A stretch of 64,000 bases of DNA from Bullera alba (taxonomy: Eukaryota > Basidiomycota > Tremellomycetes > Tremellales > Bulleraceae). Below are positions 1 to 64,000 of this stretch, piece by piece; the stretch's first letter is position 1; each line of letters starts with the position of its first letter. A model generated the notes under the pieces. The model had not been told where the DNA came from, searched no databases, and saw nothing but the letters and a program-made list of their open reading frames with translations. The translations under genes and the position numbers were made by a program. The stretch spans positions 128,586 through 192,585 of the forward strand of contig BCIX01000004.1 in NCBI GenBank assembly GCA_001600095.1. The letters run 5' to 3'.

Positions 1-559
1 TCCAAAAGCGGCTCTGAATTCAGAGTCGACGACAACAAAGTCAGATACTACGTCGCACCACCTATGGGTCTTCTAGACAAAACAGATGTGAGTCCCATGG
101 TCACTTGCGGGTGGGAAGGGGTGACGATTGGAGTAATATGGAGATTCGCGGAGAACGACTTGCGCCGGGCATGATGTGGAGATGGATTGATGGCAGATAC
201 ACCCTCGCATCGTCGCCTCACGGGCTACCACTCCCCCTGCCCTTATGATCCCCTTCGGGGAACCCTTTGGGGTGCCAAGCTGACCACAAGAATAGCTGAA
301 ACCATACGTCGAAAAGTCAGCCATTAGCGATAAAACCCCGCAGAAAACAGCCCCATTCCAGCCTCATGCCAAATATTCAATCTCGACCGAGGAGTACAGA
401 GCAATGAAGTTCAACTCGCCAGAACAGAAGGCCGCTTACAAATTGAGGAAGCGGGAACACCTCGAGTTTGCGGCCAAATACCGGGCACTGTCCGCAGATC
501 AGAGGGAGGCGCTCAAGATGCAGGCGAGGAGAGAATGGTGGGAGAGCTTCAACCTGTAG
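1..559 (+). CDS. 3' end of unknown protein gene (partial)
   Basis: The window opens inside a reading frame (1..87) that ends at a GTGAGT donor after the codons for DKTD. A second exon fits at 362..559, after the acceptor ATTCCAG, in the same phase, and ends at TAG 557-559. The intron of 274 nt is long for this genome, so another small exon may hide in it. The terminal 65 residues are highly charged (motifs PEQKAAYKLRKREH and ALKMQARREWW) and probably helical. I do not recognise the family. The 5' part lies outside the window. The next gene, SEC23, is convergent, only about 200 bases away. Confidence 0.45.
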
Positions 560-761
560 ACCCGGCCCCGGTATTGGAGTGTGGACGAGGTGTAATAGAG
601 GACATCCCGCTCGCAAGCGGGCAGAGACCATGTATAACAGATGCATTCATTGTAACACTTTCACTCGGACCTCTACCCCATCTCCGAAATCCCAAAGTTT
701 TCCCTAGCCCTAGCTGGTCGACGCACCGACAGCCTGTACCAAACTCATCAACATCCCGGCA

Positions 762-3412
<2,651 letters not shown>

Positions 3413-3603
3413 GTTGCTGGCTTGTATCAGGGTATCAAGTGCGATATAGGACTAATGCTATCGCTCAATACCCCCCTTGAGCTCGTCGAGGATGATGTCG
3501 TTGGCATTCCACGCGGAAGGGAGCGGAATCAGATTTGGCTGGAGCGGAATCAAATTACCACAGGTCTCGATCTACTCCATGGTCTTTGAAGCTTGAAGTG
3601 GCA

Positions 3604-4772
3604 TCAGCCATTCTCTGCATTCGGTATACTTTCGCAAATCTTGCGTTCCAGGGCATGTGCAGCCGCTGACACCTCAACGTCTCTCTTCCCACACTGTGGG
3701 AATCCCTCGAGGACATCGAAGCGAAGCTCGTCGCCCTCGCCGAAGCCTCCCTCGTTGAGGCCTACAGTATTGCTGATTTGGGATGTGACATCGACAACGG
3801 ACGAGCCGCATTCGTGTAATGCACATACGGCGTGGGTGTAGGTCTCGCCGTATGCCTCCTTGTCCTCGAGACGATTGAAGTCTTCCATTCTGAAGCGATA
3901 CGATTAGCAGCGATCAGGTTTGCAATAGTCGTGGTCGGCGTTCCGAAGCCCACTCACCAACTACAACGCCCTTGTTCTCGATGATACCAGTAAATACTGA
4001 CTTCATCAACCGATCGTTTTCACCACAGGACTTTACTGCAGGCACGAGTCAGGTGTCCCGTGTCATATTCCTGACATATGAAGCTGTCTCAGCGGACTTA
4101 CATGACCAGAGGAGATCTCTTCCCGAGGGGAGTCTCGTTTTCCGGCACGCTAAAAGAGTTCCCTTCGGACACTCGTGCAACTCTGGCGAGCTGCGCCGCC
4201 ACTGTCGCCTTCTGCCGGTCGGTGTGGGCAGTCAGAAGTCTGGATGAGAACGTCTGGTGGTATTCCCACACGAGACCGTTTCTGAGTAACAAATCACCCA
4301 TCGTAGAACTCGGCTCCTGCAACAAAGTCGTTGTCCGAGTCCTCCCCGATCTCAACATGAGGCGCCCACTGCTTGTCCAGGTACCACTTACGGTCTTTTT
4401 GAAGCGTATTGTGCATTTCGTATGGGGACATCCTGCGGTAGGGCGAAGGGGATATTGAGTCAGCCCTTCGAGGTCTGCGCATGTTTTGTCCTCGCGGTAT
4501 CGTCTCGAACACTCACCATGCGGCAGTCTCCGCTAGGGCCTGGTCTTGTTCGACGTCTTCTGCCTCACTGACACTGAACCTTCCAGTGTCATCTAGGCTG
4601 CCTGCTACCAGGTAGTATATGGCTATCTCACCAGGGGCGAGGCCCCCTCGTACAGCGGCCCGTCTCCTCTAGCGTGAGCCACTCATATCCCAACGTCTAG
4701 TCAAACGAGGGATGAGATCACTCACTCAAGCAGCGGCAGCGATCGGGGTCTGTAAGCTCCCAGACCGTCCAT
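3604..4772 (-). CDS. unknown 242-aa protein, six exons
   Basis: My model joins 4772-4726, 4597-4517, 4432-4298, 4211-4102, 4035-3958 and 3881-3604. It starts at ATG 4772 (MDGLGAYRPRSLPLL) and ends at TGA 3604-3606, 242 aa in total. Each junction has a GT donor and AG acceptor and the frame closes. Segments look like real protein: an acidic stretch (EAEDVEQDQALAE), then SPYEMHNTLQKDRKWYLDKQW, then CPKGTLLACRKTRLPSGRDLLWSLKSCGENDRLMKSVF, here written only as landmarks. I do not recognise the family. The last acceptor is uncertain: the first AG after the branch point would give a different, more basic C-terminus. The gene lies upstream of SEC23 on the same strand. Confidence 0.5.
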
Positions 4773-5505
4773 TCTAATCAATCGAGGCGAGTGGTGTTGA
4801 TTCATTCGGGACCGAGAGGTGTGGTGTGCAGGAGGGATCCGGGTCGGGCGTGAATACTAAATACAGATCAGGTTGTCGAAAGGGGTTCCCTTCCTGTGCG
4901 TGGGAGATGTCGCCGGCCTCCCTGAGTGTGAGCTTTATTGTTGATCTCGATCCTCAGCATGTCACAAACCCACAGCCTCTTACAGCACTTCACATCGTCG
5001 AGGCGTCTCGTGTCAGCAGAGATACCACCCGTGCCTAGCCGTGCCCTCTGTACTCAGTCCTGTAACCTCCTGTAACACACCCAAGCGAGTGCCGCAAAGT
5101 GCTATTGAGGTCGGAGTGTAAAAACATTTTACATAACAGCCTGTCCATCATGAGTCAGGTCGCCTGAGCACGGTGTGCGCAGTGCGACCGTGCCTCGAGA
5201 CGACACGAGGAGAAATGTCGCAACAAGCCAGCTGGATCCAGCAGACTCCTGCTAGCCCATTCCGCCGAGGTTCCCCGTGTCTCGATCACCGGTAATTCCT
5301 GGGTCCTGGTGTTCCTGCTGGACATCGTGATGATCGCATACGGGCCCTCTTGTTGAGACAATAGACTGTCAGCCCGTTCAAGTTTACAGTCTACAACTGC
5401 GTTCCAACTTCCGGGACGACTCCTTGCCGAGGCCATCCACAAGAGGAAATCTTGATCATGGTTGACAAAGAGGTTTATATATTTGTCAAAAACCTAAATA
5501 ACAAG
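4773..5505. other. intergenic, no gene seen
   Basis: Upstream of the unknown 242-aa gene and ahead of the tRNA. Open frames here are short and have no protein-like composition or splice-site structure. Confidence 0.6.
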
Positions 5506-5591
5506 TCCCCGATCGTATAACGGCTAGTATGCAACCTTGTCACTCCAAAAGAGTACCGGTTGAGACCAGAGTTCGACCCTCTGTCGGGGAG
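5506..5591 (+). tRNA. tRNA-Asp (anticodon GTC) with 14-nt intron
   Basis: The acceptor stem TCCCCGA (5506-5512) pairs perfectly with TCGGGGA (5584-5590), with discriminator G 5591. The anticodon stem CAACC (5532-5536) pairs with GGTTG (5558-5562), and the T stem CAGAG/CTCTG closes a TTCGACC loop. The anticodon GTC is at 5539-5541. An insert at about 5543-5556 lies one base after the anticodon, the canonical place for a nuclear tRNA intron. A run of five T at 5599-5603 fits a Pol III terminator. Confidence 0.92.
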
Positions 5592-5598
5592 CACATCC

Positions 5599-5603
5599 TT
5601 TTT
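5599..5603 (+). terminator. Pol III T-run after tRNA-Asp
   Basis: TTTTT eight bases past the mature 3' end of the tRNA. Confidence 0.7.
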
Positions 5604-7024
5604 GCGTTTCTTTTTCCTACTACCTTCTAGGTAGGCCTTCAGCTCGATGCGCTGCGGTCAGCCTCATAGTCGATCAGGCCTTCGTGCTGCATGCATATAT
5701 GACGCCGGTACACGAGCCAGCTTGTGTTATTGGGTAGATGCATACTGGTCTACCATAGCTGCCTGTAGTGGTACACAACTTGTATACCAGATAGTTAGAG
5801 GTAATGGTGGGAATCGGGATGTCTTCTCGACAGCTCGACTCGCTACAGCAGACAGTTACTCCAATAGCAGTTCAACGACTCAGTATTCAGTAGTCCAGTT
5901 TACAGCTGACGCGAACGGTACATCGCGACGAAACCAGCGTACAGCGCCGAGGCACCGACATCAGAGGAGTCCCCAGTGGTCCGAGAAGCTGGGGCTCGCT
6001 AGATTGGAGACATCAGATTCGACAACTCGTCCAGGTCAACACGAAGCACATTGACTTGAGCGTGAGAATGCTCTGAAGATGTCATCTGTCTCACGAGCTC
6101 GGACACAGCCCGAAGCCTGAGGAGGGGACGAGAGTGAACAGGTCGCAGTGCACAGAAGCAGTAGGCGCGATGGCGGCGGTACATCCACGACGAGCTGGCC
6201 TTCGATCAGCCGTGCAGGGCCGAGAGTGAGCCGAGTACAGGAGTCGGAAACTTGCGTTTCTGTATATATACATCTCACTCACTTGTAAGTCCATTCCCAA
6301 TGTCCCGTCTCTTCCGGTGTCTCGCAGCTCGCCATTCCGATCTTCGGAATGATGGTGATTGAGAAGCGCTCGACATCTTTACAGTGATAACTGGACAAGA
6401 ATACCTACACCTATAGACTGGCACAATCCGAGCCTCTGGCCATAATCGAGGGCTATCGGATCCACTGTTCCGGTGGGACTCGTGCAGCTCCATCAAAGGA
6501 ATTCGAACCTACAATCGGTCTCCTGACTGGGTGCCGCCCTGTTCCTGCCACGTTCACACAACGTTACGTCTTCGGCAAGATCCTCCTGGTCCATCATCCA
6601 GCCGTAGGTTCTCTGATCCCCTGGTTCTCAACGCCCATTGCCTGAGGCGAGCTCGTTTCAGGATGAGCACCACCCAAGCGAATCTCAGCAAATCGTAGGG
6701 ATTGTCATCGGAACACCGGTCGGGTCGATTTGGTCCACTAAGCGAGTCGATTGCCACATCTTTGTCGATAGCAACAGCTGTCAATGACCAATGAGGTCGA
6801 CCTCAAGAGTCAGAGAGCGGTCTATGCTGTCCCGTACGGTCCAGCTTGCGCCTCTACGAGTACACGGTCGTGGCCTGTCGTGGCAGGTCGCGGCAGATCG
6901 CTCGACTACTCAGTCAGACATTCTGTCATACCCTCGCCCGCTGGACTAGTCAACTGCATATGATGGACACGAGGGCTCTACGGCTACAATGGGACCATTC
7001 CCGTGCGTTATCCGATTATACTTT
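5604..7024. other. intergenic, no gene seen
   Basis: About 1.4 kb between the tRNA and the end of the OPT transporter. Only short open frames are present. None has a recognisable domain or chains with others through plausible splice sites. Confidence 0.55.
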
Positions 7025-10000
7025 TTACGGGAAGCTTCCGGGTTCAGGCCCGAAATACCCTTTGTCCGGCAACGCCAGCCTCACACACGCCTCCCCTTCG
7101 CATCCTTGCGAACTGACAGTGTTGCCCCACCACTCTGGCTGTTGAGCGCCCGTCATGTTGAGGCAGAAGAAGATTACAATACCCGCGATGGCAATACCGC
7201 TGGTGAACGAAGCGCCGAGGACAAAGTTGTACTTTGACCAAAAGGCGAGGTAGCGTTTCTTCACGTAGATCCAGGAGAGAGCGGCAACGTAGACCGCAGG
7301 GGTCATGTAGGAAATGTTGTATGGTGCTCCGGAGAGGGCGCCAAAGGTGATGATGACGGGGTGGATCTGTCGGATCACCCGACTGTAAGGGAAGCGCTTC
7401 TTGAGGTAATAGATGACTTAGGAGATGTCAACTCAAGTCGCGTTGACGTGGGACTCGACGACTCACAGACTGGAATGACGAGACCGACGGGGAAACCGAT
7501 TAGGAGGGCCTTGTAAGGTCCATCGGCGCCAAAGTTTCGTTTGGGTCCAATCGTTCCCCAGAACACCCTGGAGCCAAGTAAGCAATCGTTCGCATTGTGG
7601 ACGCTCGAGACAACTCACGCAGCGGTGAAAAACGTGTTGATCCCAGGACAAGTCATACCGAACGACGCCTCTGACGTGCACACGTTGGGAATCCCGTTGA
7701 TCTGGAAATTGAGGATACCGGTGCAGACAAATGTCGAGACGAGGGTAGCGACGACTTGAGCGACAAACGTGTTCCTAGGCGGGATCTTGAGGTAGTGGGC
7801 GAGTTTGAGATCGTTGGAAAAGTAGATTGCCTGGGCGGTGGTGATGTATCCAAAGGCCTTGAAGTAGTTCATCGACAGGGCGTTTCCGGGCGAGATGTTG
7901 GCTCCGATCAACTCGGCCAATACGTTCATCGTGACTTGCATTCCGGTGATGGCGGCAATCAGTCCGACGGCTAGAACGTGTTAGTGGGTAGACCAGCTAC
8001 AATCTGGGTGTACTCACGAATGATGAAGACCAGGGCCATGGCGATACCGAAGAGAACAACGGCTGGCGTGGTGTAGGTCTGGTAAACACCAATACCGACC
8101 ATACCGGTGATCAAGGCCAGGGCTAGGATCGAGAGGTACCACCATTCCGGCACCTCTTTGTATTGTCGCATCATCCTCGAGTGGATGTCCTCGGATAGAT
8201 CATCCTCGTTGGCTTCTTGAACCCTGCCCTTGGATCGGACACTCTTCCACATTCCCCGGAATCCCATTGCGATCTCCTTACGGTGGAAGAGGATCGTGTA
8301 TGAGATGGCTGTCCGTCAGCGAGTGTCACCTCATCTTGCACTCACTTGCCGTGTAGTTGGCAAAGAACCAGAAGTATACTGCCAGGTTACCCGCGGAAAG
8401 GTACGGCTGCGAGTAGGTCTGATACTTGGCCACGTCGAGGATACCCCGGTCGTCGATGACTCGAGATACGTTGAATCGAGAGCCAGTGTTGTCAAAGATG
8501 TGGTTGTCGTTGATCGGGAGGTATCCAGTGTTCCCTATCAAAGTCAGCCAGTCATCACAACAGGCTGTACTCAGTACTCACAGGTGTTGGTCCAGTAGAA
8601 TGCGGCGGAGAAGAACAAACCGATGACCATACCGACCCAGAGGTTGAACGTGGTGAAGCCAGGGACGACGAGGGGGTTGTAACTCGACTGGATCCATCCG
8701 CTGATCACATTAAAGTCGAACGTGGGCCACGGGTTGATACCTAATGATACGGTTAGACCTTTACCCATTCTGACCTCACTCGACTCACCGAGACCGTTGT
8801 TGAAACCGACGATGTTGTTCAGCGTGCCGTTGTTCGGGGCGATCCAGCTGATCCAGCTGAAGGACGATAGCGCAGTGAACAGGTATCCGGGGAACCAGAA
8901 CCAAACAAACCTGAATCAGATCAGCAATGCTCTCTTCTGAGAATTCACACTGGCTCACATCGCAGCAAAAGTCCAAAAGAAGAACTTCATCCTCGACCAG
9001 GTGTACAGCCTGCCGAATGGTCCCGGAACCGGCTTCTCATCGCCCCCAGAGTGGAAAGCCCTATTAAGTGCAATGGTGACCAGCGACGCCGGCCAGACAC
9101 AGTAACTCGGGTACACCAAGAACCGCCTGACCAGTCCGGCAAGACCGTAACCGCAGAAATTGGTGGATACGGTGGTGAGGAGTTGGTACAGGAAGTTTCG
9201 GGCGTAGCTCTGGTTGAAGTACTAGAAACAGCGGGTCAGCTTCACCTGGGAAGATACATTGGCAATCATGGGTTGCTCACCTGAGGAAGGACCTGGCTGA
9301 CGATGATATCCGAGGTGTAGGGCGTGTTGAAGGCCACCGTCGCCATGACTAGGGCTCTAATCAGCCCAGAGTTCCTCCGGGTATGGGTTGCAGACTTACT
9401 AGTGATCAACATGTGCTCCTTCTTGTTGAACTTTCCCGGGTTTATAGAGTGTCGCTGGCCAAGTATCAGTATGCAGCCAATTCATGAGATCCGACCGACT
9501 CACCTTGCCGCGGAACGTAAAGCCCCAATCTGGGAACACCTTGTCACAGAACTTTCCAGCTGGGAAAGCGAGCAACTGAGCAACCTCCGATGTGATGGTG
9601 ATAGGAGGCTGACGCAGACTGAATAGCTGGTTGATCAAGGCGCCAATCGCGCAAAAGATAATTCCGATAAACCACGTCCTGAAAGTGAAAGAAGGCATGT
9701 CCGGGTCGTCCGTGTTCTCCACCACCGCCCTGACCTCGGCATAGGGCGAGTTCTCGGTGACCAGCAGGGCTTCGAGTTTCATCTCGTGAATGAGCTCGTG
9801 GTGTTTCATCGGGTTGTCCCAGACGTCGGGGTTGGACAGGAACTCTTGGATCCGCTCGAGAATGGTCTGTGGAAAGTTCTGGTCGTGCTCGTGCATCTTG
9901 TACAGCTGTTCGAGGATCTACCAGAGGCGTATCAGCAAAGGTGTTCCACTTGGATTTTAGCGATCGGGCTCACCACTCGAGTCCGATCCATACTCATCGT

Positions 10001-10321
10001 CGACAACCTCGCCTCGGCCTTGAGCAGATCGTCTCCAGTCACATCGAGGTCGCTAATTCGATGTCAGCTCGATCATACAGAGCTCCAGTGCCGCTCACTT
10101 CTTTGCATGGGCAGCCTCTGCCGCTGGGTCGACCTCGGACAGATAGATGTCCTTCTCATTTCCAAGTGGGTACTGCATCCAATAGTATCAGTGTCCAGCT
10201 CACTGATCGAGACAAGCACTACACTCACCGAGTCATACTCCTTCTTGTCCGAGGGCGAGGTAGCTATTCCGGTCTGGGCATGGCCCAGATGAGGCGTGAT
10301 CTCATCAACGTCTCTCTGCAT
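7025..10321 (-). CDS. OPT-family oligopeptide transporter
   Basis: Polytopic membrane protein of the oligopeptide transporter (OPT) family, expected to import small peptides with protons at the plasma membrane. Fourteen exons: 10321-10229, 10172-10099, 10052-9974, 9917-9504, 9454-9400, 9348-9281, 9221-8959, 8910-8789, 8740-8582, 8534-8346, 8308-8018, 7970-7619, 7567-7467 and 7416-7025, giving 883 aa. Family landmarks are SPYAEVRAVVENTDDPDMP before the first membrane helix, the NPGKFNKKEH motif after the first helices, the NFCGYGLAG helix, and the late GANISPGNALSMNYFK motif. All junctions keep frame. The substrate cannot be read from sequence; peptide-type OPT is favoured over the metal-chelate YSL branch. 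A TATATA lies 70 bases upstream of the ATG. Confidence 0.93.
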
Positions 10322-10390
10322 GGTGGCGAGCGGTGATGAGTCAAGGTGGGATCAGTAAACTCAGGCCCAAGTTGTGTCCCCGCGACTGCT

Positions 10391-10396
10391 TATATA
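10391..10396 (-). promoter_or_regulatory. TATA-like box of OPT gene
   Basis: TATATA (minus strand GATATATAAG context) 70-75 bases upstream of the OPT start codon. Confidence 0.45.
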
Positions 10397-11082
10397 TCGA
10401 GCAAATATCGAGTCGTTATCATCTGCATCAAGATACTCCGGTCGAGTTCATCCCTCTTCCTCCTCCCGGGCCGTCGTCGTCGCCGCTGCTCGGCTTATCT
10501 TCGACTCGTGATCCAAATAAGCAGACAGCAACGCAATCCCATTCGACATGCTCGATCTCGTCCCTTGCGTCCCTCCGTGGCCCCGTACCGTAAGATCTCC
10601 GCACCAGGTCGCACCAATGAGATCAAGTGGAGCGCTAGTCCCGACTCGAGAGCACATCGGGCCAAGTTGTCCGGACTAGTGAGTGACAAGCGAGAGAAGG
10701 TGTAAACGACCGTTGGAGCACATGGATCGTAGCTGTCGCATGTGCTGCAAAATGTCCTTAGTGCGAGTCGACGAATGACCGAGTCGTACTTCCGATGTAG
10801 CGATGCAATGAAGGATGTCGCGTCGTGTCGTAGCGAGGTTGGCAGGTGGAGCTGGTGGTCGCTTTTTCGGTTAAAGCGACGTGGGTGCCGGCAAAATCGG
10901 CACTTGAGCTTGCTCCGGGCAAATTACCGAGACGAGGTGGCTATTTTTACTCGAACACCTTTCAATGTTCAATGACCTTCCAAAGCCGGTTCCAAGCTAA
11001 CGGCTTTCGGTGAGATCTCTCCGCGGACGTTCGGGCGAGCAGTATCCACGGGGCGCCTCGACGTCTTCCCGACAAGCATAAC

Positions 11083-11120
11083 GAAGCCATGCCGCGTGGT
11101 GGAAGCCATGCCGCGTGGTG
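11083..11120. repeat. 19-nt direct tandem duplication
   Basis: GAAGCCATGCCGCGTGGTG is present twice back to back (11083-11101 and 11102-11120) without mismatch, about 60 bases beyond the stop of the RTR1-like gene. Confidence 0.9.
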
Positions 11121-11178
11121 GCGGCCACGCGAACCCCTAAGGGACCTCTGCCACGGAAGCGCTACGCGCGAAACCGGA

Positions 11179-12389
11179 TCACTGGTTCTCCAGCAGATCT
11201 CTTGCTTCGAATGCCTGGCGAAAGAGGTCTCTCGTCTCGGAATCCTCTTCGCCCCATGTCAATCCCATCTCCGCCTCGCCCCAGTCCTCATCTTCCTGCT
11301 CGTCGTCAGAGTCGGGGGGCAGCTGAGGCACCGGACCCATCTTCTTCGTTGCAGAGAGTACCGACGTTGCCAGCTTGGAAGGTGTTGCGACGAGCGATGA
11401 GCCTTTCGGTCGGAAAGTGGATTTGGCGGGGGCTGAGGGGACGGCTGAAGATGACTCTGCCTGCGGGAGCTGCGGGGCGGTGGGCGTTTGAGCAGCCTGT
11501 CTGGGAGCGAGGGAGGGTGGCGTGGGGATTGCGTCGGTAGTGGATCTCTCGTGTATGGTGAGATTGGAGAGCAAGTCGGCTGGAGTGGCTTTTCCCGCCA
11601 GATCATTGAGAACTGCCTGAGCCGAGGTGACGACGACTGGTGTGATGGCGTTGGCGGGGGCGCTAGGCTGGACGAAGGGAGCTGTGGGGGGTTCCACCGG
11701 AGAAGGGATCGCGGCGCTCTCCTTGGACGTTTCAATCTCCTCCAGAAGCTCTATCTTCACGTTTGTCCTCGCCCAGACTGGACTGTGATCCAGTTGACCC
11801 AGGACCCAATCGCTCCTCACAATGCATCGCTTTGAGCAAAACCCTTCGTGCTCGTTGCCTTCTTTGGGCTGGATGGTGCGGGTGGTGGTGGAGATGCGGA
11901 ATCGGCGGGCTGAGGAGTATGGCGCCAAGGGAGCGTTGTGGCAGGTCGGGTAGGAGCAGAGCGAGTTGAGATGTCGTTCGTGTGTGACTTCTTGGTATTG
12001 CCTGGGATTGAGGAAGGAGAGCTGAGCGCAGTGTCAGCCGATACTGCATCCGCTGGAGCCAGGGTGCTTGTTCCACGCTCGAGGGATAGCAGACGTGCTA
12101 GGCCTCATACGAGCAGTGAAAGCCTGTGACCAGATGGACTTGAACTCACAGCCTTCTTCACCGTCGCTGGGGACGGGGTATCCTCCATCAACCTGTCCAT
12201 CCATTTCTCCGCCTTTCTCGTCAACTCTGCCCTCCGCGTGAGATCATCCTTGAGCGCTTGCACATCCGACTTTGCCCGCCCAGTCACTGTCACCCCGTCA
12301 TCGCGCTGGGCCACGCTGAGACTTGCTGGCTGAGGTAATGTTCGAGTGGGGATAGGTCTCCTTGAGCGTTCCCCCGAGACAGAGGTCAT
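11179..12389 (-). CDS. RTR1: RTR1/RPAP2-type RNA polymerase II CTD phosphatase
   Basis: Homologue of yeast Rtr1 and human RPAP2, which bind RNA polymerase II, act on CTD serine-5 phosphate and help polymerase nuclear import. Two exons (12389-12150 and 12021-11179), 360 aa. The zinc-binding cysteines of the family are visible as C102 and C107 (LCSYPTC) and C142 and C146 (FCSKRC). The ~200 residues after the domain are Pro/Ala/Ser rich, then end in an acidic tail with SDDEQEDEDW. The start MTSVSGERSRRP is the first ATG in frame. The assignment rests mainly on the cysteine pattern and the surrounding HLNSLC and RFRIS blocks. Confidence 0.82.
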
Positions 12390-13414
12390 TGCGGGGTGGG
12401 TGCAGTGGGCTGTTTGGGGTCGGAAGAGGATAGAGGCAGAGCTTGAAAGTTGCTTCAGAGATCCGAGATCTGTTCCACTTTTTGATCCCGCTACAGTTAA
12501 GCTGCAAGTAGGTGGTGTGAAGCACTGAAGAACAGTCAGGCGCTGAGGTATAGCATAGGGGTGGTCAACAAGACAGCAGCAGGAATTTCTCGCTCGTACT
12601 ACTTGAGAGTTGCGACCGAGAGAGGCACCTTGGTTGAGTCGATAGCACGATTGGTCACCGCCAAAGCCAGGCCTGGGGAGTCCAGGACGGATGTCGAAAG
12701 CAGATCTCAGAAGAGCGCGTGAGCGGCGGTGACTTTGCTGGGATACTTTATTGGGATCGACTGATCGAGCAGTGCATGGCTGTACATGATTCGCAATGCC
12801 ACTCTGAGCACCCTCGCCTCCTTCCTGCTCGTGTGCGCAGACGGCCTCACCGAGGAGTACAGAGCACTGTGCTCCGCTCTGAGCCTCTGACCGACCTGTG
12901 CACCCCATTCTCGGCATCCTCGACGCGTCTCACCTCAGTCACCTGGAGATCAAACATCTCACTGCGTTCCCCCCTTGTCTCCCCGTCCCAGGATCGTTTC
13001 GAGCAAGAGTGGCATGGATGGAGGATGTATCGAGTATGGAGTATGCTGCTGCTGCTGCCTGCCGTTTATAGCACTACATGCATGTATCTCGCACGAGTAG
13101 TCGACTGAGCACGGTGTATCGATCGGAGGCTCGTAGCGGGTGTTTTGTTTTGTTTTTTCCCTCTGCTTCCCCCGGGTGACAATTAACTAGGAGTGGGCTG
13201 GGCAGGTCTCTTTTGCTCTTGTCACCATCCTACCTCCAACTCGTTCTCCTTGTTATCGTCACATCCTCTTCCTCTCGCTCGACCACACTCAGCTCTACAA
13301 CAAGCATACATTGCAACCAGTCACTCGTTACACCTCGACATCCACCCCGACCCACCCCCTTTTGAGCACACACCGCTTTTTCACCCCCCATACAACCACC
13401 AACCGTCGATCGCC
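12390..13414. other. divergent promoter region, RTR1-like / KRE9-like
   Basis: About 1 kb between two divergent start codons. The last 200 bases before 13415 are C/T and C/A rich, typical of fungal 5' leaders. A 129-codon frame (12719-13108) lacks ATG start and protein character. Confidence 0.6.
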
Positions 13415-14419
13415 ATGTTCGCCAGATCTCTAGTCGCGCTCGCACTCGCTGCCGCCTCTTTCGCAGTCATCACCCCCACGTCGCCGGACAGTGCGACGGT
13501 CGTCAAAGTCGGTGAAAACATCAACGCGCTTTGGTCCACGGATACCACGGGACAATGGACAAACGTCCAGATCGAGCTCATGACAGGTGACAACCAGGCT
13601 GTGAGTTCGCCAGTTCGTCTCGTGGTAAACGACTGCATGCTGATCCCAATCTTACTGTAGATGGTCCCGCTTCTAAGTGCGTATACGCCCAATAGACCCC
13701 TCGATCACGTTCCGCACTGACCGCCCGCAGCGTTGGCAACCGGCATCGACGGCACGAAAGAGGATTCGTTCTCGTACCCGGCCCCAGAGGTCGAGCCCTA
13801 CTCGAAGATCTACTTCCTACAGTTGTGAGTTAGACCATAGGTGAGGGTATACCTTGCTGAACCATTATTAGCACTCTAGGCGGAGACGTCTCTACCGCCA
13901 CCTGGACCACACGATTCACCGTGAGCAGCTTTCACAAATCGAACCACATACTGGCAAAAGCTGACCACTGGTCTGTAGATCGCTGGACCCAATGGCGAGA
14001 CGACCGAGCCTACCAACACGACCACCTTTGATGGCCAGACTGTCGGATGGGGTGAGTCCTCGCACCGACCCCCCGATTCTGGCCGCGTACTGACCACCCG
14101 TCTAGGCACTGGAATGGTCATCAACGCTGCTAATGCTACCGCCGGCGGAGCATCTTCCAACTCTACCTCCACCTCGCCCTTGTCAATGTCTGCCTCTGCT
14201 TCTCCCTCCGCTGCGGCTTCTGCTTCCGACAGCGCAATGCAGCTCGCCGCTCCATCGTCAGCGTCGGCTTCCGCCTCGCGATCTATCAGTCAATCTGCCA
14301 GCGCTAGTCGAGCCGCCGCTGCTTCCGCATCGACCACTGGTGCCGCTGCTCACTCGGCCAAAGTCCAATTCAGCCTCGGCGCCATCGCCCTCGGACTCGC
14401 CGGCTTTGCTTGGCTCTAA
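13415..14419 (+). CDS. KRE9/KNH-type Ser-rich GPI-anchored wall protein
   Basis: Secreted wall protein of the KRE9/KNH N-terminal family (Ser-Thr-rich GPI-anchored membrane proteins), linked in yeasts to beta-1,6-glucan. Six exons: 13415-13600, 13661-13676, 13731-13824, 13872-13920, 13979-14051 and 14106-14419, giving 243 aa. Residues 1-17 are a signal peptide (FARSLVALALAAASFA). The domain follows, with WSTDTTGQWTNVQIELM and a central TGIDGTKEDSFSYPAPE. About 75 residues of Ser/Ala repeats come next, then a hydrophobic C-terminus (SLGAIALGLAGFAWL) that fits a GPI signal. Exon 2 is only 16 nt. Potential N-glycosylation sites include NTT and NST. Confidence 0.88.
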
Positions 14420-14594
14420 GCTTCAAGCGAGAGATGACAATGTGTTGAGCACGACCTATCATGACGTTTCATGACAATGAGAGATATTTAGTTTCGGACG
14501 GACGGACAATTACCCTTGCACCATGTGTATACGACTTGTCATTACAGCTCATCAATGCATAATGGTCACAGCGTGAGGTCTCTCCTGGGTGGTG

Positions 14595-16772
14595 TTAAGC
14601 ATTGGCGTAATGCTTTACGCTGTACAGCAGGACATTCCCTCGTTGGTTGCCTACACTGAGGTACTCGCCTCCTGGGTTGAACTTTGCCGTGGTGACTCTG
14701 CCGAGGGGAGTGGTCGAGGTCGGCCAGTTGGAGTACGCGGTCCCGCTCGCAAGGTGATACTGGAAGTCGTCAGCAAAACTCTCGTCGTAGACTGCATATC
14801 GGCTTTCTCTCCGAGAAGCAGAGCAGAGTAGAACGACACGACTCACCAGTTTTAGCTGAGCCTTGCGGGTCTCTGAAGCCGTGACCATGAGCTCGGAGTC
14901 GGGATGGAACGCGAGCGAATTTATAGCCGTTGTGAGGTGTTCTAGCGATCTCAGAGGTGATGGCGTGAGGTCCTGATGTATGTCGCCGGACTGCAACGAC
15001 GACGTGCTGTATAGGTTGACAATACCCGTCGACGACCTACGCAGTATCAGTACAGTACTACTGAGGACAGAGGGAGACTCACCCTATTGCCGTATACCGC
15101 TCATCTAGACTTTGACCCATGATCAAACCGCCATACGCCCTGTCGTCCCGCCATTTCCTAACGACCTTTCTCTCGGCCACGTTCCAAACCTCACACTCGC
15201 ACCCGTCCCGGCCACCTAGCACCGAGAGCTCTTTGCCGTCACTCCTCCAGCTGAGGTCGACGACTGTACCCCCTCGACCGGACTTCAATTCGGCAATCAC
15301 GGCTCCAACGCCGATACCGCTCCAATCGAGGATACTGACCGCGCCGCGGCGGCCGGCGACGGCGAGCATCGATCCGTCGGGGGAGAAGGCGTGTCGCGTG
15401 AGCGAGTTGGGAGAAGTCAGGGTCGGCGTGGATCCGAACAGGTTGCGCGGGGAGCGAATACATCGAGAAGAGGGTAGATCGTAGGTGTAGTAGTATGGTC
15501 GAGTGCCCGTCAAGAGCAGGGAAGAGCCCGAAGGGTGGAACGAGGTCCGTGTGAGCGGGAGGGAAGGGAGGTGCAGGGTGAGTAGGGTCGGGTTTGTGTG
15601 TCCGTCAATCTACAACACTGTCAGATTTACTCTCTTCCCGGAAAGCGACACTTTCTGCCCGAATGTACTCACATTGAAGAACCGGACTCTGCGGTCGCCT
15701 CCTGCGACTGCCAGAACGCCGACCCGCTTATTTGGATGCCACTCGAGCGAGACTACGCCTTTGCCTGCGCCGGCACTGTCCCTCTTGCCAACTGTGGGGT
15801 TTTGGTGATTCGCATTGAGCAGCCGTTGCAACTTGATGGTATGAGGTACCAGAGCGGATCTGGACGATCCCGCGCCCGTGGAGGTAGCGTCGATGAAGGA
15901 TTTCGTGGTGGAGAGCAGGGAGGATAGAGACGGCGTGCCGATCACTGCACGCTTGTCCACCCAGCTCGGGCGGGGATGCAGACGCTCAAACCTACAAGGG
16001 GTTAGCTTCACATTCTACAGCCGTTTCCATGGAAGTAGGAGAAAATATCGATTGGAGGAACATGACTCACTGCTCTCTCAGCCGCTCTTCCAATTCGCTA
16101 CCAGTCACTTCTGCGCCTTTACCCTCCCCCCGAGCCAGCTTGCGCAATCGCTTGTCATTCTCGAGGTTGACGTTGATAGCTCCATCCGCTGGATCGGTCC
16201 AGACACAAGCCCTGCTCTTCCCCTTGGCACTCGGCTCGGTCGGGGTGAGGTGGACCATATCGGCGGGAAAGGTGAGCTCGACATTGGGATCCGTCGCTCC
16301 GGGCCCTTCCTCGCCGATGCTCGAGCTCGACGATCCGGATGACTCTGCGTCGCTACCACCGTCCATCTCCAGATCCTCATCGTCCTCATCGTCCTCGTCG
16401 TCCTCGTCGCCTTCCTCTTCCTCATCATCGTCATCTTGACCTCCATAAACTTCATCGTCGTCTAAATCTGATACTGGCTCCTCCTCCTCATCGCCTTGTA
16501 TCACCGGTGCGTCGATAGTGAACAGCTATCGCCATCGCATTAGCATAACCACCCACAATACACTCTGCTTCACCCACATCATCATCATCCACGCCCTCCA
16601 GTTCATTCTCCTCATCCTGGCTTACGGCCACTTTTGCCTTTTTGCTAGTCCCAAACAGCCTCGATTCGAGATCCAGCTCCTCGTCATCCTTCTGCCAGTC
16701 GTGGGCGACGTCGGTTCGCGGGGTGAAGCTGGAAGTCGTCTTCGAGCGCTTTTTAGAATGAGACTTTGCCAT
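14595..16772 (-). CDS. UTP18: U3 snoRNP / SSU processome protein Utp18
   Basis: WD-repeat protein of the small-subunit processome, needed in the nucleolus for 18S rRNA maturation. Exons: 16772-16557, 16525-16071, 15991-15673, 15609-15083, 15036-14847 and 14759-14595, giving 623 aa. The lysine/serine-rich N-terminus (MAKSHSKKRSK) and a long Asp/Glu run (about residues 85-120) precede a seven-blade propeller, read as SLEWHPNKRVGVLAVAGGD, FSPDGSMLAVAGRRG, FHPDSELMVTAS and the family's strong C-terminal block SNWPTSTTPLGRV, then FNPGGEYLSVGNQRGNVLLY. The last intron is open in frame, but removing it restores the YHLASG strand of the family. The gene is convergent with the KRE9-like gene (176 bases apart). 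Confidence 0.92.
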
Positions 16773-17276
16773 GGCGAGTAAGGCGGATTTCGGGCGTCCC
16801 TCGGTAGGATCGTTTCGTCCTTTCGCAAAAAAAGGGTTGTCAAAGGCAGCAGGTATCTCTTCTGATGTGGGCTTGTGCTAGAGCTGCCGATGTGATATGG
16901 TGGGATGCTCTGGTCAAACTTGTCAACAGATCTATGGTCGGGACAGTGACAGCTTTCAAGATTTTGAGCGAGCGTTGGCCGTTCAGGCACAGAGCGGAGA
17001 TCAGAGACATGTCCGCGTGGTGCACCCTGGGGCTGACCCAAGGCCAACTTGGGGCCTGTGTTTTGCCTGTGTTCAATTTTCATGGCTCGACATGTCCGTC
17101 CTCATACTGCTCCAGTTGACAGCCCTCTGAGGCTGCTGGTACAACACGCTAGCATACATATGTCACAATTGGAGAACTCAGCGCACAAGCAGTCCTAGCA
17201 GTCTTTGTAATCCAATCCTCGTTTTCACCGATCCCCAGAGCTCCCTCCACTTCTCCACCAGCTTCATCCCGCCGGG
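16773..17276. other. intergenic: UTP18 promoter
   Basis: About 500 bases upstream of UTP18 and downstream of the 1329-aa gene. No gene or strong motif seen. Confidence 0.6.
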
Positions 17277-20200
17277 CTAATCCTCCTCAACGCTCGAACG
17301 CAAGTTCTGGATCACCACATCCCACCCCTCAATCTCCATTGACAACTCCGCATACTGCCTCTTCAGCCTTTCCCTCTCCTTTCCCCCCGTCGACCTCTTG
17401 TGCAGGGATTCAATCGCCTGCGACTGCCTATCTCGCAATTTCGACATCTGTTCCAGGGCTCTGAACAGGGCGAGGGAGTTGGACACGCTTCGAAGTCCGG
17501 CAGTGGCCTGGCTGTGTGTGTTCCCAGAGGTGGAGGGTATGGAGTTGGCAATGGTGGGCCTGAGGACCGGGCGGTTCGAGTTGAAGCCAGAGTGCGAGAC
17601 TCGACGGAGTTTCTCAAGTGATCGATCGGAACAATGAGAAACGCCTGACGACTCGGACACCTAAGTCCAAGAGTGAGCAAAAGACTCACCAGTCTTGAGA
17701 TCAGTTAGACTCAGCACTCACTCGACGCGGGGCGGCAAGACTGCCGCGGAGGGCGGCGACTCTGCTGACAGGGGAGTGTGCGTCGTTCTCATACTCCAGC
17801 TTCCAGACGCGCTTGACTTGTCCCTCCGGACCTAGCTTCACCCATCGATCAGGCGTCGAGCTCCGAGGCTCCAGAGCTGTCGGCCGGGGGGATCGAATCG
17901 GGCTGGACAAGTGAGGGGTACGCTGATATCTGGATCAGTCGACGTTCTGGGCTGATCCACACCGTGACTCACCCGGACATCTTTGGCTACGACCGCGGGC
18001 CGCTCGAAGATATCCCTCATTCTACTCAGGTGTGACTTTCCCCCAGGCAAGCTCGTCCCAATGCCACCCGTACCTCCTCTGCTATCTCCACTACCAAGCT
18101 GGGCCTTCGGCTCCTCACGGTTTCCCATGGCCGCTCGCTCCTCCCACCCGCGGACGACATCCTGGAATGGTATACCCAACCCTCTGACCGACTCGCACTT
18201 GGACCTAAAGCGTTCAATGTTCCGCTCGACCTCGCTCGCTCGGAGCGGTGGCGCCGAGGGATCTCGGTACAGCTCGGGATCGGCGTTGATGTCGGGGTAC
18301 ACCCGCGAGGTGACTTCTGCAATACCGCAATCGGAGCCTACTAGTCCTCGTCTAGCACCGGGTTTGGGACTGGGAGACACGTCGAAGTCCATACCCTGCT
18401 GTCTAGGTGATCTGTGAATGAGGGATGAGCTGATTCCTGACGAGTAGTGGCCTGTGGGCGGAGTGACCAAGTTGACATCCCCGGTCCTGGACGTAGAGGG
18501 TGTCTTGGCCGTACGAGCGGTGTATGGTGTCGATTGGACTTCGTTAAGGGTGATCTCAGGCGTTGTAGCGGGCGGAGGTGCGCTAGTACGTTGTTCCCTA
18601 ATGGGAGTGGTGGGCTCTTTTCGAGTCGCTTTGGCCTAGATCTAGTCAGTATGACATCTGCGGGGATGGAGATGGTACCCACCTTGACCGGAGGATTGTA
18701 GTTGACTCTCGAGTCGTCGCTTCTGGTCAACCACCTTCGGAGGGAGATCGCAGACGGGGGTTCATCAGGGATCACACTGGACGTGATCTCACTTTGATCT
18801 CTAGGCTTGGTCTGGGTCCGAGTAGACGTGATGGAATGGATACCATGAGAAGATCTAGCGGCGTGTCGCTGATGATCGTCTTGCCGAGAGCTGTCTGATC
18901 GATTGGCTACGATACCGATGTCCGAGGCCAGTGTGGCTTCGTTGGCTCGAGTTGTGTCGGATCGCGTTACAGTAGGCGTTGGAACGATCTCCACCTCGAT
19001 AGGTTTATGCGATTGGACCTTGGCCCTATACCTCTGGAATCCATTCGAGACGACATGCGACGCAAACATCCCCTTCAGTGCTGATACCGGACCGACACGT
19101 CGAGAGGGTGTCCGATGCGCAGAGCTCCTGTCGGACTCTCGAGGGTCTGCTGATGTGGTCTGTCGTGAGTTCACGTATACTGGGTGGGTTGGCACGGTGA
19201 ACGGTGGTGCTGAAGAGGCCTGAGAAGAAGCCACAGGAGCTATCGGGGCGGAAGGCACTTGATGAGCCGGAGCCGGAGCCGGAGCCGGGGGCTTAGCGGT
19301 AGTGATTGTGTGAACACCAAGCATAGATCGAGGGTCGAGCTGAGATCGGACTGCTGGTTGAGCACCAGACTGCGGGTATCGTACCTGTGGAGGAGGTCGA
19401 ACAGCATGAGCTTGCGGAGCTTGACTTCGCGCTCGGAGCGCCGCATGAGCTTGTACCTGAGCACGAGCGAGGTATACCTCGGCGTCATGTACTGGTCCTT
19501 GATGTACCGGCGGAGGAGGCTGTCCAAAGTCCCGGACTATCACCTGGGGTTGGCGATGAGCTGGTTGAGGGTGAGGTTGAACCTGACCTTGTCGATGCAG
19601 ACCACCCGAAGCCGAAGCGATGGGAGCACTTTGCGAGAGGAGAACATCGGCAGTCTGCCAGCCTGGAAGATGGGTGTACTGACCGTTGACCCGGGCATCC
19701 TGTCGAGCTTGAGTCTTGACCCTTCGAAGATCCCGCCTCTCGTGTATCGTCTCCACGGTCCGATAGTCATGAGGACCCAATTTTGCCGGTTTGGCATTCA
19801 CCATCGATCTCGCTCTGGGACCTAGCGTTGCGGGATCTTTCGCCGGTGGAGTCGGTGGTCGCGAGTCAGAGTGCCTAGCTGCAGATGCCGCTACCAGAGG
19901 TTTAGTTCGGGCAAACGGAGGCGGCGGCCGCGGCGGTGGTGCAGCGGCGTGGACACCGGTATACAAGCTAGGAATGGAGACGGGCTGTTGATTACCAAGT
20001 CTCGACGGAGCCGGCTGTCCCTGGAGCAGAGAGTTTTGGAGGTGGTAGGGATTTCGAGCGCCGGGGGGCACTGAGTGACTTGGGGATTGGTACTCTGGGC
20101 ATCTGTGGTCGACTTGTGCATGGCTCTGCGAGTCCGGTCCAGCTCTGATGTGCGGTAGCGGCCGAGCACTGAACTCGGACTGGGGTAGAGGTGGCGGATA

Positions 20201-21544
20201 CTGAGCTTGGGGATGCGGTAGAGGCTGGACCTGCCTTTGAGACCGATTTCTGGACTTTCCGAGTTGAGTGTTCACCCGCAGCAGAGGTCGTGGAGAATGA
20301 GCTTGGAGTTGAGTTTGTACCCGTGCTTGGGGCTGGGAGAGGCCCGGCGGCGGAGGTAGAGGTAGACCCGGAGGAGGCGGCACGCCACGCGGGATAGCCA
20401 AACCATACCCCCCATCACCCCCTCTCATGAGGTATCGCCTATCCTGGATCATTCCCAACGTGGGGATCATCCTCTGGTAGGTATCCAGTACCGGGGCGAC
20501 ATTCGGTCTTGGCGGGACTGGCGGTGTAGCCGGTGGGGGGAGACTCGGCGTGGCTGCATGATACCTGTTGACCGAGTCGAGGGCTGCAACTGATCCAGGA
20601 GCTGCCGTGGGCATGATCGATACTGGCGGCGGACGCGATATCGGTGCTGGCGTCGGCACCCTCGGTAGAGGCGCTAGCGTGGGTATCGATACATGAACTT
20701 GACCCGGTACTGATATCACCTCTCGGAGTCGTGAAGCTGGTGCTGCAGTCACGGGCGCTGGGACCGCTAGAGCTCTTGGGACCGGAGCCGAGGGTGGTCC
20801 TGTAAACCTGCTCGGCTGCCTCGTTGGCTTTGGCGGCTCATATCGCCTTCGCTGAGCCAAGTCAGCCCGTCATCAATTCGTCACTAGATGCTGTGGAGCT
20901 CACTCTTGGAGCTGGTATCCCATGAGTTCCTCCAGCGGGGATGATCTCCGGCGCGACCAAAACGGGGGAGACATCCGTAAATGGCACTACCTCCGGCGTA
21001 CCCGGTGGACTACACATCTCATCAGCTCCCACATTCCTCCCAAGTCCAGGCTGTGAGGGAGACTGCGGACGACTCACCTCTGTGGTCTGCCAATACGAGC
21101 AATGGAGGCGAGGAGCCATTCGGCATCAGCATCGCCGCGCAGTTCCTCCAGACGCGCGATCCGGGCTCGTGATCGCGGGTTGGACGGTGAGAAGAATCGA
21201 TAAAGCGATCCCAGGTCGCCATCGCGTCTAGATCCGAGGGTCGAGCTTGCCTGATTTCGAGCTGGGGACTCTGCTTGGTGAGGAGACGCCAGGTATTCAA
21301 GTTCGAAAGCAGGCGAGGCTGAGGCAAAGGCTCGATCGGGCTCGCCCTCGCCCTGGCCGGGAATTACCGCAGATCCGTCGGATACCGCCACGACGCGTAC
21401 CACCACATCTTGCAGCGGCTGCGACTCCAGACCCGAATTGTCGAGGATCCGCGCGTTGGTGGGGATGTAGTTCCCCCGGGGGGACTGAGGGCGAGATCGA
21501 TACGAGGGAGGAGGAGATCGTCGAGGTGTGGTGAACGCGGACAT
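17277..21544 (-). CDS. large proline-rich disordered protein, unknown
   Basis: Six exons (21544-21078, 21009-20904, 20851-18683, 18635-17973, 17922-17722 and 17660-17277) give 1329 aa with every junction in frame. The start MSAFTTPRRSPPPSYRSRP is the first downstream of an alternative ATG at 21574. Most of the protein is low complexity: long Pro/Ser/Gln/Arg runs such as PPPGLPLPPPPGL and repeated SQAPQAHAV-like pieces. The C-terminal 130 residues are ordered-looking and helical (ALFRALEQMSKLRDRQSQAIESLHKR, then RLKRQYAELSMEIEGWD), likely a coiled coil. The polyproline segments could bind SH3, WW or profilin-type partners (inference). I do not recognise the family. A cortical or cytoskeletal scaffold is one possibility, without direct support. 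Confidence 0.7.
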
Positions 21545-22018
21545 GGCGCCAAGGCGCGTCCACAGTTGGTCCACAGCGATCGGGATCTTACCGGAACTAC
21601 CTCGGATGTCGACGCGTTATCGATAAGCAAGGTCCAAGAGTGCGAGTTGCGGCTCGCTGGAATCGCTGATGCTCAGCACAGCGATGTCGATGGTGATGCT
21701 GAGGATGATAGTCGAGATGAAGAGAGAGAAGAGGAGGTTGTGAGTGGACGAGAAGAAGAACTCGGGGGCGATCGATCCCACCCCCCGTCGACTCGACGCA
21801 ACCTGGACCTAAATTTCCATCTGGACTGCTTCACCGGAAGGGCCAACTTTGACCACTCGGGCTTTGGGATCTGCCACAAAGCACTCTGCCAGAGAGTCTC
21901 CGAAGCGCCGAATGGGCCGGAAGATGGCGATACATGACTCATAGTACACATGTGCGAAACGTATCAGAGTCACGGTCACGTCGCGAGACAGGGCATCGCG
22001 AGTGGTACACTCAACGGC
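21545..22018. other. intergenic, no gene seen
   Basis: Between the start of the 1329-aa gene and the stop of metacaspase A. An open frame crossing it lacks protein character. Confidence 0.55.
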
Positions 22019-23903
22019 CTAAGCCACGAACTCGAGCTTGGTGTCGATGGCTAAGAGGTGGTCAGTAAGAACAACAGACTCTGAGATTGTGTGACTCACG
22101 GTGACACGCAGAGAGCTGTGGCTCTTGGGTGTACCTCCCGTCCTTCATCAACCTGCGGATGGACACCAGAAGGTCGATGTAGCTGACCTTGGGTTGCTTG
22201 GTCAAAGAGGTGATGAAGGCCTAGAGTCAGTGTTGTCAATCAAGAGCCGACTCACCCAAGACATGGCACCGACATTCTGCCCATCCTCGAAGGTGTCGGC
22301 AGACTACATGTCAGCGGATGACCAAGCTCAACCTGACTCACAGTCTGATCGTCACGACAACCGGACCAGCAAATGACATCAGCTGGGCTGGTGTGAGCCT
22401 CGGTCATGATGGCTTGCGCCTTCTCGTGATCATCTTCGAGGGCCTTGTTGAGATCCGCTCCGATAAGCTGGCCGATGATGGAGAGAGCATCACTGAGGAT
22501 GCCCTTGTCGGCTTGCTTGATGACCTCGGGCTCTTTGACAGTGCCGTCGGGTTGGTACTGAGGTCAGCAGTGTACGATCTGCTGTACTCACGACGTAGGG
22601 GATGTCCATCACAGAGCCAGAGTTGCACGAATCGAAGATGGCGGTGAGTCGACAACCGGCTGGGAGTGGTTTGACGAGGGCGTCGAAGCTGAGGTCAGCG
22701 GGGTAGGGGAGAGGGAGCTTACACTATGACAGGTCAGACTAGTTAACGCAAGGCTACACCTTCCTGACCGTGACTCACTCTCGTCGTCGATCATGAGACC
22801 ATTCTCCTGGAAGTCGAGCGGACAGATCGCTACTGTCAGCAAGATCATGAACAATGCACTCACCCTCGTCCTGGTTGTCTCGCTCATCGAGTCGCTTGGG
22901 CTTTGGCGCTCGGCTGACAGGGAGCTTGCGGTCTCGAGTCTGAGTGCCATGACCGGAGCTGTGGGTTAGCTTGAACAACCTTGACCGACTCACTAATGGA
23001 AGAACAAGGCATCGTCTCGGGTAGCGCCCTCGACGAGCCATTTCATCGCTTTGATGATGTTGGCCTTGGTGGGTTTGGCGTTGGGGTCTTGGTTGTCGTC
23101 GGTGAGGAGGACAATGTGTTCGGCGGTGTATCCGAAGTGGTCTGAAGTCAGCGGTGTCCAAGTCGGTAAACTCACCGATGAGGAACTTTTGCATATTACG
23201 AGTGTCGTTGATGCATCCTCGGAGGGAGTTGCTGGTGCCGATGTAGTTGATGCCGACAAGCACGGCCTTTCGATTTCCGCAGCCTGATGAGGTCAGCAAC
23301 GTGTCGGGTAATAGGGGGAGACCACTCACACCTGGAGTACTCGAAGAAGGATTGGGCTAGGACATTGTCGCTGGTTACGAGCTTGGGTCCGTACTTCTGT
23401 ACGACATGCTCGCCGTCGGTGGGTTGTGGGATGTTGGATGGGTCAAGGGTGATGTGTTCGGCCGGGACCAGGTGGTGTTGGCTGTCGAGTCAAGCGAGAG
23501 GTGGTAAGACGAAGGAGAGAGGGAAGAAGGAAGAGAAGAAGGATGACGGAGGTGGAACGACGAAGAAGGAAGAGGGAAGAGGTAAGAAGGAGAGGAGGAG
23601 AAAGAGGAGGAAGGGGAGGAAGGGTGGGAAGGGGAGAAGGGGAGGAAGGGGAGGAAGGGGAGGAAGGGGAGGAAGAGGACATGGTAGTAGGGGAAGTACA
23701 TAGTAAAGAGTGGTAGGTGAACGAAGAGGAGAGGAAGGAAGAGTGATGCGAGTGATGGTCGATGAATAGATGAGGTAGAGTATTGCACAAGGAGGAGGAA
23801 GGAAGATGATCAGCTATCATCCTGAACGAGGAGATGAGATGTGGAATATCACTCACTTGGGTAGGTAGTCGGTTGGTGGGGGTATTCCCGTCGGCAAGGA
23901 CAT
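22019..23903 (-). CDS. metacaspase A (prodomain-less, divergent acidic loop)
   Basis: Caspase-fold cysteine peptidase of the metacaspase family (Arg/Lys-specific, usually calcium dependent). Twelve exons: 23903-23857, 23481-23330, 23283-23176, 23141-22994, 22958-22864, 22829-22779, 22723 (one nucleotide), 22688-22592, 22557-22342, 22303-22256, 22220-22100 and 22050-22019, total 1116 nt, 371 aa. The p20 core starts near residue 66 ([10 protein letters not shown]). Catalytic His155 is in YSGHGTQ and Cys222 in IFDSCNSGS. The C-terminus [13 protein letters not shown] matches the family end. There is no Gln/Gly-rich prodomain. The acidic metal-binding loop normal after HGTQ is replaced by a basic stretch ([14 protein letters not shown]). 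Intron 1 is 375 nt and carries a long purine/pyrimidine tract; most others are 34-55 nt. Confidence 0.93.
22723..22723 (-). other. one-nucleotide exon (T) of metacaspase A
   Basis: Coding strand reads ...GAG A|gtgagt (intron 22778-22724, 55 nt) ..ctgacctgtcatag|T|gtaagc (intron 22722-22689, 34 nt) ..ctgacctcag|CTTCGAC. A+T+C forms one isoleucine codon. Without the T the downstream catalytic-cysteine frame is lost. Confidence 0.75.
23482..23856 (-). repeat. intron 1 of metacaspase A with polypurine/polypyrimidine tract
   Basis: From about 23489 to 23700 the plus strand is almost only A and G (the transcript would be C/U rich). Within it the unit GGGGAGGAA recurs four times perfectly at 23639-23674, with degenerate copies upstream. 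Confidence 0.85.
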
Positions 23904-24630
23904 GGTATATGGTGGGTTTGGTGTGTGGGTTGGTTTGGTGGGTGTGGGTGTGGTGGGTGCTGTGAAGCAGAGCCTAGCTATGACGATGGGTGAGCGTATC
24001 AATGAGTGGTGAGCGGCGACCGATAAGAGAGTAGGAATGTTTAGTGCAGTGAGATGAGGAGGAAGAAGAAGAGGGAGTCATCCCTTCGCCCTTATATATC
24101 CACTTCCCATCCCTCACCCGTACTGCCTCTCGACCGGGATCTGATCTCGCCTCAATATCTCTCTGATCCAAATGTACATCACACGGGGTCAGTGCGACCA
24201 TCATATCGGCTCGGAAGCGATGAATCTTGATCCGAGAGAAGCAGGCTTAGTCGAGGTGGGGGAAAAGGTCAGTGTGTTATGTGACAGCAGGGGGAGGGAG
24301 GCGTGGGGGAAGGGCTGTTGCGAGGTCCGGATGACAGTGACAGGTGATCAGTTGACAGGTGATAATAGTCACAGGATGCTGAGGATTGTATGATGGGAAG
24401 ACAAGAGTCGGAAGCCAAAAGCCAAAAGCATAGATCGCCCGCCGAGAACGCCTTCAGGCACGGGGATCTCCACATCCTTCTGCACGCCTCTTCGGACCTT
24501 CTCCCGACTGTACATATCTTGGAGCAGCTGACCTCCTGCTTGTGTGATCTACACTGCGTTACGACTCGTACCTGTGTCAAACGGGTAGTATCAATGCATG
24601 TCGTGGTCTCATAGCAGGGCCTGGAACTTG
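23904..24630. other. intergenic: metacaspase A promoter
   Basis: The coding-strand leader just upstream of the ATG is C/A rich (CACCCAC/ACACCC-type runs, 23910-23960). A TATATA lies at 24093-24098 on the minus strand, about 190 bases upstream. No other gene seen up to the seryl-tRNA synthetase stop. Confidence 0.55.
24093..24098 (-). promoter_or_regulatory. TATA-like box of metacaspase A
   Basis: TATATA on the minus strand (ggatatataagg context) upstream of the C/A-rich leader. Confidence 0.4.
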
Positions 24631-26601
24631 CTATATCCACCTGATACTTCCACCCTGTTTGCCCGGTATGTCATTCCCACCGAGCCAAAACCTCTCCAAG
24701 GCCTTGGGCAGATCAATCCCCCGCACCGTCCCATCGGACCCGAAACGCGCTCCGTTCTCTACCAAAGCGACAATCAATCGCGGTATAGCGGCGGCGGTAC
24801 CGTTGAGCGTGTGAGCAAAAGGGATAGCCTCGGCGTCGGACCCGGATGGGTCCCGGTGATATCGGATATGCAGGCGGCGTGACTGGTAGTCTGTGCAGTT
24901 GGACAGGGACGAGATCTGAGAGTGAGAGATGTCAGCGCTTCTTCCTTCTCATACGATAGTAGCGGAGAGACAGAGGAATCGAGTTGGGAAGGATAGGAGG
25001 AGTGGCAGGTTCCGTCCGATGATCCGACAGGGAGACAGACAGTAGATGAAGCCTTCGACATGTCACGATCGGGAACAGGCTCGAAGGAGTATCCCAGAAT
25101 AGTCCCCTGTAACGCTGGAGAAGGCACGTCCCACTCACTTCGCCCCACTTGCCTCTACCCGGCATCCAGGCCTCCATGTCCCACTTCCGCGATGCACTCG
25201 CTCCAAGCTCTTCAGTAGGCATCTCGAGCACCCTAGTAGAGTCAGCTGGCGATCAAGTAACCGCGATCAGAGGAGTGATTCCAGCACAGCAGATGCCGGC
25301 GAATTACTCAGCGTCACTCACCTCACACTCAGCCCTAGCCCCTCGGCAATCTCCTTTTGCACTGATCCAATCTCCTCCATCATCTCATTGCTCTGTGACG
25401 AAGTCACCGCGAAGAGCTCTACCTTCCTGAACTGATGTACCCGATACAGTCCTCTCGTATCGCTTCCTCTCGCCCCAGCCTCTGCTCTAAAGGCATTTCC
25501 CACGCCGACGACTTTGAGCGGCAGCTCCGTATGCGAAAATGTTCTCGTGGCGAACATGGCCGATAGAGGGATCTCCGCCGTTCCTGCCAGACACAATCCA
25601 TCTTGATCCAAGGAGTATGTCTGGGTAAGGCCGCCAGCGTCTCTCGGTTGAAATCCACACCTCCATGCCAGATCCGACTTGATCACATCCGGCGGGGATA
25701 CCGGTGTAAAACCCCTCTTGATCGCTATACTGAGTCCGTAGTTGATCAAGGCGTGTTCGAGAAGTGCGAGCGTGGATCTCAAATAAGGCCAACTTGATCC
25801 GGAGGCCAATACGCTAGCGTGATTGTCGATCCAGTTGAAGTGATTGGCTATATCCAAATGATCCCTCGTCTTGCTCGGCTCTACTAATGGCGGACCGAAT
25901 CGATCAATCTCGAGAGCATGTGCCTCGGGGCCTAGCGGGACAGCCGGATGGGTGAAGTTGGGCAGTTGCAATGATAGTTCCAATAGCTCCGTCTCGGTGT
26001 CGGAGAGAGTTTGCTCGTACTCGTTGATCCTCTTCTTTAGCTTTTGACTCTGACGGACAATCTCCTCCCTGTCATCCGCTAGTCCGTGTTTGAGTAAATC
26101 CCGGAGCTCCTTTTGCTTCGATCGGATAGAGGTGAGTTTCGATAAGAGGAGGAGCTGGGTATCGCGAAGTCGGTGGATGTGGTTGATGTGATCGGCGCCG
26201 AGGGGGAGGTTGGATTTGCGCAACAGGTGGTTTTGGGTAGTCAACTTTGGGTTTCGCAATAGGAGGTTGTAGTCGAGTCGAGCTTTGGGCAGAAGTGAAT
26301 GGGATGATGGTTGATCTTTGGAGCTGGTGCTATCCTTGGTGACCGATCCGGCAGATACAGATCCATTCTCCTTGGTCTGACTCTGTTGAGGAGGTTGAGG
26401 CGCATCGGGAGGGGTGGAGGGGAGATTCAATGGAAGCTGGACATGCGATGCGTACGTTCGAGCTCCCGAGAGACCTAGCCGGGCTGGGATGTTAGCCAAA
26501 GTCCATGAATATGCACCCACCTCGGATAGCTCTCGTCGCCATGCTGCCGTCTGTCGATGAGCAAGCTGCGATCTGGGTATGAGATATGGCTTTGAGCTCA
26601 A
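24631..26601 (-). CDS. DIA4: seryl-tRNA synthetase, mitochondrial type
   Basis: Class II aminoacyl-tRNA synthetase charging tRNA-Ser. Three exons (26601-25322, 25232-25139 and 24915-24631), 552 aa. An Arg/Ser/Gln-rich N-terminus with few acids ([17 protein letters not shown]) fits a mitochondrial presequence. A long helical arm follows (about residues 160-220, [18 protein letters not shown]). The catalytic core has [25 protein letters not shown], motif 2 FRAEAG with [13 protein letters not shown], and [27 protein letters not shown]. Motif 3 appears as [19 protein letters not shown]. The serine-specific elements are present. A separate cytosolic enzyme is expected elsewhere in the genome. Confidence 0.93.
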
Positions 26602-26860
26602 GTTGCGGTGAATGAGTGAATCAAGATCGAGTTACAACCGACTTGGATGCATCGAGTTGGCTAAATCACCTCCACCTTTTCGATCTCCTCCCAGCTTCCT
26701 CCGCGGTGGATAGCTACTCTACGGTGTACAGTAGTGTACTCGTACAATCATTCAACGATTGCTTGCGATGTAGGCGATACATCGCTTCGCCACGATATCG
26801 TTCAAGCAGTATAGATATGCAGGATGCCAATGTAGCGACAGCATCCCACCCGACTCGCCC

Positions 26861-28270
26861 TCAGCCCCATAGCATTCGAATGACTCCCAACATCTCCGGT
26901 TCCGCAAGACTCAGCGGCTGCTCCCTGTACACCTCGGGACCCCAGCCACCACAACAATCGCATTCCGGTGAGTCGCGCCAGTTGTAAAACTTGATCTTGT
27001 TCACCCAAGTCTTCGCCTTTATCTCCTGTAGATGCGTGACCATCGCCTCGTGGATATAGTGGTTGAACTGTTCTTCATTGGATTCCAGTATGTCTCTGTT
27101 GTTGAAAGCGTTGGCCTTTAGCTCCTGCACCTCTGGCTGGGCAGCCACTGCCCAGTCCTTCCTGTTCTCCGGCGCGATCTTGAATTCATCGTCTATACTC
27201 GCTTTGTGCGGGAGTAACATCGATGGCCCAAGACCATCCATTCCCAGTCCGTACAAGTCGACGGAGGTCTCCTTGTTTGCCCCGAAAGAGTGTTCGTGCA
27301 TCTTCAAGTAACTGCCGATCTGTTGAACCAACTTCATTCCCAGCTCGGGCAGCGAGACGTCGGGGTCGGCTTTGGTGAGAGCTCCGGGGTACGATATCCA
27401 TCGATTCTTCGCTCCTGCGTTGATCGGGGTTGGGGAGAACTCGTCGTAGACGTGTCGAGTGACGATTTGCGTGCTCTTCTTTCGCGGCGTTGAAACGTAA
27501 CTGGCTTGCAACATCGTGTAGGGCTGGTGGGAGTTTTCGCCGTGAACGCAGGTCAAGCGTGGGGTATGTGCGGTGACAAAGGTGTCGAATCGGTGTTGGG
27601 CATACATCAGAAGATCCAGCTCTTCCTTCTCGAGACGCTTCAGGAGTGGGGGACTCCTCTGTCCAATGATCAACTTCTCCAAGCTCGCAAAGGGTGGATG
27701 GTGCGATTCCGGTGTTATTGCAATGATCCTCCGGATTTCCACCATTGTCACGTTGGTGATCTGCTTCTCAGTCGCGCCGATAGAGCTCCAATCTCCATTC
27801 TTCAATAGAAACCTCAGCTTGGGGAATGGCTCGCACCAGAGGCCAACTCCGGCGATACGGAGAATCTTGGTCTTCGATACCAGCTCATCCTTGGATTTTC
27901 GTTTTGACGACCGCGGGCGGGTGTACCGGTTCCGGGTCACTTCGTATGCCGAGTGACCTTGGAGAAGCGTCGGGAGTCCGTCTGTGACGATAGAGTCGTA
28001 CAGCAATGGCGCAGCCAAGCTATGAAACAGCTGAGATCTGTCAGCTGAAATCACTCGAGGCCGAACGAGTCTTCAAACGAGGATCCATCCATCAAAATGA
28101 CCGAATGATACGTACCACGGACACCCGACACACAGTTGCCAGATCCTCCTGGTGCAAGTCCGACCATGTGACGTCGAGTTGCCATGGCGGGGCCATGGCG
28201 GGGGGACAACACGTTTCAAGTATCCGAAGATGTGGAACCACAGCTCGGGGTATAGTTGGGGCAGAGGCAT
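26861..28270 (-). CDS. F-box-like protein, unknown target
   Basis: Model: 28270-28211, 28148-28116 and 28030-26861, 420 aa. The N-terminus MPLPQLYPELWFHIFGYLKR followed by EDLATVCRVSV and LFHSLAAPLLYDSIV has the spacing of fungal F-box domains, which link substrates to SCF ubiquitin ligases through Skp1. The remaining ~370 residues show no repeat I can name, though the end has a small cysteine pair (CDCCGGWG). The first intron uses a weak donor (GTTGTC). An upstream exon sharing frame (28383-28662, Cys-rich) cannot be excluded. The C-terminal exon is secure as a long frame; the F-box reading is moderately sure. Confidence 0.65.
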
Positions 28271-29192
28271 ATCGCTTTCTGGATCCGAAGTCCCAGCCGC
28301 TCTACCGGCACTACCGCTACATTGACTGGATCTTCGTGCTGAGACCGGACTGAGGGACGGTGACCGGGTAATGCTACTCACTACAAGTGTTCGTCTACTT
28401 GATCGTACAAGTTACAACCATCTGCTTTCTGACTGGTTACCAGATCTATGGGAGATCTATGGGAGCAGAGATTGAAGGGGCAGGCAGGGCAGATTAGGGC
28501 GGTTTCGTAATAGCAGCTCTCACAGAAAGTGTATTCCAGATTAGCTATTCGAATTCCAGATCTGATTACAGATCTCGCCCGGCGCGCCTCGGCTTGCTTC
28601 GATTGCGTAATTTTCCGTAGACGCTCAGTTACGCGAGAGTTATTACACCGGGCCGACGGCACGGAGGAGGGGGATTAGAACGGCAGTATGAGCTCGGGTG
28701 GGGCTGTGAGATTCGCATTACATCGGAATTGAAGACGTAGGCTCCTCGAAGATGATACATGCATGCACCGCAAGATCCAAGATGAGATAGTGATGAAGAT
28801 GAAGGGCAGTGAAATGCATAGAGGGTTGCACAAACGCGTAACTTATACGAGCAAGAGTTGCATTTATCCGCATGCCGCAGCCATTGAGTTTTGACTGAGC
28901 CCGCAGTCTAACTCCCGCTCTGCTCATCCCCGAGAGAGGGAAAGAAAGAAGCATACAGATTGCGAGATCCAGGGCAGATTGTTGGGAACTGACCCGCGGC
29001 CGTTTTCGTCATCTCATCAGCATCCATTCAATCTGGTTTGTGATCCCCCTTTCGCAATCTCCAACTTGTCGCATAGACTCCACGTCCGATAACGAGGCAT
29101 TAATCGACCGTCCTCTCTTCCGCTGGCCCACCAATCCAGGCTGGATCCACTCTTGGTTGACTCCGACTCCCACACTTATCCCTGCCCATGAT
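28271..29192. other. divergent intergenic region, F-box / GATA gene
   Basis: An open frame at 28381-28662 (minus) encodes a Cys-rich piece (CESC, CPAC) but lacks an ATG. It could be an extra 5' exon of the F-box gene. A direct repeat AGATCTATGGG x2 sits at 28442-28463. Otherwise nothing seen. Confidence 0.5.
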
Positions 29193-30799
29193 ATGAACGA
29201 CCTATACGAACGCCGAGTCAGCCATGAGAGGGGCAGTGGGACCGCCGACGACGCTCGCGAGGATGCCTACTCCTTCTACGACAATCTCGGCCAGGGCAGC
29301 TCGAATGGGAGGTTGACGGAGGAGTCCAATCTAAGGGGCAATCAGAGTCCAGCTCTGATGTCCCCTCATCCGTCGTTCACACGTTCCGCTTGGCAATCAC
29401 CGCGTCAGGCGTCCTTCGGGCATTCGAATCAAGCTGGTCAGTCAATGGAGGAGCAAGAAGACCCCAGAGGGGAGATTCGATACGAGCATGAGCACAAGGA
29501 GGATCGCCGGATGCATGAGGAGCCTGAAGAATATGACTATCAACGTGAACATCGGAATCGGAATCAACACCACCAACCCGAATATGAGCATCGTCATCCT
29601 CAACCAACATCGCACAGAGCGGCCCGCTCGATCGAACAAAACGATGTGTCATGGCTCGATCCCAGCTTGGACTCTCGGCATAGCTACAATGATAGTCCGC
29701 GTAAGCATCAGTCCACCTCGTATCCCTCCAGCGAACAAAGTCATCGATTGCCCAGTCCGCCCATCTCGACTTTTGACAGGTCCAACTATACCGACTCGTT
29801 TCCTCCATCGCGCCGAACATCCCTAGGTGGTTTCTGGAAGGACAGGTCGAGGCAAGAGGAGAAGAGACCGCGATTCTCACACGAAAAGGACATTGAGCAG
29901 GTGTGTCCAATCAACCGAGTGCTGTAGCTGACCTGGCAAGTTGCAACAAAATCTTGCAGAGCTGGTTCATCATCTCAAATCGTTTGGTGAGTGTCAAAAG
30001 CTTCCGAAATGACTTCATATACTAATCCTTCGATTTCTAGCCACGTCACCCGCACTACCCAACCCACCTGCTCCACCTGAACACATTGCCCATCGCATAA
30101 CCCGACTTTCTCAAAATGTCCATACGTCCCTCCTGTCCATCGCACCTATATCCCATCCAATTGTTCCATGTCCCGAACCTCAGTCGCTCAAAGTCCAGAG
30201 TACGGCCGAAAAGGAGATGGAGGTGATACGCAAGCGGCGAGACGCCCTTATCGCCAAAGCAAACTTGGCCAAGGCCAATGCCAGTCCCAAACACCAGGTC
30301 GAGCCATGGAGTATACCTCTCGCAGAGGACTACAACGGTGGTCTCAATATGGCCCCGTATGAACCCTCGTACGACATGTATGATACTGAGGGGCTCATCG
30401 GAGCTTCGACATCGTGGGCCGCTGACTCTGGGTCGGGCGGTCGATGTCACGGCTGTGGTATTGGTGTGACCGTCGGGTGGAGGACGGGCCCCGATGGCCC
30501 AAAGTCGTTATGCGAGTCGTGCGGAGTGAGTGGTTTCTATCATTGAGGCGGGAGGGTACCAGGCTGACAATCTCAGAATCACTATGCGAGGATGGCCAGG
30601 AGAACGAACACCTCTTCGCCGAGTGGCCATATCGAGACACCTAGTATAGGTGAGTCACTCACAGACAGCTGTAGCAGGTCGACGCATTGGAGCTGACCCA
30701 GAGCAGAGCTACCTCGACAACCATTCAGGCTCCCTGCCGGATGACTATTGCGATGTGGAGCTTAGCTATGGAGCACATAGTGATCGATGTATCCCGTAA
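29193..30799 (+). CDS. GATA-type zinc-finger protein
   Basis: Probable DNA-binding transcription factor. Exons: 29193-29900, 29941-29986, 30041-30525, 30577-30649 and 30702-30799, giving 469 aa. A long disordered N-terminus rich in Ser/His/Glu (residues 1-230) is followed by a short coiled coil (EQLQQNLAELVHHLKSF) and a helical EKEMEVIRKRRDALIAKA segment. A single GATA finger follows: C387-x2-C390-x18-C409-x2-C412 with GWRTGPDGPKSLCESC, continued after the intron by NHYARMARR. Cryptic features: ESC replaces the usual NAC and T replaces the second R of WRRGP. The last exon choice (ending YGAHSDRCIP) is less certain than the rest. Family relatives regulate nitrogen, iron or light responses; which applies here cannot be told. 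Confidence 0.82.
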
Positions 30800-31160
30800 T
30801 TCCGTCATGGTCACGATCTAAGTGGATCCAACAGGATAACGTGCCGAACAGAAGTCAAGCCCGCCACTGAACCGGACCTCGTCAACGTTGCATGTGAGGA
30901 AGCAGGCCACCCTACTTTAGGTCGCTCAGGAAGGCTCAGTAGGAGATCTCTCATCTCACTGGATCTGACCACGTGGCGGCGGCAGAGACCGCCACTTTGG
31001 ATCTGGGTAATCATTACGTCATGATGTCACTCGCCGGGAAGCCCAAGAGCCTCATCCTCTGCTGTGCGGTGTTTTGTCTCTTGCTTGTCTGTCTCATTCT
31101 CTCTCTGTCCGCTATTCTTCTCGTTGATCACTGTCAATCACTTGATACAACTCACACGCC
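30800..31160. other. intergenic: promoter of DUF1774-like gene
   Basis: No gene seen. The last 100 bases before the ATG are T/C rich (CTCTTGCTTGTCTGTCTC), a common fungal leader pattern. Confidence 0.55.
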
Positions 31161-32081
31161 ATGTCAAGCTACGACCCCATTCCGGGCCCAGATGGGATGA
31201 TCACCCCAGAACAATTCAAGCAGTCCATGAAATTGGTCAGGCTGCAGATCGCCGTCCCGATTTCAGTGTTGATCAGCGTCGGTGCCAACCTCGTCTGCGC
31301 GCTGGCTCTGAAGCCAGGACTTGGTGAGTGGCAGTACTTAGGGGGCTTCTGGATTGAGCGGGGGCCAAATAGCAACTTGCCAGGATTACTTTGTGCACAT
31401 GCTGACAGCCGCAGCTGGACTGAACGCGTTGCATCCTACGCTGCTCAGTCCAAATTCAATCATGGTTGGAGTCTACTGGGCCATCCTGTACCTCCTCCAA
31501 GGTGAGCCCGACCGTGATGTGCATTGAACGTGATGCTGAATACCCATGTCCTGTAGTCGGCTTCTGCCTAGTTCTGTTGATCGCCCGAAAGGAGGAGACC
31601 AAGCAGACACTGGTGCACGGCGTTGGATTGAGATTCGCTATTGCAAACTGGATCCAAGCCGCATGGGCCGTTGCGTTTGTGAATATAGATTCTGCAGCTC
31701 GTAGCATTCAGCTAAGCTGATACCCGCTTCAGACGCTGCAGCTTTTCGCTGTATCTGAGATTCTCATTCTGATCAACGTCGTCAATGTGTGAGTGATCGC
31801 CCGATCGAATGGCACTGACTTCTAGCCTCTCGATACACCTGACGCTGCTCAAGTATCCACCCACCTATCACCGACCCCTGGACACAATCTTCATCCACGC
31901 TCCAATTTCTCTCTTATTCGCCATCCTGTTCGAGCTGGACTGGCTACACAACGGATTTATCGCCCTCGGATGGGATATCAAGGACCAGCACATGTGGACA
32001 AAGTACACTTGGCAAGCGGTGGGAAGTTTGGCTGGAGTCAATTTCGTCATGGCGCTGTGGGAGGGAATCACGAGGCAGTAG
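31161..32081 (+). CDS. DUF1774-like multi-pass membrane protein
   Basis: Exons 31161-31323, 31415-31501, 31557-31678, 31733-31788 and 31826-32081 give 227 aa with about six hydrophobic segments (LQIAVPISVLISVGANLVCALAL, IMVGVYWAILYLLQ, and others). The block ALHPTLLSPNSIMVGVYWAILYLLQ, shown only as a landmark, resembles the fungal DUF1774 membrane family, and the position of the later helices fits. Function is unknown in the family. The TAG stop overlaps a GTGAGT sequence, and 39 bases later another frame with two membrane helices begins (see 32121-32504), so the C-terminus may be longer in an alternative transcript. Confidence 0.7.
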
Positions 32082-32120
32082 TGAGTACTGATCCGGGTTG
32101 GAGGTGACTAGGCGGGGGCT

Positions 32121-32504
32121 ATGTCGGCAAACATGCCTAACGCTGTATACCTCAATTGGTCTACCCAGCCGGGAGCCATTCCTCGGCACTATCTCTATTA
32201 TGACATGATACTGACCATAGCCCGCCTTAGCCTCCTCACCGGAGCATCTGTCTACCTCCTTTTCACCATTCTATTCTCCTCGCCCCGATCTCAACCAACA
32301 CTGCCAACGACTGCGCTGCCCAAACCTACCCCGCTGCTCATCACTCTCATCATTATGCTCGTTCTGCATCCCGTGGCTCTGGTAGCTGGAATGGCCTGGA
32401 AGAGAACGAGGGAGCGGGAAGGCAGGATCAGACTCGAGGAGGAGGTCCGGGAGGCAGAAGCGGAGGAAAGAGCCGTGGAGCATGCTGCCGACAGGAGACA
32501 TTAG
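32121..32504 (+). CDS. possible small two-helix membrane ORF
   Basis: Uninterrupted ATG-started frame of 127 codons just after the DUF1774-like stop. It has two hydrophobic stretches (MILTIARLSLLTGASVYLLFTILF and LLITLIIMLVLHPVALVAGMAW) and a charged Arg/Glu tail. It may be a separate small gene or a further exon of the upstream gene. I found no pair of consensus splice sites joining the two in frame. Confidence 0.4.
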   Translation: MSANMPNAVYLNWSTQPGAIPRHYLYYDMILTIARLSLLTGASVYLLFTILFSSPRSQPTLPTTALPKPTPLLITLIIMLVLHPVALVAGMAWKRTREREGRIRLEEEVREAEAEERAVEHAADRRH

Positions 32505-32756
32505 GCGACGATCGAGGTCCAAAACGGACACAATCGACTCAACCCTACGTCCCGTTAATCACCTATGGCGAATCGATAACCAGCTCTGACTCATTTTGTC
32601 GTACTAGACCCCGCAGCGCCCTGAGCGCTACCATGCAATCTTTGCAACTGACATCTTTCATCTATGCTCTACTCGCAAACTGATGGGGCCTCATCTGCTA
32701 ATTGGTTCCCACTATGAGTTGGAGGCTTGGAGCCGGTCACATCCCATCAAACTCTG

Positions 32757-33304
32757 TCACATCACCACGCAGACCGCCTCTGGCGTTGCAGCAGCCGGTT
32801 TGATCGTCTGAAGTGGCTGAACAGATACCTGTCAATGGATCGTCAGCAAATCGGCTCAAAAGTTGGTCCCGTATTCGACCTACCATTCGAGCGTGGATGG
32901 GAACGAGGACGCCGTCGGGAAACTAGGCAGAGTCAATGCCAAACGATGCGTTAGGCGAAGACGGAAGTTTGTCGCAACTCACCATCGTCCCGGGGGGAAA
33001 GTACGCTCCGTACTGCAACACCGTGTTGTTGGGAATGGCGCAGCCCAGTGGGAACATAGATCCAGCGGGGATGATGAACCCATCCGCCTCTTTCCCGCTC
33101 TTTGTGATGTTGTCAATTTGCATCGAGGGCCCCTAGTGAGTACGATTAGCGCACACGCGAGGGTGGGAGGAAGTTTGGGGAAGCACTGACAAACTCGGGT
33201 TTAGGCCATACGCTCTCAGTCTCTCCAGGAGCCACGCCGAGGCCCTTCTTAGCGGCGGCTTTGGTCTTGAGGATCTTGACCTCGGAGGCGATGGGTGTGG
33301 CCAT
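32757..33304 (-). CDS. unknown 124-aa protein, four exons
   Basis: Exons 33304-33191, 33132-32983, 32922-32884 and 32828-32757 give 124 aa, start MATPIASEVKILKTKAAAKKG. The middle (SGKEADGFIIPAGSMFPLG then CAIPNNTVLQYGAYFPPGTM) has the alternation of a small beta-rich domain, vaguely like a left-handed hexapeptide coil, but I do not recognise a family. The third intron can be read through without a stop, which would give a longer C-terminus ending GDVTEFDGM. Convergent with the preceding membrane gene. Confidence 0.55.
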
Positions 33305-33940
33305 GGTGAGTAAATGAAGATGCTATCGACGACCACTAGACAGACAGGTGTTAGGCAGGCAGACTCAATCACGGGTGATAAACGTCTGTGAGGGGAAGAA
33401 AATAGGAGGAGATGCTGATATCACCGGGAAGTGATTCTATAAACAATCTAGATTGGGGAGATGACGGTACATTTTACTGACCGTACTCAGAATACAGTGC
33501 GACATCCTGGTATGGTCTGGCGCAATCCATGACTACCTTTATGACGTTCGCTAACAGACTGCCGATCACTCCCTATCTGCCGAGTACGTCGATCGACTCT
33601 GAATAACCGGTAAGAGACTTGAAAGCTGAAAGGAGGGATCAGGGTTCGACCGTTGACTAGACGCTCAAAAGGGCTGGTGGGTGGTGAATGGGAAGCAAGT
33701 CGACAAAGGGGGGTGAAACGCCCGACGCTTCGGCCGATTCTATCTTCCGCAGAGGAGGAAGGCATGGAGGTCAGACCGTTGATCTCGGGTCAGTCTGGAT
33801 AGACCGGTCATCATGTCAAGTCAAAGGGGATTACAATAATGGACATGGATATCCGACTTGATCTACGGTTCTGGTCTATGCACAGAGCGAGAGCGGAGCA
33901 GTGAGGCGTGCTTTTTGGAAAGCCAGTGATGCCTCCCTCC
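33305..33940. other. intergenic, no gene seen
   Basis: Promoter of the 124-aa gene and 3' flank of the DMT transporter. Short open frames only. Confidence 0.55.
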
Positions 33941-35452
33941 CTACACCACTTCGTCATGAGGAACCGGCCTGTACTCCTCCATTGGCACCGCCTCGTCGTC
34001 CTTACTCCCCTCCGAGCCATAAATCTATCGTGCAAAGTAGGTCAGCAAGCAGGTCCTATGACCGATTCACTGAGCCAAGTGGGGAGTGATGCTCGATCAA
34101 GTGTCGAGGATCGGACTCACCGCTGACCAGATCCCAGCGACCATAATAACGACCATACCGATACTAGCGAGCCAATTGGGCAAAGTACCCGTGATGATCA
34201 ACTGGGCGATAGCGCTGTCGATGATCTATACCTTGGTCAGCGGAACTCGATGAGGTGGACATACCTGAAAGTAACCCAGAACCGCAATCTTCACCCCCGA
34301 AGCCCTCTGCAACGCCATGACCAGGGTGACCTGTGCAAAGAGACCAGTGACCTAGACGAGAGAGTGAGTCGGTATTCCACCTCAATTTCCCAGAACTTGG
34401 GTGGGGTTGTACTGCTCACTGCTACGAAACTGATATTGACCCATTGTACCCAAAACATCGCTACCACCGGACTCGACGTGATCAACATCCACCTAAACGA
34501 TCGATCTCATTAGCATCGATTCGCTTCATGACCTCGGTGCGAGGATCGACTCACGCCGGACCAACGACGGTGCCTGTGAGCATGTACGCCATGAGGATCA
34601 GCACAACGTCCACCTGTCCTATCTGTCTCAAGAGGAGGACTTGTGAGATCCATTAGCTAACCGCCTGTTCATACTGATTGGGTCAGAAGGCACTCACAGT
34701 CGACAGCACCGAGAATCGTGCACAGGAAGACCAGGGCAAACCCCAGAGTCCGCTCGCCTGGCTTGGTGACGGCGGATAGGGCGGCTATGCCTCCGAACAG
34801 GTATTCTGGCTGCATGACCAGTACTACAGCGAGGAACGAGACGACTGGCAGTGAGCAGGGCATTAGCCCGATTCGAGGCATATCACGGGGATGCGAGATG
34901 AAACAGCAGCTGTGGGAGGTGACTCTACTCACGCGCTGCGACCATCTGAATCCTGGAGAACACCTCTGATAGGTATATCCAACACAGCCAGCCGACCAGG
35001 AAGGGCCTCAAGTGGAACACTGTCAGTGCTTCGGTAAGAGACAATCTCTCGAAGGAGGCATAGGCGAGACACAGTCCCAAGGCATTGAGAGCCCCTCTGA
35101 TCAGGGGCAGCCTCCCCTCCGGACGGACCAGGGTCGGTAGTAGCTCTGGTGACCTGTAGAGCATGTACGCTCCGCATAGCACTGCTGATATGATCTAGTG
35201 TGTGGACTGCTAAGCGACGAGCAGGAAGTAGGGAGTAGGACTAACGAATCGGAGCGCTGCGGCTTGACCGGTAGATACGCCTTCACTCTCGAGATTCTGC
35301 ACCGTTCCGTCCATGGAGACGAAGAAGGCATCGGAGGCCAGGGCGAGTACGATTGCTGCTGAGGGGTGATCGAGAAGTCTGTTACATCTGGCCGAAAAGG
35401 ATGCGGGCGGTGGGTCGACTTCAAGTATTTCCAGTCTGGAAGGTTTGCTCAT
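33941..35452 (-). CDS. DMT-superfamily (EamA-like) membrane transporter
   Basis: Ten-helix drug/metabolite transporter type protein with two EamA halves. Exons: 35452-35246, 35194-34933, 34844-34698, 34639-34555, 34492-34420, 34351-34265, 34225-34121 and 34024-33941, giving 349 aa. Landmarks: the first half ends RLSLTEALTVFHLRPFLVGW, as in SLC35G/YdcZ-like members. The second half has DVVLILMAYMLTGTVVGPAW, QVTLVMALQRASGVKIAVLGYFQ and IITGTLPNWLASIGMVVIM. The soluble tail is acidic (GSEGSKDDEAVPMEEYRP). The first ATG (MSKPSRLEILEV) is used, but the frame stays open upstream to an acceptor-like CTAACAATTTACAG at 35519, so a 5' exon may be missing. Substrate unknown. Confidence 0.85.
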
Positions 35453-36151
35453 GGCTAGGAATGACACCTTGATCTGAAGCTTCGATGTCGTTCCGTTCAA
35501 GGGATGATCAATGAGCACCTGTAAATTGTTAGACCAAGTGACGCATGAACGTTGAACGGCAATCGTTTCTTATCAGTACGAGACCGCCAGCCAGCAGTCA
35601 GCGTGGTGACTGGTCATAGTTGAAAGGGGTCCTTGATTAACCTTCTTTGATGTAGTACCTCAGTCTCTGCCTGGAGGAAGGAGGAGGAAGGCCGGTGGAG
35701 GACGGGGAAAGGGGGTTCTGATGTGGGCAGTGTGTGTGTTGTGTGTGTCGGAAAATAGTAACGTCCACCACCGGCACAGAGCGGCACACAGCGAGGGGGA
35801 CATCAGATGTCAGGCCATCATGCATCACTGTCCATCAGGCTCTCGTCTCCTCCAAAAGCAGCTAAACAACGGTATCGCTGGACCAGGTTCTTCTTTCTTC
35901 CCCCTCATATCAAGACCTGAATCGCTCCAGAGTCGACCACTTCTGAGTCTGGAATCTTGATGTTGACGTACACTTCCTCGATACAACTTGGTACGACTAT
36001 TGTCTGCTAACTTCCGTGAGTGTAAAGTGTCTCTAGCCCCAGCCAGCATCTGCCTCACGACTTACGAGCACATCCCCCTAAGCCCGTCTTGATCTTCACA
36101 TCTTCGACAGAATCTACCACAAACTATTCCAAGACTACACCTTGCACTATC
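35453..36151. other. intergenic with GT-rich stretch
   Basis: Upstream of the DMT transporter. It has a GT run (GTGTGTGTTGTGTGTGTC, about 35729-35747) and a possible splice acceptor for a 5' exon of that gene. No gene otherwise. Confidence 0.5.
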
Positions 36152-36542
36152 ATGATATACATGCGGGAAATCCTGATGTGGACGGCAGAACCGAGGTTGA
36201 ACATCGAGAGAGAGGCACAGGCGGGAAGGGAGAGGGAAGTCAAGCGGGAAGAGGAAACTCCGAGGAATCAAACGTAAAGAATTGGAGATCAGGCGGGAAG
36301 AAATCGAAGTCAAGCGCCAAGAGGTGGATGTCGTGATGAAGAAGATGGAGCAGGATCGACTGTTGAAGAATTACGATCTGGATATGCAAGTCTACCTCGC
36401 CGACCTGGCGGACTTTCGGGAGCAGAAGAAGCAGTGGTTGGTAGCCAATGAGAAGGGGTGGATGGCGGATAAACTGGCGGCCTTGTTGATGCCTTGCGGG
36501 CTGCCGGAGCGACCGGTGATGGTCAACGTCGCGCAACCGTAG
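36152..36542 (+). pseudogene. coiled-coil family copy A, frameshifted
   Basis: From ATG 36152 one frame reads MIYMREILMWTAEPRL then a charged helix (REREVKREEE) and stops at 36277. The homologous continuation is in another frame (KRKELEIRREEIEVKRQE, MQVYLADLADFREQKKQW, LPERPVMV) and runs to TAG 36540-36542. It is clearly related to copy B at 36995: both share the EIRREE repeat, KMEQD, the MQVYLAD-x-A-x-F-x-EQKKQW block and a terminal LPxRPVM. No intron fits the frame change, so I read it as a degraded copy. The first in-frame ATG of the conserved part is 36336, leaving the option of a short expressed protein. Confidence 0.55.
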
Positions 36543-36994
36543 GCACACGGAGGATGGACATGTACCCTGCTAGAGTATCGCAATGTATGAAATGCGGTCT
36601 TCTCGAACGAGACATCGGGACGATTGTACTCGGCCGGCTCGGGATGATGTCACGCTGAGACCCAGAAATAGGACGGCGCGCTGGCACGCCGTACGCTGTC
36701 GGGGGAAGAGAGATCATGGTGAGAGAAAGCGATCAGCCTCATCAGCGCATCAGCGACTACCGACTATCCGGGGTCAACACGAAACCTGCAAAGTGCTGCA
36801 TTAAATGACCCGTGGCCCTACTGAATGGCTCAACGATCTACAACTGACAAGCTCATACCGTCACTCCATCAGGTTATCTCCTCGACCCGACATCGCTTCT
36901 CCGACCTGGGTGTCTAGTCTGAATCTCCTCGGAGACTACACCCTCTGCACCTGGCAATTACTCCATCTGGACTGTCGCGATACCTCAAGACGCA

Positions 36995-37486
36995 ATGTTA
37001 TCGAGACTGCTCTCCAATAATGCCGAAGACCTCAAGCGGGAAGCTCTTTCTAGTGAGGCGGGACCGAGGCCGAACGACGAGGGAGAGGGCAACCTACGAC
37101 GGGAGACGGAATCCAAGCTGGCAGACGATTCTCGAAGGATGGGGCCAGAAAACCTGGAGATAAGGCGAGAAGAGCTGGAGCTCAAGCGAGAAGAACTGAA
37201 GCTCAAGCGAGAGGAACAGGAATTCAAACGAAAAGAGGCGGAAGTCAGGATGAAGCAGATGGAGCAAGACCAACTCATGAAGACTTTTGATTGGGAGATG
37301 CAGGTCTATCTGGCGGACCGGGCGGAGTTCCTGGAGCAGAAGAAGCAGTGGATGGCAGCCAATGGGAAGAAATGGGAGTCGGATGCTGATGCGGCCCTCC
37401 GCATGGGTTGCAAGCTGCCCAGGCGACCGGTGATGCCCGTCGCATTGTCCAGCGGTCGTGGCGACCCGGGATGCCCTTCGCAGTGA
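36995..37486 (+). CDS. coiled-coil family copy B, intact small protein
   Basis: Single-exon ATG-started frame of 163 codons and the most complete member of a local four-copy family. Residues 1-50 are polar. Residues 50-95 form a heptad-rich charged helix with the repeated unit (E/K)LKREE. The family block DWEMQVYLADRAEFLEQKKQW follows (about 103-123), then WESDADAALRMGCKLPRRPVM. There is no signal peptide or membrane segment. I do not recognise it in any named family. Neighbours are copy A upstream (same strand) and the aspartic protease (opposite strand). Confidence 0.6.
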   Translation: MLSRLLSNNAEDLKREALSSEAGPRPNDEGEGNLRRETESKLADDSRRMGPENLEIRREELELKREELKLKREEQEFKRKEAEVRMKQMEQDQLMKTFDWEMQVYLADRAEFLEQKKQWMAANGKKWESDADAALRMGCKLPRRPVMPVALSSGRGDPGCPSQ

Positions 37487-37870
37487 TGGACATTGAGTGT
37501 CGGTCACCGTCTGTATTGCGAGAAGATGCAGCAGTCACAGAGTCATATGTGCCGCATCATCCTGGACCGAGATACACTGACACAGTCAAAGGGACGATTG
37601 TGGCCGAGGAAGGTGTCACGCGTGACGAAGAACAGGATACTGGCTTGACAAGGACTTCATCTCGCTGACCAGCGAATAAGACGGGCTCAATGCGATGCTT
37701 GTATTATGCATTGGCCTTCTGACTAACTTGTTACTGATATCTGTATCTAGTTGACTTCTTTTGCTGGGTATCAAATTACCATGACTGGCTTCCCCGACGA
37801 CTTTTCTTCTGATTGTCCTTTTAGATTCTACCATTTCATCCGTTTCCCTAACCTCGCCCGCAGGTCCTCC
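37487..37870. other. intergenic, convergent 3' ends
   Basis: Between the coiled-coil copy B stop and the aspartic protease stop. Nothing seen. Confidence 0.55.
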
Positions 37871-39455
37871 TTACGCGGTCGCCTTGTAGCTCTTCCTCTG
37901 GTCGATGGTGATCTGGTTGTTCTGGATGTTGAAAGTCGACACGACGTTGACCATGAATCGGTCGCCTCTGTATCGGGTCAGCGGGAGTTCAATAGTGCAC
38001 TGTGTACTGATCGACCACACTCACAGGATGAAGATACCCTTAGACTGGTCGCTACCTCCGTCAAGCACGGACGAGATGCACTGGCCATTGTTACCGGGGT
38101 AGATGAGGTCGGCAGCGTCCAAGGTGAACGTCTGTCCGCCGATGGTGACGCTCAGAGAAGGTGGGGTGTCTCTGCACGAGACAATCCACTCTCCCTGGCC
38201 ATTGGACCTGGCGCCCTTTGGCCATTTGGCATTGTATGCCTTAGCGACCGCGGTAGGAAGGTAGAGCAGCGTTGTTCCAGAGTCGATGATGACTCGCTGG
38301 GTGGTAGTCTGGACCGAGGTCGAGCCGGGGAAGTTGAAAGAGTCCACCTTGACAGTGTAGTAAGCTGGAGCGGTGACGACCTTGCCGTCGATCTCCCTGG
38401 GGATGTTGACGTTGGGTACGGTGACGGTGGTGCCGGTGACGGGGTAGGTTGACGTCGAAGGTTTACCGCCGAAAGTGATGGAGCCGAGGTTTGGCACTGT
38501 CGAGCCCCCGGACTCGGTGTTGAACGTGGCTCTGTTCAGCACGAGAGAGAAGTCTACGTGGGGGAAACCCTTATCAGCACGACTTGATAGTTACGATGGC
38601 ATTCTACACTCACATGGCGCGACGAGGTTGTCCTTGACGGCCTGGTAGAACCATGGGTTGTACTCTGCCTCGTTGTCGCCAGAGTCGTTCGAACCGTCCT
38701 TGCCGTAGAAGATGCTCGTGAGCAGAGGGTTGGCGAGGCCGAGCAGACCGTTGGTGTAGTCGTCACCGGACCAGTATCCGATCGTTGCAACACCAAACTC
38801 TGCGTCGGGAACGGTGATGCTTCCGATGGTGACCTTTTCGATACCTCCGTATCCCGAGACAAACTCGCCGTCCCCGTATGAGATGTTGAAGTTGTTGTCG
38901 TAGGTCAGGTAGGAGAATGAGCTGGATTGAGTATAGTATGATGGACCAAAATTGCATTGATCCCTAGACAGGGAGTTGGAGTTCTGGTCGAGGCACTGGA
39001 AGTCGCTGGTGGGGAACCATAGATCGGAACTAGTAGACGAATCAGTATCGGCACGATCATCAGACGAAGTATGGTGCAGGGAGCAGGATCGATAACTCAC
39101 CTTCCTGTGTCTGCGATGACCTCGATGTTCTGGCCACCGACCGTCACTTGGATAGCATACCTAAACCCAAAGTCAGCTCTGTCAAAGGTTTCAGATCGGG
39201 ATCAACTCACTCGGCAGCACCACCTGGGGCGTTGAGACTGACGGTGGACGCACGTAGAGCAGCCGATGAAGCCGGCCGCAGCGTGTTCAATCGGTTCAAT
39301 CGCTCTTGTTGGACTTTTGCCGAGGCTGGGATCTTCCTGACAAAGGGGACGACATTGTTGGAGATTGGAATGTCTTGCTTGACAGTCGGAGCTGCTGATG
39401 CCGGGGCGGATATCAGCAGAGGGAGGAGGGGAAGAAGGGACACTAGAGTGAGCAT
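37871..39455 (-). CDS. secreted pepsin-like aspartic protease
   Basis: A1-family aspartic endopeptidase. Exons: 39455-39211, 39160-39101, 39029-38614, 38553-38025 and 37967-37871, giving 448 aa. The signal peptide (MLTLVSLLPLLPLLISAPASA) is followed by a propeptide ending around residue 75. The two catalytic aspartates are D99 in ADTGSSDLWF and D331 in IIDSGTTLLYLP. The flap YGDGEFVSGYGG and the second-lobe SCRDTPPSLSVTIGG are present. The last exon ends NIQNNQITIDQRKSYKATA without a GPI tail, so a secreted enzyme is likely. A TATAAA lies 83-88 bases upstream and the leader is C/A rich. Confidence 0.93.
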
Positions 39456-39537
39456 GGCGGGCCGATGTGTGTGAGTGAGATGGGTGAGTGGATGGGGTGG
39501 TGATGTGGATGTGTATTGCTCGAGGCAGTGCTCACCT

Positions 39538-39543
39538 TTATAC
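39538..39543 (-). promoter_or_regulatory. TATA box of aspartic protease gene
   Basis: TATAAA on the minus strand (gaaaggTATAAAggtgag), 83-88 bases upstream of the start codon. Confidence 0.55.
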
Positions 39544-40894
39544 CTTTCAACTGAGCGATCGATGGAGTACTGTGCTCAGAGCAAGTCGAGTCACCGCGAC
39601 ATTAGATGTGGAGGACACATCTCACCGCCATAAGCCGCCATAGCCGCATATGCATACCCGTAGATGCAGTGATACGGCCGCCACCATGCCCACATGTCTC
39701 CTTGTTAATGTTCAGCGACTAGCTCCAGTGGTAGCTAAGAATACTCGGTGACAACCAGGTGACGAAAGATCGGAAGTGTAAATATAGCTGCGAGATGAGA
39801 TCGCTGTGTAGAGCTTAAAGCACGGGACGATAGTGGCCATCGCCGGGTGATTGGCTGAGCAGCTGGAGGTCGAGTGATCAGCCTGTCAGCTTTACACCCA
39901 AGCACCGGCATCCCAGTCGTTCGGCGAGGTTCCGGGACTCGGCAAGTGGACAAAGCCCAGCAGAGCCCGCATGAAACAGTTGTTAGATCCAGCAGTAGCG
40001 CAATTGCAAACGGTCCGAAAGATCCGGAGCGATAAGATCGAGATTCGAAAATCGCCGTGCGACACGGATCTGGCTGGGCCTCTGAAGGCAGCTGGCAGTG
40101 GGACCTGGACTGACCTGGACTAGTGGATAGCGCTAAGTAGGTAGTCTACTCATGCAAGTAGAACACGCTTATGTTCATATACTTCTGTTTCCTCCGATAG
40201 CACCTAATAGCACATGAGATCTGGTGGTGGAAATAGCTCAAGTGGAGGGTAGTCACCGCCGGATCGCGGACGAACAGAACAGACAATACGCTGAGGCAGA
40301 TAAGATCCGACGGAGTGAGCTAGCTGGAAGTAGATGGAACGAGCTGCCGCTCGTACGAGCAACCACAGAGACAGCAATACACATGTCACCGCGTGAGCCA
40401 TGGCACTAGTGACACGTCGCTACGGTCGTCTTGAGCTAGCGAACGCCTTCTGAGGAGTACCATGCGTGTCGTTGACGCTATTACTCCCGACCAGCTCGAC
40501 AAGATAGGTGACAGTGTCAACATCAACGAGAATGTCCGGTAATGGGAGTAGGGTAGAGCCGGGATACCCGTAGTACATGGGCACATGTCCAGATCTGACG
40601 ATAAGGAAGAAGGAGACTAGCAACGCGCACTAGTGCTAGTTCCCTCAAGCGAGAGAAGTCCACGCGATACACCTGTCGAGTGCGGATCGTCAATACTGCG
40701 TGATATGGTGTTGACCTGTGTCGACGTATTGATGTTGACTGTGGCCAGACACGTCGCAAGCCGGAAATAAGCCGGCCGGATTGACTGAGACGACACTTGC
40801 ACGCACAGCTCACAGGTCACAGGTTACAGCTGACTTGCCAGACTTGCTCGCAAGATCCGGCGATACTACCGTGAGGAGATGCATCGGTACGCTC
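39544..40894. other. gene-free stretch
   Basis: Upstream of the aspartic protease. Only short scattered open frames; no domain, no splice-linked set. Confidence 0.55.
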
Positions 40895-41608
40895 TCACTC
40901 TATTCTCTCCGCTGGTGTTTCTGGTGATGTCGGCAGCGTGTACCCCATAGCCTCGGCCGCCTCATCGTCCGTCGCCCATTTCTCCCGGCAGCCATCCCCC
41001 ACTCCTTCTTCTGCAGCCAGAACTCCGCCATTTCCCACGTGTACAGTCGCACCTTCGAGCTGTATGCCAGCCATAGTTGTTCGTCTTCCAGTTTCCTTGT
41101 CGCCATATCCGCTTCCTCTTGCGAAGTCCCCGGGATGGTCGACTGATCGTACTGGCGGTCCTCGGAGAACTGGCGGTACTCGGAGAAATGGCCGCGCGGG
41201 CAGATCACACTCCATTGCCGCTGCCGCTTCGACGTCCAATACCCACGTCCTGCCGACGGCCGCCATCTACTGGTTCTTCTGCCCCAGAAAGGCCTTCCGA
41301 CGTGATCGGTAGCTCTTCAGCTCGCATTCGTAGATCAACAACAGTCGAGCCTCCTCTGTTGCTCTGGCTGTGCGATGAACAAGATTCATCTTGAGCACCA
41401 TGTCTTCTTGTCTCATCTCCAGCACTTCCATCTCGAGCTTGTGTACCGCATCCCACTGCGATTTCAGACGTTTCCTGTCATCCTCTCTCTCTCTCCTATC
41501 ATCCTCTCTGTCTTTGCGCCTCTCCTCCCTCGACATCGCCGTTCTCCTCAGCGCTGCCCGAATGGTCTGGTGCGTATTTTCACTGAGCACGCTGGGTGGA
41601 TTTGCCAT
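40895..41608 (-). pseudogene. coiled-coil family copies C and D, broken
   Basis: From ATG 41608 a charged helical frame (SREERRKDREDDRREREDDRK) runs into the family block as YECELKSYRSRRKAFLGQKNQ, then TAG at 41267-41269 stands where the other copies have tryptophan. The same frame continues past it as MAAVGRTWVLDVEAAAAMECDLPARPF, matching the family end. A second copy follows in a different frame (40900-41208: KVRLYTWEMAEFWLQKKEW) and must shift back into the first frame to give its tail (REKWATDDEAAEAMGYTLP), ending at 40895. The pair therefore mirrors copies A and B, in opposite orientation. A short protein from copy C (113 aa) remains possible. Confidence 0.55.
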
Positions 41609-41867
41609 GTCGCCGTCGATTCAGGTGTACCATCTTGTTCTGTGTAAAGGTTTGCACTATTGACGATAGCCGGCTGATGGTGAGCGGCGAGGTTCTAGAA
41701 CACCAGGTCGATCGCTAAGCAGTGATGCTCTGCAGCTCTATACAGCGCGCGGTATCGAGGTGAACTTGACGGGATGTTTCGCAAGGCCGGCGATTTTCGG
41801 TCGTCAACGAGCGCAGCGATCTCCCACGTACTCCCACTCGGAGTTGTGGACTCGAGACTGATTGACA

Positions 41868-41890
41868 ATCATGTCGACTGTCGACATGAT
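41868..41890. repeat. perfect 23-base palindrome
   Basis: ATCATGTCGAC-T-GTCGACATGAT: two 11-base arms around a single T, no mismatch. Confidence 0.9.
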
Positions 41891-42747
41891 AGATCGTGCG
41901 CAGACTGGCAGATTGAGCAACGCGAGGATCGATCGCGATCCGTGAGGACGCGTGAAGCGTGACGCCCGTGGCCAGGACTACTGACTACTTTGTACGTGAA
42001 CTGCGCGTGTTGATAGTCGTAGAGGTTGAAGATAGGGGCGAGTCCGCGTGGACTCTGATGTGGGCCACTGGGCAGAGTGTGATTAGCTGAGTGTGGGAGG
42101 GCCTGCGTAGAGCTGCATAGAGGCAGGATGTTGCCGACCTTCTTCACTATTCTCGGCCAAAACGAGGGATGGCGAGGTAGGAGGGAGGCCGGAGGAGGCT
42201 AGGAGCTGGTAGGAGGGTTTAGGGCGAGCATGCGAGGTATGTGTTTCATGAGGGGACATGCATGCTCAATTGCTCACGCATGTGAGCAGCTCTGTGCGTC
42301 CAGGCCCATGTCTAACTGTATCCGTAAGAAGCCGTATCTGATCCTACATCATCTTATATCATCCTATACGATCAGTCTATCTCACTAGCTATCTCACGTA
42401 TCACCCTAGATCGCCTTGCATCACCTGATCTAACAACCCCGTCGGGTGGGTATAGTTACTCCGGCCGGGATTGGGGCAAGGCGGAGATCGGCAGGCACAG
42501 GTATGGGAGTGCTCAGTGTGAGTCAGTGTGGGACCGACAGTCTCCGACAAGCCGACCGTAGTTGCAGGTGTTTGCAGGTCTACCGTCTACTAGAGGCTAG
42601 TACTAGCCCTTACTAGCCCGTGTTGTTGGAGAAGGTTGGAGATTGGCGAAAGCAGCGAAAGCGAGGAACCATCGGATGTACGTATCATGTACTGAGATCT
42701 CGTCACGCGTTACGCCATGTCGGCAGACCGGGACCGGGCTCATGTCG

Positions 42748-42763
42748 ATCATGAATTCATGAT
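42748..42763. repeat. perfect 16-base palindrome
   Basis: ATCATGAATTCATGAT reads the same on both strands and shares the ATCATG/CATGAT ends of the palindrome at 41868. Confidence 0.9.
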
Positions 42764-42864
42764 TTATGAAGCCTTCGAGGTGACGAGGGGACAAACAACA
42801 CCAATCAGCCATCCAGTCATTCCGGGCTCTCGGATCACTCCTGTCGAACAATGTATATTATTGG

Positions 42865-42870
42865 TATAAG
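42865..42870 (+). promoter_or_regulatory. TATA-like box of small secreted protein gene
   Basis: TATAAG 103-108 bases upstream of the ATG at 42973, the spacing seen for other genes in this window. Confidence 0.4.
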
Positions 42871-42972
42871 GAGCACCAGGAAGCAACATCCGCTCCAACA
42901 CTCTGTACTCTACCTTCACCGATCACCACTGAACCTCCCTCTTAAGAAGATACTCCATTCAGAAGGTCAACA

Positions 42973-43582
42973 ATGCTCCTCTCAGCGCGCTCACTCTACG
43001 CTCTCATGGCCCTCGTGTCGACCACTGTTGCGACACCCACACCCTCTCATGATTTGAAGCAAGCCTCGCGAGCAGAGGTGAGTCGCTCACAGTGTGACAT
43101 TGCGATCGGTGTTGACTAGGTTGTCAGGTGGTCCGACGGATCAAGAGGGGTGTACGACCTCGAGCGCCTGTTCCGTCCGGAGCCGGCGGGGCACCCACTA
43201 CAGTTCGTGCGACGGGAAGCAATAACGTCTACGGCCTCTACTTTACTGGCTCGGGCGTCCTCCTCTCTGCCAACCCTACCGGTAAGTCGTGCGCTGATGG
43301 TCATTCTGGTTCAAAGCTTACACGACGATTCGTACTTCAGGCGAGAATGAAGACTTTCCCTCCTCATACGCCACCTATGCCAACACTGTATCTACTGCAA
43401 ACGCCGCTCAACAGTGCGTAAACTTTGCAAATAGTAAACCCTATTATGGTGTCGCTCTTTGGTTCGACGAGTCAGATGACTTATGGCACTGCCGAGCCAC
43501 TTTCAACCAGAACGCCCCCACCGACTTCACCGCCGCGGATGCCAATGCCAGGCCCGTATACGGCTACAACCTTGGCAATTGA
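42973..43582 (+). CDS. small secreted protein, unknown
   Basis: Exons 42973-43077, 43128-43281 and 43341-43582 give 166 aa. The signal peptide is LLSARSLYALMALVSTTVATP. The following stretch ends in a basic RRIKRGVRPR that could be a Kex2-type processing site (inference). The mature part has SNNVYGLYFTGSGVLLSANPTG, then an Ala/Gln helix, and the end ALWFDESDDLWHCRATFNQ. Only two cysteines lie in the mature region (QQC and WHC). I do not recognise a family. It could be an effector-like or wall-loosening protein, but nothing in the sequence decides. The second exon frame was chosen by continuity with exon 3. Confidence 0.65.
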
Positions 43583-43683
43583 GACCTAAGGGACCATTCG
43601 ACCTGCGTGTATCCGTTGGGGCTAGGACATCAGATACGCAGGAAGGACACTACTTGTTGTCGGAGATGTATTTTGGGCTTATC

Positions 43684-43748
43684 AGCAGTATTACTATTGG
43701 ACATTGGCTTACCGAAGCAGTATTGCTACTGGACAATGGCTTATCGGT
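43684..43748 (+). repeat. imperfect ~32-nt tandem duplication
   Basis: AGCAGTATTACTATTGGACA and AGCAGTATTGCTACTGGACA begin two adjacent units that continue with TTGGCTTACCG / ATGGCTTATCG; a few substitutions separate them. Confidence 0.75.
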
Positions 43749-44788
43749 ATTGACCGATCTGGGGACCAAGCTTCGCTGATGAAGTTAAGGCTGTCCTGGA
43801 CTCCAGCTTTCATCATGGCAACGACTGCTGAGGATCCGGTCCCAAGGACAGGGCTTACTGCCCAACTCCTCGACTTATCATTCGGCTCGAAAATCTCGAT
43901 CCTAGAGTACATTGTCCAACTTCGAACTCTTCAAAATGGTACTCGTCGCTCTGCCGTGGCGATGGGAATACGCAACATCAAACTGGCGAGAGGGACACGG
44001 CGACCCGAGGCCCGAGTCTTTGAGGTCATTGCACTGTTATCCTTGCTGACCGGCTCTCATCCTTGCTTTCGGTCCGTCCAAGACGTCAGGCTGCCCGGAC
44101 GCTTCGACGGAACGGGTAGGTGGGTCTTGCGGATCTTCAATGACACTGCCATCTGGATAGGTGAATCGACATTCGTTTACCGACGTTGCAAAGAGCTGCG
44201 AGCACGCCTCCACCCCCTCCACCGTGGATGATGAGCAAGCAGTACTGGGTCCTCGGAGGTATCATCCTTTGGCTCGGTGATCTGACTCATCAGCGCGTCC
44301 TCGACCGGCTTCGGGCCCAGAGTCTATCACTGCGAGCTTCTGTGAGCGAAGCAGGTATAGGTCATCCTGGTCAGGTTACAGCAAGCGTATGAGCGAATAT
44401 GCTGTGTGGAGGTGTCTCGTTAAGCGAAGATGATTAAGCTGCACTCTGCTAGACTCTGCTGCACTCGGTGGAATTTTGCCTCCACGCCTCGTCCTAATTG
44501 CGACCGCCGCTACGGACTGCTGCAGCTATGTACTGCTGCAGATCTTCGATGCAGATCCATAGAGATCCGACCGTAGTCCTCCGAAGTCCCACTCTGTTAC
44601 CGCTCCAGAGCCCAGGGCTGTACAGGGCCGTCCAGGGGTTGCGCTGCGGCAGTGACGCATACGATGCAGGGTGGCGAATCTGCCTCCGGGAAACCCGGCC
44701 GATGACACACTGTTCTAGAAAAGTGGAGGCCGGTAGAGATGAGTAAGGTGGTGCTAGAGCTTTGCTGGACAAGTCTTCAGCTCGAGCA

Positions 44789-44794
44789 TATATA
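44789..44794 (+). promoter_or_regulatory. TATA box of reductase gene
   Basis: TATATA 104-109 bases upstream of the ATG at 44898. Confidence 0.5.
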
Positions 44795-44897
44795 GAGCAG
44801 CAACAGCAGAGGTCTGGCAGAAACAAACTCCTCCTCATCACTCTAGACTCCACTATTCAAAAAGAAACAACCCAAAACCACACAATCACGCTCTACA

Positions 44898-46232
44898 ATG
44901 TCCAACTCTATTCCCCAGACGATGAAGGCCCTGGTCGCCAACGAGCAGAAGGGATCCGCCACGGTCAGAGAGGTGCCCGTCCCTCAGCTGGACGACAACG
45001 AGGTCCTGATCAAGATTCAGTACGCTGCCCAGGTGAGTACCTCGTGAATGGCTTCGAGACTTGTTGCTGATAGTTCACCTTCAGAACCCCACGGACTGGA
45101 AGCACGAGGCGTTCTTCTCCCCCAAAGACGCCATTATCGGATGTGACTACGCCGGAACAGTGGTCAAGCTCGGTAACAACCTCGCCAGCCCGCTGCAGGT
45201 CGGAGACAAGGTCGCTGGATGGGTTCACGGTGGTTTGTTCCCCAACAAGGGCTCGTACGCAGAGTACGCCAAGCAGGAGAGCGACTTGCTGTTCAAGGTT
45301 CCCGAGAGCATCAGCTTGAAGGAGGCCTCGCACTTCGGTTGCGCCTGGATCACTGCTCTGCAGGTGAGCGGTCATCTTGAGAGCTTGAAGTGTGTGAGAC
45401 TGACTGCTACGCGCAGGTCATCCTGTACGACCAGAAGAACGACTTCCCTCCAACTAAAGTCGATGCCAACACCTGGGTAAGTCAATTGTCGGGATCAGTG
45501 GAGATCTGACCTGAGCTGACCGCGATTTAGTACCTGGTCTACGGAGCTTCCACCTCGGTCGGCCTGTTCGCCGTGCAGCTCGCCAAGTCGATCGGCTACA
45601 AGGTCGTCGGTGTCTGCTCCGAGCGAAACTTTGACCTGGTCAAGTCGTACGGCGCCGACGAGGTCGTCGACTACCGGGACGGTGCCAAGGCCAAAGAGGA
45701 CATCAAGCGAATCACTAACGGCGGCGTCAACATCGGTCTTGACTGTATCTCCGAGGGAGACTCGTTCGACATTGCCCTCGGTGGATTCAAGAAGGGCGAG
45801 AAGGGACGACTGAACGCTCTTCTCCCACCTTCCGACTTTGCCAAGAACTTTGACGAGAACATCCACTGCGACTGGACCCTCGCATACACCGTCTTCGGCA
45901 AGGCCTTTGACAACGTGAGTGTCCCGTTTTGTGACTTGCGGTTTTATTTGCTTACGATTCTACCTAGCCATTCACCGGAGGAGTCCCCCTGCCCGCCAAC
46001 AAGGACGAGAGGGCGTTCGCCGTCAAGGCCTTTGCCAAAACCCCAGAGTTCATCAACAACGGAATCAAGCCCAACCCCGTTCACGACATGGGTGGCTTGG
46101 ACACCGTCAAGGATGGATTCGAGCATCAAAAGGTGAGTCCGGGCAGTTAGAACCAAGTTTATCGATTGATACTGACTCCTCGATCAGTCTGGAAAGGTCT
46201 CCGCCAAGAAGATCACTTACACCTACGCCTAA
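44898..46232 (+). CDS. medium-chain (zinc-type) NADPH oxidoreductase
   Basis: MDR-superfamily reductase resembling enoyl reductase / toxD-like proteins. Exons: 44898-45032, 45085-45363, 45417-45476, 45531-45914, 45968-46132 and 46188-46232, giving 355 aa. The GroES-like half reads MKALVANEQKGSATVREVP, NPTDWKHEAF and GCDYAGTVVKLG. The Rossmann half opens with LVYGASTSVGLFAVQLAKS and continues GYKVVGVCSERNFDLVKSYGADEVVDY. The paired structural-zinc cysteines of true alcohol dehydrogenases are absent, so a zinc-free quinone or enoyl reductase is more likely. A single stand-alone gene here with no biosynthetic neighbours, so the substrate is open. Confidence 0.9.
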
Positions 46233-46563
46233 GCGCCATAAGGAGTAGTGGAGGTGGATGTGCGAACCAGATGTCAGAAGCTTGGATACGAGTATGATAC
46301 ATGCGATCACGGATGCATGGAATTTCATATGACTACCACTCAGTACACAATACTCATCAGCTCATCAGCAACGTGCGACACGATGACCTACCCCCCGCGA
46401 CACTTAATGCTGCGCACTGGGTCCTTTGGTCGTGATGATCAGCGTTGAGTGATGACTGAAGGGGAATCCGCTGACAATTGATCGTGTTCGATCCACGTCT
46501 CTTCGTTGTGTTCTTCGCTGACTTTATAGTCGATATCGTCGTATTACTAAACTACTCTACAGG
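46233..46563. other. intergenic: metacaspase B promoter
   Basis: About 330 bases between two genes on the same strand. No clear motif. Confidence 0.55.
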
Positions 46564-48942
46564 ATGAGCGACTACGGCGACGACTACGAGCAGGAGCAGG
46601 AGTACCGGGATGACTCGTCTCATCACTCTGAGGAGTCGTACCATTCCAGACGATCGTCCGATTCCCATCATTCTTCCCATCATTCCGAGAAGTCCCACGA
46701 CTCTTCGCATCACTCATCGAACCATGGCGAGAGGGATTATGAGGGGGAGAGGCGAGGTTCCGAGTCTGGTTCTGAATCCGGTGGATTCCTCCCCGCTGCG
46801 GCGATGATGGGGATGCCAGGTGGCCATGGCGGTGGCCACGGCGGTGGGGGACATGGTGGCGGCGGCGGGTTTGGTGGATTTGGCGGCGGCGGCGGTCATG
46901 GAGAAGCCAAGAAGGAGGGTGGTATGGGCGGACTGCTGGGCAAATTCGGCAAAATGGCTTTCGACAAGTATAAAGACAAGAGCAAAGACGAGGGGAAGGA
47001 CAATCGGGACGCTTCGTACCAAGGTGGTCAAGGTGGTGGTGGGTATCAACCTGGACCGTATCAAGGGCAGTACCAGGGCGATCAGTATCAACAAGGATAT
47101 CAACCGTACCAAGGTCAAGGGCAGGGATATGGACAAGACATGGGCTATCGAGGACCACAGGATCAAGGAGGATGTGGGGGGTATGCACCTCCATCCGGAG
47201 GACCCCCGCCTGGGAACTACGAGCCAACGTAAGTGTACTCTGTCACTTGATACCTCGCTCCAATAGCTGGCTGATGGCGGTATAGTGGAGCGGGATACAT
47301 GCCCCCGGGGGGAGCCTACCAGCAGGGATATCAGCCCCCGTATGGCCAAGGGCCGGTGTACGATCAAGGAGGGGAGAGGCAGCATGCCTATGGCCCGCAA
47401 GTGGTGGATCAGAGGACAGGACAGGTCGCCCAGAACTACTTTGAGTACTCGACCTGTGAGCGGAGTCCATGGTGAGGTCTTGAGTGCATGCTGAGCTGTT
47501 CTAGGTCAAGGAAAGCGAAAAGCCCTGCTGGTGAGTCCAAATCCAAGCCAATGAGTGGAGCTGATGAGACTTGGCCCAGATCGGCATCAACTACTTTGGC
47601 ACGAGTGGTGAACTAGGAGGATGTATCAACGACGTGCACAACGTCCACAAGTTCATCTGTGGTGAGTACTCTACTTGAAGTACACTGCGCTAATGGTAGA
47701 ACGATTCGGGTACGATCCAGCGGATATTGTCGTCTTGACGGACGATACGAGAGATCCGCGTAAGTTGCCAACGAGGGAGAATATCATTGGGGCAATGCAG
47801 TGGTTGGTCCAGGGTGCTCAGAGGGACGATGCGTTGTTCCTGCACTAGTAAGTCTGGGGTGCCATCGACTACTGTAGAGCGCGTGTTGATGGTGCTACCG
47901 GGTCAGCTCTGGACATGGAACTCAAGTCGAGGATGTCGACGGCGACGAAGGCGACGATGACGATGAAGGTGGGTTAGCGGGGGTTCTAGTCAGCGCTGAC
48001 GAGTAGCGATCTGTCCTTTGGACTACGAGACCGCCGGTCTGATCATCGACGATGACAGTGAGTGCGGCTCTATATGGGTGGAGATGGCCTGCGAGCTGAC
48101 ATGAAGTGTAGTGTAAGCAATTGTCCACAATCCTAGCTTCTCGTCACTCACGCTCGCTCCCACTCTACCCAGACACGAGATCGTGGTCAAGCCTCTTCCC
48201 GCTGGCTGCCGCCTGACCGCCATCTTCGACTCGTGCCACTCTGGCACCGTCATGGATCTGCCCTACGTCGTGAGTACTGAGTGCCGTGTCGTTGACTGTG
48301 ATATTTGATTGATCTGATGTCCGACTCGCAGTACTCGACCGAAGGCACGATCAAAGAGCCCAACTTGCTCGAAGGCGCTCAAGATGACTTGATGGCTGCC
48401 GGCAAGTCCGCCATGATGGGCAATACCGACGGCCTGTTCAAGGGCCTCTTTGGCGCAGCCAAGGGTGCCTTTGAGGCTAATGCCGCCCACACCAAGACCA
48501 AGAAGAACAACACCTCCCCGGCGGACGTGATCCAATGGGCGGGATGCAAGGACTCGCAGACGGTAAGTGGAGACGAGAGTCCGGATTACCCGATCACCCA
48601 GGCGGAGGAAGTCATGCTGATGGCGGTCCAGAGCGCGGATACCGAAGAAGAAGGCAAAGCTACCGGTGCAATGTCCTACGTGAGTCGTCCGATGGTCGAT
48701 AGTGCGATTCGAGGAGCTGATGTCGCAACGTGTACAGGCCTTCATTGCCGCTTTGACAAAGTACCCACAGCAAAGCTACCAACAGCTCCTGGTGTCCATT
48801 CGGGAGGAGATGAAAGGGCGATACACCCAGAAACCGCAGTTGTCCGCCTGTCACCGTGAGTGGAGTGTGTCTTCGCCGTGGGTGCATGCTGACTGTGGTC
48901 TCCTTCCTAGCCATTGATACGGATCTGATGTTCGTGGCGTAG
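46564..48942 (+). CDS. MCA1: metacaspase B (type I, Gly/Gln/Tyr-rich prodomain)
   Basis: Metacaspase with the usual fungal layout. Exons: 46564-47228, 47286-47455, 47505-47530, 47580-47661, 47700-47847, 47907-47968, 48007-48057, 48112 (one nucleotide), 48173-48269, 48332-48562, 48632-48679, 48738-48855 and 48911-48942, 1731 nt, 576 aa. The prodomain (1-275) has a Ser/His/Glu part, a Gly-rich run ([20 protein letters not shown]) and [13 protein letters not shown] repeats. The core has GKRKALLIGINYFG, His367 in YSGHGTQ, the intact acidic loop [15 protein letters not shown], and Cys423 in IFDSCHSGT. The end [13 protein letters not shown] fits the family. Exon lengths 148, 51, 1, 97, 48 and 32 are identical to those of metacaspase A. 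Confidence 0.94.
48112..48112 (+). other. one-nucleotide exon (T) of metacaspase B
   Basis: GAC A|gtgagtgcgg (intron 48058-48111, 54 nt) ..gctgacatgaagtgtag|T|gtaagc (intron 48113-48172, 60 nt) ..ctctacccag|ACACGAG. A+T+A gives isoleucine in [15 protein letters not shown], aligning without gap to yeast Mca1 DDEMHDIMVKPL as I recall it. Confidence 0.75.
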
Positions 48943-49431
48943 TCTCATAGCGGAGACTGGCTGTGTTACTGTTGATCGAGATGCGGGAGAAGGATTGGAA
49001 AAGATTTTGAAAACAGAAACAAGATTCGTTCGAGACTGGTGGATGAAGACGAGAACTACCTGATAGAACTACGATAGACGTGAACGCCCGAGTAGTCGAG
49101 CTGTGATACCAATGCATGTGACAGACTGGTACAGATATGACGGTGCAAGCCCACAATTGGGTCTAGCTTCGTGAATGGATAGACGTGAGCAAGCGAATGG
49201 GATTCCGGCGCTTCCTAGTAGTTGCCAGTTCGTATGTTCATGATACTATACAGATGAAGAATGTCCATCAACCTCGATCTCCGCACTCCGACCGATCAAC
49301 CCCTCGGTCTTCTCCCGATACCTCAACGCCCAGCATCCCCCCCGATGCCGAACTCCGGGCCAAGCGCCAGGCTTGTCTATCGTCTATATTGTGCCCGTGG
49401 TTTCAAGCAGTTTTGATCCAAATCCGAGGGA
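48943..49431. other. intergenic, convergent 3' ends
   Basis: Between metacaspase B and the KRE6-like gene, which converge. No gene seen. Confidence 0.55.
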
Positions 49432-51572
49432 CTAGCACGTCGAGCTGAGTCTGTTCTTGGGCATAGAGTTGCCTAAAGCAAGTCATAGGATATCAGCTTC
49501 CGTCATGATGGATATTGGAATGTACGGGAGCACCCACCGGTCATGTCCCACGTGGTCAAGTTGGGGTTGTTGTACGCGTTGGCATGTCTCTCGATGTAGT
49601 CTTTAGTAGGGTATTCTGCGGGAGGTCAGTACCTCTTTCCACAGCTTACCCAAACTATTTGACGCTTGACTCACCTGGGGGGTCACATCCTACCGTGCCC
49701 GAACCGTCGTTCCTCTGGTACACCCTGACATAATCCACTCGCATGTAGTTTGGGAAGTCCATGTGAGCCCAGTCGACGTTCTGGAAGTTGTTTGAAGCGT
49801 GCAAGTTGAAGATCAAAGCCATTGGCTCCTCGGCGATGATTCTCGGACCGATCTCCGTCCTTGGGTTGGCAGGCGTAGCATGGGCATACTGCGTCCAAGC
49901 GGGCTTGTTGTCGGTGATCCAGTGAATGTACCCTCTGTCCCTGTCCTCTGGGTAGGCGCTGTATTCGAATCCAAAGACGGCAAACTCCTTGCTCCTTCCG
50001 CCCACCACTTGGTTGTAGTAGATTCTGTCCGGGAGCAAAGTGAGTCCCGAGACCGTCTGCTGGTACAGACCACCCTTGTAGGTGTTCCACATGGTGAGAT
50101 CCTCGTCGTAGACGACAACAGCGGGTCGAGATCCGGTAGTCGTGTTGACAAACTGGTAGTAGTCGTCGTATGGCGCGATTTGGTTTGATTGGGATACTTC
50201 ACCGTGCTGGACCGAAATTCTGATTTGAGCCTCTACCATGTCGATTTCGGGAGCACCTCGACCTTTGGACACGTCGGGTCCGGGGTGGTCCTCGCCTGGA
50301 CACGTACATGCCGAGAGTCTCTGACCGGGGAGGAAGGACAACGAGCCGCCGTCAGAGCCAGTATTGAGCGCGGCAAGTGGTCCACTGCCATCGGGATAGG
50401 TTTGATTGGGTAAAGTGCCAACGTCGCACGAGTCGTACGTGTATCTACAAAAGCGGGTCAGCGAGATCTCAAACTCTTGAGCTTGGCGGCTACTCACGGC
50501 CATGTACCGTCGTTGGTGGCACCGTAGCCCGGTCGACCCAAGTTGCCCATTGTCCAAATACCTGGCCAGAATCCACCGACACCACTCGTGCCGGGCAAAC
50601 TCGCTGATACCTCGATATACGCGTTGGTGTTGAAGCACAGCTGGTTCCAAGACTGAATCATGCCGGATTTCAGGTTGAGGTCGTGGATGGGTTCTTGGGT
50701 CATCGTGATGAGCAAATGTCCGTCTTTTGTCGTAACTGCTGATGGGTCGAGCCATTCAAAGTCGCTAAAGACTCAGTCAGCAAGGTCCTCTTTTGGCACG
50801 GGCGGTCAAAGACCCACTTTGTTCCCCAGTAGTGAATGTCCACAGCGGTCCAGAAAGGGTCGTCACCCGGGTAAAACGTCCTTCCATCTTGATTAAACTC
50901 GTCACTAAAGACCAAAACCCATTCCTCGCCGTCAAATCCAGTCCTCGACTTTACGTTGTCCGGCGTGTCGGCGTCGATCATCCGTGGCAGCCCTGGAATA
51001 TCGGGGTACTGACCTGTCGAGTTGACTCCACCGAGGTTGAAACCCGAGGCATTGGCTCCGACGCTGTTCCTGTCATTGGTGTAGAACGAAAGGATGGGAT
51101 AGAGGGCAAAGATGCCGACGAGGGCCAACATGAGGAACACCAACGTCAGAGCATTGGCCCAACCTCTCGCCGAGGTGATATCGAACGGTGTCATCGCGTT
51201 CGGATTCCTCTTCTCCGCCGCGGAGAAGTTGTGGATGTGATCATCCATATCGTCATCGTCGTCCATCATGCCAAACGCACCAGCGCCGGCGAGCTTGTTC
51301 GTGCTAGACACATCGCCAAGTGCTGTTCTCGACGAATCCGAGGTCGAGAGTCCCTGGGAGGAAGACGAGGGCGTGCCGAGCTTCGCACTGGGACCATACT
51401 GAGCCCTCGGGTTGGCGACGCTGCTGTACCCTGATCTGGACATTCCGTGGCTTTGACTATTTCCGTTGGCGATGGATGCGATTGAAGATTCTGACAACCT
51501 CTGGGACATGCCAGGGTCTTGGGCCGAGGAGAGCAGTGGTGTTCGCGAGATTGGCGAGCGAGAGTAGGACAT
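49432..51572 (-). CDS. KRE6: KRE6/SKN1 beta-glucan synthesis protein
   Basis: Type II membrane GH16-related protein of the KRE6/SKN1 family, required in the secretory pathway for beta-1,6-glucan. Exons: 51572-50818, 50764-50498, 50444-49675, 49615-49538 and 49472-49432, giving 636 aa. The Ser-rich cytosolic N-terminus (1-135) precedes one membrane segment (about 140-163, [20 protein letters not shown]) and then the luminal GH16-like domain: [43 protein letters not shown], and the catalytic-type motif EIDMVEA with E407 and E412. The end [17 protein letters not shown] is also family-typical. Complete and in frame throughout. Together with the KRE9-like gene, this gives two beta-1,6-glucan genes in the window, about 35 kb apart. 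Confidence 0.93.
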
Positions 51573-52886
51573 GGGGAGGGGGGGGAGTGAGCGGGAGGGG
51601 AAAGTCTGCGACGCGATGTCGCGACGGGGAGTGCAAAGGGGGTGAGGGATTTGTAGGCTGCCTTGTCGATGTGTTGATGGGTTGTCGATGCTAGAGATGT
51701 GATACGCGCAGGTTGCGCTACTCTGTTCTTTGGGTCAATGTGAGCAGTGTCGATTGAGCAGATGGTCGATGGATGATGTAGTGAGTGAGGAAGATCACAT
51801 GCATCTCTCTCTGACCAGCTCTGACCCACCCCAAGATTTGCTGTGTTGTTGCTTCAGACGAGGATGTGCCAAGAGGAGTATCCCCCCCCCTGACTACCTA
51901 CAGTCTAATCACCCACTTACATCTCTCACACCTTCTTGGCGGCAATGGCAGAACCTGGCAGAACGCGGTGAAAACGCCAAGACAATATTACACCCAGGGG
52001 GGGCGCAGTTCCCTTCCTTCCAAATTCCAGCCGGTATGACACGGTGGCGATCGGTGTTGTCGCTCTCTCGTTCTCGCACTCACCGAGACCACAGCAGGAT
52101 GCTCCGGCTTGTCACCTCTGCAGCTGCTCCTCTACAAGGCTCTACATACCTGGATCTACCTGGATGCATGAGGGCACACTCTGCCGCAGTGAAGGACTCT
52201 GACCAAGTCCGATCGGAAACAGGAAACACCTCAAAGCGGAATCAAATTCGCCCGGTTTCACTTGGCACCCGCGCTGTAAGAGAGACGCGTCGTCCTGCAA
52301 AGGAAGATGACCGGTCAGTCAAGTCATCTCTGCCTCGTAGACCGTGTGATGTGGGTGCATTGGGTCGACAGTACTATAGTAGAGGAATGAGGGGTCGGCG
52401 CAGACTAACTCACGCCAAGTCGAGTTGCAGAGGGCAGCTTTTCGATGTGCTATTCTCAGCAAGGTCCAGACCGAGCGAAATTCCTAGAGGCCGGACACTC
52501 CCCGAGGGCTTTCGGAGTATGCTCCCCGTCGACCAATTGCAGTATCTATAGAGGACTAGAGCTGGGCTGCCAGCACAGCTGGTAGAGATGCCTCCGACAA
52601 ATCACATGCAACAACATACGACTCATCAAGCGATCCTTGATCGGGTCTCCGCGGAATTCGGGGTGGACCAGGCGACATCTCTTACCACAACTCACAATGG
52701 GACATTGGGAAGTGAGATAGTGGCCAAACTTCAACGAAAGCTTCTTCTTGTACACTGTTCCTGCATGATCATGCCTCTTTCCTACTGGACATGAACTCAC
52801 GCTACAGCTTATCATGCCGATACTCCGTTCCCACATGAATTGCCATAAAGATCATGTTCACGACTGTTACCGCTTGTCTGTGGCCT
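51573..52886. other. intergenic: KRE6 promoter and SRRM1-like 3' flank
   Basis: It contains C-runs and G-runs (CCCCCCCCC near 51890, GGGGGGG near 52000). A 273-codon open frame (51730-52551) begins with TTG and shows no domain or codon pattern like its neighbours. No supported gene. Confidence 0.5.
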
Positions 52887-54544
52887 CTACGCCCACTTGC
52901 TCTTCGCTAGCGCGCCCTCTAGCTTTGCCTTTCCGGCTCGTTCTTCCTCGTGACTATCGCTGAACCGCCCTCTTCCCTTTTTGACCACATCCCTCTCTCT
53001 TTCCCTATCCCCCGAAGGTGACCTTCTGCGCTTGATCCCCGGCGAAGGTGACCTCGCACCGCGTCGAGGGGGTGTATCGTCACGTTGACGTCGAACGGGG
53101 GGAGTGGAAGACCTCCTCCTTCGTCTGGGTGGAGTCACCGTCGGACTCGGACTCCTACTCCTACTGCGGCTCCTGCTGATCGGTCGTTTGACCCTCGCTC
53201 CGGGATCCGAGGGTGTCGGCGTTCTAGACCGAGAACGGCCTCTTTCTTCGCGTTCCCCTCGGCCAGGTCGAGGCGAGCCAGAGTCCCTCCTCCGACGAGG
53301 CGGGGTGGGTGATCGAGATCGTCGGGCCTGTGCTCTGAGAGGCGGAGTTATGCTCCTACTCCTCTCACGGACCCGCCTGTCAGGTGGCGGACTTGCTCGT
53401 CTGGGTGGGCTTCTCCTCGTATTGGGTGAAGGGGATCGACGGCGGGTACTGGGCGAGGGTGATCTTCGACGATATCTAGCCGGAGGGGGACTTCGACTTC
53501 TGTACCTCCCTCCTCCGCCTCCAGGACCGCCGGAACCTCGACCGTTGGGAGCATAAGTGTCCCTACCGCTCCTGTCTTGATACCCTCTATCCCTCTCCCT
53601 GTCGTCGAATCTCCGCTGAGGAGGGGGAGCTCGGCGGAAGTCACTTTGAGGCGGTGGTGATCGTCTCCGGGGTAGCGTGTCGGGAGGTCGATTGGGAAGG
53701 TTGTACCCCCGATCCTAGGACTGAATCAATTGTGTGGTATAGGTGCAGTGCGGGTATGACTTACCCTGCGGTCGAATGAGTCTGAAGCTTGTGGACGATT
53801 CTGATACCCTTGGTTCTGACCGGGTCGCATCGAGTCCTGCTGTCGTCTATCATTGAGCTGTTTCTCCTCCAGCTCCGCCTTCTTCGCTGCAATGAACTAA
53901 TTTGACAATTAGCTTGGAACAGCAGGTAGCCATGGAAGCTAATGCACACCTCGGCTGGAACTCCTCCCACGGTCGCTTGTGCTGACAGTAAGAGACCCCA
54001 TAGCTGCTCCATGAACGCCGCAGCGCCATGCTTGTCCATAAAGCCGACGAGGTTGACTTGCATCTTGCGCGGGTCTGGTGTCTAAGAGCTGGATGTCAGT
54101 GTTCGCTTACATCACATCTTCCTCTTAGCAATCCATCTCTGGTGATTTCTCTACGACTCCACCTGCGCTCTATTTCCCCTCGCCTTCTACGCTTATGACT
54201 CACTGGGTTCGCCTTGTCCTCCAGCATCCCGTACACGTACTCGACCACGACGTCATCTTCGATCTTGATCAACTCGGTCACTTTGGTCGCTATCCAACTA
54301 CGCAGTACGGACAAGTTGACTTTACGAAGATCGACTTTTTCCGAAAACGATTTCGGGAACTTTGTCGCTTTGATAGCGCCCGCTTCTTTGTCTTTGAACC
54401 GCTGAGAGGGGGTCAGCTCAATGTCTAGTCTGGGAAGAGTATTGACTTACTGTATCCTGCGAGGCGTTTGAGCCTCTCATTCCTGGAGGATCATCAGCTT
54501 GATCCGATTCCGACCTTCAGCGGTCACTCACCGATGTCGGCCAT
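52887..54544 (-). CDS. SRRM1-like splicing coactivator (PWI + RS protein)
   Basis: Homologue of the SRm160/SRRM1 splicing coactivator. Exons: 54544-54532 (13 nt), 54482-54451, 54401-54204, 54081-53950, 53896-53765 and 53714-52887, giving 444 aa. The PWI domain covers about 20-135: KATKFPKSFSEKVDLRKVNL, RSWIATKVTELIKIEDDVVVEYV, then MQVNLVGFMDKHGAAAFMEQLWGLLLSAQ and GVPAEFIAAKKAELEEK. The remaining 270 residues are RS/RRSPSP repeats with DRERDRG pieces, a nuclear-speckle type tail that binds SR proteins. The tail's repeats are arginine-serine-proline units rather than pure RS. It starts at MADIGMRGSNASQD, as expected for the family. Confidence 0.9.
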
Positions 54545-54884
54545 GCTGGGCTGTGTGTCTACTGATTGTGGATGGTGTGATGAGTGTACAGTAGACTAGT
54601 GTTGCTCACTGTTGTTGGAATCGTTGGCTGTGTGACGGAATTCACCAGTCAGCCTGATACACCACGTGACACCATCACAAGGTAATGATTATCAGGCTTC
54701 AGGATTCTCGGCGCGCAGGAAATCTCTTGTCCACCCACTGAAAACACCGTCAACACTAGTCATCTATCCCATCACGCTCGAGCACTCGGGCCTATAGCTT
54801 GTCGACAGCACCCCTAACCACCTATCACAACATTCGACAAGCGCGGATTGTGCCGCTCGGGTGCAGGCGGCTCATGGAGGCGTG
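54545..54884. other. divergent promoter, SRRM1-like / KDM3-like
   Basis: 340 bases between two divergent nuclear genes, so expression may be shared from one bidirectional promoter (inference). Confidence 0.5.
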
Positions 54885-57800
54885 ATGACCTCGTCACCGG
54901 AACTAACTCCCCTGCCAGACGAGCTGGATTGGGACAAGGAGGATCTCTCTGGGCCCAAGGACGATCTACCCTCGCTACCCAGTGCCTTCGAGCCCTTCGA
55001 TGATGGTCTAGATATCGCTCCTGCCAAAGAGGGAGATGGCGATGCGGAGAAGACCTTGACAACTGGTGAAACGGCCGATACAGGGGATTCGACCAACAAT
55101 GCCTCTGGAACTGTGGACTCGGCAGCCAAGCCAAATGGAGAAGTCCCGACCTTGGATAACGGCTTGGTAGATGGCAGGGAATATACAGCGCAGCTTGACT
55201 TACATGTGGAGCACACAGACGCCGACCTCGCGGCGGAATACTTGGTTGATCACAACTCGGAGGACGAACAAACGGGGCAGATGGAGAAAGATGATATGGA
55301 CGAGGAGATGAACGACCCATTTCTTATGGGGATTCTGCAAAGCCTTCAGGCTAGGGAAGGCGATGAGGGAGAACAGGCGGATCAGGGTGATCAAGCGGAG
55401 GGAGGTCCGGTGCTACAGTCGTCCAAGGACGACGAGGATGGTCAGGTGGATACAGGTACGTTGGCAATCTCTGCTCTCTAGGCATAACACCTCTATGGTC
55501 AGCGCCTAAAGACCATGGCTGACTTTATACAGTGATGAGCTCGCCGCTGTCTGAAGTCCCGGATCTACCGCACGAACCGCTGTCCAGTCCCGAGCCGCCC
55601 GCGCCAAAACCCCTCCCGGAGCCAACTGAGACTATGGTCACAGACACTATACTCCCCCTCGACAGGGACAGCTCTAGGGCAGATAGGCCACCGCCTCCGG
55701 CAACCATACACTCCTTTGCAGAATCATCTAGCGCCGCTCGAAATCGCTTCACAATGCACCCCTCGACATCGGGTCATAGGTCATGGCCTATGTCCAAAGT
55801 GAACACTGCGTCAAGCTCATCCAGCCACACTGGCAAGCGACCTCGTTGGCCTTCTCACGGCAGCCCCGGAAAGCAGAAGAAGGACGTGGGGGATGAAGGC
55901 AAAGGAAGGGCAGTCCCCGCCATAGGCACCGATGGCATGGACGTCGACGGACCAGACGACCGCAATACAGCTCTGGAGGACCTCAAGGTCGAGCTTGTGG
56001 AGATCAACTCTGGAGACGAGGATGAAGTCGCGAAAAAGCGCAGGAAGTTGGGCAAGCCCAACGGCGGCGCAAAGGGTGAGAGACATGAAGTGATATGGAT
56101 GTCGAATGCTTACTCGCTTGCAGCCTCGGCAAAGTCCCGCAAGAGGTTAGACACGGTTTTGGGAATCGGACGCCTTGGTGAATCCCCTCTTGACAAGATT
56201 GCGCCAAGTGAGTCAAGTCTGGCCGTCATTCTCAGGAAATTCGCTGACGGGGTTTCAGAATCCAAAGTATGGTCCGATGCGCATATCCAGAAGTTCCTGA
56301 CAGGCCGTACTCGGGAAGTCCAACTAGGCGGGTGTTTGAAACCGCGATATGCGAAATGGGGCAAATGCACTCAATGTATCGCCAAGCTAGGAGGGGATTC
56401 ATGTCGATTCAGGGACTACAGAGTTTTCCAGTAAGTCCAGTCGTTTTTCGCGTATATGGGGAGCTGATGATCGGTAGGATCGATCCTGTGACAACGGAGA
56501 TTCTGGGGCCAGGGTGGTTCGAATCGACAGAGTGGAAAGAGGAGCCGACGCCAATGCCTACGGAGTTCAATGTCCCATTCGCAGAGTCTCACATGTTGAC
56601 AATAGAGGTGCGTCCTTTCTCAAAGGTGAACAGGCTGTGGTACTGACTGTCATGTAGAGTACTGTCGCTCCGCTGCTCCTCCCGCTGGTCACGCACGAGC
56701 TGCGGCATGTGGTCAAGCACAAAGCTATCAAGCGGGGCGTGGACGCTGCCAAGCATCGCGCAGTGTGTGGTGAGTCCATGCTAGGCGCCTGGGCTGCCAG
56801 CTGCTGCTTGGATAGGAAGCTGGATGGGCACTGATATACCGTACAACAGACTTCTGCTCGTCGACCATCTTTGGCGGCTGGTTTTTCTGCAAGAAATGCG
56901 GAAGGGACTATTGCCTCACTTGCGAGCGGTACTTTTCCGACTCGTTCGACAACATGGGAACCTCGCCCTGGGTCCTTCCCGACGCTGCCCGACCAAGACT
57001 ACTGCGCTGCGTGGTCAGTCCGTTGGGAGAGGGAGGTGGTGTGAAAAACAAACCATTCCATTTCAGACCGGATCTACAGCCTGTCTCCCGGTTCGGAGAG
57101 GTCGAGCTGCGGGAACACTGGGAGTCGTTGGCCAAGTTTGTCATAAATGAAGCCGAGGGGAGGGGTGAGCCGGTGGTGGAGGGAGAATCGGACTTGGGGA
57201 GACGGTTGAAGCTGTTGGGGCTGAAAGAGCCGGATGAGGCGTTGTTAGCGGTCTTGGAGGAATGGTCAAAGGCGAAGTCGAATACCCCACCTCGGTCAAA
57301 GCCAACGGAATCAACGCTCAACGATGGACTAGCTTCGGCTCTACCACCCGGCCCGGCAAACGGCCTCAGTGACGACGACCTCAAGGCGTTCTATACGAAA
57401 GTTACGAATAGAAACCCCGGAGTGGTGCCTATCCCCGATCCGGCAAAGCTCGAGGCGCACTCCCGCCCGTTCATCTTCATCCATCAGGACGACCTGGATG
57501 ACAGGCTTTTCGACCAGTTGTGGGCCAGAGGCGAGCCTATGGTGGTGGACGGCGTGAGCGAGAGGTTCAAGTTGGGATGGACGCCTCGTGACTTTATAGA
57601 CAGATTCGGGAACGAACAGTGTGGTGAGTAGCAGTCTGCGAGACATATCCATGAGAAGGGAGTTCGATAAACGAGTCTGGCACTACCAAGCTCATACGTC
57701 TGCCGGATGGCGAGGGAGGAGGTTGCGGAAGGCTACCGATAAGGAAGGGAAGCTGACTATCATGTAGATGTGGTGGACTGCGAGAGTAACGCCGCCATCA

Positions 57801-60428
57801 CGACCACTATACAGCGATTCTTCACCTTGTTCCAGGATCGGGATAACCGATCCCAGGGCATCCTCAAGCTCAAGGTGAGTTGGCCACGTCGACTTGGAGT
57901 GTATAGCGGTGCGAAGGTCTGACTCAGTGTTAGGACTGGCCTACGACTGCCGATTTCAAGAGCACCCATCCTGAGCTGTATAGCGATTTCAGCGAGGCTA
58001 TCCCCGTGCCGAATTATACAAGACGGGAAGGCGTTTTGAACCTCTATGCGCATGTGAGTGAAGGTCTACAACGGTTGACGGATGTTCGGGGGGTGGAGTG
58101 TCCAGACAGCGAGAGGGAGGTGCATGTCGAGTGACAAGTCTACCTTGTGCAGCTACAGCGACCACCCTGTGCTGGATGGGCACTCTCCATGGCCCATGCA
58201 GCGATGCCTTCCGCTAACGCTGATTCCTCTATCAGTTCCCGCCTGGGCCCACACGACCTGACATCGGACCCAAGATGTACAACGCATTCGTAAGCAACCA
58301 CTCGACCCATCAGCCCTAGTCTAGCTGACACACCTCTCCAGGCGGCCAAGGAGTCTGAAGGCGGACACGGATCGTAAGTGACCAAATCAATCTGGAGGCT
58401 GAACGAGAGTAGCTAACGGATCTGCTTAGCACCCGGCTACACATGGACGTCGCGGATGCTATCAACGTCATGCTCTACGCCTCCGACAGACCGAACGGTC
58501 AGCCCGGTTGTGCCGTCTGGGACCTGTTTCGAGCCGAGGACGCGGACAAGCTGAGGTTGTACCTGAAGAAGAAATTCGATCGGACGCATGTATTCACCGA
58601 CCCGATCCACAGCCAGCTGTTCTACCTGGACGACAGGAAGCGGCGCGAGGTATTCGAGCTGTTTGGCGTGGTGAGCTGGAGGGTATATCAATACCCAGTG
58701 AGTCGCCAGATCCAGCTTGGAGAACGAATACTGATATAAGCTACTTCTAGGGCCAGGCGGTGTTCATACCCGCTGGATGTGCGCATCAGGTATGCAATCT
58801 GTCCGACTGTATCAAAATAGCCTTGGACTTTGTCTCGCCCCGTGAGTCTAAGTACGGTGTCGATGGTATCGAGGACATGACCTGTGGTCGAAAACAGCTA
58901 TCGGCGAGTCGAGTAAGCTGACTCCCCTTGACCAACAGACAATGTCTCCCGGTGCCAGAAGCTCAGTCAGGACTTTCGCATGGAGAACTTTGTCAAGGCG
59001 TGGAAGGATGATGTGTTGCAGCTGTACAACGTGCTGTGGTGAGACGTTCTCCTTCCTTATTTCTGCACGGCTTTTACTCCCACGGTCACCCACTTCATGT
59101 GCTGCACTCGATCTGCACTCCTCCTCTGCAGTCACTGGTTTGGTACAACTTCCGGGCCAGATCCACCACATGGTTCAGGAGACACCTGCTGACCCGTATA
59201 CTCTAGGTACGCATGGACAAACTGCCGGGAAACCCGATCTCGCCGACATGAAGAGGATCTAGCTCGCGAGGCCGAGGCGAAGATCCGTGCGGCGCGATTG
59301 TTCGACTTGCAAAATGGTTCGCTGTCCGATGCAATGTCGGCATCGGCGGCCGCATCCTCAGTGGGGATCCCACTGCACATGCGAATCCACAGTCATGGAC
59401 ACGCTATCCTCTCTCCGAACGTCAGTTCAATGCGAGACGAGGCCGTCACTTCCCCCTTCCAAAGTTCGAGTCGGCACAGCAGCTCGAGTCCCTCGCGGAG
59501 CGGGGGGTGGACACCTCAGACTCGGGGCGGCACCCCCACGATATATCCCGGAGGAGACGATGGCACGGGGTATAGAGGTCAGCGGGACGGGGAGGGGAGG
59601 ATGGATCGGGTCCATGGGGAGGATGGAAGCGAGATGTTGGACAATGGGAACAGTGGACAATCCCCGGGTGGGGCAGAACCGACAGCAGGGGTCCGACTTG
59701 GTCAAGGGGACTTTGTGAAACGTCTCATGAAGGCGGTATTGGATGCGCCGGAACAGCCGCAGCCCAAGGAGGTCTACGACCCGTCTGCCGCTTCAGCGTC
59801 ACTGCGCTCCTCGAAGAATTTTTCTTCTTCACTCAAGGCATTGCCCAAACAGGCCAACAAATCGAGTTCAGGCTCAAGCTCGAAGAAGCCCGCCCGAGGG
59901 GTGAGTGTTCCGACAACTCAGAAGGGTCAAGAGGATATACCCAAGTCCACGACGCAGGGCGCAAAGGCAGGTCCGAAGGTGGGCGATGGAGGGGTAGAGA
60001 AGGTTTCAGGAGAAGATATCCAGGAGAAGGATACTCAGGTGAAGCCTGTCGAGAGAGGGCAAGACCCGCCTGCGACTCTGGCTTCGGCCATTGCCGGGAC
60101 AGCGCAAAGCGGTGGCGGTATTTCTGAGAAGGAGGCGAGCGCGCCGGATGGTGAAGTTGGAGTGCCTGGAGCAGAAACCCAGCGCCTCGATACCACCACG
60201 CCAAACACCGACTCGACATCCAAGCCATCGACCGAGCCGACGGTTCGATTGGAGGAACTGGCAAATCGGAAGCAGGTCTCATCGACATCAGATAGCACCG
60301 TCGATGGTGTCGACAAAGTTCCGGGGGGTGCCACAAACCAGATAGGCGCGATCTCCGAGGTGGAACTAGTCGTCACGATCGAGGAGGTGCTTGAGCGAGA
60401 TCAAGGTCGCTCCGAGCCGCAGGCGTAG
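54885..60428 (+). CDS. KDM3/JHDM2-type JmjC histone demethylase
   Basis: Fe(II)/2-oxoglutarate dioxygenase expected to remove H3K9 methyl groups. Thirteen exons: 54885-55455, 55533-56430, 56478-56607, 56658-56769, 56850-57623, 57768-57874, 57934-58053, 58236-58289, 58342-58373, 58430-58697, 58751-58841, 58939-59038 and 59207-60428, giving 1492 aa. The acidic N-terminus (1-200) and a Ser/Lys-rich part precede a Cys-rich zinc region (C458, C469, C472, C481; C570, C573, C584, C587, C592, C595), as in KDM3. The JmjC core has iron ligands H937 and D939 ([12 protein letters not shown]) and distal H1034 (PAGCAHQ). After the end of the JmjC fold (NVLWYAW), about 390 residues of low-complexity Ser/Gly/Pro sequence follow in one long exon. 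Confidence 0.88.
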
Positions 60429-60928
60429 CGGTGTTTTAGACAAGGATGAGCTTGGTCGCAGTATGGGACTTGGGATCGATCCAGCTACCATGAAGCAGGG
60501 TTGCCTTGGTGGGGACACCTAGGATATCAGCACGGGCGAGACCGTCGAAACGGCAACGCCCGAATATGGAAGAAGTATCCCGTCTTCACGCTTGGAACTG
60601 GACTCCAAGACGTCGAGCCTCTTGAGAGAACAACTCTCGTTGTATCCTATGCATGTTGTAATGCTTGACTGCGATCGTTCTCGTCGTCGTCGCCGCTATC
60701 GCCGTTGTCGCTATCAGTTGACGGGATCAGAAATAGCCAGAACCTGGTAGATTGTGCCTGAACTTTACCCGTTTCGCCTCGCTTATCACAACACGATCTG
60801 ATACTCTACTCTTTCAACAACACCTCGTCATTCTACTGCATTCCATCTGCTCACGCACCTAGCTCTACAGCTCACTGCACACCCTCAACTCGCTCTCAAC
60901 AGCACACAAGTAGCCAGAAACACTCACC
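60429..60928. other. intergenic: dehydrogenase promoter
   Basis: The 150 bases before the next ATG are C/T/A rich (CTCGTCATTCTACTGCATTCC type). Nothing else seen. Confidence 0.55.
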
Positions 60929-62411
60929 ATGCCCCAAGGTCGACTACGTCTCGCCAACAAGGTGAGCGACGCCTCGTCCGTCTGCTGCGATACTGATGCT
61001 GATGGCTGATTGCTAGTCTTGCGTTATCACCGGTGCCGGATCGTGAGTGCACAATTACCTTGCCTCCTTGTGTTGCCAAACGACAAGCTAGTCAGCAGCT
61101 TGATCTACTCATCCAACCCTACTACTGCCGAAGCTGACGACTCGTAGAGGAATCGGCCTGGAGACCGCGCTGCAGTTCGCGGCAGAGGGCGCACGACTAG
61201 TCATCTCTGATATCAACGAGGCCGCGCTGGAGAAAGCTGTTCAGCTGATCCAGTCGAAATTCGCGGATGTCCAGGTCGTGGGCGCAAAGTGCGATGTTAG
61301 CAAGGAGGCAGAGGTCAAGTCGATTGTCGACAAGGCGGTGGAGACATTTGGTAGACTAGACGTCATGGTGAGTGCACCGGGCCGGGGGCTGCTTTTGTGA
61401 TGCCTAGCAAGTGAAGGAGTTGGACCGCTGGGGCTTTGAACTCCTTCGGGTTGGATGATCGCTGCTGACTTGATGTAGTATAACAACGCTGGTATCATGC
61501 ACTCTGCGTGAGTACAGCTGACAATTGAAAGGATGCTGGCATCGAGCTGAAGATTTACTAGCGACGACGACGCCGTCAACACCGAGGAGAAGATCTGGGA
61601 CTTGACACAGGCCATCAACGTCAAGGGCGTGTGGTACGGGTGCAAACACGCCATTATCGCGATGAGAAACGTGAGTGCAGCTTGACCATCGTTCGTACGA
61701 CGTCAGCAGAAGCTGACACTTAGGCCTTGTGCTCAGAACAAAGCCCAGCCCGAGCTTGGCCTCGATGTCGGAGGTTCCGTCATCAACGTCGCTTCCTTCG
61801 TCGCTATTCTCGGAGCTGCCACCCCTCAACTTGCCTGTAAGTTGACGTAACCTGCTCAGTAGGATAGTATTGAGTGGAATGTGTAGACACTGCTTCTAAG
61901 GGCGCAGTCCTCGCCATGACGCGAGAACTCGCCATGGTCCACGCTAGAGAAGGTATCAGGTTCAACGCACTATGCCCGTGAGTCCAATGACAGCTAGCTC
62001 GCCCCATCGTATGAGTTCGGGCATCAGCTGATTCGCACACGTAGTGGACCCATTCGAACACCACTCCTCATGGACTTCCTCAACACCCCTGAAAAGCTGA
62101 ACAGGCGAATGATCCACAACCCCATGGGCCGATTCGGCGAGGCCGTCGAGCAGGCCAAGGCGGTCGTGTTCTGTGGGTCCGCCCTGAGACCAACAGAGTT
62201 GGATGCTGATTGCTGGTGTAGTGGCATCAGACGACTCGTCTTATATCAACGGAACGGACTTCCTCGTCGACGGCGGTCTTCACGCGTGCTACGTCGTGAG
62301 TACAACCAGGCGTGGACCATGGCGGTAGCATTTGATGAAGGCTGACAACGAACCTAGACGTCGGAGAAGGAGCAGATTGCGTCTCCACCAACCGGTCTCC
62401 TAGGCGCTTGA
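60929..62411 (+). CDS. short-chain dehydrogenase/reductase
   Basis: Classical SDR, NAD(P)-dependent. Ten exons: 60929-60961, 61017-61042, 61148-61367, 61479-61507, 61562-61670, 61737-61836, 61887-61977, 62045-62172, 62222-62295 and 62358-62411, giving 287 aa. The cofactor motif TGAGSGIG is split by an intron. D of ISDINEAALEKA suggests NAD preference. NNAG (YNNAGIM), the catalytic Ser of VINVASF and YTASK are present, followed by the CPGPIRTPL motif and VDGGLHACYV. Two exons are only 26 and 29 nt. Substrate cannot be inferred; the layout resembles fungal 3-oxoacyl-reductase-like or secondary-alcohol SDRs. Confidence 0.9.
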
Positions 62412-62791
62412 GGTGGATAGGAAGTACCTGTCTGCCTAATGCCCAGTATCCGATATCCCCGTAGCCATTCATCACATGCATATATCACCACCTGCGTTGG
62501 GCCAGATGTGTGGGCAGCAAAAGGCTCCTAGTCTGATTTGCTTCCGGCGGAAACCGGCAATAGGCGAATCCCAAAATTCCATCGATGTCCTCTCTCCTAG
62601 CCTGTCTATTCTTGACTGTTTGGCTCTGTCTACTCTGTTCTCTAGTCTATCTCCGAGCTCTCGGTACCACCGGCAAGATACTGTCTCGATACCTCTACGT
62701 TGTCCTCCTTCTCGCCGTTCACTTGTGTTCAGCGAACCAGATTATTTTGTCGAAAGAGCAGCATCAACCCTTCAATCACTCGACCACCATC
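62412..62791. other. intergenic: HEM12 promoter
   Basis: C/T-rich leader before the ATG at 62792; no gene. Confidence 0.55.
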
Positions 62792-64000
62792 ATGTCCGCA
62801 CAATCGCATCTCGGGAGTATCCCCTTACCGGACCCATCGACGTTCACCATCCCCACGCTTAAGGGCGCCGAAGACTGGAAAGAGGTCGAGGCTGCTTTCC
62901 CGCCATTGAAGAACGATCTGCTGTTGCGGGCTGCCAGAGGGGAAGAAACGCCTCGTGCGCCGGTATGGGTTATGAGGCAAGCAGGGAGGTATCTCCCCGG
63001 TGAGTCGGGCTATGCGGTTTGCAGCCTGGTTGAGCCATGACTCACATAGAAATGATGTCTAGAATTCCTGGCTGTTCGAAAGGACCACTCGTTCTTTGAA
63101 TGCTGTCAAACACCCTCGATAGCTTCAGCATTGACACTCCAGCCGATCGACAGGTATCCCCGCCTCGATGCCTCGATCATTTTCTGCGACATTCTCGTCA
63201 TTCCACAAGCGCTCGGCATGGTGGTCACCATGGAACCAAGCAAAGGACCGGTACTGCCCGAACCGCTCGTGGATCCATCGCACATTTCTCGATTGAAAAC
63301 CCACGTGGACGTGGACAAAGAGCTGGGATACCTCTTCGAAGCGCTAAAGCTCACGAGGCAGGGTCTGGATGGGAGAGTGCCCCTGATTGGATTTGTGGGT
63401 GCGCCATGGACGTTGATGGCGTATATGATTGAGGGGGGCGGGAGCAAGACGTTTGAAAAGGCAAAAGGATGGCTGTACAAGTATCCCGAGGACAGTCAGA
63501 GATTGTTGATGCGAGTGGCGGATGTGTGCGCGGATCTCCTTATCGGACAGGTGCTCGCAGGAGCTCAGGTCAGTCAGGCCAGTCGACACGAAAAGACCCG
63601 GCGCTGACGTTGGACTTTTGGGTAGATGCTACAAGTGTTCGACTCTTGGGCGGGAGAGCTCACCCCACATCAATTCCAGCAATTCTCCCTTCCGTCCCTA
63701 TTGCACATCTCGCACAAGGTCCACCACGTGCTGAAACAGCTCAACCACCCAGACGTCGCCATCACCCTCTTCGCAAAGGGCGCACACTCGCCCTCGTCCT
63801 TGAAGCTCCTCTCGGACCCAAGCGTGACGGGCTACGCGACCATTGGCCTCGATTGGCAATTGGATCCCGTGGAGGTCCGCGAGTTGGTCGGCGACAAGGT
63901 CAACCTCCAAGGCAACTTTGACCCAGTGGTGCTGTACGGCGGGAGGGAAGGTATCGAGCGGGAGATTGAGCGTGTGAGCAAGAGGTTCAAGGAGGCAAGA
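62792..64000 (+). CDS. HEM12: uroporphyrinogen decarboxylase (partial, 3' cut)
   Basis: Haem pathway enzyme that converts uroporphyrinogen III to coproporphyrinogen III in the cytosol. Exons visible: 62792-62999, 63063-63568 and 63626 to the window end. Both family signatures are seen: [15 protein letters not shown], split by the first intron, and [20 protein letters not shown]. Also [37 protein letters not shown] with the active-site aspartate region, and [13 protein letters not shown] near the cut end. About 362 residues are present, so only a few C-terminal codons should be missing. A somewhat long N-terminal leader (about 45 residues) precedes the conserved core. Confidence 0.95.

Follow-up and report, generated by a model that had tools for sequence, protein, structure and literature searches.

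A single-nucleotide exon in metacaspase B

The window (the whole stretch of Bullera alba DNA analysed, 64,000 nucleotides, contig positions 128586-192585) carries on its forward strand a gene, metacaspase B (46564..48942), whose 13 coding exons lead from an ATG at 46564 to a TAG at 48942 and encode 576 amino acids. Exons 1–5 lie at 46564-47228, 47286-47455, 47505-47530, 47580-47661 and 47700-47847, exons 6–9 at 47907-47968, 48007-48057, 48112 and 48173-48269, and exons 10–13 at 48332-48562, 48632-48679, 48738-48855 and 48911-48942. The exon at 48112 is a lone T. Upstream of it are a 51-nt exon (48007..48057) that ends in phase 1 with ...GAC GAT GAC A and a 54-nt intron (48058..48111, gtgagt...gctgac...tgtag); downstream are a 60-nt intron (48113..48172, gtaagc...acccag) and a 97-nt exon (48173..48269) that starts A CAC GAG and bears the catalytic-cysteine motif DSCHS. 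The T is codon position 2 of A-T-A, encoding Ile402. This layout of 51 nt, lone T and 97 nt, separated by a phase 1 and a phase 2 intron, had been proposed in the initial annotation, and all of its coordinates proved exact. The second intron of the pair lacks a CTRAY branch site, the nearest fit being CTCAC.

With the T included, the frame of metacaspase B is open from start to stop; without it the frame shifts and a stop follows 14 codons on. By our own count, skipping of the T would place this stop at residue 416, before the cysteine at 423. The product reads through the junction as the conserved IIDDD-I-HEIVV, ahead of the catalytic cysteine, and its alignment with yeast Mca1 (4f6o; phmmer E 9.3e-108), in which the facing stretch is iiddemhdimvkpl, is ungapped at this point. 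Both metacaspase B and its paralogue A have the C14 domain with the catalytic His (SGHG) and Cys (DSC) of type I metacaspases (peptidase C14), and both are putative proteases of this type. Very probably, therefore, position 48112 represents a real coding exon consisting of one T, an assignment that draws on the reading frame, on paralogues A and C, on the annotations of Tremellales and on RNA-like relatives. Elsewhere in metacaspase B, the 69-nt intron at 48563-48631 (forward strand) is a multiple of three and free of stops, so that its retention would add 23 residues; its position corresponds to introns in A and C.

The same arrangement in paralogues A and C

Metacaspase A (22019..23903, reverse strand; 12 exons, 371 amino acids; Pfam Peptidase_C14, PF00656, E 2.7e-38) repeats the arrangement, as the initial annotation had stated: a 51-nt exon (22779..22829, reverse strand) that ends in phase 1 with GAC GAC GAG A, a lone T at 22723 (reverse strand) in the middle of A-T-C (Ile), and a 97-nt exon (22592..22688, reverse strand), with the same phases and introns of 55 and 34 nt. 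The start and the first intron of this model are predicted. That intron (23482-23856, reverse strand) is pyrimidine-rich and, at 375 nt, far longer than the other 34 introns modelled here (34-69 nt), so the start of the A model may be wrong. A third gene, metacaspase C, lies on another contig (C7; locus L001), with its lone T at 1972, introns of 36 and 35 nt and the junction GATGATGAAC/gtgagt...aatcag/T/gtgagc...ttctag/GCACAAC. Its exons beside the T are 113 nt on the left, where the upstream intron is absent, and 183 nt on the right.

In each gene the base is flanked by AG and GT and by two complete introns (tgtag/T/gtaagc in B, catag/T/gtaagc in A, atcag/T/gtgagc in C), and the split codons are A-T-C in A, A-T-A in B and C-T-G in C. 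All three frames are open with the T; without it a stop follows 14 codons later in C and 26 codons later in A. Retention of the second intron gives an immediate stop in all three (ATG TAA in A and B, CTG TGA in C). The lone T is thus conserved beyond one gene, at the DNA level in three paralogues and across Tremellales by annotation signature only. The 19.4-Mb, 7-contig genome was searched exon by exon for the C14 family, and two places were matched (A and C); given that this search missed B, the genome has at least three metacaspases and a fourth is possible.

The paired introns have diverged between the paralogues. In five of the six comparisons they were no more alike than shuffled sequences (334 to 701 of 1,000 shuffles scored as high), and the exception, intron 1 of B versus C, was only slightly alike (12 of 1,000 shuffles reached its score). 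This agrees with the earlier statements that the intron sequences differ and that the second gene is not a recent copy. A and B have one further common intron just upstream, absent in C, which suggests that they are closer kin, in line with the tree described below. The two genes are ~23 kb apart in the window. In Papiliotrema laurentii, the longest contig listed for the A-type protein P0178 and for the B-type protein P0131 has the same figure, 1701023, so the linkage of A and B may be old. Metacaspase A (22592-22959, reverse strand) lacks the DGDE-type acidic stretch of B and C and has DSCNS instead of DSCHS; judged by these features and by its long branch in the tree, it is a diverging copy.

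Splice signals and chance

A total of 35 introns were modelled in A, B and C, 34 of them 34-69 nt long. GTRAG starts 31, YAG ends all 35, and a CTRAY branch site is present in 30. To gauge chance, each inter-exon stretch was shuffled 20,000 times with dinucleotides preserved, and a parse counted when it contained YAG-N-GTRAG, both introns had usable lengths and the first of them offered a branch-like site. Such a parse was possible in 44 shuffles for A, 23 for B and 5 for C, with T as the lone base in 28, 8 and 3 of them, respectively; since the three genes are homologous, these values were not multiplied. The earlier judgement that a chance misreading is unlikely is borne out by these counts. 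Two other accounts of the junction were rejected. An assembly error is very unlikely, since three loci show full AG-T-GT signals, and splicing straight from the first donor to the second acceptor shifts the frame.

Proteins of relatives at the junction

Among the matches listed, the metacaspases of this genome were most like those of Tremellales, e.g. Papiliotrema, Naematelia and Kwoniella. For Papiliotrema and Saitozyma, membership of this order was checked by look-up; the other genera of the named proteins, such as Naematelia and Kwoniella, are presumed here to belong to it. The alignment comprised A, B, C and 192 database proteins of <700 residues, drawn from the best 120 matches listed per search. 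P0121-P0123 were omitted for their length and showed normal spacing at the junction in a separate match. Extra residues exactly at the junction were found in 30 of 40 named Tremellales proteins (15 of 20 of C type, 14 of 19 of B type and the single one of A type) and in none of the 152 others, where 150 had normal length and two (P0065 and P0067) were shorter. Each of these proteins represents a cluster, and the genera are unevenly covered; many of the proteins come from a single genus and perhaps from a single pipeline, so they are not independent. The remaining ten Tremellales proteins comprise three that are scrambled at normal length, one without the stretch and six that look normal (P0002, P0011, P0014, P0016, P0134 and P0136); in the last group the exon may be correctly annotated, or a plain intron may be present.

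The form of the extra residues is informative. If the base before the intron and the GT of the donor (N-GT) are read as a codon, Ser, Arg or Cys is expected, and by our own count one of these is the first odd residue in 24 of the 26 proteins with one extra residue, the exceptions being P0126 and P0146. A donor shifted by four bases would give DDEREHNIMV in C and DDDSEHEIVV in B, and the corresponding proteins of Kwoniella heveanensis and K. bestiolae read DDEREHHLLV and DDDSDHEIVV. In all, 24 of the 30 longer proteins look like products of a donor shifted by 4 nt. The simple reading is that annotation programs, unable to place the lone base, resort to the second GT of GTGAGT (at +5) and so keep the frame open. 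The B-type models P0140, P0141 and P0142 of Cryptococcus neoformans have scrambled residues at normal length at the junction, and P0026, labelled Tremellales sp., lacks the stretch bearing the catalytic cysteine; these are further signs that the junction defeats annotation. It is likely that the public metacaspase models of relatives that miss the lone base are wrong at this point.

Three database proteins apparently derive from RNA, as their short contigs and missing introns suggest: P0137 (B type, 537 amino acids, longest contig 2410 bases), P0179 (A type, 265 amino acids, longest contig 948 bases) and P0117 (C-like, 269 amino acids, longest contig 1017 bases). All three are uninterrupted, and the matching genes in this genome have 11 or 12 introns. 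At the junction they have no insert and show Ile, Val and Leu, respectively; as read from the proteins, the codons of these residues all have T as their second base. With annotated proteins of C. gattii and C. neoformans, which deviate at precisely this junction, P0137 shares 83-84% identity, and P0179 is 82% identical to a P. laurentii A-type protein that has one residue more there. P0117 lies at the base of the tree and may fall outside Tremellales. P0137 continues past SACH into an apparent last intron, not into the junction pair, a read-through that seems to resemble a partly spliced message.

Age and origin of the arrangement

In a tree obtained by a quick search, in which 18 of the 57 inner branches were left open, Tremellales proteins formed the B clade (SH-aLRT 95) together with a long-branched Cutaneotrichosporon and one Coprinopsis protein. 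The C-type proteins were placed apart from it, with Cryptotrichosporon (Trichosporonales) and Naganishia, both normal at the junction. Metacaspase A fell inside the B clade on a long branch, and its place within the Cryptococcus B proteins is probably wrong. These placements suggest a B/C duplication no younger than Tremellales, and as both B and C have the lone T, its origin before the B/C split is plausible and, in our reading of the sequences, likely. The initial annotation had argued that the exon predates the duplication of A and B, which is supported; the exon also occurs in the more distant paralogue C. Judged by its presence in all three metacaspases found here and, by annotation signature, in many Tremellales, the arrangement is old.

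That it arose twice, separately in the B and C lineages, is possible, and we consider it rather unlikely. The B clade and the C-type proteins are separate in the tree, the proteins of Trichosporonales, Naganishia and Mrakia have normal length, as expected if the layout had never been present there, and its apparent occurrence in other gene families of this genome implies that it can arise more than once. Against this, B and C share the same codon, phases and base, and correctly annotated genes would look normal too.

Further candidates in the genome

The genome was searched for patterns of donor, branch site, acceptor, lone base and second donor, separately for each base, with the pattern written backwards as the control. 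With GTRAGT as the first donor, a lone T gave 10 matches versus 1 in the control (2 versus 3 at shorter spacing), and the other bases gave 9 versus 3 (A), 3 versus 2 (C) and 3 versus 4 (G). Without the first donor the counts were 46 versus 86 for T, 13 versus 57 for G, 15 versus 31 for C and 17 versus 47 for A, and T before GTATG gave 10 versus 14. Counts appreciably above the control were limited to the first T pattern and to the A pattern, so matches alone prove nothing and sites were read singly. One scoring rule was applied to 26 T sites, of which 15 had an upstream donor, and at seven of the 26 it favoured the one-nucleotide parse over an ordinary one by at least 4. The rule was set after the loci had been read, with a threshold low enough for B and L010 (both of which score <0) and a codon table trained partly on A, B and C. 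The seven are metacaspases A, B and C, genes resembling HAD phosphatases, phospholipase D (PLD) and cation-efflux (CDF) proteins, and locus L010, all with phase 1 to 2. The same rule favoured the parse at none of 14 C, 11 G and 3 A sites, or of 6 C, 2 G and 3 A sites with an upstream donor, the site-by-site reading having covered 3 of the 17 lone-A sites of the scan without first donor and none of the 10 TGTATG sites. A bias to T among one-nucleotide exons is suggestive only.

The HAD-like gene reads MDGLL-V-DTERIY across its lone T, and a 31-residue piece matched 3l5k in a PDB phmmer search without a gap (E 7e-5); in Pfam this piece gave only a sub-threshold HAD match. The PLD-like gene reads IENQF-F-ISS and matched 6u8z (PDB phmmer, E 2e-11), ungapped at the junction. 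The case for a one-nucleotide exon in these two genes is strong. It is good for the CDF-like gene, which reads SRFES-I-GN and whose hand-joined 155-residue piece matched Pfam PF01545 (E 1.4e-13), a result that speaks to the family of the gene rather than to the junction itself; a PDB search with a 35-residue piece returned no match. L010, a membrane-like gene without a family match, has a candidate one-nucleotide exon. Pfam searches with short peptides of the PLD-like and CDF-like genes and of L010 returned no significant family. The CDF-like gene (L046, reverse complement, 1515-1584) also has, after the lone T and a 58-nt intron, an 11-nt exon (TGGTAACATCA) followed by an intron, and so reads as two consecutive microexons.

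Several other sites were rejected. The AG-T-GTRAG sites at L004, L009 and L011 were read as ordinary exons starting TGTGAG. At L004, the one-nucleotide parse with a 105-nt second intron scored 3.8 versus 1.9 for the ordinary exon, which was nevertheless preferred. At L011, the top-scoring solutions were one-nucleotide parses, but the peptide VRFLDNFSAG...TRGATSAEYF, which carries a known motif, is in our reading the product of an ordinary exon. L015, a lone-A site with the acceptor GAG, gives an ordinary exon from an upstream acceptor; the scoring preferred the one-nucleotide parse by 3.6. Taken together, we tentatively suggest, at somewhat less than even chances, that one-nucleotide exons form a recurrent class in Tremellales, mostly T in the middle of a codon between phase-1 and phase-2 introns and largely invisible to annotation, with the public Cryptococcus and Kwoniella metacaspase models wrong at the junction.

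Splicing of the lone T and alternative readings

The pair would consist of two short ordinary introns, in phase 1 and phase 2 of one codon and one base apart. In this intron-dense fungus, the unit recognised by the spliceosome is probably the intron and not the exon, and given how short the introns are (see above), either member of the pair could be removed first and the other then; there is probably too little room for assembly on both at once. Removal of intron 1 would leave the donor T/GTAAGC intact, and removal of intron 2 would leave the acceptor GTGTAG/T intact. If intron 2 were kept, translation would stop at once, and if both were removed as one, a frameshift and an early stop would result. 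We infer that the lone T is spliced in this species with removal in either order, and that its inclusion is most likely constitutive. Since GTRAG in phase 2 reads TAA or TGA, a message retaining intron 2 is stopped at once, as holds for introns of this kind in general, and this may explain the phase 1 to 2 arrangement. If so, this arrangement would be favoured because half-spliced messages are always flagged for destruction.

A single intron could instead run from a donor four bases downstream (GTGCGG after GACAGTGA) to the acceptor at 48172, keeping the GTGA at 48058..48061 (forward strand) as coding sequence, giving DDDSEHEIVV and leaving no one-nucleotide exon. This model, which works only because GTGAGT has a second GT at +5, is in frame in A, B and C, seems to be the form chosen in the public annotations for Kwoniella, Cryptococcus, Papiliotrema and Tremella, and in C would involve an intron of 68 nt, within the usual range. 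In B and A, however, the intron would be 111 and 86 nt, outside the range of 34 of the 35 introns, and the donors required (GTGCGG in B, GTCACG in A, GTGACC in C) occur in none of the 35. The residue that this model inserts is at a place where none of the 152 proteins outside the named Tremellales is longer, and the three RNA-like relatives lack the insert. The shifted donor, which the initial annotation had named as the alternative in-frame model, is thus disfavoured, and we consider it very improbable.

The lone T between two introns might also act as a switch, its inclusion altered under stress to yield an active or a dead metacaspase. The part of this proposal, made in the initial annotation, that predicts a dead product upon skipping holds, as all three proteins would be truncated before the catalytic cysteine if the T were skipped or intron 2 retained, whereas nothing points to regulated inclusion. 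Any splicing failure upstream of the cysteine would have the same truncating effect, the three apparently RNA-derived relatives include the base, and the seemingly identical layout in the unrelated PLD-, HAD- and CDF-like genes suggests a general splicing or evolutionary cause; a regulatory role appears improbable. A stwintron, in which a splice element of one intron is split by another intron nested inside it, with no exon base between them, resembles the pair in having two adjacent introns with consecutive splicing, but here neither intron is interrupted and the codon requires the T. In [D1,2] stwintrons, as outlined in the available portions of the sources, the internal intron lies between donor bases 1 and 2, whereas an A (in A and B) or a C (in C) precedes intron 1 here, and this explanation is scarcely credible.

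Significance and comparison with known systems

A one-nucleotide exon is the smallest possible, and within the available portions of the literature few nuclear cases were found, namely in two genes of plants and in one gene subfamily of Fusarium. The lone T of the metacaspases occurs in three paralogues and seems to span much of an order that includes Cryptococcus. It offers a compact natural system for the action of the spliceosome at two sites one base apart and for the origin and persistence of paired introns, and the genes with a lone T raise the question why this base and the phase 1 to 2 layout are seen repeatedly. Many Tremellales metacaspase models probably carry a false residue or miss real ones near the active site.

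Very short exons are known in basidiomycetes. The shortest based on cDNA, as given in the accessible text, are a 5-bp exon of the Sirobasidium magnum gene bglA and a 6-bp exon from Rhodotorula minuta (PMC9142197), and 6-bp exons are described in P450 genes of Phanerochaete (PMC1184071); they are like the metacaspase T in combining a very short exon with short introns, but have at least 5 bp rather than 1. For the annotation of C. neoformans and of C. deuterogattii, the accessible text reports that the microexon search of TopHat2 was switched on, and a Rhizoctonia paper mentions microexons, in its accessible parts, only as a TopHat setting. Gene structure is not discussed in the accessible parts of a paper on the C. 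neoformans metacaspases (PMC3219705). In the portions of the open-licence literature available to us, no one-nucleotide exon was found described for a basidiomycete.

Mitochondrial genes are not spliced by the nuclear spliceosome. One-base exons in placozoan cox1 (PMC5436844) and in Ophiostoma (PMC12308204), as described in excerpts of these papers, are alike in exon size. The stwintrons of ascomycetes (PMC9024468, PMC12403724) share, in the available descriptions, the consecutive removal of adjacent introns proposed here; in them a splice element of one intron is broken up by the other, whereas in the metacaspase pair both are complete with a coding base between them.

The closest counterparts are nuclear. 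One-nucleotide exons are known from APC11 of Arabidopsis (PMC4674806), from plant APC11 and VPS55 (PMC8831610) and from CYP621A of Fusarium (PMC12940212), so the metacaspase case is not categorically new. As far as the accessible text of the plant papers goes, the lone-base exons of APC11 and VPS55 are also flanked by canonical introns, annotations miss the base or add intron bases, and conservation is long. The exon of Arabidopsis APC11 is a lone A that was tested by constructs and reads, and intronless copies of APC11 hold the base in one large exon; in VPS55, one of two duplicate clades has the one-nucleotide exon (PMC8831610). The CYP621A paper presents its exon, in the portion available, as the second instance known overall and as the first from a fungal gene (PMC12940212). 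Like the T of the metacaspases, it lies in a fungal nuclear gene, provides the middle base of a codon between phase-1 and phase-2 boundaries, has a conserved motif dependent on it and was missed by annotation. It differs in being a lone G, confined in the accessible account to one ascomycete gene subfamily and confirmed by SRA reads, whereas the base described here is a T, predicted from sequence, in three basidiomycete paralogues and probably in unrelated genes as well.
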